This document shows, in pieces, positions 1 through 64,000 of a stretch of DNA of 64,000 nt. This DNA comes from Gammaproteobacteria bacterium (lineage in GTDB: Bacteria > Pseudomonadota > Gammaproteobacteria > Pseudomonadales > Azotimanducaceae): positions 228,071 to 292,070 of the forward strand of contig VXLJ01000007.1 in the NCBI GenBank assembly GCA_009841635.1, given 5' to 3'. The translations under genes were made by a program, and so were the position numbers. Positions within the stretch are counted from its first letter, which is position 1; the number at the start of each line of letters is the position of its first letter. The notes beneath the pieces were generated by a model, which worked only from the letters and a program-made list of their open reading frames with translations, was not told the origin of the DNA and did not search any database.

Positions 1-1
1 C

Positions 2-1123
2 GCAACAGTGTTGTCACTTGGTGGCCGTGAGTCATTGCGCGAACGGCATGACGATACCGAGTACTACGTCATGCAATGGCGTTATGTGGTGTTTGCGGAG
101 AAAAGCGGTGAGATTCACATTCCAGGTGAAGCGACGCGCATTGGTATATACGGCAATCGATTCAGACCCCAAGTGCGCACCATCGTTGCTGACGCTAAAA
201 CAATCAAAATCCTGCCTATTCCGGCGGAATATCCGCATGACAAGCCTTGGTTTCCTGCCTCGGACGTACGCTTGAGTCAAACATATGAACCCAACGACAT
301 CGCCAGCCTTGTAGTTGGCGATGCATTGACTCGAACCATTGAAGTACAAGCGAAAAACAGTTACGAATCCGCTCTTCTGCCCGTCGAGCTAGGATCCATT
401 GGCGGCATGCGTGTGTATCCCGAACTGGCTTCGGTGGAAACTGTGCTGCAAAACAATGAAGTTTGGGGTACTCAAAGCAGAACGTTCAACTTGATCCCAT
501 TTGAGCATGGAAACGTCGTTTTACCCGTTTTCAGATTAATCTGGTGGGATGTCGACGCAAAACAGGTTCGCGAGTCGACGTTGCCTGCACTGACGTTAAC
601 CACCGAAAGCCCTGCTCAACTGCCAGGCATGTCAGTAGATCGTGATGCGAGTGATGAGCGTGGTATGGCAAGCGATGCGACGTCAGATCTACAACCTCGG
701 GAAGCCAGCATTTGGTTGTACGTATTTGCTGTTCTAGCTCTCATAGGCTGGCTCGTGGTTCTCCTTCTCTTGCTTCGTGAAAAACTAGCGTGGTGGCGAC
801 AAAACAATCAAGAATCGGCCGCGAGCGTCGATTATTCTGCCGTCCGAAACGCATTGAGTCAGGCCGATCCAAGCATGTTGCGACAGGCTATTTTGCGGGT
901 AACCGGGCGAAGCACTGGCGCGAATCCGGTACAAGTGCGACGTCTTCTATTAAGTGATCCCGACGGGCGTGAGCTGCTCCAGAAACTTGACCAAACTATT
1001 TACCACAACGAAGCCATTGATCTTCAATTCAACTTTAAGTATGTCAAACAAATAATTGATTCCATTAGTGAAAAATACATAGATAACACCAATCAAAACG
1101 ATGTTGAGGCACTGCTAACCTAA
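2..1123 (+). CDS. BatD-like protein, C-terminal part (5' end outside window)
   Basis: The reading frame is open from the first bases of the window, so this is the 3' portion of a longer gene, and the GTG at position 8 is probably not the true start. The visible 370 residues contain a beta-rich region with the 'IHIPGEATRIG' stretch typical of BatD proteins. An acidic/Ser linker follows, then one strong membrane segment (about residues 233-258, 'SIWLYVFAVLALIGWLVVLL'), a basic stop-transfer region and a helical cytoplasmic tail of about 110 residues. This layout (periplasmic domain, TM, cytoplasmic tail) is that of the BatD family encoded in Bacteroides-aerotolerance (Bat) operons with MoxR ATPases and VWA proteins. 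Such neighbours would lie left of the window and cannot be confirmed. The exact function of BatD is unresolved. Confidence 0.7.
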   Translation, partial: ATVLSLGGRESLRERHDDTEYYVMQWRYVVFAEKSGEIHIPGEATRIGIYGNRFRPQVRTIVADAKTIKILPIPAEYPHDKPWFPASDVRLSQTYEPNDIASLVVGDALTRTIEVQAKNSYESALLPVELGSIGGMRVYPELASVETVLQNNEVWGTQSRTFNLIPFEHGNVVLPVFRLIWWDVDAKQVRESTLPALTLTTESPAQLPGMSVDRDASDERGMASDATSDLQPREASIWLYVFAVLALIGWLVVLLLLLREKLAWWRQNNQESAASVDYSAVRNALSQADPSMLRQAILRVTGRSTGANPVQVRRLLLSDPDGRELLQKLDQTIYHNEAIDLQFNFKYVKQIIDSISEKYIDNTNQNDVEALLT

Positions 1124-1155
1124 TTGCAATGAAGGTGAGATTTGACTCGCTTTCT

Positions 1156-1161
1156 TATAAT
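1156..1161 (+). promoter_or_regulatory. possible -10 element upstream of xdhC
   Basis: A consensus TATAAT lies 30 bases before the ATG at 1192. No convincing -35 is present at 16-18 bases: TTGACT at 1142 is only 8 bases upstream. It supports the start at 1192 rather than the upstream ATG at 1129, because a transcript starting near 1168 would not contain the latter. Confidence 0.3.
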
Positions 1162-1191
1162 CAAATTACCTGTATTTCCCTCTTGTATGGC

Positions 1192-2196
1192 ATGAAAGCC
1201 GCCAATCACCAGGTCATTACGCAGACATACGACTGGTTAAAAGCGGGCCAGCGTTGCTGGTTATCGACCGTCGTAGCGACCTACGGCTCATCGCCACGCC
1301 CTGAAGGCTCGATGATGGTCTGCAATAGCGATGGTCACATCGTTGGCTCGTTATCAGGAGGTTGTGTCGAAGAAGATTTGGTTGATAAGCTAAAACAAGG
1401 GTTGTTGGCGAAATCACATGCTCAGTTTTTTCGATATGGCGAATCCGACGAAGAAGCGGAGCAGCTTGGTTTACCTTGTGGTGGCCATTTAGACATCGTC
1501 ATCGAGCCGTTGCAAGACGATGCAACTACGCTTAGTGATTTTGATCTGCTCACGTCGAGATTACAGGCAAGAAAGCTAGTCGAGAGGACCCTTGCGGTCG
1601 ATTCATCGCAACGGTCCATTCGTACAACCGATACACACGAACCTTTTTCGTACGACTACAGCGAACGAGTTCTTAAGCAAATCCACGGCCCTAGCCATCA
1701 ACTCTTCATTATTGGCGCAAGCATGGTCACGCAATACGTTGCGGAGCTCGCAGTTATGCTCGAATATCTTGTGACAGTATGTGACCCACGCGAGGAAATG
1801 TTGGATGAACTCAAAGTCGCGGGCATCGACAAGATATGCGATTTCCCTGACGACGTGATTCGCGAACGAGCCTACGATTCACAAACAGCCATCATCGCCC
1901 TCACCCATGACCCCCGCATCGACGACATGGGGTTGCTCGAAGCATTTGAAACAGATGCGTACTACATCGGTGCCATGGGTTCGTCCCGGACTTCTGCTAG
2001 CCGACGCGAACGTTTGCTTGCACTCGACGTTGACGAAGCGTCGTTAGCGCGATTGCATGCGCCGATTGGCGTGCCTATCGGTAGTAAAACGCCACCTGAA
2101 ATTGCTATATCGATTCTCGCTGAAATCATCGCGGAGCGCGCCAAACACCAACAAATCGAATCGAGCCAACTCGCTGCTCTAGCTGCAGCGAGCTAA
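1192..2196 (+). CDS. xdhC: XdhC/CoxI family molybdoenzyme maturation factor
   Basis: XdhC-type proteins bind molybdenum cofactor and deliver it, after sulfuration, to xanthine dehydrogenase/CO dehydrogenase-family enzymes. The N-terminal XdhC_CoxI domain is clear from 'GSSPRPEGSMM' and 'GSLSGGCVEEDL'. The C-terminal Rossmann domain is shown by 'LFIIGASMVTQYVAELA', 'CDPREE', 'ALTHDPRIDD', 'YIGAMGSSRT' and the terminal 'PIGVPIGSKTPPEIAISILAEI'. I take the ATG at 1192 (334 residues), because the 21 extra residues from the ATG at 1129 do not resemble the family N-terminus and a -10 lies between the two starts. The next gene, a MocA-like cytidylyltransferase, follows after 11 bases, as in other XdhC loci. 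No xanthine dehydrogenase structural gene is in the window, so the client enzyme must be encoded elsewhere. Confidence 0.88.
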   Translation: MKAANHQVITQTYDWLKAGQRCWLSTVVATYGSSPRPEGSMMVCNSDGHIVGSLSGGCVEEDLVDKLKQGLLAKSHAQFFRYGESDEEAEQLGLPCGGHLDIVIEPLQDDATTLSDFDLLTSRLQARKLVERTLAVDSSQRSIRTTDTHEPFSYDYSERVLKQIHGPSHQLFIIGASMVTQYVAELAVMLEYLVTVCDPREEMLDELKVAGIDKICDFPDDVIRERAYDSQTAIIALTHDPRIDDMGLLEAFETDAYYIGAMGSSRTSASRRERLLALDVDEASLARLHAPIGVPIGSKTPPEIAISILAEIIAERAKHQQIESSQLAALAAAS

Positions 2197-2207
2197 CCGC
2201 CTAGCTC

Positions 2208-2774
2208 ATGATGGCTGGGCACAATGTCGCGGTCATTCTTGCGGCCGGTAGTTCTCGCAGGTTTGGTGGCGATAAACGCCTGGCCAACGTTTACGGGGTG
2301 CCTATGTTGCAACGGTCATTGGCGGCGTACACAGCTTGCGATATAACGGTTTGCGTTGTTTTGCGACCCAACGATCCGATAACGGATCTGGTACCTGAGG
2401 GTGTTCGTGTCATTGAAGCGGCCGATGCCGATTTTGGTATGGGGCACAGTCTGGCTGCTGCCGCAGTTCAACTAAATTCGGTTGAACGTCTACTCGTTGG
2501 CTTGGCTGACATGCCTTGGGTCAAGACTAGTACGGTTGAATTGGTGCTCGCTCATATTGATGCGAAAGATGTCATTGTTCGTCCTAGCTTTCAAAACCAA
2601 TTGGGTCACCCAGTTGGTTTTGCAGGACGCTATCTCAACGACATGAAAGCCTTGCGAGGCGACGTCGGGGCGCGCGAACTTCTCAAGAAACACGCTCGCA
2701 ACTTGCGACGAGTTGCCGTCGACGATCCAGGTGTGCTTCTAGACGTTGATTTTCGTGAAAATCTAGACAGCTAG
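2208..2774 (+). CDS. mocA: molybdenum cofactor nucleotidyltransferase, MocA-like
   Basis: This small (188 residue) MobA-like NTP transferase is predicted to attach CMP to molybdopterin. The N-terminal nucleotide-binding signature 'VILAAGSSRRFGGDKRL' is intact, followed by 'LVGLADMPWV' (the metal-binding Asp strand) and 'LGHPVGF', the G-H-P-V-G-F motif usual in MocA/PucB-type enzymes. The XdhC gene immediately upstream supports a role in the xanthine dehydrogenase family rather than in guanylyl (bis-MGD) cofactor synthesis. The separate mobA at 42558, linked to formate dehydrogenase, covers the latter. The stop codon overlaps that of the convergent nadK by sharing CTAG at 2771-2774. The CTP specificity is inferred from context. 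Confidence 0.82.
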   Translation: MMAGHNVAVILAAGSSRRFGGDKRLANVYGVPMLQRSLAAYTACDITVCVVLRPNDPITDLVPEGVRVIEAADADFGMGHSLAAAAVQLNSVERLLVGLADMPWVKTSTVELVLAHIDAKDVIVRPSFQNQLGHPVGFAGRYLNDMKALRGDVGARELLKKHARNLRRVAVDDPGVLLDVDFRENLDS

Positions 2775-3661
2775 TCACGACGCAAACCAAGCCTAGATCC
2801 CCAATCTAATTTACTCCGACAGGCTTCATAAAAGCTTTGGGTGGATAAATGGATTAAGCGCAATTCGTGCGGAAATTTGCAGATCTCAATCACGTCCTTG
2901 GCTTCTAACTCAAAATCGACTTGTGAATCAGAGCTCGTACGCGCCCCATGTGTATCAGCGCCTACTTCAACGCGAATCTCGAAGTCGCCTGGCACGACAA
3001 TGGGTCGAGACGTCAAAGTGTGCGGGTACATTGGGATGATGGCAATCGCGTCCAACCCAGGATGCATGATGGGTCCACCCGCAGAAAGTGAATAAGCTGT
3101 CGAGCCGGTAGGACTGGCAATCAAAACGCCGTCCGAACGTTGGTCATATACGAACTCATCGTCAATCCACAATCTGAATTCCATCATGCGCGAAAGTGAC
3201 CCAGAGCTCACTACCACGTCATTTAGTGCGGTCGATTCGTGGACCTTTACATTGTTTCGAACGACCGTCTGCTGAATTAAAAAGTGCTGTTCAAGACGGT
3301 AATCACCTTCGAGCACCCGTTCTAGCTGAGACTCAATTTCCTGTGGTGCGATATCCGCAAGAAATCCAAGGCTTCCACGATTAATGCCTACGACAGGTAT
3401 GTTGGACGCCGCAAAATCGCGTGCAACACCAAGTATGCTGCCATCGCCACCGACGACGACAATCAAGTCGCAAGTTCGGATCGTCGCGGCGTTGACCCCA
3501 ACGATAGCTTGGTTTTCGAACATCGCCGCAGAACCCGCCTCTACGAATACCTCACATTGCTTTGAGACCAACACGCGATGCACTTGCGCCAGCGAATCCT
3601 CGATGTGAGGACTTCCCAATCGTCCAATGACGCCCACGCGTGAGAATTTAGGTTGCGTCAA
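2771..3661 (-). CDS. nadK: NAD kinase
   Basis: The enzyme phosphorylates NAD to NADP in the cytoplasm. The diagnostic GGDG motif (residues 71-74) is followed by 'PVVGINRGSLGFLADI'. The C-terminal half carries 'NDVVVSSG', 'RSDGVLIASPTGSTAYSLSAGGPI' and 'ALTSRPIV'-like elements ('TLTSRPIVVPGD'). The length of 296 residues is normal. The frame begins at a TTG (3659-3661), and the residues before the first beta strand match the usual NadK N-terminal length; a GTG at 3635 is an alternative. The gene is monocistronic here and convergent with mocA, with overlapping stop codons. The upstream 85 bases separate it divergently from cysE. Confidence 0.95.
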   Translation of the reverse strand: MTQPKFSRVGVIGRLGSPHIEDSLAQVHRVLVSKQCEVFVEAGSAAMFENQAIVGVNAATIRTCDLIVVVGGDGSILGVARDFAASNIPVVGINRGSLGFLADIAPQEIESQLERVLEGDYRLEQHFLIQQTVVRNNVKVHESTALNDVVVSSGSLSRMMEFRLWIDDEFVYDQRSDGVLIASPTGSTAYSLSAGGPIMHPGLDAIAIIPMYPHTLTSRPIVVPGDFEIRVEVGADTHGARTSSDSQVDFELEAKDVIEICKFPHELRLIHLSTQSFYEACRSKLDWGSRLGLRRD

Positions 3662-3746
3662 AAGAGCGGTCTTCAGTTGAAGTTAACGTGGCAAGAGCGG
3701 CTTTACAGAGTGCAAAATTTATCGCTACTCTGATTGAGTTCTGTAT

Positions 3747-4556
3747 GTGAACGCCAGGGATACCAATGACGACATTTGGCTCCGCATGTGCCATGAGGCG
3801 GAAGCTAAAGTCATCGAAGAACCTATTTTAGGTAGTTATTTTCACGCCACCATTCTGAATCACGTCTCGATTGCCAAAGCGCTTAGTTTCCGCTTGGCGA
3901 GCAAGCTGGACAATCCCATGTTGCCAACGATGTTGATCCGTGACGTCATTGAAGAGGCAATTACCAGTGATCCTACCATCCTAAAAGCTGCATGCGCCGA
4001 CATACTCGCAACACATGACCGTGATCCCGCATGCTCGGATTTGACGACACCGTTTCTGTTTTACAAGGGTTTTCACGCCCTGCAAGCCTATCGAATTAGC
4101 CATTGGCTTTGGCAACACAAACGCACGACGTTAGCGCAGTTTTTCCAGGGTCAAATTAGCATCGGCTTAGGTGTGGATATTCACCCAGCGGCAAATATTG
4201 GTCAGGGCATCATGCTTGACCACGCAACTGGCATCGTTGTCGGGGAAACGGCCGTGATCGGGGACGATGTTTCCATGCTGCACTCGGTTACGCTTGGTGG
4301 TACTGGCAAAGAATCTGGCGATCGCCATCCCAAGATTCGCAGAGGGGTGCTTTTAGGTGCAGGCTGCAAGATTATTGGCAACATCACCATCGGCGAAGGT
4401 TCGAAAGTAGGTGCTGGTAGCGTAGTTTTAGAGGATGTGCCCGCGCATGTCACCGTTGCAGGTGTACCCGCGAAAATCGTCGGTAAACCAACTGCTAACG
4501 ACCCCGCCTTAAATATGGATCAAGGACTCGATTTGCTCAAGGTCGACGGTGCCTGA
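3747..4556 (+). CDS. cysE: serine O-acetyltransferase
   Basis: CysE transfers acetyl from acetyl-CoA to L-serine, the first committed step of cysteine synthesis. This is the full-length enterobacterial type (269 residues), with the N-terminal alpha-helical domain ('TPFLFYKGFHALQAYRISHWLW') and a C-terminal left-handed beta-helix of hexapeptide repeats. Key motifs are 'DIHPAANIGQGIMLDHATG' (catalytic Asp/His), 'VTLGGTGKESGDRHPKI' and 'AGVPAKIVGKP'. The C-terminal tail is present, which in this family carries the region used for cysteine feedback inhibition and for binding CysK. The start is a GTG at 3747; no clear Shine-Dalgarno sequence is visible. The last 8 bases overlap the GTG start of the next small gene, suggesting translational coupling. 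Confidence 0.96.
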   Translation: MNARDTNDDIWLRMCHEAEAKVIEEPILGSYFHATILNHVSIAKALSFRLASKLDNPMLPTMLIRDVIEEAITSDPTILKAACADILATHDRDPACSDLTTPFLFYKGFHALQAYRISHWLWQHKRTTLAQFFQGQISIGLGVDIHPAANIGQGIMLDHATGIVVGETAVIGDDVSMLHSVTLGGTGKESGDRHPKIRRGVLLGAGCKIIGNITIGEGSKVGAGSVVLEDVPAHVTVAGVPAKIVGKPTANDPALNMDQGLDLLKVDGA

Positions 4557-4761
4557 ACAGGATCCCAAATGTCCAAGCTGTGGCATAACCGGCATTGCGC
4601 ATTTCGCTAGCAAGCGTAGTACGCAATCCAGCAAGACAAATGACCCTTGGTTCTTTGTCGTGTACTGCGATAACTGTGGACATGTCCACGCCATCATGCC
4701 GAAGCACGTATTCGCAGAAACAACCACGCGAGTCGTCGTGCGCGAAACTGCCGATGATTAG
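4549..4761 (+). CDS. small zinc-ribbon protein, unknown function
   Basis: This 70-residue protein has two CxxC knuckles: Cys8-x2-Cys11 ('CPSC') and Cys40-x2-Cys43 ('CDNC'), the latter within 'WFFVVYCDNCGHVHAI'. This is the spacing of a zinc ribbon. The GTG start overlaps the cysE stop and the frame ends by overlapping the convergent hydroxylase gene (4758), so it fills the gap exactly. The coding potential looks real because the cysteines are paired and the surrounding hydrophobic strands fit a ribbon fold. No further domain is present. A role in nucleic-acid or protein binding is only a guess from the fold. Confidence 0.6.
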   Translation: MPEQDPKCPSCGITGIAHFASKRSTQSSKTNDPWFFVVYCDNCGHVHAIMPKHVFAETTTRVVVRETADD

Positions 4762-5684
4762 CTGACGTGGGCCTGCAGCAAGTCCAATTGCTCGTTTAAA
4801 TGATGCCAGTCATCAACCACGAATAATTGTGGTTGCATTTCGGCGATTTCGTAGTCGAAATCTAAACAATCTAGCGATAGACGTAACTTTGGTGTTGCAT
4901 CTGATGCCACTGCTTCGCGTGACGATGAAAGCAATCCGGCACCATACAAACGCGTATTGGAGCCAATCAAACCAAATTCCACAGTCCACCAATGGAACCT
5001 GGAAACGAGGCATGCCGGCGTAAGAGCTTGTGCTTGTTCCCGTCGTAGCTCAGACGCGAGAGCGCACAACTCTCCTATTTTGCGCTCATCAGGCTGCGGT
5101 TCCGCCGCGTGTTCCGCGAAACGTTTTTGCGCTTCATATACCTGCTCGTCAAGCCTAGAAAATCGCAAGTCTTTGGCAAATGCGCCGAAACGTCGCAAAA
5201 ATTGGCGATATTGCGCATCGACCAACATCGGTAGATGCCCCGCTGCTTCATGAACAATATCAGGAATCGGCGTATAGGCTAGCTGACTAGGTTGTCTTAC
5301 ATGTCGCGTGATTGGTAATGTGCCGGACGCTTGCAATGCCATAAATGCAGGTGGCGGAATGAAGCTATCCACGATCACGGCGCGCCAGTCGAACTTGGTT
5401 AGCGCTCGATTGATTGTCGCCAGTCTCGGCAAGAAATTCGGGTCTAAACCACTTGCTTGCAACGCAGCGACATGAGGCACCGCACATCGGGTTCTAAGAG
5501 CATCAACCAGCGAAGCCATGGTGCGTCGCCATGACTCATGATCTGCTTCGGTATATTGCTCATAGCCTTGCGCGACAGTGTATTGCGCAAAGTGATTTTT
5601 GACCGTGTCTAGTGCTACCTGCATGCGCAAAATTGTATGATAAAACTCGTCTAAGACCTTTCTAATTTTCTGATTTAATGCCAT
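4758..5684 (-). CDS. biopterin-dependent aromatic amino acid hydroxylase family protein
   Basis: Members of this family are non-heme iron monooxygenases that hydroxylate Phe, Tyr or Trp with a pterin cofactor. The iron-binding motif 'PDIVHEAAGHLPML' supplies His145 and His150, and the third ligand Glu236 lies in 'WWTVEFGLI'. The length (308 residues) is close to bacterial phenylalanine 4-monooxygenases. However, the motif reads HEAAGH rather than the HE-[LM]-x-GH usual in PhhA, which makes it closer to a divergent branch. An extra N-terminal helical stretch of about 90 residues precedes the catalytic core. No pterin-4a-carbinolamine dehydratase (PhhB) or tyrosine-catabolism gene is adjacent. 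The ATG at 5684 has no Shine-Dalgarno sequence and lies against an AT-rich palindrome. The substrate is not assignable from the sequence. Confidence 0.82.
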   Translation of the reverse strand: MALNQKIRKVLDEFYHTILRMQVALDTVKNHFAQYTVAQGYEQYTEADHESWRRTMASLVDALRTRCAVPHVAALQASGLDPNFLPRLATINRALTKFDWRAVIVDSFIPPPAFMALQASGTLPITRHVRQPSQLAYTPIPDIVHEAAGHLPMLVDAQYRQFLRRFGAFAKDLRFSRLDEQVYEAQKRFAEHAAEPQPDERKIGELCALASELRREQAQALTPACLVSRFHWWTVEFGLIGSNTRLYGAGLLSSSREAVASDATPKLRLSLDCLDFDYEIAEMQPQLFVVDDWHHLNEQLDLLQAHVS

Positions 5685-5685
5685 A

Positions 5686-5708
5686 AAATTAGAAATAAAT
5701 ACTAATTT
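5686..5708. promoter_or_regulatory. AT-rich inverted repeat just upstream of the hydroxylase start
   Basis: AAATTAG (5686-5692) and CTAATTT (5702-5708) are perfect 7-base inverted arms separated by 9 A/T bases. They start one base from the ATG codon of the minus-strand hydroxylase. The position would let a dimeric repressor cover the leader and start codon. An operator role is inferred; no known consensus is matched. Confidence 0.35.
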
Positions 5709-6126
5709 ATATCCATATATTAGGATTGAATGTGCTTACTAATCCTTTGCATGAATTAGGAGTGGCATGCCCACCCATTCAAAGATCCCCAGCAATTGAG
5801 CATTGTTTTAGCTACCTTATCTTCACGCTAGCGTGGATCGCCAGTTTTCAATGCTTGCGAGACAGGCCGTCTAATACGGCAAAGGGTTCAAACCATAGAC
5901 GAAACGTGCGACCTTATGACCTTTCAAGATATCTTTGTCCTCACTCGACTTCATTGTTATGGTTGGCGCAAGCCTCACCGAGTTCCGTTTAGTACGGCGC
6001 TATATCCAAATTTACGTCGGCTCGATTCGATTTTTGTGGGGTTGTGCAATACGCTTAACCAGTTGGTCTTGGTCCTAGCAACCGCAAATACGTTATGCTT
6101 TTCAAAACTCACGGTTGAACAGACAT
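5709..6126. other. intergenic region, no convincing gene
   Basis: The stretch between the hydroxylase and the small secreted protein gene contains only short frames without recognisable sequence or ribosome-binding sites. Two similar short hairpin-forming words are present: GCCGT-CTAAT-ACGGC at 5866-5880 and CCGT-TTAGT-ACGG at 5985-5997. It presumably holds the divergent promoters of both flanking genes, but no strong -35/-10 pair could be singled out. Confidence 0.4.
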
Positions 6127-6402
6127 ATGAAGCGTCTATCCATGCTTGCTGGCTTCGTTGTGCTAGGCGTTGCAGCACAGAGTGCGTATGCCGATGAATC
6201 TAAGCGTGTTGCGACTCACAACCTCACTGTAAGTGAAAAACTCGAGCTCCTAGAGACAATCGAAATAACGAGCGAAAAGGAACTCAAACCGGTGCCTGAA
6301 CAGGACCGAGACCCAGAAGTAGACGCGTTGCTTGAAGAGATTGGTCAGTTCGAATCCGATGCTTCATCCAGCGATTCGAACGCTTCGTCGTCGAGCGAGT
6401 AA
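6127..6402 (+). CDS. small secreted acidic protein, unknown function
   Basis: A 91-residue protein starts at the ATG at 6127, with a clear Sec signal peptide ('MKRLSMLAGFVVLGVAAQSAYA', cleavage after AYA). The mature part is highly acidic, with a predicted helical segment ('LTVSEKLELLETIEI') and a low-complexity Asp/Ser tail. There is no cysteine or lipobox, so it is likely periplasmic or secreted. The last 58 bases overlap, tail to tail, another secreted-protein gene on the minus strand. No family was recognised. The signal peptide is the main evidence that it is a real gene. Confidence 0.6.
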   Translation: MKRLSMLAGFVVLGVAAQSAYADESKRVATHNLTVSEKLELLETIEITSEKELKPVPEQDRDPEVDALLEEIGQFESDASSSDSNASSSSE

Positions 6403-6938
6403 CACTGTCCCATCTCCACAAACAGCGAACTTCCTGTACGCAATGCTGTGGTGCTTTGAAACGTCCAACTACCTATGGCTGCTCGACTAAAGCGCATTGA
6501 CCTTGGATTGAGCATGAGTATGTCGGAAGGAGGCGTGTTCACACAACTATATCCTTGTTCCCGATTTGCGCCCAGCACATCCTGACAAGTGAATTCGAAC
6601 AGCTCGCCAGAATCTTCGTTTTGCATGGTCATGTACAAACTCGCTTGTTCGTCTTCATCGAGCAAGTCTTCTAAGGTTGGGTTTTCTCGCAATGTGAACG
6701 CGACTGACTTGAAATTGACGGGTATAAACGACTCGACGGGCTCTCCTTCGGCTTCGGCGCCATCATGGAAACCAATGGTCTCCACTGGTACACATTGAGC
6801 TGGCAACCATGAAACAGTTCGCGTATCTTCATCGATTGCTTCTTCGTCGATCACTTCCTCGTCTTGAGCGAGCGCAAACGTCGCAAAAACTAAACAACAC
6901 ACGAACAATCGCCTGGCTGCTCGTTGGTCTCGTTTCAT
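6345..6938 (-). CDS. secreted acidic protein of unknown function
   Basis: This 197-residue protein starts at the ATG at 6938, which is preceded by a strong Shine-Dalgarno sequence (AGGGGAG, six bases upstream). The N-terminus is a classical signal peptide ('MKRDQRAARRLFVCCLVFATFALA') cut before 'QDEEVIDEEA'. The mature protein begins with an Asp/Glu-rich stretch and contains four cysteines (in 'PAQCVPV', 'FTCQDV', 'YSCVNT', 'GQCYSL'), which suggests disulfides in the periplasm. It ends with an acidic tail. The 3' end overlaps the small secreted gene by 58 bases. The 5' end overlaps, head to head, the peptidase/TPR gene by about 130 bases. No homologous family was recognised. Confidence 0.65.
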   Translation of the reverse strand: MKRDQRAARRLFVCCLVFATFALAQDEEVIDEEAIDEDTRTVSWLPAQCVPVETIGFHDGAEAEGEPVESFIPVNFKSVAFTLRENPTLEDLLDEDEQASLYMTMQNEDSGELFEFTCQDVLGANREQGYSCVNTPPSDILMLNPRSMRFSRAAIGSWTFQSTTALRTGSSLFVEMGQCYSLDDEAFESLDEASDSN

Positions 6939-8341
6939 TTGCAACTCCCCTAAGTGCCAAACCGCTCATGCCTGAGTGGTGCCAATTGAACACGGCCGAG
7001 TTTGAAATGTACTCAGCTATGCCAAAGAATCAGATGGTAACACTAGCACGTTCGTTACAAGCATTGCACACCATGGCTATCGAGCTTGTACCTGGTGATT
7101 TTCCTAAACGCTCGTTGCTGAAAATCATTGCGTTTGAGGACATCGACGCTTTTGTTGCCGAGTTTCAGTCTGACGAATTCATCGGGTTCATGCAACCGTC
7201 CATGCGCCAACATGTTCTGACCTTCGGTCTCGCAACTCATACGACCCACCCAAATCAGGTCGCTTATCACGAATACACCCACTATATCTCGCGCAGCCGT
7301 TACGATCACTTCATACCAATGTGGTACGAAGAAGGATTCGCGCAATATCTCGGCACACTTGATATAAGAGGCGATCGCATGACCGTTGGTGAGGTTTCAG
7401 CAAGACGGATGATGCGCGCGATCCGACGCAATGCAGCCAAATGGGAAACGATTTTGAACGGCGTACCGCGATTGGATTGGCACCAGCACGACTATGCCGC
7501 TCACTATGAATTCGCGCACGCTGTAACGCACTTTCTACATCACGGGCAAGACGCAGCAGGCTATCCGATGAAAGATAAAGTTCAAGCGATCTTGAAGGAC
7601 ATTAGCACAGGCGGTCGTCCAAGTGAAGTCGTACTGAACTATGCAGGGATTACCCAATCAGAGTTTATCGCAACGCTGCTCGGGCATTTTCGCAAAACAA
7701 GACCGTTAAGTTATGTACACGAAGTCGAGGCCAAAGATCTTTCGCCGATTGGCGAACTGACATGTATGTCAGAACTCGATGCGCGCATCTTGCTAGCTAC
7801 TGCTACGGTGCGCAACAACCCGCAACGAGCTCTATTTCACATTGATCGTGGCATGAAAATCGAACCAGATCATCCTATGTTTCAGGTCTTGTTGTCGTAT
7901 CTGCCCGACCTCGATTCCGAAACACCGTACGAAAGAACTCGGCGCGCACTTGAGATCGATCCGACCAACGTCGATGGTCACATACGGATGGGTGATTTGC
8001 TGAGCTACAACTGCTTGGAGGTGCAATCGGCGGAGTGCAGTTCATTACGGAACGTTGCAACTCGTCACTATCGGGCGGCGCTTAGAGGCGATCCGCATCG
8101 AGTCGACGCTGCGTTCGGTTTAGGCGTGTCACTTCTCAAATCTTCGCGTGCAGGTGATGGTCTAAATTACCTTAAAGTCGCCTACGAAAGGCTACCCTGG
8201 AATGCGCGCATCAATCTCTTTCTAGGTGAAGCGTACATGCATGTTGGCAATCGGCGCAAGGCTTCAGTTCACTTGAAACGTGCCATTCTGTGGGAAATTG
8301 AAGAAGCTGTACGCGAGCAAGCTATCGCATTGCTGAATTAA
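6809..8341 (+). CDS. secreted HExxH metallopeptidase-like protein with C-terminal TPRs
   Basis: The 510-residue frame has an N-terminal basic region, a hydrophobic segment ('TIAWLLVGLVSFATPLSA', residues 33-50) and a signal-peptidase-like site. It then carries a gluzincin-like zinc motif, 'YHEYTHYISRSRYDHFIPMWYEEGFAQYLG': the HEYTH histidines plus a downstream E of 'WYEEGFA'. The C-terminal half (from about residue 325) is alpha-helical with TPR-like units ('RALFHIDRGMKIEPDHPMF', 'RRALEIDPTNVDGHIRMGDLL', 'ALRGDPHRVDAAFGLGVSLL', 'GEAYMHVGNRRKASVHLKRAI'). It resembles DUF1570-type peptidase/TPR proteins of proteobacteria. The only in-frame starts upstream of the signal segment are the ATG at 6809 and a TTG at 6836, so the 5' end overlaps the opposite-strand secreted gene. 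An ATG at 6968 would avoid the overlap but lose the signal peptide. The substrate is unknown. Confidence 0.75.
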   Translation: MKQFAYLHRLLLRRSLPRLERAQTSQKLNNTRTIAWLLVGLVSFATPLSAKPLMPEWCQLNTAEFEMYSAMPKNQMVTLARSLQALHTMAIELVPGDFPKRSLLKIIAFEDIDAFVAEFQSDEFIGFMQPSMRQHVLTFGLATHTTHPNQVAYHEYTHYISRSRYDHFIPMWYEEGFAQYLGTLDIRGDRMTVGEVSARRMMRAIRRNAAKWETILNGVPRLDWHQHDYAAHYEFAHAVTHFLHHGQDAAGYPMKDKVQAILKDISTGGRPSEVVLNYAGITQSEFIATLLGHFRKTRPLSYVHEVEAKDLSPIGELTCMSELDARILLATATVRNNPQRALFHIDRGMKIEPDHPMFQVLLSYLPDLDSETPYERTRRALEIDPTNVDGHIRMGDLLSYNCLEVQSAECSSLRNVATRHYRAALRGDPHRVDAAFGLGVSLLKSSRAGDGLNYLKVAYERLPWNARINLFLGEAYMHVGNRRKASVHLKRAILWEIEEAVREQAIALLN

Positions 8342-8369
8342 AGTTCTGGGACACGCTACGCCCAATGCA

Positions 8370-8864
8370 TTAACGGACCAAAATGCGCGTGTCGACTAAA
8401 CCAGCGCTTACTTTATCGATGCGAACATCGAGCAAACTAAATCCGTGTTCTGTCTCTAACGCGACCAGCCATTTGATCAGGTGAGAGTAGTTTTGGTTCT
8501 CCATTTCGATACTAATTTGATTGTCGTCGGGCTGCATCCTCTTGATAGCTAGATCTTGCAACTTCGCACTACTGGCAAGCGTCGCTAGCTCGTTAGCGCC
8601 ACGGGAGCTGCTCTGGCCATTCATTCGCATGCTTGCCAGGTCTTTATTAGCCAACATCCAGGTGAGTCCATTGGCTTCAGCTGCTTGAGTTCGAACTTTC
8701 TCGGTGCGATACTCGAGTGCAGGCGCAAGCACGATAAAGTACAAGAACAACCCCGCTATTAGGTACGCCGCGCTCATGAGAAGAATTTGTTCGCGGCGAC
8801 TGCTTGCTTCGATACGCCTTTGCAAAACAGCAAGCGTGGGGAACCAAGTTAGTAGACGTTTCAT
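8370..8864 (-). CDS. gspM: type II secretion system protein M
   Basis: GspM is an inner-membrane component that binds GspL in the type II secretion platform. The protein (164 residues from the ATG at 8864) has a short cytoplasmic N-terminus, one TM segment ('LLMSAAYLIAGLFLYFIVLAP') and a periplasmic ferredoxin-like domain ending 'GLVDTRILVR'. The start is chosen because its ATG overlaps the gspL stop as ATGA; the longer frame to 8891 would lie inside gspL. It is the last gene of the gspE-M operon, with no gspN behind it. The following gene is convergent, 28 bases away. Confidence 0.85.
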   Translation of the reverse strand: MKRLLTWFPTLAVLQRRIEASSRREQILLMSAAYLIAGLFLYFIVLAPALEYRTEKVRTQAAEANGLTWMLANKDLASMRMNGQSSSRGANELATLASSAKLQDLAIKRMQPDDNQISIEMENQNYSHLIKWLVALETEHGFSLLDVRIDKVSAGLVDTRILVR

Positions 8865-10069
8865 GTCGACGACACCGTAAGTCGCGCCCAAACTTGATCG
8901 TTTTGCTGTTCAGCAACATTCACGTCAATGGTCAAGCCGAGTTTCTCAAATTGCGTGCGCAAGTCCTCAAATTCCGCAAAATCTGCAGCTTTGAATGTGA
9001 TCGTCAAGCGATTTTGACGTTCGCTGAAATCAAGGTTAGTGAATTCGACGTCCGTATCAGCCTTGGTAATTGCATCTAGCACCTTTAGCCATTCACTGCC
9101 CCGTTCAATGCGTGCCCCTACCCGCTCTTGCATGCGGAATACTGGATTGCCAGAAACAGTGCGTGTGCCGTACACAGACTCAAATACGTCCAGTGTCTGT
9201 TCTTTCAATTGCGCGGTCTGCCAATCCGCCCATAAACCCTGGGCGAACATTGCAATCGAAACGATGAGCACGCTTGCAGCCAGCCCTAATGCGGTCCGAT
9301 GCCACATGCCCTCTATCGAAGTTCGCGCTTCAACAAAGGCGTAGTCACCTTGACGCAAATTCATCAAACGATTCGGCTCGCCGATACCGCTTAAGAATTC
9401 AGCATAAGGCATTTCTTCTACATGCAGATCTGTTTGCTTTATGTTGTTAATTGCCGTAGACAAAGCGTCGTTCGCATTAGAACGAATGCAACATATGAAT
9501 CGGTTTTCTGAATCACTTGCTAACGCACTATGTAAAGCGATATCAAGCGATTCCACTCCCACGGTGGCATGCTGGTCTGGAAGACAAACTGTGACAGAAC
9601 CATCAGCTTCTAGCAGGTACGTTTGAGGCTGGCCTGCTACACATAAGCTGAGTGTTGTGACGATGCGGGCGGCAATGCCACATGCATCCAGTGCATCAAG
9701 ATACAGCAGCAATCTCGTGCGATTAATAACGCCCACAGAAACGCGTTCGCCGCGCTTAATCTCGCCGGTGATGATGTGCACGTTGTCAATATCTTCTGCG
9801 AGAAACGGCTCCACGGCAAATGGCGTCGCTTGCCGCATACGCGCTACCGTCCTTCCTGGCACGTCCACTTGGCGATACAAGATCTCGCGATTTGGGATTA
9901 GCGCAACGACTTGAAGTCGAGTCGCATCCTCGGCGACCATGCTTAGCGCATCGTTCAGCTCGTTGAGAATTTCTGTACCAGAATCCGATATGTTGCCATC
10001 GTCACATAACCACCAATGCACAATGGCTTGAGGGTTGGGTTCTAGTAACTGCGCATACAAAACAGGCAT
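8861..10069 (-). CDS. gspL: type II secretion system protein L
   Basis: GspL recruits the GspE ATPase to the inner membrane. The 402-residue protein shows the expected order: a large cytoplasmic actin-like domain ('VVALIPNREILYRQVDVPGRTVARMRQATPFAVEPFLAEDID'), a TM helix near residues 262-280 ('TALGLAASVLIVSIAMFAQGLW') and a periplasmic ferredoxin-like domain ('VEFTNLDFSERQNRLTITFKAADFAEFEDL'). The start is 15 bases after the gspK stop, and the stop overlaps gspM. Sequence conservation in this family is low, so the call rests on topology and operon position as well as motifs. Confidence 0.9.
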   Translation of the reverse strand: MPVLYAQLLEPNPQAIVHWWLCDDGNISDSGTEILNELNDALSMVAEDATRLQVVALIPNREILYRQVDVPGRTVARMRQATPFAVEPFLAEDIDNVHIITGEIKRGERVSVGVINRTRLLLYLDALDACGIAARIVTTLSLCVAGQPQTYLLEADGSVTVCLPDQHATVGVESLDIALHSALASDSENRFICCIRSNANDALSTAINNIKQTDLHVEEMPYAEFLSGIGEPNRLMNLRQGDYAFVEARTSIEGMWHRTALGLAASVLIVSIAMFAQGLWADWQTAQLKEQTLDVFESVYGTRTVSGNPVFRMQERVGARIERGSEWLKVLDAITKADTDVEFTNLDFSERQNRLTITFKAADFAEFEDLRTQFEKLGLTIDVNVAEQQNDQVWARLTVSST

Positions 10070-10084
10070 AGGATCGAGTCTGTT

Positions 10085-11023
10085 CTAACTAGTCCATATA
10101 TGGCGTGTGCTGAAGTCTCGTCGAAAAACATGACAGCTGCCAGTCGATGGGTCGCGGAATAAATAACTTGTCAAATCCATACGTGAGCTCGCACCAAGTA
10201 ACGTCGCGCGTACTTCAAAAAAATCACTTTGTACACTCAATCGCTGGCTAACTGACTCAAAATCCACGTAAAGTTCTGTAAACGCTTCAACGGAACCAAA
10301 ATTTCTCGTGCTAGCACGCTCCGATAGTTGCGTGGCAGCAAGCGGTAGAAGCGCATTTAGCACTTTAGGTGGCGCGGTGTTTACGTTGATCTTCAGCTCA
10401 GTCGTGGGAAGTACGACCACATACTGACCTAATTCTCGATATATGTCCATATCCCACGGTGTGAAAACGCGCAGCTCGCTGAGGTCACTTGCTAATTGAT
10501 TCGGTGTGCGGAACGAAGGTGTATGACCTAACCAATCCAGTTCTTCGCGACCTTGATACCCGCCGATTAACGAGCGCACGTCGTCGGTATCGATCCAATC
10601 TTGCCACATCGCCAACAATTCACCACTGCCCCCAATATCTTGCAATATTCGTGCAAACGCGGCAGCAGCAGTGGTGTTCGCTTTATTAGCAACTGCATTT
10701 AGATTTATGCGATTGTTGAGGTCGAGTACACGATATTGCAATGAACCGACGGCTACTTCAAGTACCGGCTGTTCGCGCGCCCAAGGCTCAAACGGATCGT
10801 CGCGACTGCGACTACTTTCATCTTCCCAATCTTGCGACAAAAGCTCTACCGCGAGAATCTCGCTCGCAAGAATCCCGTGCCGCATCTGGTTCGCTTCAAA
10901 TACAACTCGAGTTTGAGCAGTCACGATGTTTTGATGGGAGTAGACTTGGAATGTCAAAGTGCTCATGAGCACAACGACCAGCAAGATACTGATCAAGGCT
11001 ACCCCGCGCGGTGAACGGCTCAT
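10085..11023 (-). CDS. gspK: type II secretion minor pseudopilin K
   Basis: GspK is the large minor pseudopilin that caps the type II pseudopilus with GspI and GspJ. The protein (312 residues from the ATG at 11023) has a basic leader and a type III signal region ('SPRGVALISILLVVVLMSTLTF'), with Val instead of Phe after the cleavage Gly. 'LDLNNRINLNAV' and 'KINVNTAPPKVLNALLP' are typical of GspK; the latter resembles the SAM-like/helix-hairpin region. The ATG overlaps the gspJ stop as ATGA. The longer frame to 11071 would extend into gspJ. The Glu5 of major pseudopilins is absent, as is normal in GspK. Confidence 0.93.
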   Translation of the reverse strand: MSRSPRGVALISILLVVVLMSTLTFQVYSHQNIVTAQTRVVFEANQMRHGILASEILAVELLSQDWEDESSRSRDDPFEPWAREQPVLEVAVGSLQYRVLDLNNRINLNAVANKANTTAAAAFARILQDIGGSGELLAMWQDWIDTDDVRSLIGGYQGREELDWLGHTPSFRTPNQLASDLSELRVFTPWDMDIYRELGQYVVVLPTTELKINVNTAPPKVLNALLPLAATQLSERASTRNFGSVEAFTELYVDFESVSQRLSVQSDFFEVRATLLGASSRMDLTSYLFRDPSTGSCHVFRRDFSTRHIWTS

Positions 11024-11649
11024 GTCGGCGGGATCTCCTGACGAGGCGCGAGGTTTTCTGGCACAAGCCACAACTGCGAAACAGTCCCCAGTTCGACCAT
11101 GCCAAGGGTCATGCGTACGGCAAGGAGTGGACTTTCAATTGCTACATCGTCGACATACGCGGCCGGCGGCCAGAAATAGTGCTCGCGGCCACTGCGATCG
11201 ATGACTTCGAACTCAAGTGTGTGCACGTTACTAAGTAGTAGTTGATCGACGGCTTGCGTTGTCTGTGATCGATCCAGCACATCCCAATAACGGCGATAGA
11301 GTTGATCGCCGTATAGAAAGTAGCTAACTCGCTGTAGGTCAGAACGGGGCTGACCAAGAATGTTGTGCCAACCGCTGCGCGTGAACTCAATTCCGCCAGT
11401 TGAATCGACCAAAACGCCTGGCTGAAAATCCCCTTGTTCATCTCTGATACCGCGATGGTTCAATTGCACTAAGTCGTGCTCGAGAATATTCATTGCCCGG
11501 TGCCACTCGCCTAACACAGAGCTGCGATAGACAACCTTTTCGGAAGTACGTACCGTCTGCGACAAAATCTGTACAGCTAGCACACCGACGACACCAAAGA
11601 TGAAGACGGTCACGACCATTTCGAGCAAGGTAAAGCCGCGTGCTTTCAT
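11020..11649 (-). CDS. gspJ: type II secretion minor pseudopilin J
   Basis: This is a minor pseudopilin of the pseudopilus tip. The prepilin signal is clean: a 4-residue leader 'MKAR', the cleavage Gly, then 'FTLLEMVVTVFIFGVVGVLAV' with the conserved Glu5. The globular domain includes 'DLVQLNHRGIRDEQGD' and 'VSYFLYGDQLYRRYWDVLDRSQ', typical of GspJ. The length of 209 residues is usual. The start overlaps the gspI stop by 4 bases (ATGA type) and the stop overlaps gspK in the same way, so the minor pseudopilins are translationally coupled. Confidence 0.94.
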   Translation of the reverse strand: MKARGFTLLEMVVTVFIFGVVGVLAVQILSQTVRTSEKVVYRSSVLGEWHRAMNILEHDLVQLNHRGIRDEQGDFQPGVLVDSTGGIEFTRSGWHNILGQPRSDLQRVSYFLYGDQLYRRYWDVLDRSQTTQAVDQLLLSNVHTLEFEVIDRSGREHYFWPPAAYVDDVAIESPLLAVRMTLGMVELGTVSQLWLVPENLAPRQEIPPT

Positions 11650-12077
11650 CGTTCAGTCGCCGACCAGGTAGTAAGCGAGCGGATCGGACCGATGGCTTCG
11701 CTGTCCACCAACCGATATGCGTCCCACCGAATCTGTTCGATCCCTCCATTCGAAGGTTGAGCGACACTACGAATTTCCATGTCATAGCCGCCGAGATTTA
11801 CCCGCTGAGTGCCAAGCGAAATGACCGCAAATGAGCTACTCGCGGTGGAATCGAGATTTTTTGCGAGCTGGAAATAAGCGCTTTGATTCGCAAGCGCCCA
11901 CTGTGCTACGGTTTTTTCTTCAAGTTTGGCTTGGGCCGTTAATGCGGCGGAGTTGCTGAAGAACACAGCCGTCGATGCGACCGCCAGGATCGCAACCGCA
12001 GCCATCATCTCCAGTAGAGTGAATCCACCCGTGCGACAGCTTGAATTAGCTTTCACGAACCAGTTCGATAGGTTCAT
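11646..12077 (-). CDS. gspI: type II secretion minor pseudopilin I
   Basis: GspI nucleates the pseudopilus tip with GspJ and GspK. The prepilin motif 'GGFTLLEMMAAVAILAVASTAVFF' is followed by 'LEEKTVAQWALANQSAYFQL', where the Trp-Ala-x-x-Asn pattern is characteristic of GspI. Start choice is uncertain. ATGs at 12089 and 12077 and a GTG at 12056 are all in frame; the GTG gives the shortest, most typical leader, while the ATGs make the leader about 17-20 residues and overlap gspH by 30-45 bases. I use 12077 as a compromise. It is translationally coupled to gspJ downstream. Confidence 0.9.
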   Translation of the reverse strand: MNLSNWFVKANSSCRTGGFTLLEMMAAVAILAVASTAVFFSNSAALTAQAKLEEKTVAQWALANQSAYFQLAKNLDSTASSSFAVISLGTQRVNLGGYDMEIRSVAQPSNGGIEQIRWDAYRLVDSEAIGPIRSLTTWSATER

Positions 12078-12588
12078 AAGGCATATCACTGATCACAACT
12101 CGTTGGATGCCGTCACCAATCACGTATCGAGTCGTCTGATTGATGCGACTGGTTAACGAAAGCTCAAATGGACTGATGCCACCGCTCGGATAAATCACGA
12201 TATCCGGAAGCGCGTCAGAGGACGATTTCCGACCCCGCATGGGCGACGAACCCAAGTGCCTATGTCGTACCTCATACTCGCCACCGAGATCACGATAACC
12301 AAATGGCGATTCAGCGATCACATTCCACGCACCGTCGTCCGCACGACGCAAAAAATCGTAAGAGCTGCCGCGCACGCGTATGCCCCATAGTTCATTGGCT
12401 AGGATCGCCTTTTGGCGTGCTAACTCCGTGGCAAGCGTGAAACGCTCTGCGTGTGCTTGGAGTGTACGGGTTTCAGAGCCGCCAGTGTGGGTCAAAACGA
12501 CTACACCTGCGAGCACGCCAATCACGAGCAGTACGGTGAGCAATTCAAGGAGCGTGAATCCCGCTCGACGAGGTCGCGAGCGAAGCAT
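12046..12588 (-). CDS. gspH: type II secretion minor pseudopilin H
   Basis: This minor pseudopilin links the tip complex to the GspG filament. The prepilin signal is 'MLRSRPRRAGFTLLELLTVLLVIGVLAGVVVL' with cleavage after AG. The rest contains 'RFTLATELARQKAILANELWGIRVRGSSYDFLR', matching GspH, where a helix is followed by a beta-rich domain. I choose the ATG at 12588 (180 residues). The ATG at 12600 adds four residues, and the much longer frame to 12810 runs into gspG and is rejected. The gap to gspG is 37 bases, the largest within the operon apart from its ends. Confidence 0.92.
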   Translation of the reverse strand: MLRSRPRRAGFTLLELLTVLLVIGVLAGVVVLTHTGGSETRTLQAHAERFTLATELARQKAILANELWGIRVRGSSYDFLRRADDGAWNVIAESPFGYRDLGGEYEVRHRHLGSSPMRGRKSSSDALPDIVIYPSGGISPFELSLTSRINQTTRYVIGDGIQRVVISDMPYEPIELVRES

Positions 12589-12625
12589 GTGAAGGAGCAT
12601 GACTAAATGCGTTAAGTAGACCGCG

Positions 12626-13069
12626 TCACAGTTCCGAGAAGCGAATATCCGCGGCCACCCCTTCCCCACCTTCCTCTCTATCCGCACCATACGAAATGAT
12701 TTCAAAGACAAAACCTTCGTTGGCGTAGCTATAGCCGTTCCCCCAAGGGTCAACCGGCAGTTTGCGCATATATGGTTCCGGACCCCAATTCCTAGCTGCA
12801 GGCGAGCCACTTGGTTGGGCGACCAATGCTTCTAAGCCTTGATTCGTCGACGGATAGAAGCTGTTATCGAGACGGTAGGTATCTAGTGCAGCTGCGAGTG
12901 TCCGAATGTCGGCTTTCGCAGCTGTGATACGAGCTTTATCCGCTTGTGGCAGTACGTTTTGCACCACCAGCACGGCCAAGACGCCAATGATGATGACCAC
13001 CACCATGATTTCCAACAAGGTAAAGCCGCGCTGATGAGCGCGAAGGAAATTACGCCGCGCCACGATCAC
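12626..13069 (-). CDS. gspG: type II secretion major pseudopilin G
   Basis: GspG is the major subunit of the type II pseudopilus. The leader 'MIVARRNFLRAHQRG' is cut before 'FTLLEIMVVVIIIGVLAVLVV', with Glu5 present. The downstream motifs 'ALDTYRLDNSFYPSTNQGLEALV' and 'LPVDPWGNGYSYANEG' are diagnostic. The latter region and the acidic C-terminal loop 'SYGADREEGGEG' correspond to the calcium-binding site of GspG. The start is a GTG overlapping the gspF stop as GTGA. The length of 147 residues is typical. Confidence 0.97.
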   Translation of the reverse strand: MIVARRNFLRAHQRGFTLLEIMVVVIIIGVLAVLVVQNVLPQADKARITAAKADIRTLAAALDTYRLDNSFYPSTNQGLEALVAQPSGSPAARNWGPEPYMRKLPVDPWGNGYSYANEGFVFEIISYGADREEGGEGVAADIRFSEL

Positions 13070-14277
13070 AACACCAGTGCGTTCATATTGAGAATTGGCA
13101 ACAACATGGCAAGCATGATCAATAACACCATGCCGGACATTAGCAACATCATCATTGGTTTGAACAGTTGCACGATGGTCTCTACGCGACGTTCTAGTTC
13201 TTTCTGCTGAAACTCCGCGGCTTTTGACATGAGCTCATCCAACGTCCCACTAGCCTCGCCGCTTGCAATCATGTGAAGGAATATCGGTGGGAAGTTATCT
13301 GTCGCGTCAAGGGCATTACGTAGAGACGATCCTTCGCTGACTTTGCCAACCGCCTCTCCCAAACGTGAGTTGAGCCAAACATTTGACACTACCTCGGCAG
13401 CGATACGCATTGCCTCAACCAAGGGCACACCACTTTTTCCCAGAATCGCCAATGTGCTCGCGTATCTAGAAGCACTGCTTGAACGAATCAACCAACGCAA
13501 AATCGGGACGCTCAGCTTGAAGCGATCCCAACTTAGTCTGAATTTGCTCTGACGCAGCGATAGGTTGAAAATCGCGATTATTGCGCCACATGCAACTGCA
13601 ATCACCCATCCAAAATCAATCAAGAAATCACTGGTCGCCAAGAGCACGCGTGTGATCGTTGGCAGCACTGCCCCTGAAGTGGCGAAGACTTCGACGATAT
13701 CCGGAATCACATAGGTCAAGCACAGTACCACAATCGCGACCATGCACACAACCAGAACCAATGGGTAATACATTGCCATTTCGACATTCCGACGAGTCTC
13801 GAATGAGCGCTCGAGGAAATCCGCGAGGTTCGCCAATACGGAATCTAGGTGACCTGAGCGTTCGCCGGCCGCGACCGTTGCGCGAAACATCGTTGTAAAT
13901 GTTTGTGGAAACTCACCGAGCGACGCGCTGAAACTCTGACCTTGCATGACGTTGCCACGGACCGTCATCAAAACCGAGGTTGCTCGTCTAGAGCTGGATT
14001 GTTGCGCGACAGCTTGGATTGCTTGTTCTAACGCAAGACCGGCCCCGACCATCGTTGCGATTTGACGGGTAAGAAGCGCTAACTCCATCGGCGAGATGCG
14101 TCGCCACCACTGAAACCAACTCCCGGTGAAAACGTTTGCTCGTGTTGCCGTGACATCGACGGGTGTGAGACCGCGTTCGCGCAGTAACTGACGCACGTGG
14201 CGACTGCTGTCGCCCTCAAGGATGCCTTTCTTTGCGCTGCCGCGGTCGTTGAGAGCGACGTATTCAAACGCAGTCAC
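13066..14277 (-). CDS. gspF: type II secretion inner-membrane platform protein F
   Basis: GspF is the polytopic inner-membrane protein that couples the GspE ATPase to pseudopilus assembly. Two tandem T2SSF domains (about residues 65-190 and 270-390) each precede membrane helices ('YPLVLVVCMVAIVVLCLTYVI', 'WVIAVACGAIIAIFNL', 'PMMMLLMSGMVLLIMLAMLLPI'). The first domain contains 'ALLTRQIATMVGAGLALEQAI' and the second 'ASTLAILGKSGVPLVEAM', both strongly conserved. The GTG start lies 3 bases after the gspE stop. The C-terminus 'LLPILNMNALVL' matches the family. Confidence 0.96.
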   Translation of the reverse strand: MTAFEYVALNDRGSAKKGILEGDSSRHVRQLLRERGLTPVDVTATRANVFTGSWFQWWRRISPMELALLTRQIATMVGAGLALEQAIQAVAQQSSSRRATSVLMTVRGNVMQGQSFSASLGEFPQTFTTMFRATVAAGERSGHLDSVLANLADFLERSFETRRNVEMAMYYPLVLVVCMVAIVVLCLTYVIPDIVEVFATSGAVLPTITRVLLATSDFLIDFGWVIAVACGAIIAIFNLSLRQSKFRLSWDRFKLSVPILRWLIRSSSASRYASTLAILGKSGVPLVEAMRIAAEVVSNVWLNSRLGEAVGKVSEGSSLRNALDATDNFPPIFLHMIASGEASGTLDELMSKAAEFQQKELERRVETIVQLFKPMMMLLMSGMVLLIMLAMLLPILNMNALVL

Positions 14278-14280
14278 AAT

Positions 14281-15828
14281 CTAGTCGCCTAGCGTCACTC
14301 GCAGCACTTCTTGAACCGTCGTGACGCCACTAAGCACTTTACGACGACCATCGTCTCGAATCGTCCCGATTTCACTAAACGATGCATCTCCTAGCAAGCG
14401 TTCTGAGCTGTTTTCGTGAATCAGCTGCCGTAGTTCATCGTCGACCTTGATTAGTTCATAGATACCCGTCCGACCACGATAACCTGTACCGTGACACGCG
14501 TCGCAACCTCGTGGTTGGTAAATTTCGTGTGAGGTCGAGATATCTAAAAATGCTGCTTCTAAACCATCAGGCGGCCGCAACTCGCGACACTCGGTACACA
14601 ATACCCGTATGAGACGCTGCGCCAAGACACCTATCAAACTGGCCGAAAGTAGATAAGACTGCAAGCCCATATCTACCAACCGTGTTACAGCACCAATCGC
14701 TGTGTTCGTGTGAAGCGTGGAAAACACGAGATGTCCTGTAAGACTCGCGCGTATCGCGATCTCTGCCGTTTCAAAATCACGAATCTCGCCAACCATGACG
14801 ATATCAGGATCTTGCCGCAACATTGCACGCAAACCCGTCGCGAACGTCATGCCGGTCTTGGTATTTACTTGCGTTTGACCGATACCATGAAGGTTGTACT
14901 CGATAGGATCTTCAACGGTGAGTACGTTCAGCAAGTCGGTGTTTAGTTCAGCCAAACTCGCGTACAAAGTAGTGGTTTTACCGCTGCCTGTTGGGCCAGT
15001 CACAAGGAAAATCCCGTGTGGCGCTTGCATGATATCCCGCACACCCGACAATGTCGTTGCATCCATACCTAGCGCAGGTAAGGTCAACCGGTGCGACTGT
15101 TTGTCGAGCAAGCGAAGCACTACACGCTCGCCACTGCCAGTAGGCATGACCGAAACGCGCACATCCAGTTCGCGGCCACCAATGCGCACGGTTGTTCGAC
15201 CATCTTGAGGAATCCGACGTTCTGCAATATCAAGCGATGCCATGACTTTGATTCGGGAAACGATTAAAGGCGCAAGTGCTCGTTTCGGTGTGCCAACTTC
15301 GCGCAACACACCATCGATTCGGAACCGCACTCGAACGGAGGTTTCGAACGTTTCGATGTGGATATCAGACGCGTTTTCACGCAACGCCTCTGCGATAAGT
15401 GCGTTAATGAGTCTGATTACTGGCGCATCGCCTTCTTGTTCAAGGAGGTCGCTTTCGTCCGGCATGGCGTCAGCGAGCGATGCGAGGTCTATCTCCTCGC
15501 CAAGATCCTCTACCAGTTGTCGAGTATCCGAATTTACGTCAGCGTAAGCATCGGACAACAGCATGTCAAATTGGTCGTCCGACACACCTTGAAACTGGGT
15601 TGGCATGCCCAAAAATCGCTGGACTTCAGCCATCACCGAAAGTTCTAACGGGTTCTTATGAACAACGACGGTTGCGTCGTCGTTGCGTTGAACTAATACG
15701 CCAAACCGCCGGGCAAAACCAAACGGCAACGCGTGGACTTTTGCTAGGGCCGAACCATTCGCTTGGGAAGCATCGGGGCCAAAGTCAGGATGTGAATTTT
15801 CGTCTAACTCGCTCAAGCGCAGACGCAT
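14281..15828 (-). CDS. gspE: type II secretion ATPase E
   Basis: GspE is the hexameric secretion ATPase that powers pseudopilus assembly. Visible motifs are Walker A 'GPTGSGKTTT', the Asp box, Walker B 'DPDIVMVGEIRD', the His box 'GHLVFSTLHTN', and the tetracysteine zinc domain ('CTECRE' and 'CDACHGTGYRG'). N-terminal N1E/N2E regions and 'RLINALIAEALRENASDIHIE' are present. I choose the ATG at 15828 (515 residues). The frame stays open to a TTG at 15906, but that upstream part contains TATATATA-like promoter sequence. It is the first gene of the E-F-G-H-I-J-K-L-M operon; gspC and the secretin gspD are not in this window. Confidence 0.95.
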   Translation of the reverse strand: MRLRLSELDENSHPDFGPDASQANGSALAKVHALPFGFARRFGVLVQRNDDATVVVHKNPLELSVMAEVQRFLGMPTQFQGVSDDQFDMLLSDAYADVNSDTRQLVEDLGEEIDLASLADAMPDESDLLEQEGDAPVIRLINALIAEALRENASDIHIETFETSVRVRFRIDGVLREVGTPKRALAPLIVSRIKVMASLDIAERRIPQDGRTTVRIGGRELDVRVSVMPTGSGERVVLRLLDKQSHRLTLPALGMDATTLSGVRDIMQAPHGIFLVTGPTGSGKTTTLYASLAELNTDLLNVLTVEDPIEYNLHGIGQTQVNTKTGMTFATGLRAMLRQDPDIVMVGEIRDFETAEIAIRASLTGHLVFSTLHTNTAIGAVTRLVDMGLQSYLLSASLIGVLAQRLIRVLCTECRELRPPDGLEAAFLDISTSHEIYQPRGCDACHGTGYRGRTGIYELIKVDDELRQLIHENSSERLLGDASFSEIGTIRDDGRRKVLSGVTTVQEVLRVTLGD

Positions 15829-16003
15829 CTCCGGGGAACGAGATATCGCCTCAATTTTATGGTTGGTGCGGATTTTCGCGTATATATAAGACCATTTTGC
15901 AAGCAATTAGGTCGTTACGCAATGTGGATAGGTGATGAAGAAAACCGCTAATAAAATGCATGGACAGATAACAAATCGTAGGTGTTGCCACAGCTAAGGA
16001 GGC

Positions 16004-17026
16004 ATGCTGAACTTTCACGGCCAACATATCCTATCGGTTCATCAATTCGAGCGCGTCGACGTTGAACGTATTTTTGAGGTAACCGATCAAATGCGGCCGT
16101 TTGGGCGGCGCGAAAAGGTCACCAATCCTCTCAAAGGCGCAATCCTCTCGAATATGTTCTTCGAACCGAGTACTCGCACACGGGTTTCGTTCGGCAGTGC
16201 ATTCAATCTACTCGGTGGTAATGTGCGAGAGACGACGGGTATTGAGTCTTCGTCCATCGTAAAAGGTGAATCCATGCGCGATTTTGCTCGTGTTTTGTCG
16301 GGTTATAGCGACGTCATCGTCATCCGCCACCCTGAAATGGGATCAGCAGAGGAATTTGCTTCTGCATCTGCCGTGCCAGTCATTAACGGAGGTGACGGCG
16401 CTAACGAGCACCCATCACAAGCATTGCTTGATCTATACACCATACGAGCTGAGCTTGAATCACAAGGCAAGAACGTCGATGAGTTTCGCATTGCCTTGAT
16501 CGGAGATCTTGCCAACGGGCGAGCCGTGCACTCCTTGCTCAAATTACTGAGTCTATTTCACCGTGTGACCATAAAACTTGCGTCACCCCAAGGTCTCGAT
16601 ACGCCACCTCAATTAGTAGAGTTGTTGCGTTCGCGCGGCGCGACGGTTAGCGAATCGCATGATCTCCATGAAGGCATCCAGCACGTGGACATTCTGTACG
16701 TCACGCGGGTCCAAGAGGAGCGTTTCGCGTCCCAGGAAGAGGCGAATTACTATCGCGGGTTATTCAGGCTAAATCAGGAAATCTACTCTAAATACTGCGA
16801 ATCCAATACCGTGATCATGCATCCGTTACCACGCGATTCACGGGCCCAAAGCCAGGAGTTAGATGAAGACCTGGATTCGAATCCAAACTTGGCGATATTC
16901 CGCCAAACGCAAAACGGCGTCCTTGTCCGAATGGCGCTGTTCGCGTTGGTTTTTGATGTCGTGAAGCAAGTTCAGAGCAGCGCAAGCAAACCAACGTGGC
17001 ATATGCCACGACCGCGAATTGCGTAA
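16004..17026 (+). CDS. pyrB: aspartate carbamoyltransferase
   Basis: The enzyme condenses carbamoyl phosphate with aspartate in pyrimidine synthesis. The carbamoyl-phosphate site is 'FFEPSTRTRVSFGSAFNLLGG'; 'EHPSQALLDLYTI' and 'ALIGDLANGRAVHSL' follow, and 'MHPLPRDSRAQSQELDEDLD' and 'QTQNGVLVRMALFALVF' complete the aspartate domain. An excellent ribosome-binding site (AAGGAGG) lies a few bases upstream of the ATG. At 340 residues it is a little longer than E. coli PyrB (about 310). There is no pyrI regulatory-subunit gene next to it; the next gene is convergent 11 bases away. Catalysis without PyrI is expected for several gammaproteobacterial lineages, but this is inferred. Confidence 0.95.
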   Translation: MLNFHGQHILSVHQFERVDVERIFEVTDQMRPFGRREKVTNPLKGAILSNMFFEPSTRTRVSFGSAFNLLGGNVRETTGIESSSIVKGESMRDFARVLSGYSDVIVIRHPEMGSAEEFASASAVPVINGGDGANEHPSQALLDLYTIRAELESQGKNVDEFRIALIGDLANGRAVHSLLKLLSLFHRVTIKLASPQGLDTPPQLVELLRSRGATVSESHDLHEGIQHVDILYVTRVQEERFASQEEANYYRGLFRLNQEIYSKYCESNTVIMHPLPRDSRAQSQELDEDLDSNPNLAIFRQTQNGVLVRMALFALVFDVVKQVQSSASKPTWHMPRPRIA

Positions 17027-17037
17027 TTAAGCAGGTT

Positions 17038-17970
17038 CTACGCCAAAGCTTGCTCTAATTCTGGTAACGCATCGAACAGATCTGCTACCAGACCATAGTC
17101 AGCGACTTGGAAGATGGGTGCATCCGGATCTTTATTAATGGCCACGATGACTTTGGAATCTTTCATGCCGGCCAAATGTTGGATAGCTCCTGAGATGCCC
17201 ACCGCGATGTACAGTTCAGGTGCAACGATCTTGCCAGTCTGACCTACCTGCATGTCATTTGGCACGAACCCAGCGTCCACCGCGGCTCGCGATGCACCAA
17301 TTGCTGCGCCTAATTTGTCCGCGATGGGGTCAAGGAGCGAGAAGTTTTCACCATTCTGCATGCCCCGCCCACCTGAAATGACGACACCCGCAGCAGTTAG
17401 CTCTGGTCGTTCTGACTTCGCGAGTTCATCGGCGACGAACTCAGACATGCCACTGGCTTCCGCGGCATCGACCGATTCAACCGTTGCACTCCCGCCAGTT
17501 GCAGGCACGCCGTCAAAACCGGTGCCGCGGACAGTGAGAACCTTCTTAGCGTCGCTGGTTTTGACTGTTGCAATGGCGTTGCCGGCGTAAATCAAGCGAC
17601 GGAATGTGTCCTCTGAGTCAACGCCCATGATGTCTGAGATCATCTGCACATCCAATGCAGCAGCAACTCTCGGCATGAAGTTTTTACCGGTCGTTGTATG
17701 CGCTGTGAGCATATGGCTGTAGTCAGCGCTCAATGCAACTACCACTGGCGCGACGTTTTCAGGCAACGCATGCGCAAGCGTTTCGGAATCCGCATGCAAT
17801 ACCTTCCGTACGCCGCCAACTTGTGCTGCAGCGTTCGCGACGGCTTCACAATCATGACCCGCGACTAGGACATCGACATCGCCACCGATTGCTTGTGCCG
17901 CCGCCAGCGAAACGAGTGTGACAGGTTTTAGCTCCGAGTTGTCGTGGTCCGCGACGACTAAAACGCTCAT
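17038..17970 (-). CDS. etfA: electron transfer flavoprotein alpha subunit
   Basis: EtfA with EtfB forms the soluble FAD-containing carrier that collects electrons from acyl-CoA dehydrogenases. The C-terminal FAD domain is diagnostic: '[14 protein letters not shown]', '[46 protein letters not shown]' and '[20 protein letters not shown]'. The length of 310 residues is normal. The start overlaps the etfB stop by 4 bases (ATGA), so the two are coupled. The nearby ETF:ubiquinone oxidoreductase gene is divergently transcribed from etfB. Confidence 0.97.
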
Positions 17971-18719
17971 TCGATCACCTTTGCTTCATTTCTGAGTTTG
18001 TCCACTAGTTCATCGACCGACTCGACTTTCACGCCTGCGCTTCGCCCCGGTGGCGGTGAAACGTCAAGGACCTCTGTATGCCGTTGTACGTCAACGCCCA
18101 AGTCGGCTGGCGCTAGTGTTTCGATGGGTTTTTTCCGTGCCTGCATGATGTTTGGCAAAGATGCATAACGAGGCTCATTGAGGCGCAAGTCCGTGGTCAG
18201 CACCATTGGCACGGATGTCTTGATCGTTTGCAGCCCACCGTCCACTTCTCTGGTTACGGTTGCCGAATCACCTTCAACTACCAATTCCGATGCGAACGTC
18301 GCTTGCGGCAAGCCAGTCAATTGCGCAAACATCTGCCCAGTCTGCCCGTTGTCGCCATCGATGCTCTGTTTACCAAACATCACGATGCGCGGTTCTTCAC
18401 GCTCATAGATCGCTTTGAGCAATTTCGCAACCGCGAGAGGTTCCACGTCATCTTCGGCTTCGATATGAATGGCGCGATCTGCGCCTTGTGCGAGGCACCT
18501 TCGCAGAATCTCGGGGCATTTCGGTCCACCCACCGTTACAGCAATCACTTCTTCGGCCGTACCCGCTTCACGAAGCCTTACCGCTTCTTCTATACCGATT
18601 TCGCAAAACGGATTCACAGCCATTTTGGTATTCGTCAAATCAATGCCGGTACCGTCGGATTTGACGACCACATTGACGTTAGGGTCAACCACTCGCTTGA
18701 TGGCTACAAGAACTTTCAT
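17967..18719 (-). CDS. etfB: electron transfer flavoprotein beta subunit
   Basis: EtfB is the AMP-binding subunit of ETF. The N-terminus '[17 protein letters not shown]' and '[19 protein letters not shown]' are typical, as are '[14 protein letters not shown]', '[22 protein letters not shown]' and '[26 protein letters not shown]', the last including the recognition-loop region that contacts dehydrogenases. The length is 250 residues. It is the first gene of etfBA, with a 146-base divergent promoter region shared with the ETF:ubiquinone oxidoreductase gene. This supports joint use in fatty-acid or amino-acid beta-oxidation. Confidence 0.97.
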
Positions 18720-18835
18720 AGGTCCCTATTAACTTTCTTAGGTTTAGAAAGCGACAATCGTCGCAACGCTCCCGCGAGCCCAAAACGCAGTCGGGGAGTC
18801 TGTGTAGGCGGGGGATTCTATTCGGCAAGCCTTTT

Positions 18836-18841
18836 TATAAT
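18836..18841 (+). promoter_or_regulatory. probable -10 element of the ETF:ubiquinone oxidoreductase gene
   Basis: TATAAT lies 25 bases before the GTG start at 18866, in the etfB/ETF-QO divergent region. The hexamer 17 bases upstream (GATTCT) is a poor -35, so activation by another factor or an atypical promoter is possible. Confidence 0.35.
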
Positions 18842-18865
18842 CGCGCCGAAACGAGCGAGGGCACG

Positions 18866-20521
18866 GTGTCGATGGAACGCGAATCGATGGATTTTGATGT
18901 CGTCATCGTCGGTGGAGGCCCCTCTGGATTAGCTGCTTCTATCCGCCTCATGCAACTCGCAAACGAGGCTGGGACTGAGCTAACGGTATGCCTCGTAGAG
19001 AAAGGCAGTGAGATCGGCGCACACATTCTTTCCGGCGCGGTCTTTTACCCACGCGCGCTGGACGAACTCCTGCCTGATTGGCAAGAGCTTGGCGCGCCAG
19101 TGAACAATCCTGTCACAAAGGACGAATATCACTGCCTGCTCAGCGAAAGCTCAAGCTTCGCCATCCCGCGCTTTTTTATTCCCAAACCCATCCATAACGA
19201 TGGCAATCACACTATTTCGTTGGGAAATCTATGCCGCTGGTTAGGGGAACAGGCAGAAGCTCTCGGCGTCATGACGTTTGCAGGTTTCGCTGCAACCGAG
19301 GTTTTATTCGATGAAAACGATAGAGTTTGCGGTGTTGCAACGGGTGATATGGGGATTGGTAAAAACGGTGAAGAAAAGGCAACGTACCAACCTGGTTACG
19401 AGCTTCGAGCGAAATACACGCTATTCGGTGAAGGATGTCGCGGGCATCTCGGCAAGCAACTTATAAAAAAATACAACTTAGACCAGGAATCCGCAACCCA
19501 ACACTACGCCATTGGCTTAAAAGAGCTGTGGGATGTGCCGCCTGAACGCGCCGACCAAGGCAAAGTTATCCATGCTTTGGGTTGGCCGTTGGGGTTAACG
19601 AAAGCAGCAACGGGCGGGAGTTTCCTATATCACCTTGAAAACAATCAAGTTTCTCTTGGTCTGATTGTGGATTTGTCGTACACCAACCCATACTTGAGCC
19701 CGTTTGAGGAATTTCAGCGGTGGAAGCACCACCCGGTGGTGATTAACGAGATTGCCAATGGCACACGCGTTTCATATGGTGCGCGAGCCATTGTGAAAGG
19801 TGGACTACCAGCGCTACCCAAACTTACAGTACCCGGCGGCGCACTTATCGGAGATGACGCTGGGTTTTTGAATGTGCTAAAGGTTAAAGGTAGCCACACT
19901 GCGATGAAATCAGGCATGTTGGCTGCAGAAGCAACATTTGCAAGCTTGCAGCGAGGCGACGAAGGCACTGAAATTGATTTCCTCGCGAGATTCCAGGATT
20001 CCTGGTTGTTTAAAGAACTGGACGCAACGAAAAATGCTGGTCCCGCGTGGCACAAGATGGGGCTGATTTTTGGTTCAGCCTACTCATTTGTCGAACAGAA
20101 CATCATGCGAGGTACGTCGCTGTTGCGATTGAAGGATCCTCGGCCAGATCATGCGTCCCTACATGAGTTGACCAACGCAACTGAGATCGAGTATCCAAAG
20201 CCTGACGGCATATTGTCATTTGACCGGCTATCAAGCGTGTATCTATCGAATACCAATCATGAGGAAGATCAGCCCTGCCATCTCACGCTCGACGACGATA
20301 CGATACCGGTCGCAGTAAATCTTCCTCGCTATGCAGAACCAGCACAGCGCTACTGCCCTGCTGGCGTTTATGAGATAGTAGAAGAGGAAGCTGGTCCAAG
20401 ATTTCAAATCAATGCGCAAAACTGTGTACATTGCAAGACTTGTGACATCAAAGATCCAGCACAAAATATCACCTGGATTGCACCTGAAGGAGGTGGTGGT
20501 CCGAATTATCCGAACATGTAA
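18866..20521 (+). CDS. electron transfer flavoprotein:ubiquinone oxidoreductase
   Basis: This membrane-associated flavoprotein passes electrons from ETF to ubiquinone. The N-terminal FAD site is 'DVVIVGGGPSGLAASIRL'. The ubiquinone and second FAD regions are represented by 'GEGCRGHLGKQLIKKYNL', 'YHLENNQVSLGLIVDLSYTNP' and 'LIGDDAGFLNVLKVKGSHTAMKSGMLAAE'. The C-terminal [4Fe-4S] domain has 'YCPAGVYE' and 'NCVHCKTCDIKDPAQNI'. The length of 551 residues is usual. The start is a GTG at 18866; an ATG two codons later is also possible. Together with etfAB it forms the complete acyl-CoA dehydrogenase electron route into the respiratory chain. Confidence 0.97.
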   Translation: MSMERESMDFDVVIVGGGPSGLAASIRLMQLANEAGTELTVCLVEKGSEIGAHILSGAVFYPRALDELLPDWQELGAPVNNPVTKDEYHCLLSESSSFAIPRFFIPKPIHNDGNHTISLGNLCRWLGEQAEALGVMTFAGFAATEVLFDENDRVCGVATGDMGIGKNGEEKATYQPGYELRAKYTLFGEGCRGHLGKQLIKKYNLDQESATQHYAIGLKELWDVPPERADQGKVIHALGWPLGLTKAATGGSFLYHLENNQVSLGLIVDLSYTNPYLSPFEEFQRWKHHPVVINEIANGTRVSYGARAIVKGGLPALPKLTVPGGALIGDDAGFLNVLKVKGSHTAMKSGMLAAEATFASLQRGDEGTEIDFLARFQDSWLFKELDATKNAGPAWHKMGLIFGSAYSFVEQNIMRGTSLLRLKDPRPDHASLHELTNATEIEYPKPDGILSFDRLSSVYLSNTNHEEDQPCHLTLDDDTIPVAVNLPRYAEPAQRYCPAGVYEIVEEEAGPRFQINAQNCVHCKTCDIKDPAQNITWIAPEGGGGPNYPNM

Positions 20522-20977
20522 GTAAGTAGCTACGGGTAACTCATTGATCTTTAAATGTATTTAAAATCTCTTTGATTCAAGATTGGCTTGAAATAGCTAA
20601 CAAGTCAATACTTTTTGGTGATTTTCTATTTAGTTAGATTCGCGTACCTAAATCAATCGGCTCTTACCCGACTAGCTCTAATAGTGATCAATATCAGCTT
20701 GAAATAAAAACAAAGTTCGAGGATCTTCTGAGTTAAGAGATTTTTGGTTTCGTGTAGTTATTTGAACTATCTACCGATAAAGCCTGCCCACTTGAAAGGT
20801 ATAGAAATCCCATTCATTTTTCGATATACTTCGAATGCAGCTTGAACGTTTGCAATTGAACTAAGAGTTGCCTTTCTCAAGAAAGAGATTGAATGCTTTT
20901 CGCAAGCGCGACTTTGAGCCAGTCTCAGTTGCACTCTAAGCACAGCATACGCCGCAATTTCGACATGGAGGTGGAAA
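20522..20977. other. AT-rich intergenic region upstream of the autotransporter
   Basis: 456 bases without a credible gene, markedly richer in A+T than the flanks. A possible -10 (TATACT, 20825-20830) lies about 150 bases before the autotransporter start, but no good -35 accompanies it. The length and composition suggest a regulated promoter region. No clear terminator for the upstream gene was found. Confidence 0.4.
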
Positions 20978-23900
20978 TTGAGTCTCGTCAAGACGATCCG
21001 GGCACTTCGCTCACGGAAAACACCCGCGTACAACTCAGCAACCGAGTCGCTGTATAGGTACGACCGTTCTACACGCATCGCGCAATCCCTAAATCATTCG
21101 ATCGGTGCCACCCATCACCGACGGTCCGTTCACCATCTCCTATCACGTTACCTAAAAGGCTTTGGTTCTGCCTGCTTGTTGCTTTTCGCCATGCAGATGC
21201 TGGCGCAAAGCGCATTTGATGACACAACCGCAAGCGTTGATATCGACGAAGACCCGGATAACGTAAGCGCTCATTTGACGAAGATTAGTGCCGAAATAAA
21301 CGAGCGAATCACTGCTTCGGTAGCCGATCAATTTACATTTGAGCTCAATGAAGAAAATAAGAAAAGGTTTGTGTTGAGCGGGAGCGGGGCTAGCCAGGCA
21401 CTAGCGCTCCAAACCGGTTATACATTCGATCACGAGCTAGACGGTCGATTCAATCTAGTCGTCAGATCGAAAAGAACTGCGACTGCGGATGTCAGCCTAT
21501 TGGCAAATTCGTTAACCATCGTAGTCGAGGTCGGCGACATTGACGAAAAACCCTACGTACGGCCCCCATACAAAGCCGCCACGGCCGACAGTCCCGGTCG
21601 AGAGATATTTCTTCAGCAAAACCCGGACACCAAGTCTCACGAGACTTTTTTCCTGTTCGATGTGTTTAGAGATCCCGAAGGTCGATCTCTCAGCTTTAAG
21701 CCATGCCTTGACGATTTCAAAGTAATTGAAACGATTGGTGAAGAAGATCCCGTAGAACGTGGCAATAGCTTAGAGGACGCCAACACAAGCGGCACAGGTA
21801 GAGAGAGACATTGCCTTCCTAACCCAGATCCAGGCGCTGACCCGGACGCCAATGATGTGACTAGAAACGGCAACGTTGTGCATCTTGTAACCGTCGGTCA
21901 ATCGGGTTTTCGTATCAATGCAGTCCAGAGCCCAAGCGCTCAGACAAATACAGCTGTGATTACGTTCCGAGCGTGGGTTGGGACTCCAGTCACTGCAAGC
22001 ATCGATGCTGATGCAATAAATCTCTCGGAAGAGGCAAAGATCACGGTCTATGTCAAGACAGGTGTGAACAATCCACCTCGCTTCGCAGGAGGCGCGACAG
22101 GGTTCAGAGCAACGACTGCCGAAATGACGCTAGACGATGAGCCCCCGAAGCAAATCGGACCGAATCCTTCCTCTTGGGCGAGCGGCACAACAACAACGAT
22201 GTCACCGTGGAATGCGCGAGATGACGACAACCCCGCCGGTGGGCAGGTCCGCGAAAAACTCACATATCGTCTAGAAGGTACTCCTGCAACTCCCGCTTGT
22301 AGGACGGTCAATGGCGTAGAAATGACTGACGCTGTAGCGCTCGGTCAGGGTTGTGCTTGGCTCAACGCGACTGATCTAGCAAACGGTAATGTAGCGGTGT
22401 TTGGCAGGCATATCGACTACGAAGATGCTGCGCGAAATGGTGGCAGTTTCACGATAACACTAGTAGCCACCGATGGCTATCCACAATCTGAAGCTCGCAT
22501 TCCTCTTCAGTTCGACATTACAGATAGAGATGAACCAATCAAATTTGACGGACCGATACGAGAGATAAGCCAATTAGTGGTAGGTCGTTCAGGTCGTTCC
22601 GTCAATTTAAACAATTACTTTGAGGACCCTGACGGCACACCAATCACCTTCGACGTACTATCGACCTCCCCAACCATCGTAAGCGCAACGCTAAATGGTT
22701 CGATTCTCACAGTAAACGCAGTAGGCGGCGTAGGCACTGCCGAAATTGTGGTTACGGCAATTGCTGCCGCACCAAGTAGTGAAAGACGCGCAACAAACGT
22801 TCGTGTGCAGGTGCGAGCAACTAATAGTCCGCCCTCATTCGGTGGCAACGCTATATCTGTGGCCGCTCCTACACCCGTTCCTGAAACTGAAACTGCTGGT
22901 TATGTAATCCGCGTTCCCGCCTTGAGTTACATCGATCCGGATGGCGATACGGTCACAGCACGTGTGATAAATAGCAGCTTGTTCGAAGCAGTCGTCGATC
23001 CCAAAGTTGGCGAAACAAAATATGGTGGTGAAGTCGGCTTAAGACTGATAGGGCGTTTAGACTATGAGACCAACCGCCAACACGTCGTTCAAGTCCAACT
23101 CAACGATGGGTGGGACAACAGCTTAAACACCATCGGCGTCGTGGTGCTGATTGCCGACGTCAACGAACCACCACGCATTGCGACAAACCCGGACAATACG
23201 AATCGCGCCATACCCGATCAGACGGTTTCAATCAACCAGACGAATTCAATAAATGCTCTAACCTATTTCGTAGACCCGGATGGCGGTCGACTTTTAATCA
23301 CTGCCGCTACAACACCGGTAAATTCGCCTTACGTAACCGTCACAGTGGTTGGACAGGGCACCGTTCAGTTTACCGGCATTCAAGCGACAGACACGACGCC
23401 TGTGACGGTCACAGTCACGGCGCAAGATACTGCGGGTCTGTCTGTTCAGCATACGTTCCGAATTTTTGTGAGCGCTAATACACCGCCGCGCCTGATTCGT
23501 CCGTTACCTAATATCGAGATTGTTCAGTCCGGCGGGGCACACACGATCTCTCTCATTGGTGTTTTCACTGACCCTGACGTCGGTGACAGCATCGCGCGCT
23601 ATGAAGAAAGAGTCGATGAAGGCAATGATCTTGTAGTTGCGCTTATTCAAAATGAAACCGACCTTGTCATCATCCCGCGCGCCGAAGGATCAGTGAAGAT
23701 CACCATTGTCGCGGTCGATACTAGAGGTGGTCGTACTGAAACTTCCTTCGTTGTTCAAGTTCTAGGTAATACAGCGCCCGTTCTCGATCAACCAGTCCCT
23801 TCGCTGAACATGCGGCCAAACTCGAACGAAACCATTGTTCTTACCGAATACTTCAGTGATCCGGATGGCGACACATTGACGTTTGTGGCATCCTCAAACA

Positions 23901-26900
23901 CAAACTCAGTTGCCGAAACCGTCGTTTCGATTAACCAGCTTTTCGTTACTGCTAAGCAACGTGGCACTGCGCGAATTACAGTGACTGCGACAGACCCTGA
24001 CGGCGAAGCCATACAACACTCTTTTTTAGTTTCAGTCATCAATGAAATCCCAGAACTGGAAGGTGAAATCACGCTGGAATTGGCCTATCGAGGAGACACG
24101 CACACCGTCGACATAGCAGGGAACTTCTCTGATGCTGATGGTGACCCCCTAACGTACACTGTGACCAGTAGCGATACCGATGTCGCGACAGCGAGTCTAG
24201 TGGGTTCTAATTTGACAGTGACGGCTGTGGGCCTAGGAACTAGCTCCATCGTGATTACCGCGACGGACCCCTACGGCGCACCAGCTGAGGGCACTGTTGA
24301 AGTCACAATCGAGAACCAAATACCACAGGTCGCGATGGAAATCATGGACCATCAGACCTATCGACAAACGCCAATCACGATTGATCTCAGTCAGGTTTTT
24401 TCAGACCCTGACGGCGACGACTTGACGTTTACGGCATCGGTCAGCAACACCGACACTGCTACTGCAATGGTCTCCGGCTCTATGCTAACCGTGAACGGGT
24501 TAACGCTCGGCATGGTGGACGTAAGAGTAACTGCACAAGACGCCTACGAAGGCTATGCGACTGAGGAGTTCAAGGTAACGATCCTCAACCGCGACCCGAT
24601 AACAATCGCTGCCATCGAAGACATTACAACGGTTCGAGGCGTAGACCATACAGTCGATTTGAGTTCGGTATTCGCTGATGAAGATGGCGATGAGTTGACA
24701 TTCGAAGTGACGGTTTCAGCTAGTCAATATGCAACAGCGACCATTAACGGTAGTACATTAGTGTTTAGAGGCATTGGTGTTGGCCAAGCGATCATTCGCG
24801 TCATCGCTATGGATGCACCGGCAACCGGCCAAGCAGCGTCAACGAGCTTCAGGATTACCGTTGAAAACCAAGCACCGGTCGTCGTGCAAGAAATTGACGA
24901 CGCAGAAACGCACCGCTTAGGTGTAGTCTTAGTCGATCTCGCTGATGTGTTTAACGATCCAGATGGCGACCCTCTGACCTATACGGCGCGAGCTGAAGAC
25001 GGTAGCGTGGCGCTAGTACGCGTAAACGGAGCACAGTTAAGCGTTACCGGCCGTGCTGTCGACACTACAACGATTACGGTCACCGCTCGCGATGAATTCC
25101 GTGCGTCTGTTTCGACAACATTTGAAATCACGGTTGAGAACCGCGCACCGACCGTTGCGAACGCACCATTGAACGTAACCGTGAACCGAACAGAAATGCC
25201 GACGATCGATATATCTTCGGTGTTCGATGACGAGGACAATGACCGCCTCGAGATCGAAGTTCAATCGTCTAATCCCTCGGTAGCAACTGCAACGCTTCGC
25301 ACGCTGTCGTTGACGATACAACCGTTGACCTTAGGTTCAACCGAAATTTCCATCACGGCCACCGACCCGTATGACGCTTCAGTCTCTACGATGTTCAGTG
25401 TTGAGGTAGAAAACATCGCACCGAAGGTTGCTATTCCCCTCGCAAACGTGACGACGAATCGTCAAGAAACCGTCCAAATTAATATCGGTTCGGTATTTGT
25501 CGACGACGATGGTGACGACTTGACGCTCTCTGCTGAATCTGCAAATCCAGATCTAGTTACCGTATCGGTGGCTGATACGCAGCTTACGTTGATGGGCATG
25601 AATCTTGGGACGACCACCATTACCGTGACAGGCACGGATACGCCGGGTGCGAGTGCTTCCACCATGTTCAACGTAACTGTGGAGAACCTCGCGCCGACTA
25701 TTGGCTCCACGATCGAGCCGTTCCAGCTTGAGGTGGGTGGCGACGCGGTTTCACGAGACGTAACTGGTGCGTTCGCGGACGACGGACCAGAAACCCTTGT
25801 CATTAGCGTTGAAAGCCTCAATGAAGCGATCGCGACTGCTTCTATTCAAGGCACAACCATCACGGTCATGCCAGTATCGAAAGGTCTCACATCTCTTCAA
25901 GTCACGGCTACGGACGCTCAGAATGCGACGGTCGCGCAGTCTGTTCCCGTAAGCGTTTCGGAAGAGGAACTGAAGAAAGTCGCTACGACTGCACTCGCGA
26001 GTTTTTCAAGAGCCGTCCTAAACAGCCTATCGTCAACGGTTGGTGCACGACTAATGGCCGATGCTGACGGCTTGTACTCACCAATGATGAGCTATAGTCT
26101 CGATGATTTCGCACCGGCTAATGACCATGTGGTAGCGGTTCACGCCATTGCCGACGACTCACCATTTGCTTTGTCCAGTGATGACGGTTGGTCACCCAAC
26201 CTGCGGCACGCGACAGCTTACGACGGCCGGTCACAAGGCAACAGCATCGCAAATCTCCTTGACCGTGGCTTTGCTCTAAAACTTGCTGCAGCAGGTGATC
26301 CAAACTTTTGGAGCGTTTGGGGTGGTATTGATCGGCAATCGTTCGAAGGTGCGAATCATGAAGGCAACGTCAGTTCCTTCTACTTCGGTGGCGACATGAC
26401 GATTCGCGGTCAGTGGACTTTGGGTCTAGCAGTTGGACGTAATACTGGTGAAGCAGACTACACGTTCGGCACCGCAACGCAGACGATGGAGAATGAGCTT
26501 ACCAGCATTCTTCCCTATGCTCGAATGAGCCCATCCGACCGTACAACGGTATATGGCGCCGTCGGTTTTGGTAGCGGCTCGCTTGAAACCACTGTGATCG
26601 GACAAGAAAACGCCATAGCTGACCTTAAAGGTACGTTAGGTATTTTCGGTGGACGTCAGGTCGTCTACACCATGATGAATGGACTGAATCTGGCCGTTGT
26701 CGGCGATTACGGTTTTGCGAATCTCGAAACCGATGAAGGTGGCTCTTCAGCCCATAACCTAGTTGCCGAAGTCAGTCGATTCCGTGGTGGCTTGGAAACC
26801 TCGCTCAATATGGCAATGGGTGCAGACGGCTCGTTTGTGCCATTCGTCACGGTGGGATTCCGAGCGGATAGCGGTGACGGTGATGCCGATTCTGGCGTTG

Positions 26901-27415
26901 AAATCGCAGGTGGTCTAAGAATCACAAATCCGGTTTTCTCGCTTGACGCAAATTTCCGCACGCTCGCGACGTATGGCGTAGATGATTACAGCGAAAGCGG
27001 TTTCAGCATCATGGCGGTCCTTAATCCCAGTGCTGGCGCTACCGGTTTGAGCGTATCACTTGCTCCGAGCTGGGGCGCAAATACGACTAGCACCAATGCT
27101 CTTTGGCATGATGATTACCAAGCAAACGGCATCTCAAATCTAGCCAATTGGGGTTTAGAGACGAGCGAATCTATGAAGCTAGATTCGACCCTAGGTTATG
27201 GCTTCTTCGTGTATGACCAACGCTTCGTGTTTACGCCATTCATCGACGTGCAAACGGGTTACTCTAATTTGTACGATCTCAGCCTGGGCATGAAGCTCAT
27301 TGAGAGCGAACGCACGCGGAACAACCTCGGCATCAATTTGAAGATTGGTCAAGACAGTCAAGCTTCTGGCACACAAGAAGAAACCGTTCGACTTGACGCA
27401 CGCATGAACTTCTAA
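20978..27415 (+). CDS. giant cadherin/Ig-repeat autotransporter (type Va-like adhesin)
   Basis: This is a 2145-residue surface protein. The start is a TTG preceded by GGAGG at 20967-20971, an excellent ribosome-binding site. An extended basic N-region of about 60 residues precedes the hydrophobic core 'GFGSACLLLFAMQMLA' and a likely cleavage near residue 79. After an N-terminal region (80-530) come roughly twelve tandem domains with a period of about 91 residues. Each begins with an Asp-rich loop of the form D-x-D-G-D-x-L-T (near residues 549, 653, 767, 865, 962, 1052, 1143, 1235, 1327, 1418, 1509, 1601) and ends with a 'F-x-V-T-V-x-N-x-x-P' strand. This is typical of calcium-binding cadherin-like or Ig-like folds. 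A helical linker (about 1665-1690, 'LASFSRAVLNSLSSTVGARL') leads to a C-terminal beta-barrel of about 390 residues ending '...LDARMNF', with the terminal Phe expected for BamA recognition. A stand-alone gene with its own terminator; likely role adhesion or aggregation. Confidence 0.9.
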   Translation: MSLVKTIRALRSRKTPAYNSATESLYRYDRSTRIAQSLNHSIGATHHRRSVHHLLSRYLKGFGSACLLLFAMQMLAQSAFDDTTASVDIDEDPDNVSAHLTKISAEINERITASVADQFTFELNEENKKRFVLSGSGASQALALQTGYTFDHELDGRFNLVVRSKRTATADVSLLANSLTIVVEVGDIDEKPYVRPPYKAATADSPGREIFLQQNPDTKSHETFFLFDVFRDPEGRSLSFKPCLDDFKVIETIGEEDPVERGNSLEDANTSGTGRERHCLPNPDPGADPDANDVTRNGNVVHLVTVGQSGFRINAVQSPSAQTNTAVITFRAWVGTPVTASIDADAINLSEEAKITVYVKTGVNNPPRFAGGATGFRATTAEMTLDDEPPKQIGPNPSSWASGTTTTMSPWNARDDDNPAGGQVREKLTYRLEGTPATPACRTVNGVEMTDAVALGQGCAWLNATDLANGNVAVFGRHIDYEDAARNGGSFTITLVATDGYPQSEARIPLQFDITDRDEPIKFDGPIREISQLVVGRSGRSVNLNNYFEDPDGTPITFDVLSTSPTIVSATLNGSILTVNAVGGVGTAEIVVTAIAAAPSSERRATNVRVQVRATNSPPSFGGNAISVAAPTPVPETETAGYVIRVPALSYIDPDGDTVTARVINSSLFEAVVDPKVGETKYGGEVGLRLIGRLDYETNRQHVVQVQLNDGWDNSLNTIGVVVLIADVNEPPRIATNPDNTNRAIPDQTVSINQTNSINALTYFVDPDGGRLLITAATTPVNSPYVTVTVVGQGTVQFTGIQATDTTPVTVTVTAQDTAGLSVQHTFRIFVSANTPPRLIRPLPNIEIVQSGGAHTISLIGVFTDPDVGDSIARYEERVDEGNDLVVALIQNETDLVIIPRAEGSVKITIVAVDTRGGRTETSFVVQVLGNTAPVLDQPVPSLNMRPNSNETIVLTEYFSDPDGDTLTFVASSNTNSVAETVVSINQLFVTAKQRGTARITVTATDPDGEAIQHSFLVSVINEIPELEGEITLELAYRGDTHTVDIAGNFSDADGDPLTYTVTSSDTDVATASLVGSNLTVTAVGLGTSSIVITATDPYGAPAEGTVEVTIENQIPQVAMEIMDHQTYRQTPITIDLSQVFSDPDGDDLTFTASVSNTDTATAMVSGSMLTVNGLTLGMVDVRVTAQDAYEGYATEEFKVTILNRDPITIAAIEDITTVRGVDHTVDLSSVFADEDGDELTFEVTVSASQYATATINGSTLVFRGIGVGQAIIRVIAMDAPATGQAASTSFRITVENQAPVVVQEIDDAETHRLGVVLVDLADVFNDPDGDPLTYTARAEDGSVALVRVNGAQLSVTGRAVDTTTITVTARDEFRASVSTTFEITVENRAPTVANAPLNVTVNRTEMPTIDISSVFDDEDNDRLEIEVQSSNPSVATATLRTLSLTIQPLTLGSTEISITATDPYDASVSTMFSVEVENIAPKVAIPLANVTTNRQETVQINIGSVFVDDDGDDLTLSAESANPDLVTVSVADTQLTLMGMNLGTTTITVTGTDTPGASASTMFNVTVENLAPTIGSTIEPFQLEVGGDAVSRDVTGAFADDGPETLVISVESLNEAIATASIQGTTITVMPVSKGLTSLQVTATDAQNATVAQSVPVSVSEEELKKVATTALASFSRAVLNSLSSTVGARLMADADGLYSPMMSYSLDDFAPANDHVVAVHAIADDSPFALSSDDGWSPNLRHATAYDGRSQGNSIANLLDRGFALKLAAAGDPNFWSVWGGIDRQSFEGANHEGNVSSFYFGGDMTIRGQWTLGLAVGRNTGEADYTFGTATQTMENELTSILPYARMSPSDRTTVYGAVGFGSGSLETTVIGQENAIADLKGTLGIFGGRQVVYTMMNGLNLAVVGDYGFANLETDEGGSSAHNLVAEVSRFRGGLETSLNMAMGADGSFVPFVTVGFRADSGDGDADSGVEIAGGLRITNPVFSLDANFRTLATYGVDDYSESGFSIMAVLNPSAGATGLSVSLAPSWGANTTSTNALWHDDYQANGISNLANWGLETSESMKLDSTLGYGFFVYDQRFVFTPFIDVQTGYSNLYDLSLGMKLIESERTRNNLGINLKIGQDSQASGTQEETVRLDARMNF

Positions 27416-27442
27416 ACGTTCAACTCTACTGCAAACTACACG

Positions 27443-27475
27443 GCGGCGTACACAGGTGTGTACGCCGCTTTTTTT
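27443..27475 (+). terminator. strong intrinsic terminator of the autotransporter gene
   Basis: GCGGCGTACACA (27443-27454) and TGTGTACGCCGC (27457-27468) are perfectly complementary 12-base arms around GG (in practice an 11-bp stem with an AGGT loop). They are followed by seven T residues. It starts 28 bases after the stop codon. Confidence 0.95.
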
Positions 27476-27675
27476 ATAGCTCCTGCACGCGAACTAGGTC
27501 TAATTAGCGTCTCGTTATCTAATGGGGCGTTTCGTTTAGAAGAACCCAATCGACTTCGCTCGATTGTTGAATTGATTCGCGCTGCAGCCTAAAAACACTT
27601 GGCTACGATAAACTCGCCTTCGCGTGACAATCTAACGATAGTACGATGACCAATTCATGAAGTCGCCTAGCTGAA

Positions 27676-28203
27676 CTAACTGACCTGAAACAGGTGGCCA
27701 TTACTCCAAAGCGTGAGAGGCTCGCTCTCTGGATCTTCTACAAACTCGGCTAATTGATAGAAAACACCGCTTAACAATCGAGCTTCCAGGCTGTCCCGCA
27801 CGTGTACGAATGGTCGCGGACCGGTGGCTCGTTGCTCGATGCGCAACGCATGGTTGGCGTCCAACATCACAACTTCATCGAGATTCGTCTTGAATAGAAC
27901 TCGCTGTTCCACCCCTACGCCAGCCGCTTCAACATCGATTGCTACAAAAGGAACTTCGTCGACTTGAATACGTAGTTTTTCCGCTGGTGTGACTAAAAAA
28001 TACGCTTCGCCTTCTCGCCGCAAAATCGTCGAGAAGATCTTCGCAATGCCTTTGCGAAATATCTCGCGACCTTCATGAAACCATGTGCCATCAGCTGCAA
28101 TGCGAATATCGATTTCACCTACATGATCAGGTTGCCACAATGCAACGGGTGGTAATTTCGCGCGATTGATTTGCGCGAAAAGATCATTGAACGCCTTGGA
28201 CAA
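27676..28203 (-). CDS. DUF1285 family protein
   Basis: This 175-residue cytoplasmic protein matches the DUF1285 pattern: 'LPPVALWQPDHVGEIDIRIAADGTWFHEG', 'PITRKGIAKIF'-like 'EIFRKGIAKIFSTILRREGEAYFLVTPAEKLRIQVDEVPFVA', and 'SLEARLLSGVFYQLAEF' near the C-terminus. The family is widespread in proteobacteria and has no established role. It lies 6 bases downstream of moaA and is probably co-transcribed, though no functional link to molybdopterin synthesis is known. Confidence 0.85.
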   Translation of the reverse strand: MSKAFNDLFAQINRAKLPPVALWQPDHVGEIDIRIAADGTWFHEGREIFRKGIAKIFSTILRREGEAYFLVTPAEKLRIQVDEVPFVAIDVEAAGVGVEQRVLFKTNLDEVVMLDANHALRIEQRATGPRPFVHVRDSLEARLLSGVFYQLAEFVEDPESEPLTLWSNGHLFQVS

Positions 28204-28209
28204 GGCAAC

Positions 28210-29175
28210 TCAACCGCCGATAAATTTCATGACGGTGGTTTCACCCGTGAAGGCTATGCTCTGCTTGTCACCTAATGCAGAGGTGAGCACGCCTTGTAGC
28301 TCATTAAGGGCTAGCGGATATGGTTTAGTTAATAACGGCGATAAGTCATAGTTTTTTGTATTGGACAAACAACCGTACAAATGGCCATTGGAAGACAGTC
28401 GCAAGCGCGAACATGATCGACAAAACGGTTCGCTTTCGTTCGCAATCACGCCAAATATACCGCGTCCGACCACCTCATATCGCAACGACGTCGAGTCATA
28501 TGCCGCAGTGATTGGCTCGACTTCATATTTGCTGCGAATCGTCGCCAACAACATATCCAAGCTGACAAAATCGCGTTCATATTGATCGCTCAGCTTCAAG
28601 TGACCCATATTCATGAGCTCTATGAAACGCAACTCGATGCCACGATCAAGGCAATAGTCGAGTAGCGGTAATACCTGGTCGAAATTGGCCGTTTTTAGTG
28701 GCACCATATTGATTTTGACTTTCATCCCCACATCACACGCCATTTCAATGCCTCGTAATACGGTTTCTAAGTCACCACTTCGCGCAATTGAGCGGAATTT
28801 CTTTGCATCTAAAGTATCAAGACTGATATTGAGTCGTTTGAAGCCAATTTCCTCAAGCAACGGCATGTATTTAGGCAGCAGCTGACCGTTCGTAGTGATT
28901 GCCGTATCTTTCAGTTCAAGTTCGCTGACGCCACGCACAAATGTTTCAAATTTTTTTGACAGCAGCGGTTCGCCACCCGTAATTCTTAATTTTTCGATAC
29001 CAGCGCCATCGACCAATAAGCGAACCGCTCGCAGTAGCTGCTCAGCATCTAGTTCTGCCTCGGCTGGCTGCAGTTTTTTGCCGTTTGGTACGCAATAAGT
29101 ACATGCATAGTTGCATGCAGCCGTCAGGCTTACGCGAAGATTCTGGAACTGACGCCCGAAGCGATCAACGATCAT
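28210..29175 (-). CDS. moaA: GTP 3',8-cyclase (molybdenum cofactor biosynthesis protein A)
   Basis: MoaA is a radical-SAM enzyme that converts GTP to 3',8-cyclo-GTP, the first step of molybdopterin synthesis. The N-terminal SAM cluster is Cys21-x3-Cys25-x2-Cys28 ('CNYACTYC'). 'RITGGEPLLSK' and 'AITTNGQLL' follow, and the C-terminal second cluster uses 'CRSCSRLRLSSNGHLYGCL'. The protein ends in Gly-Gly, the conserved MoaA tail needed for activity. moaC, moaD and moaE are not adjacent, unlike in many genomes. The ATG at 29175 has no Shine-Dalgarno sequence and lies inside a potential RNA structure. Confidence 0.95.
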   Translation of the reverse strand: MIVDRFGRQFQNLRVSLTAACNYACTYCVPNGKKLQPAEAELDAEQLLRAVRLLVDGAGIEKLRITGGEPLLSKKFETFVRGVSELELKDTAITTNGQLLPKYMPLLEEIGFKRLNISLDTLDAKKFRSIARSGDLETVLRGIEMACDVGMKVKINMVPLKTANFDQVLPLLDYCLDRGIELRFIELMNMGHLKLSDQYERDFVSLDMLLATIRSKYEVEPITAAYDSTSLRYEVVGRGIFGVIANESEPFCRSCSRLRLSSNGHLYGCLSNTKNYDLSPLLTKPYPLALNELQGVLTSALGDKQSIAFTGETTVMKFIGG

Positions 29176-29220
29176 GAAAGTTCAATAGAGGTAAACACGG
29201 TCACAAGACCGATTGATCGC
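29161..29220 (-). promoter_or_regulatory. possible folded leader covering the moaA start
   Basis: In the minus-strand transcript GCGATCAA (29220-29213) can pair with TTGATCGC (29168-29161), enclosing a small hairpin CGGTC-TTGT-GACCG (29211-29198) and the moaA ATG (29175-29173). Sequestration of the start is possible. It does not resemble the known, much longer Moco riboswitch. The inner hairpin might instead be a weak terminator of murF. Confidence 0.35.
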
Positions 29221-29226
29221 TAATTA

Positions 29227-30621
29227 TTAGGTTTTGTCTTGCTCCCTGCCTAGTTGTGAACACAAGCGAGCCACGAAATCTTGTTGCCAAAACACGGTAT
29301 TTGAGGCTTTTACGAGCACACGATCGCCCGATTTAAGCGTAGTAACGCAATGATCGAGTAATTCATCCGTCGCGACAAAATAACCCAATCTCTGTTCAGT
29401 TGGCAGTCGCGAATAAACATGCTCAAACATCGCTGGGCCAACGCAAATGACACCGTCTAACGGCAACAAATCTTCAACCAATGAACGATGCAATGCAGCG
29501 GTTTGGTTACCTAACTCGGCCATATCACCCACGATTGCGATGCGGCGACCTTCGACACCAGGCTGGTTAGCCAATTGCCGGATGCATTGGCGCATGCTAT
29601 CAGGGTTAGCGTTGTAGCTTTCGTCGATGATGGTGATGTCGCCTACCGTAAACGAATGACCACGTCCAGGTGGTAAGGTAGAGCCTATCTCGTGCATGCC
29701 GGACATGCTTTCACCCAGCAAATCAACTACCGCTAAAGTCGCACAGAGGGTGCTCGCTCGATGTTCACCACCTCCTGGAATGTCGATTTCAAGCTCGCCT
29801 TGCGAGCAGGTTAAACGCACCCTATCGTTTTCTAGCAACGTAAATCGATAGTTCGCCGCAATTGAGGAACCGAAACAAAGGATGTGTAAATGCGAGAAGC
29901 GTGCTTGTGCTTCTTGATGCAGCTCTTCAGCTACGATGAGTTGGCCACCATCAGGAACGCCTTCGCCAATCGATAACTTTTCGGCACGCAATGAGCTTTC
30001 GTCTGGAAAGTTGCCAATGTGTGCATGAGTTACGTTCAAAACCAGCGCGATATTCGGCCGAACGAGTTCTGAAAGTCCAACTATTTCACCTGGGTGATTC
30101 GTCCCAATTTCGAAGCATGCAAACGCAGCGTCTCTACGTGTCCTTGCAATGCTCAAGGGCACACCGATGTGATTGTTCAGACTACCACTTGGAACTACCT
30201 GCCTCATGGCTTGAAACACAAAATTCATTAGCGTTGTTTTGCCACTGCTGCCCGTAAGCGCGACAACTGGACAATCGAGTTGCGCGCGGCGAAATCTAGC
30301 GAGCTCCCATAATCCATAGAGCGTATCCTCGCACTGCGCAACAGGTACACTGAGAGCTGTTGAGAGAGGTTTCTCAGACATAACGCAAGATGAGCCATTA
30401 CGCACTGCATGCTCGACGAAATCATGACCATCGCGGCCTGAGTCTGTATGAATATTGAATTCTCGTCGAGCTTTGCCCGAGAGCGCTACGAATAAATCGT
30501 GACGATTTATCGACCTTGAATCGATGGATACGCCGTGAATTTCAGCTGTTTCAGGCTTGCCAATGTCCAGCGCGGCCGCCAGTTCTTCTGTCGTCCACAA
30601 TGGCGACTGGTACTCATTCAC
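29227..30621 (-). CDS. murF: UDP-N-acetylmuramoyl-tripeptide--D-alanyl-D-alanine ligase
   Basis: MurF adds D-Ala-D-Ala to UDP-MurNAc-tripeptide in the cytoplasm. The P-loop 'ALTGSSGKTT' is at residues 121-130. 'FEIGTNHPGEI', 'NVTHAHIGNFPDESSL' and 'DESYNANPDSMRQCIRQL' (the D-E-x-Y-N-A-N-P signature) are all MurF hallmarks, and the C-terminal ligase domain has 'IVGDMAELG' and 'DRVLVKASNTVFWQQDFVA'. The length of 464 residues is normal. Unusually it is not within the dcw (mur/fts) cluster; its neighbours are moaA and sppA. It is the only mur gene in the window. Confidence 0.95.
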   Translation of the reverse strand: MNEYQSPLWTTEELAAALDIGKPETAEIHGVSIDSRSINRHDLFVALSGKARREFNIHTDSGRDGHDFVEHAVRNGSSCVMSEKPLSTALSVPVAQCEDTLYGLWELARFRRAQLDCPVVALTGSSGKTTLMNFVFQAMRQVVPSGSLNNHIGVPLSIARTRRDAAFACFEIGTNHPGEIVGLSELVRPNIALVLNVTHAHIGNFPDESSLRAEKLSIGEGVPDGGQLIVAEELHQEAQARFSHLHILCFGSSIAANYRFTLLENDRVRLTCSQGELEIDIPGGGEHRASTLCATLAVVDLLGESMSGMHEIGSTLPPGRGHSFTVGDITIIDESYNANPDSMRQCIRQLANQPGVEGRRIAIVGDMAELGNQTAALHRSLVEDLLPLDGVICVGPAMFEHVYSRLPTEQRLGYFVATDELLDHCVTTLKSGDRVLVKASNTVFWQQDFVARLCSQLGREQDKT

Positions 30622-30861
30622 TGGCGTAACACCACCCGTAGGAGCGATTTCACGAGGTCACCTAATCCGCTTTCGCGTTAAGTTTGATTAGCATACGAGA
30701 TATGACGAGGCGTTCACTATATTGCTCACCGTATGATGCTCGAGCCATGGCGTTTAGCCAGAGCGAGATGTGCGAAACCCTTGCCACCTAGGCCTAGCAC
30801 TAAAGCCATTGCTAGCTCACGGATTTTGTTCAATATCCAGTATTAATTAAAGAGGTGTTCG

Positions 30862-32685
30862 GTGCCAACACAAGACACACGGCCAAATCGTTCTCTCGCG
30901 ACTCGCATACTGCGTGGCATCGCACGCGCATTCACGTTCGTTCGAAACTTCATACTGAACGTACTTTTCATCTTGATCTTTTTCGCCGTACTCACGGCAC
31001 TTATACGAAGTGATGATTTAGAGGCAATACCACATGAAGCCGTGTTGGTCTTCGATCCCGCGGGCATTCTCGTTGAGCAAAAGACATATAGGGATCCTCT
31101 GTTCGACACGGTATTCGGTGCAAGCGGCGGCTCCCAAATCTCAATCACAGATATGTTGGATGCACTTGATTTCGCCGCGAATGATGAGCGGGTGAAGTTG
31201 GTCATTCTGGACTTTTCACGTTTGTACGGCGTCGATTTCGCCGAGGTCGAACGAATCCAAGAGGCCGTACTAAGACTTAAAGACGCCGGGAAGGAGATTT
31301 GGTCGTTTGCTAATTCCTACTCACAGGGGACTTATCTACTAAGCGCGGCTGCCGATGAAGTCTTGATGGATCCTATGGGTGACCTCATTTTCTCTGGCGT
31401 CACCGCGTCTACCACGTACTACAAAGGACTTCTCGACAAACTAAACGTTAATGTCGACGTCTACCACGAAGGCGAATACAAAACTGCCATCGAGCCTTTT
31501 ATTCGTAGTCAAATGTCGGACGAAGCGAGAGAGGTCAACGCGAACCTACTCGGCACGTATTGGGATCGCATTACGCAGCAAATGACCAGCTATCGGAATC
31601 TGACCGAGACGGAGTTTGCATCCTACGCCACCTCAGTGCATGTTGGTGATACCGCGCCAACCTCGAATCTTGCGCAGCTTGCCGTAGAAAGAGGATTCAT
31701 CGACGAACTGGTTCCTCGCACCTTCCTCAAGCAACGCTACCAAGCCAAATTCGAACATAACCTAAGAGAAATCTCATTCCGCAAATACCTCCCGCACGCC
31801 CTTGCAGACACGAATGCTTCGCAAAACGTGGTTGCAGTGCTTGTCTTAGAGGGTGAAATTCTTGGTCTCGAGTCAGCCATAACCGGCAACCGCAGTTCTT
31901 GGGTTCAACAGATCGATCGGATCACAAAAAGCGATGAGTATCAAGCGCTCGTGCTACGGGTCAATTCACCTGGCGGCAGTGTGACGGAGTCTGAAGAAAT
32001 CAGACGAGCATTAGAACGATACAAGGAAACAAACCGGCCTTTGGTTGCTTCATTCGCAGGCACGGCAGCGTCCGGGGGATACTGGATTTCATTGCCGGCT
32101 GACCTGATTTATGCGGCACCAATGACGCTCACTGGTTCGATCGGGGTGTTTGGCTTGTACCCGAATCTAGAAAACGCACTGAACTCAATTGGTATTACAA
32201 ACGACGTCATGCGTACTTCCCCTTACGGCCTGGCAAACGACCCCATGGTCGCTGCGACCCCCGAAACGCACGCCCTTCGCAAATTACGAGTTCAACGCTA
32301 TTACGACTATTTCGTGAATTTAGTCGCGAATGCGCGCAACTTATCCGTTGAACAAGTACACCAGCTCGCGCAGGGTCGAGTGTGGTTAGGCGTAGAAAGC
32401 ACTGAAATCGGGCTTGTCGATGCAATTGGGGAAATCGAGATAGCTGTTGCGAAAGCCGCAGAACTGGCTGATTTCGCTGATCGGTATCGCGTCGAATACA
32501 TCAGTCCTGAATCAAGTTTTCGTGCCACCTTTTTCGACGTTGGAAGTCGTCTGAAACATTACCTCGCGGCGAATCTGCTTCCAGCTGAATGGATACGCTC
32601 CAGGACACTTGAAAACCTCCGTTTCCTGCGCGACCCGGCAGACATTTACGCCCACTGTGCGAACTGCAAACTGACGATTCGCTAA
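30862..32685 (+). CDS. sppA: signal peptide peptidase SppA, 67 kDa type
   Basis: SppA is a membrane-anchored serine protease that degrades cleaved signal peptides. One N-terminal TM segment ('FILNVLFILIFFAVLTALI') anchors a periplasmic protein with duplicated ClpP-like domains. The Ser/Lys dyad is visible as Lys207 ('EGEYKTAIEP') and Ser404 ('AGTAASGGYW'), close to the E. coli K209/S409 positions. 'LRVNSPGGSVTESEEIRRAL' and 'MTLTGSIGVFG' are conserved. The GTG start at 30862 is preceded by an AAAGAGG ribosome-binding site. The length of 607 residues is usual for the long form. It is divergent from murF. Confidence 0.95.
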   Translation: MPTQDTRPNRSLATRILRGIARAFTFVRNFILNVLFILIFFAVLTALIRSDDLEAIPHEAVLVFDPAGILVEQKTYRDPLFDTVFGASGGSQISITDMLDALDFAANDERVKLVILDFSRLYGVDFAEVERIQEAVLRLKDAGKEIWSFANSYSQGTYLLSAAADEVLMDPMGDLIFSGVTASTTYYKGLLDKLNVNVDVYHEGEYKTAIEPFIRSQMSDEAREVNANLLGTYWDRITQQMTSYRNLTETEFASYATSVHVGDTAPTSNLAQLAVERGFIDELVPRTFLKQRYQAKFEHNLREISFRKYLPHALADTNASQNVVAVLVLEGEILGLESAITGNRSSWVQQIDRITKSDEYQALVLRVNSPGGSVTESEEIRRALERYKETNRPLVASFAGTAASGGYWISLPADLIYAAPMTLTGSIGVFGLYPNLENALNSIGITNDVMRTSPYGLANDPMVAATPETHALRKLRVQRYYDYFVNLVANARNLSVEQVHQLAQGRVWLGVESTEIGLVDAIGEIEIAVAKAAELADFADRYRVEYISPESSFRATFFDVGSRLKHYLAANLLPAEWIRSRTLENLRFLRDPADIYAHCANCKLTIR

Positions 32686-32755
32686 TCCAAGAACCCTCAC
32701 TAGGTCACTAGGAAACGAAGTCTTAAACTTCATCGTGTGAATTCACAGTTGGCTT

Positions 32756-33343
32756 GTGGCCTTGAAACGACACCAATCACCCAAAGCATGCATTGACGAA
32801 CTCAATCTGTTAGAAAGACGTCAGTTTTTGCGAGGCCTTTGCCCATGTCGAGGCAATAGTTCAGAAAATCTGGAAGGGTGGCGTGAGCTATTCTCACGAG
32901 CACGCTTTGGTTCCGTCACTGAGCGCAAAGCAGCGGCACACTCTATCGGCACGCTTATCGAAAAGGCTCAACAAATAGATAGTTATCGTGAGTTACTCAT
33001 CGGGCTCCAAGGGGACTTAGACGAGCTTATGTCAGACCCTCGCAGTGCTTCTCAAGTACTCGGCGTCATGAAGAAACATGGACACGCGCATAAAGGCGCA
33101 GCTCGCAAGAACTATCGCAAAGCATATAGCGTGTTTGCACTGCAAACACCTGCAGAAGTTGCTAGTTGGCTCAACCGCTATGCTGATCGGAAAGGAGCGC
33201 AGACCATCACGACGAATTCGCCAATCGCCAAAAAATTAGCGCAATGGCTTAAGCATCGCGCAGAGTTTCAACCGACTCGTCAGACTACCGAACAGGAAAT
33301 CATCAAACGAGCGAAGCGATTAGCACCGGCTTTGTTTACCTAA
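32756..33343 (+). CDS. hypothetical helical protein with HEAT-like segment
   Basis: This 195-residue, basic, mostly alpha-helical protein begins at a GTG; a TTG two codons later is the alternative. The N-terminal part has 'ERRQFLRGLCPCRGN', a Cys-x-Cys within a conserved-looking helix turn. It is followed by 'WRELFSRARFGSVTERKAAAHSIGTLIEKA', reminiscent of a single HEAT-type helical pair. The C-terminal half is Lys/Arg/Gln-rich with no recognised motif. There is no signal peptide or TM segment. It stands 70 bases downstream of sppA on the same strand. The function is unknown; nucleic-acid or protein binding would fit the charge but is a guess. Confidence 0.6.
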   Translation: MALKRHQSPKACIDELNLLERRQFLRGLCPCRGNSSENLEGWRELFSRARFGSVTERKAAAHSIGTLIEKAQQIDSYRELLIGLQGDLDELMSDPRSASQVLGVMKKHGHAHKGAARKNYRKAYSVFALQTPAEVASWLNRYADRKGAQTITTNSPIAKKLAQWLKHRAEFQPTRQTTEQEIIKRAKRLAPALFT

Positions 33344-33507
33344 TCGGCTATCGTGCAAACGTGCGTCCTTCCCAATAGCAGCGAGTCTTCTGCGAATGGT
33401 GGATTGTGCCCATCTTCTGCAATCCGAAGTTTCGAACGCACAAACGGTCACGTGATTAGTGATTTAGCGAGTTAGAACTCATTTCTATCTTGAAGGTAAT
33501 TCGTGAC

Positions 33508-35445
33508 TCATGCTGCTTCCTCTGTAGCTGGACGAACGAAATCCTGAACGGTCGATTTCATTTCTCGACTCAACAACGATATGCCAAACAGATTAGGCAA
33601 CGCCATGAGCACAACCATGACCGCCGCAATCTCCCAAATTAACGACGTTGCTAAAAATGAACCAAGTAAAAACGCTAAGCAATAAACCAATCGATACGGC
33701 ATAAGCGCACGCGCGCCGAACAAGTACAGAATGGCTCGATCGCCGTAATAGCTCCAAGCTAAAGCCGTCGAAAATGCGAATAACACCAACGAAAGCGTTA
33801 CCGCATACTGCCCGAAATCTCCCATCAAACCACGCTTGAACGCTTCAACGGTCAAATTCACGGAGTGGATCAACGACTTTCCTTGTAGGTCAACGTCCGT
33901 GATGTAGTTGCCATTTTCAACAATCAAAGACCCTAAGCAATAAACCAATCGATACGGCATAAGCGCACGCGCGCCGAACAAGTACAGAATGGCTCGATCG
34001 CCGTAATAGCTCCAAGCTAAAGCCGTCGAAAATGCGAATAACACCAACGAAAGCGTTACCGCATACTGCCCGAAATCTCCCATCAAACCACGCTTGAACG
34101 CTTCAACGGTCAAATTCACGGAGTGGATCAACGACTTTCCTTGTAGGTCAACGTCCGTGATGTAGTTGCCATTTTCAACAATCAAAGACCCAGAATAGAG
34201 TTCACCGTCCTTAAGAACCTCAACATTTTCTGCGATGGAACGGTTATGAATAACCGTAATGTTTGTCTCGACAATCGCACCGTCGACAACGTTCAATTCA
34301 CCAGTAAATGCCTTGACTGGATCATTTGTTGGCGGTGCGCGATCTAGGTGAGCTGATAACAGTACTACATCGGCTGGATTTGCATCAGAATAGGCACTAG
34401 CGAGGATTTCCGTATCGGAGCGCGTAAATTCGTTTTGAAACTTATCCGCCCACGCACCTGATGACAGGATCACTAGACCTGTGATCGTGCAAATCACCAA
34501 CGTATCGATGAACGGCTCTAGCAGAGAAACCAAACCTTCTGGTATGGGATGGTCTGCTTTCGCGCTTGCGTGAGCGATCGGTGCGCTACCCTGTCCGGCT
34601 TCGTTGGAAAAAATCCCGCGATTCACACCATGCGTAAACGCATAGGCAAAACTTGCACCAAGAAAACCACCTAACGCTGCGCTCCCGGAAAAAATGCTGC
34701 TGAAAATGCTCAGGAAGCTCGGCCATATGTTTTCAATATTCACGACGATGACGCCAATTGCGCCAATCAAGTAAAACGCTGCCATCGCTGGGACAATCTT
34801 GGACGCTACGGCCGCGATTCGTTTGATGCCACCAATAACGACAAGTCCCAAAAGGACTGCGAGCACCAACCCACTTGTCCATGTCGGGATGCCGAAGGAC
34901 GCTTCTAACCCTTTTGCTAAGTTATTGCTTTGTGGCAAGCATCCGGTGCCGATCGCGCAAAAGAGCGTTGCGACGGCGAAAATAACGGCTAGCCATTTCA
35001 TATTTAGCCGCTTTTCCATGTAGTACATGGGACCGCCTGCTACTTCGCCATTTTCATCGAAATCGCGGTATTTGTGCGATAAGGTGACCTCAACGAACTT
35101 CGTTGTCATGCCAACGAATGCGGTCGCCCACATCCAGAATAAAGCAGCCGGACCACCTAAAAACAAGGCGAACGCAACGCCGCCGATGTTACCAGTGCCA
35201 ACCGTGCCTGACAATGCGGTCGTGAGGGCGCGGAAATGCGTTGTGTCGCCTGGCGCGGAAGCATCACCTTCCTTCCCAAACAAGATTCGCCATGCTCGCG
35301 TAAAGTAGCGAAACTGCGGCACGCCTAAATAGATCGTGAACCAGACGCCAACCCCCAGCAACACGTACGGAAACCAAATCGAAGCGCCAAGCCAGCTATT
35401 CAGTACATCGAGGACGCTCTCGAATCCTTCTATCAATCCTGCCAA
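33508..35445 (-). CDS. alanine/glycine:cation symporter (AGCS family) with internal duplication
   Basis: AGCS proteins import alanine or glycine with sodium or protons. Family motifs are clear: '[27 protein letters not shown]', '[31 protein letters not shown]', '[22 protein letters not shown]'. Between TM segments lies a roughly 110-residue extracellular insert ('[11 protein letters not shown]...[22 protein letters not shown]'). The 645-residue length is 86 longer than it would otherwise be, because residues 'GSLIVENG...YRLVYCL' occur twice in tandem, encoded by an exact 258-bp repeat. The duplicated unit includes one whole TM helix and part of the next, so the product as written may not fold as a normal transporter. 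Removing one unit gives about 559 residues. It lies 12 bases downstream of gor. Confidence 0.9.
33675..34190. repeat. perfect 258-bp tandem direct duplication inside the AGCS gene
   Basis: Copy 1 is 33675-33932 and copy 2 is 33933-34190; I found no mismatch between them. The unit is 86 codons long and keeps the frame. The junction shows only about one base of shared sequence with the flanks, and no insertion-sequence or target-site features are present. Confidence 0.97.
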
Positions 35446-35457
35446 CGCTCTGTCTCC

Positions 35458-36807
35458 TTAACGTGCTCTATCCCGCATGGTCACGAATTCCTCCGCCGCC
35501 GTTGGGTGAATGCCAATGGTTGAATCGAAATCCGCTTTGGTCGCACCCGCTTTTATTGCAACCGCCAAGCCTTGCACGATTTCGCCCGCATCCCCGCCAA
35601 CCATGTGCACTGCTACCACTCGGTCCGAATCGCCATCGACAAGCAGCTTCATATACGACCGCTCTTGATTATGCGAAAGTGTGTGTTTCAATGGACGAAA
35701 TGACGATTCATACACGTGGAGATTACCGTAAAGCTGGTTCGCTTCTGCTTCCGTAGGACCAACGGTGCCGATGTTAGGTTGGCAAAAAACCGCAGTAGGC
35801 ACATCTGCGTAAGAAACGCACCGCGATTCACCCGCGAAAAGGTTGTAGGCAATGCACATGCCTTCTGCAATCGCAACTGGCGTCAATTGAGCTCGATCAA
35901 TGACGTCTCCGATGGCATAGATGTTTGGGACGTTCGTTTGATAGTGGCTATTTACCACAATTTCGCTGTTAGAACCTAATTTCACGCCTGCTTTTGCTAA
36001 GCCACAACTGGCCGTGAGCGGCGTTCTACCCGTTGCATAAAGGATTTCCTCCGCCTCATATACAAGCCCATCGCTGGTTGTTGCAATCTTTGCGCTACCG
36101 ACACGTTCAACCTTCGTAACGGAAGCGTCGAAACAAACGTTTACGCCTTTTTCACGCAGTTGATCACGAACGAATTCGCGCACTGAATCGTCGAAACCGC
36201 GTAGAAACAGCGGTCCTCGATAAAGCAGAACCGTATCGACGCCTAAACCCGCGTAAATCCCAGCAAATTCCACCGCAATGTAACCACCGCCGACTACGAT
36301 CACTCTTTCTGGTAATTGCTCGAAAAAGAATGCGTCGTTGGACGTCGTGACGTGCTCGTTGCCGGGAAACTCTGGTACCGCTGGCCAAGAACCCGTGGCG
36401 ATAAGGATCTTGTCGGCACTGTACACGTTGCTACCGATACGTACGTGGTGTTTATCCGCCAGTTCTGCATGCGCCTCAAAAATCTCTACGCCGGGAGATT
36501 GAAGTAGATTGCGATAGATATCGTTCAGACGCGAGATTTCACGATTTTTGTTGGCTAAGAGCGTCTGCCAGTCGAAACTCGCAGCACCTATATCCCAGCC
36601 GTACGCGGTGGATTCATCAAATTCTTCGCTGAAATGACTTCCGTACACAAATAGTTTTTTTGGAATGCAACCTACATTCACGCAAGTGCCGCCAAGATAG
36701 CGTTCCTCTGCGATCGCTACCTTAGCTCCTAGACTCGCTGACATGCGAGCAGCGCGCACACCGCCAGATCCAGCACCGATTACAAAGAGATCGTAGTCGT
36801 AGCTCAC
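35458..36807 (-). CDS. gor: glutathione-disulfide reductase
   Basis: The enzyme reduces oxidised glutathione with NADPH. The FAD site is 'DLFVIGAGSGGVRAARM'. The redox disulfide is Cys42/Cys47 in 'GGTCVNVGCIPKKL', which is characteristic of glutathione reductase rather than mercuric or lipoamide reductases. The NADPH domain carries 'VIVVGGGYIAVEFAGIYAGLG' and the dimer interface 'GIHPTAAEEFVTM', with the catalytic His. The length of 449 residues is normal. The start is a GTG at 36807. The AGCS gene follows after only 12 bases, but a joint function is not evident. Confidence 0.95.
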   Translation of the reverse strand: MSYDYDLFVIGAGSGGVRAARMSASLGAKVAIAEERYLGGTCVNVGCIPKKLFVYGSHFSEEFDESTAYGWDIGAASFDWQTLLANKNREISRLNDIYRNLLQSPGVEIFEAHAELADKHHVRIGSNVYSADKILIATGSWPAVPEFPGNEHVTTSNDAFFFEQLPERVIVVGGGYIAVEFAGIYAGLGVDTVLLYRGPLFLRGFDDSVREFVRDQLREKGVNVCFDASVTKVERVGSAKIATTSDGLVYEAEEILYATGRTPLTASCGLAKAGVKLGSNSEIVVNSHYQTNVPNIYAIGDVIDRAQLTPVAIAEGMCIAYNLFAGESRCVSYADVPTAVFCQPNIGTVGPTEAEANQLYGNLHVYESSFRPLKHTLSHNQERSYMKLLVDGDSDRVVAVHMVGGDAGEIVQGLAVAIKAGATKADFDSTIGIHPTAAEEFVTMRDRAR

Positions 36808-36874
36808 GTGCTAGGAATGTGCGCTACAGTAGAAGTGGCTTGATACAGCCAAAGTGATAAAGAAAAACCCGCCA

Positions 36875-36898
36875 TATAATCGAAAAATCGATCGATTT
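36875..36898 (+). promoter_or_regulatory. promoter -10 and 14-bp palindrome upstream of the formate dehydrogenase operon
   Basis: A consensus TATAAT is at 36875-36880, followed directly by AAATCGATCGATTT (36885-36898), a perfect palindrome that would cover the transcription start 11-24 bases before the fdsG ATG. No good -35 is visible. The arrangement fits a repressor operator; the regulator is not identifiable. Confidence 0.5.
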
Positions 36899-36908
36899 AA
36901 GCCCGTGC

Positions 36909-37349
36909 ATGTCTGAAACTGAACTACGCGAGCTCATAAAACCTTGCCTCAAGCTCGCTGGCGGAATTATTCACGCATGCCACGCTGTCATGGATTCAAT
37001 CGGCTATATCGATCGCGACAGCAAACGCATCATCGCAGACGTGTTCAACTTAAGCATCGCAGAGGTAAGCGGCATCGTCAGCTTCTATCACGATTTCAAG
37101 ACCGAGCCGCAACCACCAAAGCAATTGCGCATTTGTATGGCGGAAGCGTGTCAAGCCAATCAAGCGCGCAAACTGGTTGCAGCGATTGAACAGAATCTGC
37201 ATACCAAAATCCCATGCCATACGGCAAATGGTGAAACAGCGATCGGTTTCACCTATTGTCTGGGTATCTGCCCCAATGGACCTGCCGTCACAATCGACGG
37301 TAAATTACTCGCCAACGCCTCCGCCACCGAGGTGTTGGCAAACCTGTGA
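36909..37349 (+). CDS. fdsG: NAD-dependent formate dehydrogenase gamma subunit
   Basis: This is the small NuoE-like [2Fe-2S] subunit of the soluble, NAD-reducing formate dehydrogenase. The protein (146 residues) has the thioredoxin-like ferredoxin fold with four cluster cysteines: two in 'CMAEACQAN' and two in 'YCLGICPNGP'. The N-terminal helical part 'RIIADVFNLSIAEVSGIVSFYHDF' matches NuoE/HoxE/FdsG. The stop overlaps the fdsB start as GTGA. As first gene of the operon it sits behind a consensus -10 and a palindrome. Confidence 0.92.
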   Translation: MSETELRELIKPCLKLAGGIIHACHAVMDSIGYIDRDSKRIIADVFNLSIAEVSGIVSFYHDFKTEPQPPKQLRICMAEACQANQARKLVAAIEQNLHTKIPCHTANGETAIGFTYCLGICPNGPAVTIDGKLLANASATEVLANL

Positions 37350-38842
37350 CAACTGTCTATCTATCCAACGATTCATTCGCGTACGCTAATGGATACGAGA
37401 ACGTAAAACGCGCCTGCATCAATGTCGGTTTCGAATATGTGGATGTTGGTTCGAGAGGTCTCGCTTGGCTAGAACCACTGATTGAACTTGAGCATGGCCA
37501 AGACCGCATCGCATTCGGTCCTATTGCAGCGGATGAGGTAACAGCCTTAAAAGAGGCAGCGAATTCAGCTGTCACCTTAAAAAGCCATCCAAAGTACATT
37601 GGCCAAATTGAGGCCAATGAGTTTTTTAATCGGCAAACACGCCTCGTGTTCCGCAATGCAGGCATTGAAGCCATCGGCGCAACACCGACCTTCAATACAC
37701 TGAAAGCCAATTTAGATCGCGATCCGCACGCACTCATCGATGAGCTTGAAACGTCTGGATTACGTGGTCGAGGTGGTGCGGGGTTCCCAGCGCATATCAA
37801 ATGGCGCACAGTAGCAAATACCGTAGCCGACCAACGCTATATTGTCTGCAATGCGGATGAAGGTGATTCTGGCACTTTTTCCGATCGCATGCTCATGGAA
37901 GGCGACCCTATGTCGTTGCTCGAAGGTATGGCAATTGCCGGTTATGCGTGCGGCGCTTCGCGTGGTTACATATACCTGCGTTCTGAATATCCACTCGCCC
38001 ATGAATCATTAAATAATGCAATTTCAATAAGTTATAAGAATAACTTACTAGGAGAGAAGATTTTTGGCAGCGAATTTTCGTTTGACGTCGAGGTGTTTCT
38101 TGGTGCTGGAGCGTACATCTGCGGTGAAGAAACATCGTTGCTCGAAAGCCTCGAAGGCAGGCGTGGCCAAATTCGCGTCAAGCCACCATTGCCAGCTATC
38201 GCGGGTCTATATCAAAAGCCTACCCTAGTCCACAACGTCATCACGCTCGCCAGCGTACCAAGCTTGCTCGACCTCGGCGGCGAAAACTACGCTGAGCTAG
38301 GGATCGGAAGATCGACGGGTACGATCCCTTTCCAACTCGCCGGCAACGTCAAACACGGAGGCCTAATTGAATTACCGTTTGGACACACTGTACGCGAACT
38401 CATAGAAGAATTTGGCGGCGGTACACGATCCGGCAGACCTTTCCGAGCCGCACAGATTGGCGGACCACTTGGGGCGTACTTGTCAGACGCAGAACTGGAT
38501 ACCCGACTTACCTATGAAGACATGCAAGGCATTGGTGCTGGCATTGGTCATGGCGGTATCGTCGTGTTTGATGAAACCGTCGATTTGCGTGAACAAAGTG
38601 AATACGCGTTTGAGTTTTGTGAAATCGAATCGTGCGGCAAATGCACACCTTGCCGTATCGGTAGCGTACGCGGTAAAGAACTCATGCAGCGCTTGCGACA
38701 ATCTACTAATAAAGACGCAGATATACAATTGGTAAAAGAACTCTGCGATGTCATGGAGCACGCGTCTCTGTGCCAAATGGGCGGCATGACGCCGATTCCA
38801 GTACGTAGTGCTCTTGAACGATTTCCTGAAGATTTCCGCTAA
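37346..38842 (+). CDS. fdsB: NAD-dependent formate dehydrogenase beta subunit
   Basis: This NuoF-like diaphorase subunit carries FMN, the NAD site and a [4Fe-4S] cluster. An N-terminal extension of about 110 residues, as in FdsB/HoxF, precedes the NuoF core. The NADH/FMN motifs are 'SGLRGRGGAGFPAHIKWR', 'NADEGDSGTFSDRMLMEGDP' and 'YICGEETSLLESLEGRRG'. The iron-sulfur motif is 'ESCGKCTPCRIGS', with the fourth Cys downstream in 'HASLCQMGG'. The length is 498 residues. The GTG start is coupled to fdsG, and the downstream gap to fdsA is 14 bases. Confidence 0.95.
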   Translation: MTTVYLSNDSFAYANGYENVKRACINVGFEYVDVGSRGLAWLEPLIELEHGQDRIAFGPIAADEVTALKEAANSAVTLKSHPKYIGQIEANEFFNRQTRLVFRNAGIEAIGATPTFNTLKANLDRDPHALIDELETSGLRGRGGAGFPAHIKWRTVANTVADQRYIVCNADEGDSGTFSDRMLMEGDPMSLLEGMAIAGYACGASRGYIYLRSEYPLAHESLNNAISISYKNNLLGEKIFGSEFSFDVEVFLGAGAYICGEETSLLESLEGRRGQIRVKPPLPAIAGLYQKPTLVHNVITLASVPSLLDLGGENYAELGIGRSTGTIPFQLAGNVKHGGLIELPFGHTVRELIEEFGGGTRSGRPFRAAQIGGPLGAYLSDAELDTRLTYEDMQGIGAGIGHGGIVVFDETVDLREQSEYAFEFCEIESCGKCTPCRIGSVRGKELMQRLRQSTNKDADIQLVKELCDVMEHASLCQMGGMTPIPVRSALERFPEDFR

Positions 38843-38856
38843 TCCCGCAAGCCGGT

Positions 38857-41694
38857 ATGAGGCTGCTAGATAAAGATTTCGGCACGCCGCCGATTCAACA
38901 TTTCGATCCCCAAAGCACCGTCTCGCTAACAATTGATGGTCAGGTTGTATCAGTTCCGCCAGGTACATCTATCATGCGAGCGGCAGCCATGCTGGAACTG
39001 CCAGTACCTAAGCTGTGCGCTACGGACAGTCTTGAAGCGTTCGGTTCCTGTCGCATGTGCATGGTAGAGGTCAAAGACCGTCGTGGTTACGTCGCTGCTT
39101 GCACAGAACCTGTCGCCGATGAGATGGAGGTCATCACCCAGAACGAATCAATTGCCAAGCTCCGACGCGGCGTTATGGAGCTGTACATTTCAGACCATCC
39201 GCTCGACTGTTTGACGTGCGCCGCGAATGGTGACTGTGAGTTGCAAGACGTTGCAGGTCAAGTGGGTTTAAGAGACGTTCGATACGAAGAAGGAGCGAAT
39301 CATCTTGATGAAGGTAAGGACGAGAGCAACCCTTACTTTACGTTCGACGCCTCCAAGTGCATCGTCTGCTCTCGGTGCGTTCGTGCTTGCGACGAGGTGC
39401 AGGGAACGTTCGCACTAACCGTCGACGCGCGCGGTTTTGCATCGAAGATATCGACTGGCGCAGAGAACTTTTTTGATTCTGAGTGCGTTTCATGTGGCGC
39501 ATGCGTTCAAGCGTGCCCAACTGCAACGCTCATGGAAAAATCCGTTATCGATCATGGCGTACCTGATCGAACCGTCTTGACCACCTGTGGGTACTGTGGT
39601 GTTGGCTGTTCCTTCAAAGCTGAAATGAAAGGCGATCAAGTCGTACGGATGGTGCCAGATAAGGACGGTAAAGCGAACCATGGCGCATCGTGCGTAAAAG
39701 GCCGTTTCGCTTGGGGTTACGCAAACCATCCCGATCGCATTACCAAACCACTGATTCGAGACAACATTGACGAGCCGTGGCAAGAAGTTTCTTGGGACGA
39801 AGCGATCCAAGAAACGGCACGACGTTTAACAGGCATTCAAGAAACCTACGGACGCAAAGCGATTGGTGCAATTTCATCGTCGCGAGCCACGATTGAAGAA
39901 ATATACGTGGTGCAGAAACTGGTCCGTACCGCGTTCAAGAACAACAATATCGACACATGCGCACGTGTTTGCCACTCACCAACTGGGTATGGATTGATTC
40001 AAACCTTCGGCACGGCTGCCGGCACCCAAGATTTCGATTCGATTGAAGCATCTGACTTGATCTTGCTCATAGGTGCGAATCCAACCCACGGACATCCGGT
40101 TTTTGCTAGCAAAATGAAGCAACAGCTGCGCAAGGGTGCTCAGATCATTGTTGCAGATCCGCGCGAAATTGATTTCGTTCGAGCGCCGCATATTGAAGCG
40201 GCAGTTCATGTGAACCTACGTCCCGGCACAAACCTGCCCTTCATCAATGCATTGGCTCACGTCGTTGTAACCGAAGGCTTGGTCGACTTGGATTTTGTTC
40301 GATCTCGATGCGAGCCTGATGCATTCGACGAATGGTGTCGCTTCATCGAACAGCCAGAAAACTCACCAGAAAACGTTGCGGACATCTGCGGCGTTTCCCC
40401 AGCATCGTTGCGCGAGTCAGCTCGGCTCTACGCAATGGCCAAAAACGCATCTATCTATTACGGATTGGGTGTTACCGAACACAGTCAAGGTTCGACGATG
40501 GTCATGGGCATGGCTAACCTGGCCATGGCGACCGGCAACATCGGCCGCACTGGCGTGGGCGTAAATCCGCTGCGTGGTCAAAACAATGTGCAGGGTTCGA
40601 CAGATGTAGGCTCGTTTCCACATGAATTGCCTGGTCACCGACCCGTCGCGGACGGTACTGTGCGCGCTGAATTCGACAAGCTATGGGGTGTGAAGGTAGA
40701 CGCTGAACCTGGCTTTCGAATTCCAAACATGTTTGACGAAGCGGTTGCCGGCACGTTCAAAGGTATGTACATTCAAGGCGAAGACTTCGCGCAGTCGGAT
40801 CCAAACACGAAGCACGTCGAAGAAGCACTGACTTCCATGGACTGCGTCATCGTGCAAGATCTGTTTTTAACCGAAACGGCCAAGTTCGCGCACGTCTTCT
40901 TGCCCGCAACTTCGTTTTTGGAAAAAGACGGCACATTCGTTAATGCGGAACGCCGCTTCAATCGAGTGCGCCCGGCGATCGCATCTAAAACAGGCAAAGA
41001 CGAATGGCAAATAACTTGCGAAATTGCGCAAGCGATGAACTATGACATGCGTTACAACTCGTCCGCCGAAATCCTCGATGAACTAGCAAAGTCAACCCCT
41101 GATTTTGAGCTGCTCTCATTTAAGCATCTAGATGAGATTCACAGTGCACAGTGGCCAGTAACGCAAGCTCAACCGGAAGGCACAAAGGTCATGCATGTGG
41201 ACGAATTCGTTCGTGGCAAGGGCTTATTCAAGATTACCGAATATGTACCTACGGAAGAACGGACCAATCGCAAATTCCCACTGTTGCTAACGACAGGACG
41301 CAAACTGCACCAATACAACGTTGGCACCCAAACGCGTCGCACGGAAAATATCGCATGGTTGGACGAAGATGTGCTCGAAATCCACCCCAGCGATGCAGAA
41401 CTTCGCGGCATCCGTGAGAACGATTGGGTTGAGATTCGTAGCCGTGTTGGCGAAATCACCTTACGCGCCGAAGTGACCGAAAAGGTTGTGCCCGGTGTCG
41501 TTTACACGACGTTTCATTTTCCTGGCACGGGCACCAACGTGATTACGTCAAGCATTTCAGATGAATTCACCAATTGCCCCGAGTACAAGGTAACAGCAGT
41601 CGAAGTAGCGCCGGCTAATCATCAAGCTGATTGGCAACTGGACTTCAAGGAACGACGCGATTTGCAGATCGAGTTATTGCCAGTCGGCGAATGA
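38857..41694 (+). CDS. fdsA: NAD-dependent formate dehydrogenase alpha (catalytic) subunit
   Basis: This is a 945-residue molybdopterin formate dehydrogenase. The N-terminus has a [2Fe-2S] ferredoxin domain ('CATDSLEAFGSCRMCMVEV' and a later Cys), a His/Cys [4Fe-4S] site ('HPLDCLTCAANGDCELQ') and two 4Fe-4S motifs ('CIVCSRCVRACDE', 'CVSCGACVQACPT'). The catalytic part opens with the Mo4Fe4S motif 'CGYCGVGCSF'. The metal ligand is Cys372 followed by His373 in 'ARVCHSPTGYG', so this is a cysteine enzyme and not a selenoprotein. The C-terminal MopB domain has 'LLLTTGRKLHQYNVGTQTRR'. The reaction is formate + NAD to CO2 + NADH. No fdsD is present. The stop overlaps fdhD as ATGA. Confidence 0.96.
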   Translation: MRLLDKDFGTPPIQHFDPQSTVSLTIDGQVVSVPPGTSIMRAAAMLELPVPKLCATDSLEAFGSCRMCMVEVKDRRGYVAACTEPVADEMEVITQNESIAKLRRGVMELYISDHPLDCLTCAANGDCELQDVAGQVGLRDVRYEEGANHLDEGKDESNPYFTFDASKCIVCSRCVRACDEVQGTFALTVDARGFASKISTGAENFFDSECVSCGACVQACPTATLMEKSVIDHGVPDRTVLTTCGYCGVGCSFKAEMKGDQVVRMVPDKDGKANHGASCVKGRFAWGYANHPDRITKPLIRDNIDEPWQEVSWDEAIQETARRLTGIQETYGRKAIGAISSSRATIEEIYVVQKLVRTAFKNNNIDTCARVCHSPTGYGLIQTFGTAAGTQDFDSIEASDLILLIGANPTHGHPVFASKMKQQLRKGAQIIVADPREIDFVRAPHIEAAVHVNLRPGTNLPFINALAHVVVTEGLVDLDFVRSRCEPDAFDEWCRFIEQPENSPENVADICGVSPASLRESARLYAMAKNASIYYGLGVTEHSQGSTMVMGMANLAMATGNIGRTGVGVNPLRGQNNVQGSTDVGSFPHELPGHRPVADGTVRAEFDKLWGVKVDAEPGFRIPNMFDEAVAGTFKGMYIQGEDFAQSDPNTKHVEEALTSMDCVIVQDLFLTETAKFAHVFLPATSFLEKDGTFVNAERRFNRVRPAIASKTGKDEWQITCEIAQAMNYDMRYNSSAEILDELAKSTPDFELLSFKHLDEIHSAQWPVTQAQPEGTKVMHVDEFVRGKGLFKITEYVPTEERTNRKFPLLLTTGRKLHQYNVGTQTRRTENIAWLDEDVLEIHPSDAELRGIRENDWVEIRSRVGEITLRAEVTEKVVPGVVYTTFHFPGTGTNVITSSISDEFTNCPEYKVTAVEVAPANHQADWQLDFKERRDLQIELLPVGE

Positions 41695-42548
41695 GCACCA
41701 TTCGCAGCGCAAGCTCGAGTGCACCCGCTAGCGTTCGCCTTCCCATTGACCGCGTTTCGAACGACGCACTGACTTCTATCGACGATATTGTCATAGTCGA
41801 AGAACCCATGGAAATTCAGATCGCGCTGCACGCACAGGTCGAGCATACGATTTCAGTGACAATGCGTACGCCAGGCGATGACTTTGAACTTGCTATAGGG
41901 TATTTGCTTAGCGAGGGCGTAATTCGTGACGCCAGCGACGTGCAAGACGTTCGCTATTGCGGGCCGCCAAGCCCGGATAAGGGGTATCAAAACGTCGTGC
42001 AAGTCAGCTTGACAGAAGATACAACTGTTGATCTAGAACGTCTGCAACGCAACTTCTACACGACTTCGAGCTGTGGCGTTTGCGGCAAAACCTCTATCGA
42101 AGCCATTGACGTGACGTTTTCAAAACTTACGCCTTCGGCGTTTAAGATCGCCCGAAACGTTCTTAAGGATTTGCCAAGCCAGTTGCATCATTGGCAGACC
42201 GAATTTCAACGCACCGGCGGATTGCACGCGGCTGCAACGATTGACCGCGATGGAGCTATTCAACGCGTTCGGGAGGATGTCGGGCGGCATAACGCAGTCG
42301 ATAAGTTAATCGGTTCGTATCTCTACGAAGAAGCCTCGCCGTTGCGAAACTTAGGCTTGCTACTTAGCGGACGCGCGGGTTTTGAGCTAATCCAAAAAGC
42401 AGCGATGGCTGGGATGCCGTTCATTGCAGCGATCGGACCTCCTTCTAATCTGGCCATCGAACTAGCCAACGAGCGCGCGATCACGTTGGTTGGCTTTTTG
42501 CGAGAAACGGGTTACAACATCTATGCGTCACATGGCGCGTTGGCTTAG
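41691..42548 (+). CDS. fdhD: formate dehydrogenase accessory sulfurtransferase FdhD
   Basis: FdhD (FdsC) transfers sulfur to the bis-MGD cofactor of formate dehydrogenase. Its two active cysteines are in 'TTSSCGVCGKTSIEAI' (CxxC type). 'PGDDFELAIGYLLSEGVI' and 'GGLHAAATIDRDGAIQRVREDVGRHNAVDKLIG' are diagnostic, as is 'SGRAGFELIQKAAMAGMPFIAAIGPPS'. I choose the ATG at 41691 (285 residues), because it overlaps the fdsA stop as ATGA; the longer frame from 41631 lies inside fdsA. Its place in the operon ensures that maturation is co-expressed with the catalytic subunit. Confidence 0.96.
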   Translation: MSTIRSASSSAPASVRLPIDRVSNDALTSIDDIVIVEEPMEIQIALHAQVEHTISVTMRTPGDDFELAIGYLLSEGVIRDASDVQDVRYCGPPSPDKGYQNVVQVSLTEDTTVDLERLQRNFYTTSSCGVCGKTSIEAIDVTFSKLTPSAFKIARNVLKDLPSQLHHWQTEFQRTGGLHAAATIDRDGAIQRVREDVGRHNAVDKLIGSYLYEEASPLRNLGLLLSGRAGFELIQKAAMAGMPFIAAIGPPSNLAIELANERAITLVGFLRETGYNIYASHGALA

Positions 42549-42557
42549 TTCGCCGCG

Positions 42558-43148
42558 ATGAGTGCGTTGGACCAAGAGAACATTACGGCGATCGTGCTTT
42601 GCGGCGGCAAAGGTTCGCGCCTTAACGGTCAGGACAAGCCTTTGATCGATCTAGAGGGACGACGCCTAATCGACCGAATTTGCGAACGCTTACGACCACA
42701 GGTACACCAGATCGTCATTTCATGTTCTCGAAATGTCGCAATCTATGAAGCGTTGCAATTGCCATTGGCGATTGACAAAGAACTAAACACTGGACCTTTG
42801 GCAGGACTTACCGAAGCATTTGCGCTCGTCGGAACGGAATGGGCATTAACAACGCCTGGCGATACGCCTTTTATCGCGAGTGATTTGGTGAAACGATTAG
42901 CAGCAGATGCGACAACCCAAGGCCTCGCGGTTCCAACGGTACGTGGGGTACGACAGAATCTCTGTATGCTATTGAATGCGGAACAACGAAACCAGCTCAC
43001 CGCCTTTCACAATCAAGGCGGCAACGCGGTAAAACACTGGCTTGACGACAATGCCTTCATCGCAACCGATCTCTCAGACATCGAACAATCATTCTTCAAC
43101 GTAAATACACAAGAAGACTTGGCGCAAGCGATTGCGTTTGCTGCGTAG
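42558..43148 (+). CDS. mobA: molybdenum cofactor guanylyltransferase
   Basis: MobA links GMP to molybdopterin to form the (bis-)MGD cofactor needed by formate dehydrogenase. The nucleotide-binding signature 'AIVLCGGKGSRLNGQDKPLIDL' differs from the usual LAGG in having CGG but keeps the G-x-G-x-R and K-P-L residues. 'LTTPGDTPFIASDLVKRL' gives the metal-binding Asp. The C-terminal 'FFNVNTQEDLAQA' matches the MobA 'NxNTPEDL' tail. The length is 196 residues. It lies 9 bases after fdhD at the end of the fds operon, completing a self-contained formate dehydrogenase module. Confidence 0.9.
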   Translation: MSALDQENITAIVLCGGKGSRLNGQDKPLIDLEGRRLIDRICERLRPQVHQIVISCSRNVAIYEALQLPLAIDKELNTGPLAGLTEAFALVGTEWALTTPGDTPFIASDLVKRLAADATTQGLAVPTVRGVRQNLCMLLNAEQRNQLTAFHNQGGNAVKHWLDDNAFIATDLSDIEQSFFNVNTQEDLAQAIAFAA

Positions 43149-43196
43149 GTCGAATCGTTCGAATAAATCTGCTAACTGACCATTCACACACACAAC

Positions 43197-43994
43197 ATGT
43201 CGGATTACCGAAGCCTCTTTTCTAACGAATCAGTGGCCTGCAGGCACGTAGCTGACGTGCTGAGTTTCGAGTTGCTTGGTCCGAACTTAACCTACGCATC
43301 GCTAGATGCGATTGCGCAAGCTGCGAATGCGAGTCGAAACGATGCGTCGGTTCGCGCATTAGGTATCACCATCTCAGCAAATTCGACCGCACCTGAAGCT
43401 ATGGGTGAGCTACCTGAGCGATTCGCGCATCGACAGCCTCGAGGAAGTCAGGGCGTAGGACCATTGGTTGAACAAGAAACCATTCGTGCGTTACGTGCAT
43501 TCATGAAGCCGACCATCGCATTTTTGCATGGCGATGTTTGCGATGTAGGTATCGATATCGCAGCTGTTTGCGACCTCCGCGTCGCCAGCACAAACTTAGC
43601 GCTTCAAGATACGCGCATCTTGCAAGGGCGAACCGCTAGCACCGGTATTGCTTACTTGCTCCCAAAACTCATCGGTCAATCCCAAGCCATGCGCGTTCTA
43701 TTGCTTGGCGACAAACTGACGGCGACCGAAACGCTTCGAATCAACTTCGTTCACGAAGTGGTCGAGGATGCCGAATTCGACGAGTTTCGAGCGATTTATG
43801 CGGAACGTATCGCGCGCATGGCCACTAGAGCATGGGAAGTGCACAAATTGCAAGTCCTTGGCCAGCAGCATCTAGATTTCGAGAGTGCGATGACCCACTC
43901 GCTTGGAATTCGCCAAACGCATGTCATTCATGATCGCGTAGAAGGCATCAAAGCATGGCGAGAGAGACGAGAACCTGAGTTTAAAGGCATATGA
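43197..43994 (+). CDS. divergent enoyl-CoA hydratase/isomerase (crotonase-fold) protein
   Basis: This 265-residue protein has the crotonase fold, recognisable from 'MKPTIAFLHGDVCDVGIDIAAVCDLRVASTNLALQDTRI' and 'LIGQSQAMRVLLLGDKLTATETLRINFVHEVV'. The first oxyanion-hole motif (normally G-x-a/r-a/s-F-c-a-G-x-D) is not recognisable, and the Gly-rich second motif is D-V-G instead of G-G-G. At the two catalytic glutamate positions of hydratases it has Asp ('GID') and Arg ('DTRI'), the same substitutions as the next gene. It is thus probably not a normal hydratase. The stop overlaps the next gene as ATGA, so the pair is co-translated and may form a hetero-oligomer. Confidence 0.75.
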   Translation: MSDYRSLFSNESVACRHVADVLSFELLGPNLTYASLDAIAQAANASRNDASVRALGITISANSTAPEAMGELPERFAHRQPRGSQGVGPLVEQETIRALRAFMKPTIAFLHGDVCDVGIDIAAVCDLRVASTNLALQDTRILQGRTASTGIAYLLPKLIGQSQAMRVLLLGDKLTATETLRINFVHEVVEDAEFDEFRAIYAERIARMATRAWEVHKLQVLGQQHLDFESAMTHSLGIRQTHVIHDRVEGIKAWRERREPEFKGI

Positions 43995-44707
43995 GTGACG
44001 TCCCCTTAATCATTGAGGACGATGGTAGCGTGCGCCACCTAATACTCAACCGTCCTGAGAAAATCAATGCGATTGATTACGCTCAACATCTGCGCTTGAT
44101 GGAACAGTTTGAGCTTGCGGAACACGACCCGAACGTGAAAGTGCTTACTTTGTCAGGTGTCGGCCGCGGGTTTTGTTCCGGCGATGATTTGACCAGCGAT
44201 TCATTCCAAGGTGATGATCCATACCGCCACCGCAAAGTGGATTTAGAGATGGGAAGTGGTCCTGCCGTATTGCTTGAATCATGTCAGCTGTTGCACCATC
44301 TTTCAAAACCGACCGTTGCACTCATGCACGGCATTGCGCTTGGTTCTGGTTACGACTACAGCTTGTCGTGCGACTTTCGAATAGTCACCGAAGACATTCG
44401 ATACGGTGACCCGCGAATCGATCGAGCGCTATGGGCGGCTGAAGGTTGGTCGTACAAACTGCCTCGGCTCACGAATTTCTCACTCGTATCACGCGTTGCT
44501 TATCTTGGCGAAATCATGAATGGTCATACTGCATACGCGTTCGGTCTCGCACACGCCATCGTTAGCGGTGAACCCGATATACGAGCATCGTCACGACCAT
44601 TCTTGAACAAACTGCTCAATGTCTCTAATGCTGCATATACGCAAACCAAGCGAGCGATTCTGCGCGGCATGGACGGTTCGTTCGACCACGCGCTAGCGCT
44701 AGCCTAA
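43991..44707 (+). CDS. enoyl-CoA hydratase/isomerase family protein with altered catalytic residues
   Basis: This 238-residue crotonase-fold protein starts at ATGA overlapping the previous gene. Both oxyanion-hole segments are visible: 'LTLSGVGRGFCSGDDL' and 'SKPTVALMHGIALGSGYDYSLSCDFRIV'. The residue equivalent to the first catalytic Glu is Asp ('GYD'), and the usual P-E of the second becomes P-R ('YGDPRID'). This suggests a hydrolase, lyase or isomerase activity other than simple hydration. It is a little shorter than usual, with a brief C-terminal helix. Its neighbours (a PhyH dioxygenase, an SDR, a BVMO) suggest breakdown of an oxygenated or branched CoA ester. The substrate is not known. 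Confidence 0.82.
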   Translation: MSDVPLIIEDDGSVRHLILNRPEKINAIDYAQHLRLMEQFELAEHDPNVKVLTLSGVGRGFCSGDDLTSDSFQGDDPYRHRKVDLEMGSGPAVLLESCQLLHHLSKPTVALMHGIALGSGYDYSLSCDFRIVTEDIRYGDPRIDRALWAAEGWSYKLPRLTNFSLVSRVAYLGEIMNGHTAYAFGLAHAIVSGEPDIRASSRPFLNKLLNVSNAAYTQTKRAILRGMDGSFDHALALA

Positions 44708-44744
44708 CAGTCCAACTTTTGCGATTCGATCAAACACTACATAC

Positions 44745-46313
44745 ATGAAGCTACTCACCGACGCACAAATTCAACGATTCATCGCAGATGGCTACTTGTC
44801 ATTTATGCCGGAAGTCGACCCGAACCTTCATACTGCGATCGACGAAAAATTGCGTTCCGCCACGGAACGTGAATTTCCTGCCGGTAACAACATTCTGTCG
44901 CGCGTGCCAGAGATCTGGCACGTACTACGTTCGCCCAATATTCGCGGCGCTTTGACAAGCCTATTAGGGCCAAATTACTACGTCCACCCGCACCGTGCCA
45001 TTCACACAAGTCGGCCGGTTGAAGATAAGTCAGTCAGTTATGAAGCCACGCATAACGCGCCACCCATGGGCAAGGGTTCGATGGCTGGGTCAGGCTGGCA
45101 TCAAGATGCGCAGAGTCCACTATCCCGAGCTCGCCACCACACCCCCAAGTATTTAATCGCGTTTTACTTTCCGCACGATACGCCCGAACTTATGGGGCCA
45201 ACGAGATTTCAAGCGGGCAGTTACCTATACAGCGAACCTCACCAACCGAACAGCGTTGTGCTGCCAGATCACGTCAATGGCGGCACGTTCATCTTACTTC
45301 ACTTTGACATGGTGCATGCGGGTTGGCCAAACCGCACCGAGCGAGCGCGTTACATGATCAAAATCGTTTTCACGCGCACCGAATATCCTGAAACTGCAAC
45401 GTGGCATAACCAATCTGCAGAATGGCAGTTGCCTGACGAGCGTGTCACCGAGCTCAATTTAGATCCCGCGTGGGAATACGTTTGGCATTGGATGCGTGGC
45501 GAGGAGCAAAAACGCATGAATGGCGGCTTGAACTTCGCAGCGCTGAATGACCTCGACGAAGAACAGCGCATGCAAGCTGTTTATCACGAAGCAAGAGACT
45601 CTGATATCGCCGAGCTCGTCACACAATTGCTTGGTCTCGCGGATCAAGGCATGCATGAACGGCGCAAAGCCAAAAACAAGGAAGGGCAAGCAATACCGCG
45701 TGACCACGTGATTGGGCGGGAACGACGTTGGAATGAACGTGCTATTGTGTTTGATGACGCAGCGTATGCCTTAGGTTCTTCCGGAGCACGCGCAGTAGAA
45801 CCACTTCTGCCGTTGCTTGAACATGACGATCCATGGGTTCGAATCAATGCGGTTTTTGCGTTGGGTGAAATCGGACCCAATGCAAGGGCCGTTGTGCCTG
45901 CGATGGCAAACCTCTTGCGCGACCCGCACCAGCAAGTTGTGCGTCAAACGTTGGATGCCATCGCGAGCATAGGTGAGAACATGGATCCTGCTCTGGATGC
46001 AATTGAGCAACTCTTCATGAGTTCCAATCCAGCATGGCAAGACGCTGAAGTCATGCGCGGCTGGACGGGAGAGAATCAGGTTCGACTCAATGCAGCATTC
46101 GCATTGCTTAACGGCATCAATTACGACAACGATCACGAACGCATGGAGACCATTCTTGAATCGACACTACAGGACCCAAATGGCTATGTGCCTGCAGTTG
46201 CCGTAGAAGCACTGACTAGGCTTGGTACGACTAGCGGCCATGCGGCCGCCATTCGCTACTTACAAGACCGTCGCTGGGACGATACGCTACTAGGTGGTGT
46301 TAGATCGTACTGA
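44745..46313 (+). CDS. phytanoyl-CoA dioxygenase-like protein fused to HEAT repeats
   Basis: The N-terminal part (about residues 1-270) is a PhyH-type Fe(II)/2-oxoglutarate dioxygenase. The metal-binding facial triad is His119-x-Asp121 ('GWHQDAQSP') and His191 ('DMVHAGWPNRTERAR'), with Arg198 or Arg200 as candidate 2-oxoglutarate ligand. The C-terminal 200 residues contain HEAT-type repeats ('GARAVEPLLPLLEHDDPWVRINAVFALGEIG', 'ARAVVPAMANLLRDPHQQVVRQTLDAIASIG'). PhyH proteins are normally 250-320 residues without this tail; this one is 522. The HEAT part could dock a protein-bound substrate or partner. It follows the crotonase pair by 37 bases on the same strand. The substrate is unknown. Confidence 0.82.
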   Translation: MKLLTDAQIQRFIADGYLSFMPEVDPNLHTAIDEKLRSATEREFPAGNNILSRVPEIWHVLRSPNIRGALTSLLGPNYYVHPHRAIHTSRPVEDKSVSYEATHNAPPMGKGSMAGSGWHQDAQSPLSRARHHTPKYLIAFYFPHDTPELMGPTRFQAGSYLYSEPHQPNSVVLPDHVNGGTFILLHFDMVHAGWPNRTERARYMIKIVFTRTEYPETATWHNQSAEWQLPDERVTELNLDPAWEYVWHWMRGEEQKRMNGGLNFAALNDLDEEQRMQAVYHEARDSDIAELVTQLLGLADQGMHERRKAKNKEGQAIPRDHVIGRERRWNERAIVFDDAAYALGSSGARAVEPLLPLLEHDDPWVRINAVFALGEIGPNARAVVPAMANLLRDPHQQVVRQTLDAIASIGENMDPALDAIEQLFMSSNPAWQDAEVMRGWTGENQVRLNAAFALLNGINYDNDHERMETILESTLQDPNGYVPAVAVEALTRLGTTSGHAAAIRYLQDRRWDDTLLGGVRSY

Positions 46314-46367
46314 GAGACGAAAAGGCTAGTTTCACCCACCTCTAAGGCAAGTTGACGTACATTCGCG

Positions 46368-46964
46368 CTAAAGCGGCCCGGGACCTTGATAACGCTCTAG
46401 CTGCCAACGAATCATCGGCAAATGCTGCCGGCCCATATAACGCTCGCCATCGACCCAAAATGTCGGAACGACGAAAATCTCACGCTCAGCTAGCTGCATT
46501 TTGACTGGTTCAAGATCCCAGCGTGGATCCTCAACATCAAATGAAGCCAATCCCAGCTCGCTCAACTCTGCTTCGATATCTTCTTGTGCGTCGACCTGCA
46601 ATTGCCCTCGCCAATATTTACTGAAGACATTAGCCGCATAGTCAAAACCACGGTTAATACTGTTTGCTGCGAGCAAGCCTCGTAATGCGATTTCGGATTG
46701 TGCGTCGCGACCGTCAATTGCTATGTCTAATCCCTGAACTTCCGCATACCGAAGCGCATCGCGTCGTGTGTATTCCGCTCGTACTCGACGGTGTCGGTCA
46801 CCAGGTGTCTCGTCACCTGATATTTCTTTCACATAACTCAATTCGCTCGTAGTGCGCATGGGCGTGAGTTTTAGCTCGACCCCTAGTTCTTCCGCTAGCG
46901 ACTTAGCAGGATGTAGTGCTAGAAACGCATTAACGCTAACGAAATCGAGAATCAGCTCAATCAT
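46368..46964 (-). CDS. DsbA-fold/HCCA isomerase-like protein, divergent
   Basis: This 198-residue protein has the DsbA-like thioredoxin fold of 2-hydroxychromene-2-carboxylate isomerases. The N-terminal beta strand and turn ('LILDFVSVNAFLALHPAKSLAEEL') correspond to the glutathione-binding S-P-[YF] turn, but Ser-Pro is replaced by Ser-Val-Asn. The C-terminal cis-proline strand 'REIFVVPTFWVDGERYMGRQHLPMIRWQL' is conserved. There is no CxxC. It overlaps its upstream partner (46961-47647) by 4 bases, so the two are paralogues translated together. It may be a glutathione-dependent isomerase or an inactive subunit; which one cannot be told from the sequence. Confidence 0.72.
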   Translation of the reverse strand: MIELILDFVSVNAFLALHPAKSLAEELGVELKLTPMRTTSELSYVKEISGDETPGDRHRRVRAEYTRRDALRYAEVQGLDIAIDGRDAQSEIALRGLLAANSINRGFDYAANVFSKYWRGQLQVDAQEDIEAELSELGLASFDVEDPRWDLEPVKMQLAEREIFVVPTFWVDGERYMGRQHLPMIRWQLERYQGPGPL

Positions 46965-47647
46965 TCGAAGTGTCGGTACGCCATATCAGGAGATGGGCCT
47001 TGCTTGCCGCCAAGAATCCAACGTACATAAGGCAGGTTTTCCCGGCCAAAGAAGATTTCATCGTCCACAATGAAGGTCGGGACGCCAAAAATACCCGCAG
47101 GATGTAGAGCGGCCTGCAATTGATCGTGTGCGGTACCGCCATCGCTATTCACAAAATCATCGAAATCCGCGTCTGGAATCTGCAATTCTTGCATTAGCGT
47201 GTGGACTACCTCAGCTGATTCAACATCGAGTTCGCGAAGCCAGAAGCGTTCGTACACCAAGTCCAGAAATTCCACCAGTTTGGTCGCGTGGCGTTCTTTG
47301 ACGTACAAAAAAGCAATGTGAATCAGTCGCGTGTCCCAAATTTTCCGCGGGCCGTAGATCTTGATGTCATTGATTCGTGCGTAGCGCTTCGCATCCATAT
47401 ACGAATAACGCACAAAATCCCATTGGCGAGGCGAGCGTTGACTTTCGACCACTTTTCCGCGTTTATCGACCGTAGCCGACCCTAAGTAACTCGGAATATC
47501 AAGCGTCAACGGTCGCCAGTCTATTTCGATCTCAAAATCTTGCGCCAATTGCTTAGTTGGATCTTTCGCAAGATACGCGTATGGACTCTTAACGTCTAGA
47601 TAGACGATGAGCCGCGCGTCGCTAACGCGTGGTTCATACATGTGCAT
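46961..47647 (-). CDS. 2-hydroxychromene-2-carboxylate isomerase/DsbA family protein
   Basis: This 228-residue DsbA-fold protein is related to kappa-class glutathione transferases and HCCA isomerases. The active-site turn is intact ('YLDVKSPYAYLAKDP', with the catalytic Ser before Pro). The insertion domain is helical, and the C-terminal 'GIFGVPTFIVDDEIFFGRENLPYVRWIL' is the family signature. There is no CxxC, so it is not a disulfide oxidoreductase. The family isomerises aromatic ring-cleavage intermediates with glutathione. Its position between a PhyH-HEAT gene and an SDR/BVMO pair suggests a catabolic isomerase step. It is first of a two-gene ATGA-linked unit. Confidence 0.82.
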   Translation of the reverse strand: MHMYEPRVSDARLIVYLDVKSPYAYLAKDPTKQLAQDFEIEIDWRPLTLDIPSYLGSATVDKRGKVVESQRSPRQWDFVRYSYMDAKRYARINDIKIYGPRKIWDTRLIHIAFLYVKERHATKLVEFLDLVYERFWLRELDVESAEVVHTLMQELQIPDADFDDFVNSDGGTAHDQLQAALHPAGIFGVPTFIVDDEIFFGRENLPYVRWILGGKQGPSPDMAYRHFE

Positions 47648-47795
47648 GATCAGTCTGCCAATACCGAACTATGCCAAGAGAGGAAGGCACGGTAATTTGG
47701 TAAAGCACTCAACGTTCGTTCGCCAATATGCAGCTCGAAATACCCGGACAAACCAAGCTCTAACTTTTCGTGAATGTGGTCGCTGAAACGCCTTT

Positions 47796-48680
47796 TTAGC
47801 CTCGCCGTTTGCGGTTCAGTGGATCAAGAGGATTCGCTGAGGACATATCCATCGCTTGGTCTGCCACGTCGGCGAGTTTCTCAAATGTCGCTTCGGTGCC
47901 CAGACTGACGCCTTGATTAGTAAAAGTTTGCGAACGTGAAAAACGACCGCCAGCAGCGTGAATCGTGACGGCGGAAGGTGCATTTTCGCTGCACATATAC
48001 AAAACTGCAGGTGAAACCAACCAAGGATCCATTTCTGGGGGCGGATTGTCAGCGTCCAATGTGGAACCTGGCACGCTTGCCGTCATACGTGTTGCGGCCC
48101 CAGGGGCTAGACAATTGACGCGAATGTTGTGGGAAGCGCCTTCAATGGCCAGCACGTTCATTAAGCCGAGCATCGCCATTTTGGCCGCGCCGTAGTTCGC
48201 TTGGCCGAAATTGCCAAAAATACCTGATGTCGAACTCGTGAGCACCACCCGACCCCAGTTCTTTTCATACATGATGGGCCATGCGGCTTTCGTAACGTAC
48301 GTCGAACCACGCAAGTGGACGTCAAGCACGAGATCAAATTCGTCTTGCGTCATATTCTTGAATGATTTGTCGCGCAGGATGCCAGCGTTGTTCACAACGA
48401 TGTCTACTGTACCGAATGTGTTGACGGCATCTTCGACAATGCTTGCTGCGCCTGCGGGATCGGATACTGACGCTTTATTAGCGACAGCGGCACCGCCAGC
48501 TGCCTTGATTTCTTCGACCACGAGATCTGCCATATCGCTGGCGCCAGCACCATGGACGCTGCCGCCCAAATCGTTGATCACTACTTTCGCGCCGCGTTCC
48601 GCGAATTGAAGCGCGTGACATCGCCCTAGACCACCACCGGCACCGGTTACGATGACCACTTTGCCATCAAAATCACTCAT
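47796..48680 (-). CDS. SDR dehydrogenase, (3R)-hydroxyacyl-CoA dehydrogenase-like
   Basis: This classical short-chain dehydrogenase (294 residues) has the cofactor motif 'VTGAGGGLGRCHAL', 'VVNNAGILRD', and the catalytic Ser/Tyr/Lys in 'VLTSSTSGIFGNFGQANYGAAKMA'. 'GAKVVINDLGGSVHG' and the overall length match the dehydrogenase domain of peroxisomal multifunctional enzyme type 2 (HSD17B4-like). It is therefore likely NAD-dependent and acts on hydroxyacyl-CoA or sterol-like alcohols. The C-terminal tail ('ATFEKLADVADQAMDMSSANPLDPLNRKRRG') is longer than in minimal SDRs. It is divergent from the BVMO gene, with a shared 157-base control region. Confidence 0.9.
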   Translation of the reverse strand: MSDFDGKVVIVTGAGGGLGRCHALQFAERGAKVVINDLGGSVHGAGASDMADLVVEEIKAAGGAAVANKASVSDPAGAASIVEDAVNTFGTVDIVVNNAGILRDKSFKNMTQDEFDLVLDVHLRGSTYVTKAAWPIMYEKNWGRVVLTSSTSGIFGNFGQANYGAAKMAMLGLMNVLAIEGASHNIRVNCLAPGAATRMTASVPGSTLDADNPPPEMDPWLVSPAVLYMCSENAPSAVTIHAAGGRFSRSQTFTNQGVSLGTEATFEKLADVADQAMDMSSANPLDPLNRKRRG

Positions 48681-48728
48681 AAATCTCTCCTAGAAAAGCG
48701 AAAAAGTCGAATAGGAATAGCCGTAAAA

Positions 48729-48804
48729 CCTTGCATTGGAGCGTTTTGCAGGGTCGTTGAAGACCAGACCATGCAAGGCTAAAAGAAGCCGTGAATTTTA
48801 TAAT
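48729..48804. promoter_or_regulatory. divergent SDR/BVMO control region
   Basis: CCTTGCAT (48729-48736) and ATGCAAGG (48771-48778) form an exact 8-base inverted pair with centres 42 bases apart, about four helical turns, as for a looping or tetrameric regulator. A consensus -10 for the BVMO gene (TATAAT, 48799-48804) lies just downstream, 33 bases before its ATG. The role is inferred. Confidence 0.45.
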
Positions 48805-48837
48805 GCCGCTCGTTTCCAGCCCTGCTCGTAGGCCTCA

Positions 48838-50799
48838 ATGACGGAGCTTTTGCGCCGTATCGATGCGAGCGACGACGAAATCGCTGCGGCATTGCGTCAC
48901 GCACATCTCCCATCGCTCGCTAACTCGCTGATTCACTTAACCGGTGATCGCGCATTACTAAAAACCATTGTGCCGACGCCGATGACGCTCGGCAATACCC
49001 CGAAGCCGTTTCCACCAGAAGGAGAAGAACAGCTGCGCGATTTAGCATTGCAGACGCTGATCAAGGGACGTGACCACGGATTCAAGCCACAACCGATCGA
49101 TCAGTCCTTTTTACTCGACATGATGAACTTCATCACTGGGGTCGAACTTAAGGACGATTACATCCCATATGCGCTCAGCGAGCTCGATATCGCACCTACA
49201 CAGGAAACCGATCCCCTAAAGCCAGAGCACGTTGGCGATTTCCATGTCGCCATTGTTGGCGGTGGCATGTCTGGTTTGCTAGCGGCCATCAAGATGCAAG
49301 AGCTAGGCGTTAAGTTCACTATTTATGAGAAGAACGAAGAAGTCGGCGGCACGTGGTTCGAAAATCGCTACCCTGGTTGTCGCGTGGATAGCCCCAACCA
49401 CGTCTACTCATACTCCTTCAAAAAGAAAGATTGGCCACAGCATTTCTCAAATCAGCCGACGTTATTAGGCTACTTTCAAGAAACTGCTGACGAATATGGC
49501 TTGCGCACCCACACGCGCTTCCAATCTGAAGTCACCGAAATGCGGTTCGACACTAGCTCTAAAACTTGGCAAATTGAAGGAAACGGACCAAACGGGCTCT
49601 TCAAAGACACGGCAAACGTCGTGATTGCCGCGACCGGCCAATTGAATCGACCCAAAATGCCAGATTTGCCTGGGATTGATGACTTCGCGGGTTCATGGTT
49701 TCATTCAGCAAATTGGGATTACGACGTTTCGCTCAAGGGTAAGCGCGTCGGCATCATCGGCACTGGTGCATCCGCATTTCAATTCACTCCCGAAGTGGTC
49801 AAGGAAGCGAAACAGGTGAAGGTGTTTTTGCGCACGCCGCCCTGGGTCGCGCTCAATCCCGTCTATCACGAGTACATATCGGACGAATCTCATTGGCTTC
49901 TAAATAACGTACCGTTTTATCAAGCTTGGTTCAGATTCCATATGTTTTGGACATCAGGCGAAGGGTTGCTAGGACAAGCACGGTGCGAAGCTGCATGGAA
50001 CGACAAAGAACATTCCGTTAGTTCAGGGAATGAACGCCTGCGTGAGGTCCTGACGAAGGGGCTCGAACACCAGTTGGCGGGTCGCGACGATTTGATCGCC
50101 AAACTCACCCCGTGGTATCCACCGACCGCAAAAAGGATGCTCATCGACAACGGGCACTGGTATCGATCGCTGAAAGAAGAACACGTTCAAGTCATCGACG
50201 AACGCATCAGCCAAATCAACCAAGCCGGTTTGCAGCTAGAGTCAGGCGAGCAGCACGACTTTGACGTCATCATCTACGGCACCGGATTCAGCGCAAGCAA
50301 ATTCCTCTTTCCCATGAAAATCTATGGGCGCGACGGCAACGAGCTTCGCGAACATTGGGGTGAAGACCCTCGTGCCTATCTAGGCGTCACTACGCCTAAC
50401 TGTCCAAATCTATTTTTCTTGTACGGCCCTAATACCAATCTGGTCGTGAATAGCAGCATCATCTTTTTCTCTGAATGCGAAATGCGCTACATCACGAACT
50501 GCTTGCGACACCTGCTCGAGAATGATTACTCTAGCATGGAATGTAAGACTGAACCTTTCGAGGCGTATAACGAATTCATCGACGATGCAAATCGCAATAT
50601 GGCGTGGGGCGCATCAAACGTGAACGCTTGGTACAAGAACAAGCATGGTCGAGTTACCCAATGTTGGCCAGGCACGTCACTGGAATTCTGGCAACAACTG
50701 AGAGAAATTGACCCCTCAGACTATATATTCACGCGAGGCGACGCGTTGGTCCAAGATGGCGTGGTCGGGACGGCCGGATTTGAACCGGCGACCACGTGA
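48838..50799 (+). CDS. Baeyer-Villiger flavin monooxygenase, HAPMO-like
   Basis: This 653-residue NADPH/FAD monooxygenase is predicted to turn a ketone into an ester or lactone. A helical N-terminal extension of about 130 residues, as in 4-hydroxyacetophenone monooxygenase, precedes the FAD motif 'VAIVGGGMSGLLAAIKM' and 'EVGGTWFENRYPGCRVD'. The Baeyer-Villiger fingerprint F-x-G-x-x-x-H-x-x-x-W is at residues 283-293 ('FAGSWFHSANW'), followed by the NADPH Rossmann motif 'VGIIGTGASAFQ'. The natural C-terminus is probably near 'DYIFTRGDALVQDG'. The final residues ('VVGTAGFEPATT') are simply the antisense of the tRNA-Pro gene, which the frame enters before its stop. The substrate is unknown. Confidence 0.9.
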   Translation: MTELLRRIDASDDEIAAALRHAHLPSLANSLIHLTGDRALLKTIVPTPMTLGNTPKPFPPEGEEQLRDLALQTLIKGRDHGFKPQPIDQSFLLDMMNFITGVELKDDYIPYALSELDIAPTQETDPLKPEHVGDFHVAIVGGGMSGLLAAIKMQELGVKFTIYEKNEEVGGTWFENRYPGCRVDSPNHVYSYSFKKKDWPQHFSNQPTLLGYFQETADEYGLRTHTRFQSEVTEMRFDTSSKTWQIEGNGPNGLFKDTANVVIAATGQLNRPKMPDLPGIDDFAGSWFHSANWDYDVSLKGKRVGIIGTGASAFQFTPEVVKEAKQVKVFLRTPPWVALNPVYHEYISDESHWLLNNVPFYQAWFRFHMFWTSGEGLLGQARCEAAWNDKEHSVSSGNERLREVLTKGLEHQLAGRDDLIAKLTPWYPPTAKRMLIDNGHWYRSLKEEHVQVIDERISQINQAGLQLESGEQHDFDVIIYGTGFSASKFLFPMKIYGRDGNELREHWGEDPRAYLGVTTPNCPNLFFLYGPNTNLVVNSSIIFFSECEMRYITNCLRHLLENDYSSMECKTEPFEAYNEFIDDANRNMAWGASNVNAWYKNKHGRVTQCWPGTSLEFWQQLREIDPSDYIFTRGDALVQDGVVGTAGFEPATT

Positions 50800-50838
50800 C
50801 CCCCAGTCACGTGCGCTACCAGACTGCGCCACGTCCCG
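50762..50838 (-). tRNA. tRNA-Pro (anticodon GGG)
   Basis: The minus-strand sequence folds into a full 77-nt cloverleaf. It has a CGGGACG/CGTCCCG acceptor stem, a GCGC/GCGC D-stem, a CGTGA/TCACG anticodon stem with loop CTGGGGG (anticodon GGG), a GCCGG/CCGGC T-stem with TTCAAAT loop, discriminator A and an encoded CCA. All stems are perfectly paired. The 3' half overlaps the end of the convergent BVMO reading frame by 38 bases. Confidence 0.98.
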
Positions 50839-50956
50839 ACGCTCATAAGTTTAAATGCTAAGAGTTCAGACTTTCACTCGGTAAATCACTAGCTGGCGCG
50901 AATCATTTCCTATGGAGCTCGAGAGAGCTCTCAGTTCTGATCTGTAATACTCTGAC

Positions 50957-50972
50957 AGCGCACGTGTGCGCT
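50957..50972 (-). terminator. hairpin directly behind cmk, possible terminator
   Basis: AGCGCAC and GTGCGCT are perfect 7-base arms around GT and abut the cmk stop codon. No T-run follows in the cmk direction, so intrinsic termination would be weak. It could also protect the mRNA 3' end. Confidence 0.35.
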
Positions 50973-51710
50973 TTAAATTCCGAGCCTGCGTCGTATCTCG
51001 TCGCGCGCGCACCCAAACACACCGTCGATCGACAAATCAGTTGTATCGATGACGAACGCATCATCCGCAATCACGAGCGGTGCGATGCCGCGCTCACGGT
51101 CTCGTTGGTCTCGCAAAACCAATTCATCATGTGTCTGGTTAAACGATGCGCTTGGATTTGACACCAGTTGCTCTGCGAAGCGACGTTGCGCACGTTCTTT
51201 ATCCGACCCATCCAGATAAAACTTCATTGGTGCATCGGGGAAGACGACCGTACCCATATCTCTGCCGTCTGCGATCAACCCGGGGGATTGCGCCATCGCA
51301 CGTTGAATAGGAATCAGCGCTCTTCGCACCACGGATTCTGCCGCCACCACACTTGCCGTAACGCCAGCATTTCCGTGTCGCAACTCGAGATTTACGTTAC
51401 GGTCATTGATTCGTACGATATCTTCTATACCGACTGCCTTGAACAGATACACCTCGTATCGGTCAGGATCTAGTTCCGTAGCAGGTTCTTCATTGATTCG
51501 AAATACAAGCCTTTCGTTTACGAACGAAGTTAACGCTGCTTTATCCGCAACATCGATATCAGCCCAAGTCGCTGCTAAGCCAACAATTCGATAAAGCAAG
51601 CCACTATCAAGCAAGTGGAACGAGAGTTCTAAACTTAGACTTTTAGCGAGCGTTCCCTTTCCTGACGCTGCGGGTCCGTCAATAGTGATAACCGGGTTAT
51701 CACTTGTCAT
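50973..51710 (-). CDS. cmk: cytidylate kinase
   Basis: Cmk phosphorylates CMP and dCMP. The P-loop 'ITIDGPAASGKGTLAKSL' and 'FHLLDSGLLYRIVGLAA' are diagnostic, as are 'LIADGRDMGTVVFPDAPMKFYLDGSDKERAQRR' and the final 'LVIADDAFVIDTTDLSIDGV'. The length of 245 residues is slightly longer than usual (about 225-230). It overlaps the 3' end of tyrA by 11 bases. In most gammaproteobacteria aroA lies between tyrA/hisC and cmk, and rpsA follows cmk; here both are absent and a tRNA gene is next. Confidence 0.94.
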   Translation of the reverse strand: MTSDNPVITIDGPAASGKGTLAKSLSLELSFHLLDSGLLYRIVGLAATWADIDVADKAALTSFVNERLVFRINEEPATELDPDRYEVYLFKAVGIEDIVRINDRNVNLELRHGNAGVTASVVAAESVVRRALIPIQRAMAQSPGLIADGRDMGTVVFPDAPMKFYLDGSDKERAQRRFAEQLVSNPSASFNQTHDELVLRDQRDRERGIAPLVIADDAFVIDTTDLSIDGVFGCARDEIRRRLGI

Positions 51711-52524
51711 CTAACGTTCCACGAATCACCGCGATGTCTCGCAATTTGCGCTCTAAATCATCGGGGTTCTGTTCCGCATCGTTGAGCATAAGCGTTAAGC
51801 ACTCAGCGAGTTCTCTAAAACCAATACGCAAGTTGTCTTGGTTATCGACGAAAATGCTGCGCCACATCGTTGCGTCACCACCAGCGAGGCGGGAAAAGTC
51901 AAGAAAACCAGAGCCAACAAGAGTTTTCGTGTCGTCGCAAGCATTTCGCAACATGTCCACGATCGCATAACTTAATAGGTGCGGTAAATGGGAAGTGAGC
52001 GCCACTGACTTGTCGTGCGCTTCAGCAGACATTTGCACAACTTGTGCGCCGACCTTCTCCCACCATCCCACGACGGCGTCGACCATGGTCGGATTGGATG
52101 TGTGTGTTGGCGTCACCACGCACACGTTCCCTTTGAACAAATCCTCTCGTGCAGCTTCGGGGCCGCTTAGATGAGAGCCTGCGATTGGATGGCACGGGAT
52201 GAAATTAGAAGGCGGCGATTCACCATTTACGGTGATCGATGCTTTGACGCTTCCAACGTCAAATATCGGCACGTCGTCTTGCACGATATCCAACATTTCA
52301 CGCAATACCGCACCGATTGCTTGTGTGGGTACGGCAATACATACGGCATCAACTCGAATTTTTCGATTCCAAATGCCGTCGATCACACCCAACTCCATTG
52401 CATGCAAGTTGACTTCTCTAGAGCTGTCGTAACCAAGCACAACGTCGAAACAACCGAATCGTCGGGCCGCTAGCGCAAAGGAACTGCCAAGCAACCCACA
52501 ACCCACAAGCCCCAATGCATTCAC
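51700..52524 (-). CDS. tyrA: prephenate dehydrogenase
   Basis: The enzyme makes 4-hydroxyphenylpyruvate (or arogenate products) from prephenate with NAD(P). The N-terminal Rossmann motif is 'LGLVGCGLLGSSFALAARRFG'. 'CIAVPTQAIGAVLREML', 'FDVGSVKASI', 'FIPCHPIAGSHLSGPEAAREDLFKGN' (with the substrate His) and 'SHLPHLLSYAIVDML' are the TyrA signatures. At 274 residues it is the monofunctional form without chorismate mutase or an ACT domain. It overlaps hisC at its start by 4 bases and cmk at its end by 11. Confidence 0.94.
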   Translation of the reverse strand: MNALGLVGCGLLGSSFALAARRFGCFDVVLGYDSSREVNLHAMELGVIDGIWNRKIRVDAVCIAVPTQAIGAVLREMLDIVQDDVPIFDVGSVKASITVNGESPPSNFIPCHPIAGSHLSGPEAAREDLFKGNVCVVTPTHTSNPTMVDAVVGWWEKVGAQVVQMSAEAHDKSVALTSHLPHLLSYAIVDMLRNACDDTKTLVGSGFLDFSRLAGGDATMWRSIFVDNQDNLRIGFRELAECLTLMLNDAEQNPDDLERKLRDIAVIRGTLDDK

Positions 52525-53606
52525 ATTGAAGCCTCAAGCGCGTTTAGAAACCTCTCGTTTTCATCAGGCAAGCCTACCGTGACTCGCAAGTGATCAGGCA
52601 TGTCGTAGTTTGCGATTGGCCGTACCACCACGCCACGATTGAGCATTGCGTCATAGATATCTCCCGCACGTTCCCCGACTTCAAACGTGATGAAATTTCC
52701 TATGGAAGGCATGCAGTTCAATCCCAATTCAGTCAATCCCTGACTTATCGTCGCCATACCGGCGATATTGAGCTCAATGCTCTCGTTTATGTAGCTGTCG
52801 TCGCGAAGGGCTGCTTCCGCCGCTGCGAGCGCTATGCTGTTTACATTGAAAGGTTGGCGAACTCGATTCATGAGTTCCGCAATCTCAGGGGACGACACGG
52901 CATAACCGACTCTCAGCGCGGCCAAGCCATACACTTTTGAAAATGTGCGCGTAACGATCAAATTGCTATAAGACTCAAGCAACTCGACACCATCTGGATA
53001 GGTCAACTGGGTACATGCGTACTCGTGGTATGCCTCGTCGAGAACGACCCAAACATCGTCAGGCACTCGCGCCATGAAGTTGACAAATTCGATGTGAGAA
53101 AACCAAGTGCCGGTCGGGTTATTCGGATTTGCTAGGTAAACGATGCGCGTACGCTCGTCAATGGCATCTGCGATGGCTTGAAGATCATGGCTCCACCCAT
53201 TTGATGCCACCCGAATTGGCTCAGCATTGCAGCCGAGAATCGTGATTGGATAGACGATGAAGCAATGTTCATCGACCAAGCCCTTATCGCCAGGCGATAG
53301 AACTGCTCGGCCAGCGATTTTTAAGACTTCGTCGGATCCGTTACCGAATGTGAGTTGATCAGGACTGACTTCTAGCCGCTCAGCAATCAAACCTCTCAGT
53401 CGATACGCTGACCCGTCGGGATAGCGCGACAGGTAGTCGGTGGCATCACGAATGGCTTGACGAACCGCATCACTCGGTCCGCGCGGGTTTTCATTGCTCG
53501 CGAGTTTTACCGCATCGACGATACCTCGTTCACGCTCGAGTTCTTCAATCGGTTTGCCTGGCAAGTACGGACTGATCTTCAGTACGTCTTGATTAACGTT
53601 TTGCAT
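52521..53606 (-). CDS. hisC: histidinol-phosphate/aromatic aminotransferase
   Basis: This PLP-dependent fold-type I aminotransferase has 361 residues. 'ISPYLPGKPIEELERERGI', 'VKLASNENPRGPS', 'LTFGNGSDEVL', 'YLANPNNPTGTW' and the lysine region 'VTRTFSKVYGLAALRVGYAVS' are HisC motifs. In the gyrA-pheA-hisC-tyrA context such HisC2-type enzymes may transaminate prephenate, phenylpyruvate or hydroxyphenylpyruvate as well as imidazole-acetol phosphate. Which role dominates is not decidable here. It sits 5 bases after pheA and overlaps tyrA by 4, so the three form one operon. Confidence 0.92.
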   Translation of the reverse strand: MQNVNQDVLKISPYLPGKPIEELERERGIVDAVKLASNENPRGPSDAVRQAIRDATDYLSRYPDGSAYRLRGLIAERLEVSPDQLTFGNGSDEVLKIAGRAVLSPGDKGLVDEHCFIVYPITILGCNAEPIRVASNGWSHDLQAIADAIDERTRIVYLANPNNPTGTWFSHIEFVNFMARVPDDVWVVLDEAYHEYACTQLTYPDGVELLESYSNLIVTRTFSKVYGLAALRVGYAVSSPEIAELMNRVRQPFNVNSIALAAAEAALRDDSYINESIELNIAGMATISQGLTELGLNCMPSIGNFITFEVGERAGDIYDAMLNRGVVVRPIANYDMPDHLRVTVGLPDENERFLNALEASM

Positions 53607-53611
53607 CAGCT

Positions 53612-54700
53612 TTAAAGCGCTCGCGGGTAGGACCCGAGCATTTTGACATCAAAAGCAGTCGCACGCACTTCATCAAGCACCTGCGTGACCGCCTCGTCTT
53701 CTTCGTGGCCGTCAAAGTCAATGAAAAAGACGTACGACCAATTTCCTGCTGGCGCAGGTCTAGATACGACTCGAGTCAAGCTGATGTCATGATTCTTGAA
53801 CGGCGATAGAACTTCGACTAAAGCGCCAGAACGATTCGCCGCGTAGACCAAGATGCTGGTTTTGTCCGCACCACTAGGCGGAACGCGTTGTTTACCGAGC
53901 ACGAAAAAACGCGTCGCGTTGGATGCTTGATCTTCGATGCGTGAGTGAAGTACATTGAGTTGAAACTCATCCGCGGCTGGTTCTCCTGCGATGGCCGCCG
54001 CATCGTTAAGTTCGCTCACGAGCCGCGCGGCCTCGGCATTACTAGATACGGCATGAAGCGAAACATTCGGTAAATGCTCGCGTAACCAATTACGACATTG
54101 CGCCAAAGACTGCTCGTGAGAGTAAACCTTGCTTATGTGGCTGTCCGCAACGCCATGTTTCGCCATCAGAGCATGATGAATCGGCAGATTCACCTCGGCG
54201 CAAACACGCAACTCGGATTCAATGAAACAGTCAAGTGTCTGATTTACAGCACCCTCTGAGCTGTTCTCCACCGGCACCACACCAAAGTGGGATGTTTCAG
54301 ATTCGACGGCATGGAATACATCCGAGATCGAACGCTGCGCACGAACCGTCGTAGAGCGACCAAATTGCTTCAGCGCAGCACTGTGTGAATAGGTGCCGAC
54401 AGGTCCTAGATACGCAACACTCATGCTTTGCTGAAACGCGATCGACATGGAGATGATCTCACGGAAGATCAACTCTACCTGACTGTCTGAGAGCGGCCCC
54501 TCATTGAGCGCCAAAATGCGTTTGAGTAGTTGTGCTTCGCGTTCAGGTCGAAAAACCGAGATGGGTTCGTTGTGCGCTTCACTGGCTTTGACTTCGCCAA
54601 CTTCAATGACGTGGCGTGCACGTTGGTTCAGCAAAGCGATTAACTGTGTATCTATCGCGTCAATCTGTGCGCGAAGATCCTGCAGCTTGTCACTGGCCAT
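53612..54700 (-). CDS. pheA: bifunctional chorismate mutase/prephenate dehydratase (P-protein)
   Basis: The 362-residue P-protein makes phenylpyruvate from chorismate. It has an N-terminal AroQ chorismate mutase domain (1-90, 'LQDLRAQIDAIDTQLIALLNQRARHVIEVGEVKA') and a prephenate dehydratase domain ('VAYLGPVGTYSHSAALKQFG', 'FGVVPVENSSEGAVNQTLD', 'SNATRFFVLGK' with the T-R-F motif). A C-terminal ACT domain ('TSILVYAANRSGALVEVLSPF', 'LTRVVSRPAPAGNWSYVFFIDFDGH') binds phenylalanine for feedback inhibition. The usual upstream serC is missing; gyrA ends 33 bases before this start. Confidence 0.96.
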   Translation of the reverse strand: MASDKLQDLRAQIDAIDTQLIALLNQRARHVIEVGEVKASEAHNEPISVFRPEREAQLLKRILALNEGPLSDSQVELIFREIISMSIAFQQSMSVAYLGPVGTYSHSAALKQFGRSTTVRAQRSISDVFHAVESETSHFGVVPVENSSEGAVNQTLDCFIESELRVCAEVNLPIHHALMAKHGVADSHISKVYSHEQSLAQCRNWLREHLPNVSLHAVSSNAEAARLVSELNDAAAIAGEPAADEFQLNVLHSRIEDQASNATRFFVLGKQRVPPSGADKTSILVYAANRSGALVEVLSPFKNHDISLTRVVSRPAPAGNWSYVFFIDFDGHEEDEAVTQVLDEVRATAFDVKMLGSYPRAL

Positions 54701-54733
54701 CGATTAGCCGCCTAGCGAGTTAGGTCGGAATTG

Positions 54734-57457
54734 TCAATTTTCGGTTGTTGGTATGTCGATCTCTTCTTCCGGCAACCGATCAACTTCGACGATTGGATTT
54801 TCAGTCGATGCGTTCATCAGTTTGACACCCCGTGCATATTTGCCCATGACTCGCACTGTATCGACAGCAATCCGGATGAAATTGCCGCCTTGATTGAGCA
54901 TGAGCACGTGATCGCCTTTAAATACTTGCAATGCACAAATTAGCGGCCCGGTTCGGCTGTCGATCTTGGCCGCAATCATGCCTAAACCGGCTCTACCTTT
55001 GGTTGCGAATTCATCGAAAGAAAGACGTTTACCGATTCCGAGCGCAGAAACCGTCAGAAGCTTGCCATCTGGTGCAGGCAGGATTAATGAAATAACCCGC
55101 TCGTCCCCACGCAACCTAGTTCCTTTGACACCACGAGCGGAGCGACTCTGAGGACGAAGGAGGCTCTCCTTAAATCGCACGAGTCTGCCAGACGATTTAA
55201 CCATGACAACGTCATCGTCACCTGTAGTACGAGTGACACCGATCAAGTGATCGTCGCTGGTGAGAATTAGAGCGCGCAAGCCGTTTGCGCGAATGCGCGA
55301 AAATGCGCTGAACTTTGTGCGCTTCACCAGCCCTTTGGCCGTCGCGAACAGCAAGTAGCCCGACTCATCAGAGGGCTTCAACGCGAAAACGCAAGCAACT
55401 TTTTCGTCTTCGTCAAGCCGCAACAAATTCACGAGTGGATAACCACGAGCAACCCGGCTCGCAAGTGGCACTTTGTAGGCGTCCAAGCCAAACACGCGAC
55501 CCCGATTGGTGAACATCAAGAGCGTGTTGTGGTTATGCGTAATCAGGACCTGCTCTGCGAAATCGTCGTCGCGAGTTCTGACGCCGATGACGCCTTTACC
55601 GCCGCGCTGTTGTACGTTGTACTCCTCGGCTGGTATAGCTTTTGCATAGCCTTGGTGTGAAATCGTGATAACGACATCCTGCGGCTTGACAAGCGCTTTT
55701 TCGGTGAGGTCTTCCGCGGCGTCGCGGATCTCCGTCCGACGCTCGTCCGCAAATTGTTCGCGAACCTCTACCAGTTCCTCAACGATAACCTCGTTCACGC
55801 GAGTTTCTGAATCTTGAATTTCGAGCAAGTCACGGATCGTCGCGACGATGCCTTTGTAGTCATCGACCAACTGTTGTTGTTCCAAGTTCGTCAATCGATG
55901 CAAGCGCATCTCAAGTATCGCGCTTGCTTGGCGTGGCGACAGCGCGTATTGCCCAGTCGCCTCCTCGTCGTCTTGCTGCGGTTGAAAGCCATACTCAGGT
56001 TCTAGATCTAGCGGCCTCACGATGTCGCGTTCGGCCCGTGAGAGCATCGCTTCGATACTCGCTGCTTCCCAGGTTTTAGCTAACAGTGCTTGTTGTGCCT
56101 CTTCGCGATTGCCAGCATTTTTGATCAGCTCGATCACTTCATCGACATTTGCGAGCGCAACGGACTGACCTTCGAGGACGTGTCCTTGACTTCGATTTTG
56201 GCGCAGCAAATAGGTTGTGCGTCGCGCCACCACATCGCGGCGATGCGCGATGAAAGCCTCAATGATTTCTTTGAGATTGACTTGCCGCGGTTCGCCTGCA
56301 ACCAATGCGTTGTTGTTGATCGCGTAAGTCGTCTCTAAATTGGAATGTTTGTAAAGCTTGTTAAGGACCGTTTGCGCAATCTCCCCTCGACGCAACTCAA
56401 TGGCAATACGGAGGCCTTCTTTATCAGATTCATCTCGAAGTTCGGTAATGCCTTCAATCTTCTTCGTTTTGACCAACTCAGCAATACGCGTGATGAGCAT
56501 TGCTTTGTTTACCTGAAAAGGAATCTCCGTGACAATGATTGAATCGTGGTTGTCGCCTTGAACGATTTCCGCTCTGGAACGAACTGAAATTGCACCACGG
56601 CCTGTCTTGTAAGCCTCGACGATACCGGCACGGCCATTAATGATGGCACCGGTTGGGAAATCGGGTCCTTGAACGTGTTCAAGCAAGTCATCGACAGTCG
56701 CATCAGGATTCTTAACGACCTCAATGCATGCATCAATGACCTCGCCAAGGTTGTGAGGTGGCATTTTGGTAGCCATCGCCACGGCAATGCCATCGGAGCC
56801 ATTGATCAGTAGATTTGGAATGCGCGTCGGCAATACCGACGGCATCATGAGCGTGTCGTCGTAATTCGGGACTAGATCAACCGTGTCCTTGTCCAGATCT
56901 GCGAGGAGCATGTCCGTAATGCGTTCCATCCGCATTTCGGTATAACGCGGTGCCGCGGCAGGATCCCCGTCGACGGAACCGAAATTGCCTTGCCCCTCCA
57001 CGAGTGGGTAACGCATGTTGAATTTCTGCGCCATCCGGACAATCGTTTCATAGATGGTGTTGTCACCGTGGGGGTGGAACTTGCCATTGACTTCGCCAGA
57101 GACACGCGCCGATTTAATCGTCGCGCGGTTGTAACGATTACCCATCTCTGACATTGCGAAAAGGCAACGACGATGCACGGGTTTAAGGCCATCTCGAATG
57201 TCCGGGAGTGCACGACCAATGATTACGCTCATGGCGTAACCCATATACGATTCTTTGACTTCAGCGGTGAGACTAATGCGATTTAGATCGCCAGTGCCAC
57301 CGCCTCCTGGCGGGGTGCCATCACCTGTTGGCGGCATCGCGCCAGACCCATTTCCGGCGTCCCCATCACCGCTAATTTGAGGCTCAGAATTGGGCTCTGA
57401 ACCCGTTAATCCGCTTGGCTCATTTTCCTCGTCAAATGACGGCTGAATTTCACTCAT
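54734..57457 (-). CDS. gyrA: DNA gyrase subunit A
   Basis: GyrA is the breakage-reunion subunit of gyrase. Conserved motifs include '[24 protein letters not shown]', the catalytic Tyr172 in '[11 protein letters not shown]' (E. coli Tyr122) and the GyrA box '[10 protein letters not shown]', which distinguishes it from ParC. Six C-terminal beta-pinwheel blades follow. Two oddities are present. A 50-60-residue acidic/Gly/Pro low-complexity extension precedes the usual start; an ATG at residue 41 is an alternative start. The quinolone-determining region reads '[17 protein letters not shown]', giving Asn133 and Glu137 at the E. coli Ser83 and Asp87 positions. The length of 907 residues reflects the extension. 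Confidence 0.97.
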
Positions 57458-57504
57458 ATCTTATTGATTTAAAAGGACTTTCATACTAACTTTGCGGTGG
57501 CTAA

Positions 57505-57560
57505 ATTATAGCATGCGAGTCATCAAAAATGACATATTTTCGGCACTTCTAACAAGTGCC
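57505..57560 (-). promoter_or_regulatory. gyrA upstream region: -10 element and hairpin
   Basis: On the minus strand TATAAT (57510-57505) lies 48 bases before the gyrA ATG. Upstream of it GGCACTT-GTTAG-AAGTGCC (57560-57542) forms a perfect 7-bp stem. Without a T-run the hairpin is not a convincing terminator for the upstream esterase and might be an operator. No clear -35 is visible. Confidence 0.4.
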
Positions 57561-57652
57561 AATTGCCGCTTATTTAGGACTTTTTTGCTGCTTTTATTCA
57601 GGCTTGAAAATGTGCTTGATTTATAGCTCGATGCGAGATTGAAAGGGGGAGT

Positions 57653-59125
57653 TTAGTGCGCACCGGCCAGCCATAAAGCTCGTGTGGATTCCATCGGTGC
57701 AGCGACCGCATTTACCTCGGGTGCGAACTTCATCGTCGTACGATCTGAACCATAGGAGTCCCAGTGTGGTATTACATCGTGATTCGGGTTGCCGGTTCTC
57801 GCAAACGCGATATAAGACTGCATGACTTGATCGGAAAGAGTCGCCACCGATTCGCCAACGCCACAGAAATGTTGCATGCGATCGAGTTCGTAAGTACCCC
57901 AAACGAATGGGATATCTAGCGAATGACATGCACCTAATTTCCCATCATGTGCTGGTGATTCCCAGTCAAATCGATACATCCACACGTTTTTCGTGTGTTG
58001 TCGATGCGCATCGGCCGTTCGCACTGCAGGAATTCGAAACATTCGATCCGTTGAAATCGCGGCCCAAATGTCAATTGGGCCTAGACTGAGATCTTCGTTA
58101 CCTCGATCGTCTGCGTAGCGACGCAATGCTTCTTGAGCCCGATCGCCTAATACGCCTTCTACCAGTTCATGCAATTGTTTGTCTGTCATGTTGGCAAATT
58201 GCTGATTGAACATCGTAAATAGCGTTGATTCGTCACGTGTATGCCCGATCATAAGAGGCATCTCGCGCGTGTGATCGCCACGGGCAAGCACTTCTGCAGC
58301 ATCCTCAGAAATGACATCACCATCCCGCGTTGGTGCCCAACGTGCGCCAGGAATCTGGGTTTGCGCGGCAAGGATTTGATCTGCAGCCACATCGCGTAGC
58401 TTCTCAAATCCGCCAAATCGTTCTGCCAGCTTTTCGGCCGTTTGATAGCCTGCTTCAGCAGACACTTGATTGGTTAGCGAACCACTCATGGGTACAGCTT
58501 TGTCAAAGCACCCAGCCGCTGCACGCATCCCCATCAGTTGCGCGATGTCAAAACCACCCGCAGATTGCCCAAATACCGTCACGTTGTCCTGATCGCCACC
58601 AAAAGCCGCGATGTTCTCTTTAACCCATCGCAATCCCGCCACTTGATCGAGTAATGCTTCATTGCCTGTTGCACCCAATTCAGGTGCATGCAAGAAACCC
58701 AACGCGCCTAATCGATAGTTCAGCGTAACCACAACCAGATCGCCTACATGTGCTAGCCGCTCGCCATTCACGCGTGGTTGGGAACCTGAACCGACCGTGT
58801 TACCACCACCATGAATCCACACCATTACCGGTCGCTTCTGGTGATCACAGCTCGGTGTCCAGATATTTAGATACAAGCAGTCTTCATTGGTCTCGCCGGT
58901 GGCGATACCGATGAGTTCACCAACCGCACCAGGAATGGTCGATTGAATCGCGCAATAGCCAAACGATTTGGCTTCACGCACGCCTGCCCAAGGTTGCGGC
59001 GGTTCGGGCGCTAACCAACGCCGCGGTCCCACGGGTGGTTCGGCAAAGGGAATTCCCAGAAACGCATCGCCATGCTGTAGCGATAGTCCTTCGATCTGTC
59101 CGTACTTCGTTTCAACCACCGCCAT
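57653..59125 (-). CDS. type B carboxylesterase
   Basis: This 490-residue alpha/beta hydrolase belongs to the carboxylesterase/para-nitrobenzyl esterase family. 'GIPFAEPPVGPRRWLAPEP' and 'EDCLYLNIWTP' are the family N-terminal signatures. 'VMVWIHGGGNTVGS' forms the oxyanion hole, and the nucleophile Ser is in the elbow 'VTVFGQSAGGFDIAQLMG'. The catalytic acid and His regions ('HTRDESTLF', 'GACHSLDIPFVWGT') follow. There is no signal peptide, so it is cytoplasmic. An AAGGAGC ribosome-binding site precedes the ATG. It could hydrolyse esters formed by the BVMO 8 kb away, but that link is speculative. Confidence 0.93.
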   Translation of the reverse strand: MAVVETKYGQIEGLSLQHGDAFLGIPFAEPPVGPRRWLAPEPPQPWAGVREAKSFGYCAIQSTIPGAVGELIGIATGETNEDCLYLNIWTPSCDHQKRPVMVWIHGGGNTVGSGSQPRVNGERLAHVGDLVVVTLNYRLGALGFLHAPELGATGNEALLDQVAGLRWVKENIAAFGGDQDNVTVFGQSAGGFDIAQLMGMRAAAGCFDKAVPMSGSLTNQVSAEAGYQTAEKLAERFGGFEKLRDVAADQILAAQTQIPGARWAPTRDGDVISEDAAEVLARGDHTREMPLMIGHTRDESTLFTMFNQQFANMTDKQLHELVEGVLGDRAQEALRRYADDRGNEDLSLGPIDIWAAISTDRMFRIPAVRTADAHRQHTKNVWMYRFDWESPAHDGKLGACHSLDIPFVWGTYELDRMQHFCGVGESVATLSDQVMQSYIAFARTGNPNHDVIPHWDSYGSDRTTMKFAPEVNAVAAPMESTRALWLAGAH

Positions 59126-59211
59126 TGATCTGCTCCTTGTAATATCAAAAACGCCTTTTCCCGTGGGATAGCGGGTAGCGTCCTATCATTTAGATTGTTT
59201 GTAGTTTACGC

Positions 59212-59946
59212 TTGGCTTTCGTGCCTTATTCTCAACCGCAGCCGAATGTCGACGCCGCGGAACTAGCCAAATTTGAGTCGCTCGCGCATCGCTGGTGGGA
59301 TCGCGACGGTGAATTCAAACCTTTGCACGACATCAATGACGTCCGTTTGCAGTTCATCACCGACCGCGCCAAAGTCAGCGAGCAAGACGTGATTGAAGTC
59401 GGATGTGGCGGTGGCATTCTCGCCGAATCGCTCGCTCGCGCTGGTGCACGCATCGTTGGCATAGATCCTGCACGCGGACCGCTTACGGTCGCACAGATTC
59501 ATGCGAAAGAAAACGACCTGCTCGAATACCCTAAGTACGAGTTGGCGACGGCCGAGACCTACGTAGACGAACACGCAGCTTCGTTCGATGTAGTCGCTGC
59601 GCTGGAAATGCTTGAGCATGTCCCAGATTTCCGCATCACGGTCGCAAGTTTGGCAGAACTCGGCAAACCTGGTGCGCATATGTTCTTTTCCACCATCAAT
59701 CGTCATCCGAAAGCATTCGCACTCATGGTGGTCGCTGGAGAGTACGTTCTCAACGTGCTACCCAAGGGTACCCACGACTACGCGAAATTCATCAAACCAT
59801 CCGAATTAGCTAGAGCCGCGCGCGACGCAGGCTTAACCGTGAAGACGATTCAAGGTTATCGCTACAACCCATTCACTCGCTATTGCACGCTCTGTGACAG
59901 CGTGGACGTGAACTATCTCATGCACGCGCAGAAACCGATTGCTTAG
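59212..59946 (+). CDS. ubiG: ubiquinone biosynthesis O-methyltransferase
   Basis: UbiG performs both O-methylations of ubiquinone synthesis. 'ELAKFESLAHRWWDRDGEFKPLHDINDVRLQFI' is the characteristic UbiG N-terminus. The SAM site is 'VIEVGCGGGILAESLARAGARIVGIDPA', followed by 'ALEMLEHVPDFRITVASLAELGKPGAHMFFSTINRHPKAF' and 'GTHDYAKFIKPSEL', then 'GYRYNPFTRYCTLCDSVDVNYLMHA'. The length is 244 residues. The start is a TTG at 59212 or a GTG at 59221; neither has a good ribosome-binding site. It overlaps the next gene by 8 bases. Confidence 0.95.
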   Translation: MAFVPYSQPQPNVDAAELAKFESLAHRWWDRDGEFKPLHDINDVRLQFITDRAKVSEQDVIEVGCGGGILAESLARAGARIVGIDPARGPLTVAQIHAKENDLLEYPKYELATAETYVDEHAASFDVVAALEMLEHVPDFRITVASLAELGKPGAHMFFSTINRHPKAFALMVVAGEYVLNVLPKGTHDYAKFIKPSELARAARDAGLTVKTIQGYRYNPFTRYCTLCDSVDVNYLMHAQKPIA

Positions 59947-60691
59947 ATATCGACCTAGCAAACAGTTGCTAGCTGACCGCACGATTCTGGTGACCGGTGC
60001 AAGTGACGGCATCGGCCGGGTCGCAGCCATTCATTACGCGCAGCATGGCGCGACGGTTTTGCTGCTTGGACGCGACCGTAAAAAGCTTGAAGCGGTTCAT
60101 GATGAAATCGTTCAATCGACAAAAACCGCACCGTTTATCGTGCCGTTTGATCTCGCGTCATTAACGAAGGACTCTGAAGCAAACTTCACGGAATCCGTGG
60201 TAGGTTCGTTAGATTGTCTGGACGGTGTATTGCATAACGCTTCGTTGCTTGGACCTAAGGTGCCACTAGCCCACTATCCTGCGCCAGAGTGGGAAACAGT
60301 CATGCATGTCAACGCAACCGCAGCGTTTTTATTAACGAAGGCACTCTTACCACTTCTGGAGAAAGCGAGCGATGCGTCTGTCATCTTTACATCGTCAGGC
60401 GTCGGCCGCAAAGGGCGGGCATATTGGGGCGCTTACGCTGTATCCAAATTTGCGACCGAAGGCATCATGGAAGTCTTGGCCGACGAACTCAGTGACACAC
60501 ACATCCGTGTCAATTCGTTAAACCCTGGCGGCACCCGAACCGCGATGCGTGCAGCGGCGTACCCGGCCGAAGATCCGTTTACGTTGCCAGCGCCAGAACA
60601 GCACATGGATCTCTATCTCTACCTCATGGGACCTGACTCTAAAGGCGTGACTAGCCAGAAGTTTGAAGCTGCCTCTTGGCGAGGTCCTTAG
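59939..60691 (+). CDS. YciK-like short-chain dehydrogenase
   Basis: This 250-residue SDR is close in pattern to E. coli YciK. 'YRPSKQLLADRTILVTGASDGIGRVAAIHYAQHGATVLLLGR' aligns with the YciK N-terminus and supports the TTG start at 59939 inside ubiG. 'LDGVLHNASLLG', the catalytic 'FTSSGVGRKGRAYWGAYAVSKFATEGIMEVLADEL' (Ser/Tyr/Lys) and 'VNSLNPGGTRTAMRAAAYPAEDP' are also shared. YciK's physiological substrate is unknown. The overlap with ubiG suggests co-translation. rluB, also next to yciK-type genes in some genomes, is convergent 3 bases away. Confidence 0.92.
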   Translation: MLRYRPSKQLLADRTILVTGASDGIGRVAAIHYAQHGATVLLLGRDRKKLEAVHDEIVQSTKTAPFIVPFDLASLTKDSEANFTESVVGSLDCLDGVLHNASLLGPKVPLAHYPAPEWETVMHVNATAAFLLTKALLPLLEKASDASVIFTSSGVGRKGRAYWGAYAVSKFATEGIMEVLADELSDTHIRVNSLNPGGTRTAMRAAAYPAEDPFTLPAPEQHMDLYLYLMGPDSKGVTSQKFEAASWRGP

Positions 60692-60694
60692 AAG

Positions 60695-61561
60695 CTAAAA
60701 GTCCTCACTGTACCAATTCGGCAAGTCGAGATTTGGGTATGGCAGCAGCGACGAGCGGACCTTGCCGTCTGATCTTTCGCGAGTATGCGAACGCGCACGA
60801 AGCGGCATGTCTAGCATCTTGCAGACCGCATTGACCTCATCGGCGTGAATCTCAAACACGCGACCCGCTGGTATGAAATTACGTAGTACGAACGGGCCAA
60901 AACGCACCCGCTTTAGTCTTGATACCAGGATTTGTTGACTCTCGAAAAGCCGGCGCACTTCGCGGTTGCGTCCTTCCATAAGGCAGACGTGATACCAATG
61001 GTTGCTGCCGCGCCCGTCGAAATACTGAATATCAGTGAAACGACAAGTGACGCCATCCAGAACTACACCACGCAGCATCGTCTCACGCGTCTCATCGTCG
61101 ATTAACGAACGCACTCGAACTGCATATTCACGATCGATATTAGTGCTTGGATGCATGAGTTTATGAGCTAATTCGCCATGATTTGTGAATAGCAGCAGTC
61201 CTGTCGTGCCGACATCCAAGCGCCCTACTGAAATCCAACGCCCCGTTTGCAAATTCGGTAGCTCGCTAAACACGGTCTTGCGCCCGGTCGCCGATTTCCT
61301 TGATACTTCGGTACCTAGCGCTTTATTCATGATGAGAATGCGTGGTGCGGTCACTTCACCGTGAACTACTTCCCGCCCATCAACGCTTATCGCTTGGTGG
61401 GAACTTACCCGGTCACCCAATGACGCGGTTTCACCGTCAATCTTGACCCGCCCAGCCTGAATCCATTTCTCCAACGCACGACGCGAACCTAAGCCGGCGT
61501 CTGCTAAGACTTTTTGCAGTTTGGTGGTTGGCACCGTAGTCAAATCTTTTGGACTAGTCAC
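60695..61561 (-). CDS. rluB: 23S rRNA pseudouridine synthase B
   Basis: RluB isomerises uridine 2605 (E. coli numbering) of 23S rRNA. An S4 RNA-binding domain ('KLQKVLADAGLGSRRALEKWIQAGRVKIDGE') is followed by the pseudouridine synthase core, with the catalytic Asp in 'VGRLDVGTTGLLLFTNHGELAHKLMHP' and 'EGRNREVRRLFESQQILVSRLKRVRFGPF'. The pattern fits the RsuA/RluB family, and the scpA-scpB-rluB gene order supports RluB. The C-terminal tail is short and basic-to-neutral; the long Arg/Gly tail of some RluB proteins is absent. It starts 12 bases after scpB. Confidence 0.93.
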   Translation of the reverse strand: MTSPKDLTTVPTTKLQKVLADAGLGSRRALEKWIQAGRVKIDGETASLGDRVSSHQAISVDGREVVHGEVTAPRILIMNKALGTEVSRKSATGRKTVFSELPNLQTGRWISVGRLDVGTTGLLLFTNHGELAHKLMHPSTNIDREYAVRVRSLIDDETRETMLRGVVLDGVTCRFTDIQYFDGRGSNHWYHVCLMEGRNREVRRLFESQQILVSRLKRVRFGPFVLRNFIPAGRVFEIHADEVNAVCKMLDMPLRARSHTRERSDGKVRSSLLPYPNLDLPNWYSEDF

Positions 61562-61573
61562 TAGTAGAACAAC

Positions 61574-62203
61574 TTAGTCTGCCACATTTTGACTCGTAGT
61601 TTCAGGTGCATCATCGCTGCTAATGATTTGCGGTTGATCCAGCGTCTCCGGCTGCACAAGACTTGCATCACCATTCGCATATGGTGGCAAGTCACCGATC
61701 GATCGCAGATTGAAGTAATCAAGAAATGCTCGCGTCGTGCCGTACAGGATCGGCAAACCTGGCACCTGTTTGCGACCAAGTTCGCGAACCCATCCTCGAT
61801 CCAATAAACGACGCAAGATACTGCCGGTTGTCGTAACTCCTCGCACCTCGTCTATTTCACTACGGGTGATGGGTTGCTGGTAAGCGATCATCGTCAAGGT
61901 TTCAAGCAAGGCACGCGAATATCTTGGCGGATTGCGTTTCCATAGCTTATGAACCCACTCGCTATGTTCCGAATCAACTTGAACTCGAAATCCTGACGCA
62001 ACTTGAACCAGTTCAACACCACGCGTCTTGAAATCGTTTTCGAGTTCGTCTAGTGCGTCAATCAATACACCACGAAACACGCTCGGATCTTCGTATTCGC
62101 CTTCGAAGGTGCTCATTAAGGCAGCGAGATTGAGAGGCTCTTCCGCGCCAAACAACAAGACTTCGACGATTCGCTTGACGTCGCTAGTTTGTAACTCAGC
62201 CAC
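61574..62203 (-). CDS. scpB: segregation and condensation protein B
   Basis: ScpB is the winged-helix kite subunit of the SMC-ScpAB (or MukBEF-like) chromosome condensation complex. 'IVEVLLFGAEEPLNLAALMS', 'SGFRVQVDSEHSEWVHKLW', 'SRALLETLTMIAYQQPITRSEIDEVRG' and 'LDRGWVRELGRKQVPGLPILYGTTRAFLDYFNL' are the standard motifs. The length of 209 residues is normal. The C-terminal tail is acidic and variable. The start overlaps scpA by 8 bases. It indicates an SMC-type rather than MukB-type system. Confidence 0.96.
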   Translation of the reverse strand: MAELQTSDVKRIVEVLLFGAEEPLNLAALMSTFEGEYEDPSVFRGVLIDALDELENDFKTRGVELVQVASGFRVQVDSEHSEWVHKLWKRNPPRYSRALLETLTMIAYQQPITRSEIDEVRGVTTTGSILRRLLDRGWVRELGRKQVPGLPILYGTTRAFLDYFNLRSIGDLPPYANGDASLVQPETLDQPQIISSDDAPETTSQNVAD

Positions 62204-63026
62204 TTGCTTCGTAGTCCGCTAAACTCACTACGATGTTTGCAAAGGGCTGTGGTTGCACAACCCGTACGACGTGGCTGCGCATGAGTTCCAGTATCGCAAG
62301 CAAGGACGCAATCACCGACGCTTTGCCTTCTCGCACATTGAAGAGCTCTTCGAAGGGTGTTGGCGCTTGCGCCGCGTTCAAGCGAGCGACAATAGTCGTC
62401 ATACGCGCTCGGACCGTTATCGTCATGCGCGTCACCTGATGTCGCTGATGCAACTTTGCACGCTGGACTAGATCCGCAAACACAAGAACCAATTCTTGGA
62501 GATCAATGTTTGGTTGTTGTTCTTCAATTTGCGTCAACGCGACTGGCAATTGCGATGCATGCAAGTCGCGCTCTAAACGAGGCAGCTCGTCCAGGCGTTC
62601 AGATGCGCTGCGCAAACGTTCGTATTCAAGGATTCGCTTTCGCAATACGGCTGCAGGATCGTCTTCGTCGTCCCCGGTGAGCTCGTCCAATTGCGGTAGC
62701 AATGCGCGCGACTTGATCAGCATTAGCGTTGCAGCAATGACGAGGTACTCGCCTGCCAATTGCAGGCGCATGGTGGACATCAACTCAATGTATTGCATGT
62801 ATTGATCAGCAATGTCGGTCAGGCTGAATTCCAAAATGTCAAGATTGTGCTTGCGAATCAAATACAGCAGAAGATCAAGTGGGCCTTCGAACGATTCGAG
62901 CAAAACGATCATTGCATCGTCTGGCACGTGCAAATCTTCCGGCAACTCCGTAAGCGTGGTGTCACCGACGCGAGCTTGTATTTCGCTAGACAGTGGCGTT
63001 GTCAGAAACGATGATTCGTCTTGCAT
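62196..63026 (-). CDS. scpA: segregation and condensation protein A
   Basis: ScpA is the kleisin that bridges SMC heads. The N-terminal signature 'VLLESFEGPLDLLLYLIRKHNLDILEFSLTDIADQYMQYIELM' and 'LAGEYLVIAATLMLIKSRALLP' are diagnostic, and the C-terminal winged-helix part has 'RVVQPQPFANIVVSLADYEASG'-type sequence. The length is 276 residues. It is the first of the scpA-scpB-rluB set, 16 bases downstream of trpS, so it may be read from the trpS promoter. Confidence 0.95.
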   Translation of the reverse strand: MQDESSFLTTPLSSEIQARVGDTTLTELPEDLHVPDDAMIVLLESFEGPLDLLLYLIRKHNLDILEFSLTDIADQYMQYIELMSTMRLQLAGEYLVIAATLMLIKSRALLPQLDELTGDDEDDPAAVLRKRILEYERLRSASERLDELPRLERDLHASQLPVALTQIEEQQPNIDLQELVLVFADLVQRAKLHQRHQVTRMTITVRARMTTIVARLNAAQAPTPFEELFNVREGKASVIASLLAILELMRSHVVRVVQPQPFANIVVSLADYEASG

Positions 63027-63042
63027 GGTTTCGTCAACTTAC

Positions 63043-64000
63043 CTAGCCGTGGATCAAGCCAATCGCTGATCGCACATCGTGCATGGTTTCTTTGGCGATG
63101 ACACGCGCTTTCTCAGACCCCGCAGCCAGCACCCGTTCAACCTCGGCAGGATTTTCCGCATATGGCGTTGCGCGTTCAATGAACTCCGTTCGTTCAGCGC
63201 TTAGCGCATCAATAAGAGGTTGCTTGCAATCTCTGCACCCTATGGACGCGGTTCGACAACCTTCAGCCGCCCATTGCCGTTGCTCTTCGTCAAGATATAT
63301 CTCATGCCATGCATAAACCGGACACTTCGCCGGATCGCCAGGATCTTTCAAGCGGACTCGTGCGGGATCCGTCTGCATTCGTGCGACTTTCCGCTCAATG
63401 ACTTCAGGCGAATCGCGCAACTGGATCGTATTGCCGTACGACTTGGACATTTTCCGGCCGTCCAACCCTACTACCCGTGGTGTTTCCGTCACGAGTGTTT
63501 GTGGCTCTGGCAGGATGACTCTACCGGTGCCACGCAGATAACCCTCAAGTCGTTCTACGTATTCCTGCGCAACTGACTCAAGACCTCCTAACATAGCCAA
63601 ACCCTGGCGCAAGGCCTCGGCATCGCCACCTTCGCGATAGCGTCGATGGCAGTGTAAAAACGCCTTTTTAAATTCGCCGCCTTGCGAATCTAGCGTCGCC
63701 ATAACCTGACTTTCGAAATCTGCACCTCGACCAAAAATATCGTTGAACCGCCGAGCGATTTCACGACTCATTTCAACATGTGGCGCTTGGTCCATACCAA
63801 CCGGCACCCGTTCTGCACGATACATCAGAATATCCGCCGCTTGCAACACTGGATAGCCGAGAAAGCCATAAGTTGCGAGATCTTTGCTCTCTAGCGAATC
63901 GATCATTTCCTTGTATGTCGGCACACGTTCGACCCAAGACAAGGGCGTGATCATGGACAGGAATAAATGCAGTTCGGCATGTTCCGGCACTTTGCTCTGA
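63043..64000 (-). CDS. trpS: tryptophan--tRNA ligase, C-terminal part (5' end outside window)
   Basis: The frame is open to the right edge, so the N-terminal HIGH-motif region is missing. The GTG at 63990 is internal. Visible parts are 'PEHAELHLFLSMITPLSWVERVPTYKEM', 'GFLGYPVLQAADILMYRAERVPVGMDQAPHVEMSREIARRFN' and the KMSKS loop 'GLDGRKMSKSYGNTIQLRDSPEVIERKV'. The end reads 'CRDCKQPLIDALSAERTEFIERA'. An insertion of about 50 residues between the dimer region and the KMSKS loop ('HRRYREGGDAEALRQGLAML...') marks the longer TrpS variant found in several proteobacteria. Confidence 0.96.
   Translation of the reverse strand, partial: QSKVPEHAELHLFLSMITPLSWVERVPTYKEMIDSLESKDLATYGFLGYPVLQAADILMYRAERVPVGMDQAPHVEMSREIARRFNDIFGRGADFESQVMATLDSQGGEFKKAFLHCHRRYREGGDAEALRQGLAMLGGLESVAQEYVERLEGYLRGTGRVILPEPQTLVTETPRVVGLDGRKMSKSYGNTIQLRDSPEVIERKVARMQTDPARVRLKDPGDPAKCPVYAWHEIYLDEEQRQWAAEGCRTASIGCRDCKQPLIDALSAERTEFIERATPYAENPAEVERVLAAGSEKARVIAKETMHDVRSAIGLIHG

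Follow-up and report, generated by a model that had tools for sequence, protein, structure and literature searches.

Autotransporters of type Va have a Sec-type N-terminus, a passenger that is usually a beta-helix, a predicted alpha-helical linker and a C-terminal barrel of the PF03797 kind closing on an aromatic residue. A review of adhesins stiffened by calcium holds that autotransporters need none (PMC7493085). Long extenders of calcium-loop beta-sandwiches are found in RTX adhesins (PMC7493085) and in BapP of Pseudoalteromonas, whose Big_9-type repeats measure 90-94 aa (PMC12153261), and these proteins use type I secretion. The inverse autotransporters intimin and invasin (type Ve) carry an Ig-like passenger and an outer-membrane barrel in one chain, the barrel being N-terminal. 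The Gram-positive SraP joins a lectin head to tandem cadherin-like modules (PDB 4m00, 4m03; PMC4047093). At the RNA level, leaders of the glgC and hcnA type are repressed by CsrA/RsmA and present a hairpin-loop GGA over the Shine-Dalgarno sequence (PMC7652899).

The protein described here, encoded in a 64,000-nucleotide stretch of DNA (the window), shares features with each of these systems. As in type Va, a Sec-type N-terminus and an alpha-helical linker are predicted, and the C-terminal barrel is related to PF03797 and closes on an aromatic residue. The passenger, however, is Ig/cadherin-like instead of a beta-helix, and the barrel exceeds classical 12-strand autotransporter barrels by about 90-105 residues. 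The long calcium-loop extender resembles that of RTX adhesins and BapP; in contrast to them, the chain has a C-terminal barrel and a predicted Sec-type signal, and no type I exporter gene adjoins it, the eight nearby genes at the locus being housekeeping genes. Compared with type Ve the order is reversed, as the barrel makes up the last 380 residues. We interpret the protein as a type V (autotransporter-like) cell-surface adhesin, with a probability of roughly two in three. An extended signal peptide would direct the chain to the Sec pathway. Its C-terminal barrel would insert into the outer membrane and give the passenger a way out, beginning with the C-terminal repeats. On the cell exterior, the repeats would form a rod of about 50 nm (assuming some 4 nm for each Ig domain), which may hold the head off the cell and let it bind a surface or a neighbour.

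The open reading frame of 2145 residues is real, and its length and coordinates are those given in a first-pass annotation. Its TTG start is backed by GGAGGTGGAAATTG, which is kept in four other orthologues. From the N-terminus, a basic region of 62 residues leads into a Sec-type core; a head containing Cys and 12 repeats with Asp loops come next, and the C-terminal barrel with its final Phe closes the chain (Table 1). Orthologous frames differ in length (1786 vs 2165 aa), with varying repeat number. The description of a solitary gene with an AT-rich upstream region of some 450 bp and a strong terminator likewise held: Pfam identifies unrelated housekeeping genes on both sides, the upstream gap spans 456 bp with a GC content of 0.375 vs 0.51 for the whole window, and a 12-pair stem followed by a T-run lies behind the stop codon. 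The upstream neighbour encodes an electron-transfer flavoprotein:ubiquinone oxidoreductase (ETF-QO), which also precedes the orthologues in genomes G007 and G071 and was not found in the flanking DNA examined for the L012 and L013 orthologues. Downstream, a DUF1285 gene and a MoaA-like radical SAM gene lie on the opposite strand. NCBIfam gave no match, and plasmid records contained no relative.

Table 1. Features of the adhesin locus, numbered by position in the window.
Feature	Position	Strand	Basis
ETF-QO gene, upstream neighbour	18866..20521	+	Pfam PF05187, PF21162
Conserved 5′ leader, predicted hairpins, ~120 nt	20862..20980	+	alignment of five orthologues
Leader block 1	20868..20896	+	alignment
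Predicted hairpin CAAUUUC-G-AC-AUGGAG-GU-G-GAAAUUG	20955..20980	+	alignment, folding
ACAUGGAGGU, exact match to [AU]CANGGANG[AU], six-base loop AUGGAG	20963..20972	+	motif search, folding; ligand features from PMC7652899
Adhesin gene, 2145 aa, TTG start, final Phe	20978..27415	+	ORF check
Predicted long signal peptide: basic stretch aa 1-62, then hydrophobic core	20978..21211	+	sequence, by eye
N-terminal head, aa 80-519	21215..22534	+	orthologue alignment
Twelve Ig/cadherin-like repeats with F-x-D-x-D/G loops	22535..25960	+	Pfam, loop positions
Eight regular repeats of 91-93 aa	23768..25960	+	sequence, alignment, model
Predicted alpha-helical linker EEELKKVATTALASFSRAVLNSLSSTVGARLM before barrel	25961..26056	+	sequence; helix in low-confidence model
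C-terminal beta-barrel domain ending in Phe	26264..27412	+	family comparison
Segment matching PF03797 positions 17-212	26345..26902	+	23.0 bits, cut-off 26
Additional barrel segment at the C-terminus, candidate strands 13-18	27044..27412	+	absent from classical autotransporters
Intrinsic terminator	27442..27475	+	12-pair stem, then TTTTTT

The first-pass annotation had not noticed that the gene is preceded by a conserved leader. It is kept in all five orthologues and, across 18 genomes, is specific to the adhesin gene; its mean pairwise DNA identity is 0.5-0.9 vs about 0.3 in the following coding sequence of the five orthologues. An N-terminal extension of the protein was rejected as the cause of this conservation, as a one-base insertion in the window breaks the frame. 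In the predicted fold, the Shine-Dalgarno sequence GGAG is displayed in the loop of a hairpin and the UUG start codon lies inside its stem. The loop in ACAUGGAGGU has an unpaired probability of about 1 in the window, whereas the four relatives have AGGAG, a loop of five bases, at this place, one base below the CsrA consensus. In these four of the five orthologues, block 1 contains the perfect CsrA-type site UCANGGAGGA, about 80 nt upstream of the start-codon hairpin and variable at N; in the window the site is lost and replaced by CAAGAAAGAG. The genome encodes csrA (PF02599, 78.1 bits), adjoining two tRNAs.

These features suggest that the leader hairpin is most likely a CsrA (RsmA) site. It would resemble CsrA/RsmA-repressed leaders in the GGA over the Shine-Dalgarno sequence and in the second upstream site of four orthologues, and differ from them in that the start codon is paired inside the same hairpin and CsrA binding is putative. 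With GGAG in the loop and the UUG start hidden in the stem, the hairpin would limit translation, and the adhesin would be made once CsrA is titrated away. A competing explanation, which we rate somewhat below even odds, is that the leader senses temperature, binds an RNA-binding protein other than CsrA or is just a passive hairpin. Compatible with it are the perfect stem that includes the start codon, with a folding energy of about −14 kcal/mol at 10°C, about −10 kcal/mol at 28°C and −7.6 to −7.9 kcal/mol at 37°C, and the loop base missing from the CsrA motif in four of five hairpins. Rfam assigned the leader to no family, the single sub-threshold match, to a plant virus, being judged a chance hit. 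Against it stand the GGAG present in the loop every time, the AC..GU closing, the second perfect motif upstream in four of five leaders and the presence of csrA. In the four relatives, the stem of the start-codon hairpin is longer than in most selected CsrA ligands (PMC7652899). CsrA-type motifs occur in the window at chance level (7 seen vs 7.0 expected), two-sided covariation in the leader helices was absent from the five sequences, and the folding energy of the window leader was not lower than that of shuffled sequences (z 0.4; L012 z −2.2). The conservation of the leader makes the proposed regulation testable with a short RNA.

The unusually long basic region ahead of the signal core, already pointed out in the first-pass annotation, comprises 62 residues with 12 K/R, 5 H and 2 D/E, and long N-regions are likewise present in the orthologues. 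By eye, putative signal cleavage is likely near ..LAQSA. The head that follows is probably disulphide-bonded; its four cysteines, in FKxC, HC, xCRT and GCAWL, are kept in the orthologues. No ligand-binding fold was identified in this head.

At the other end of the chain, the proposal of a classical autotransporter barrel stood in part. PF03797 matches above the cut-off, obtained for orthologues and other family members, speak for an outer-membrane barrel related to autotransporters, as does the terminal residue, which is Phe as claimed; F or W closes all 92 family sequences that reach the last column (71 and 21, respectively). The window copy itself falls 3 bits short of the PF03797 cut-off (23.0 vs 26), and its relationship to this family rests on orthology: the cut-off is exceeded by the orthologues in G071 (26.4 bits) and in G007 and G075 (27.8 with neighbours), and scores reach 40 bits within the genus. 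Its top Pfam match is OMP_b-brl at 27.4 bits, slightly below the cut-off of that family. Ag43, YfaL, YpjA and YcgV of E. coli K-12 served as type Va yardsticks, and hhalign against these four barrels returned only a 38-column match with a probability of 4. A profile search of the PDB with the barrel retrieved no autotransporter, the top hit being OmpX (E 0.21).

The 12-strand part of the proposal, in contrast, found no support. An AlphaFold model of linker and barrel from three alignment rows reached a pLDDT of 28 and was discarded (linker helix under 40), and the domain has the surplus of about 90-105 residues over its classical relatives. Our own assignment gave 18 strands with a home-made predictor that yields 16 for Ag43 and 20 for LamB, is correct for OmpC, FadL and OmpA with one penalty setting and is unstable with the other; this assignment was not taken as proof. 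In a coevolution map with a Meff of 97, where single contacts are unusable and the summed ladder test alone is informative, neighbouring strands covaried more in antiparallel than in parallel register (p 0.004); covariation for barrel closure was at background for both the 1-12 and the 1-18 pairing. The strand number is probably higher than 12. If so, the barrel is an exception to the rule that a classical autotransporter has a 12-strand pore, and it allows one to test directly whether the range of exportable folds is limited by the size of the pore.

If the barrel were simply an outer-membrane anchor or resembled a porin, with the Ig repeats N-terminal to it residing in the periplasm and no autotransport taking place, the OMP_b-brl match and the excess length would fit. 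Yet members of the family score above the PF03797 cut-off, variable repeat number and passenger exchange within the family form a surface-protein pattern, a rod of some 50 nm is too long for the periplasm, and an alpha-helix is predicted ahead of the barrel, so that we consider this arrangement improbable.

In the passenger of the proposed adhesin, the first-pass annotation had counted about twelve repeats of 91 residues. Twelve Asp loops are indeed present (F/Y at 548 to 1599), spaced by 103, 113, 99, 96, 91, 91, 91, 93, 91, 91 and 92 residues; the uniform length applies to the last eight repeats (91-93 aa), whereas four are longer. All eight regular repeats contain the first Asp of the loop as well as that of TxxD, and seven of them show the complete D-x-D-G/N-D loop, the last repeat reading FADDGPE; the first repeat of the array lacks the TxxD Asp. 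Pfam detects Big_9 in eight stretches (102 bits), Cadherin_4 and Big_2. The predicted cadherin/Ig-like fold with calcium-type loops was borne out by a structural model of two repeats, which consists of tandem Ig/cadherin-like domains (pLDDT 96, pTM 0.78). Foldseek found SraP 4m00 as the closest PDB structure (E 4e-9, TMq 0.80), besides SbsC, dystroglycan and cadherin, and VIA-align superposed model residues 1-182 on residues 573-749 of the SraP chain (Z 10.8, 2.5 Å over 172 residues).

The calcium ligands of SraP include Asp661, Asp690 and Asp734 (PMC4047093). They align with the A3 positions N92, D122 and D167, and Asp645 aligns with D76; N1/N92, D31/D122 and D76/D167 are invariant across 21 repeat pairs from three proteins. 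The ligand positions of one calcium site per module are thereby matched, although the first ligand is Asp in SraP and Asn here. Because three side-chain ligands of SraP coincide with invariant Asn/Asp, a calcium-stiffened stalk is well supported by model and alignment, and about one calcium ion per repeat would stiffen the junctions of the rod. The same invariance leaves little probability for an extender-type adhesin with calcium-independent repeats and Asp loops that are structural remnants, as the degenerate FADDGPE loop, the TxxD Asp missing from the first repeat and the view that autotransporter adhesins need no calcium for rigidification (PMC7493085) might suggest.

The architecture is not isolated. 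A search for it elsewhere recovered the full-length barrel, fused to Ig-like passengers or to others, from one bacterial family, in which 54 of 206 genomes encode it. Within the search the barrel was confined to these bacteria, and the collection comprises at least 124 non-redundant sequences. With a calcium rod joined to a C-terminal barrel, the family would be a counter-example to the rule given for autotransporters in the review (PMC7493085). A more far-reaching interpretation, doubtful at present, is that of an enlarged type V translocator of about 18 strands, restricted to this one family of bacteria, in which six extra strands follow a 12-strand autotransporter-like core. Such a translocator would export Ig repeats folded with calcium, for which an ordinary pore of 12 strands may be ill suited, and the orthologue in the window would be under the control of a CsrA hairpin that covers its start codon. 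Family members are often paralogues with varied passengers (Ig-like, Calx-beta and others), and many paralogues of the barrel protein, missed in the first-pass annotation, are encoded in the window's own genome.

The protein encoded by the predicted adhesin gene is related through its barrel to type Va autotransporters and would work alike, and it is not an inverse autotransporter. The extender principle is shared with RTX adhesins and BapP, but not their secretion route. Computation establishes the repeat fold, the ligand positions, the barrel family and the conservation of the leader. Around these, a mechanism can be proposed in which the chain would be exported via Sec, its C-terminal barrel would insert into the membrane and the passenger would exit in C-to-N direction. 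The repeats would then form a calcium rod presenting a head that may mediate adhesion, and CsrA might repress translation via the leader.

Positions of the adhesin gene, its leader and the tandem paralogues
Feature	Position	Strand	Remarks
Adhesin gene	20978-27415	+	2145-residue frame, TTG start
Conserved leader with Shine-Dalgarno hairpin and candidate CsrA-type sites	20862-20980	+	
Tandem paralogues in the same genome	L009:1689-14017, contig C17		2285 + 1684 aa, same barrel as the adhesin

The first-pass annotation had assigned a classical 12-strand autotransporter barrel. Kinship to PF03797 stood. The window barrel scores slightly below the cut-off for OMP_b-brl in Pfam and reaches 23.0 bits against PF03797 (cut-off 26, profile positions 17-212), a cut-off that orthologues and paralogues exceed with a top score of 40 bits. 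The classical 12-strand form was not confirmed. Approx. 170 residues follow PF03797 position 212 compared with approx. 65 in classical yardstick autotransporters (computed from match coordinates), in which the match stops about 22 residues short of the C-terminus. A 395-column profile of the barrel family detected relatives, most of them full length, in 54 of the 206 genomes from its own bacterial family and in 10 of 37 genera. Outside this family, where 390 genomes from the order and 398 from the phylum were searched, nearly all matches were limited to the first third of the profile, except for two genomes of one genus matching positions 27-259. Expressed in profile-equivalents, chains end at 395 in the own bacterial family, mostly at 270-305 outside and at approx. 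342 in the two-genome genus.

Manual mapping placed the classical twelve strands at residues 1778-2016 and six more strand-like stretches up to residue 2145. A simple dynamic programme returned the same 18 strands, but it also over-predicts Ag43. Among 124 non-redundant sequences, the antiparallel register gave stronger covariation between adjacent strands than the parallel one (2.85 vs 2.23, p 0.004), and no antiparallel lead was found at other short strand distances. Neighbour covariation supports the predicted strand assignment as a whole but not closure of the barrel; strand pairs 1-12 and 1-18 were both at background. Twelve strands, a defining feature of type Va, are held as unproven for this barrel, and eighteen are a reasoned guess.

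The passenger contains twelve F/Y-x-D-x-D/G loops between residues 548 and 1599. This agrees with the twelve repeats counted initially, whereas a repeat length of 91 residues is true for the last eight only: spacings are 103, 113, 99 and 96, and 91-93 thereafter. A two-repeat model based on 21 aligned consecutive repeat pairs from the window protein and two orthologues (pLDDT 96, pTM 0.78) bears out the expected Ig/cadherin fold. Among solved structures, the model comes closest to SraP, in its tandem cadherin-like stem (4m00; E 4e-9, TM 0.80; Z 10.8, 2.5 Å over 172 residues). Ig, cadherin, dystroglycan and S-layer structures gave similar Z scores, as a common fold would predict. The third calcium of SraP is bound by Asp661, Asp690, Asn691 and Asp734 (PMC4047093), which align in sequence with N92, D122, the residue next to D122, and D167 of the repeat profile, respectively. 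N92, D122 and D167 are invariant in the 21 repeat pairs, the neighbour of D122 is not. The first loop Asp is kept in all twelve window repeats and the later D in eleven, missing from the first. Given this conservation, calcium binding by the repeats is likely. The head (residues 80-519) had no Pfam match; four cysteines within it are conserved across the four aligned orthologues.

The gene lies among those for ETF-QO, DUF1285, a MoaA-like radical SAM protein and a Mur ligase. Its frame was confirmed in full length, as were a clear terminator and an AT-rich upstream gap (GC 0.375 vs 0.51). The start codon is supported by GGAGGTGGAAATTG, identical in four other orthologues in the alignment. The basic N-region described before the signal core was also recovered: residues 1-62 contain 12 K/R and 5 H versus 2 D/E, followed by a short hydrophobic core. 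Four aligned orthologues have a similarly long N-region, which is probably translated, since its frame is open throughout despite unconserved sequence.

Within the 120 nt preceding the start codon, mean pairwise identity rises to 0.91 near the Shine-Dalgarno sequence versus approx. 0.3 in the following coding DNA. The exact hairpin sequence occurs five times in the 18 genomes of the genus, always before adhesin gene orthologues, to which the upstream motif block of the leader (block 1, up to three mismatches) is likewise confined. At two loci (L012 and L013) the leader is kept and ETF-QO was not found in the examined upstream flank. All five leaders are predicted to pair CAAUUUC with GAAAUUG, exposing GGAG in the loop and burying UUG within the stem. 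The window loop, ACAUGGAGGU, exactly matches [AU]CANGGANG[AU], and that of the relatives, ACAGGAGGU, is shorter by one base. A perfect UCANGGAGGA located approx. 80 nt upstream in the relatives is lost from the window copy. Most selected CsrA ligands have a six-base loop with AC and GU closing (PMC7652899). csrA is encoded and adjoins two tRNAs. Two results count against regulation by CsrA: the stem revealed no covariation among the five sequences because it never varies, and CsrA-type motifs occur across the window at chance level only. Approx. 75-110 nt upstream of block 1, four relatives share what looks like a promoter -10 and transcript start, TATACTTNAA..CGCATTTCGGC, a block that is degenerate in the window copy (positions 20700-20860).

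Five orthologues, including the window gene, were found among the 18 genus genomes, with a barrel identity of 60-64%; ETF-QO adjoins three of them, and the one in genome G007 has about four repeats fewer. The own genome encodes at least five relatives: besides the tandem pair, there are proteins of 1853 and 705 aa, and contig C53 carries another. In a genus relative, G040, four paralogues in mixed orientation lie within approx. 36 kb of one contig (L030-L032, G040:C5:774000-824000). The single-contig genome G191, from another genus of the bacterial family, contains a giant relative of 20,170 aa, uninterrupted as assembled (L256-L259, G191:C1:3696266-3756775, minus strand). It combines a signal-like N-terminus, Calx-beta repeats of approx. 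114 aa (19 within a 3000-aa piece; PF03160, 699 bits) and a window-type barrel at the end. As assembled, this frame is about twice as long as BigE (10,429 aa), named the largest known autotransporter (PMC3419190). Other very long frames with a window-type barrel, of 9066, 8132, 7745, 6651 and 5420 aa, are present in G082:C1 and G191:C1.
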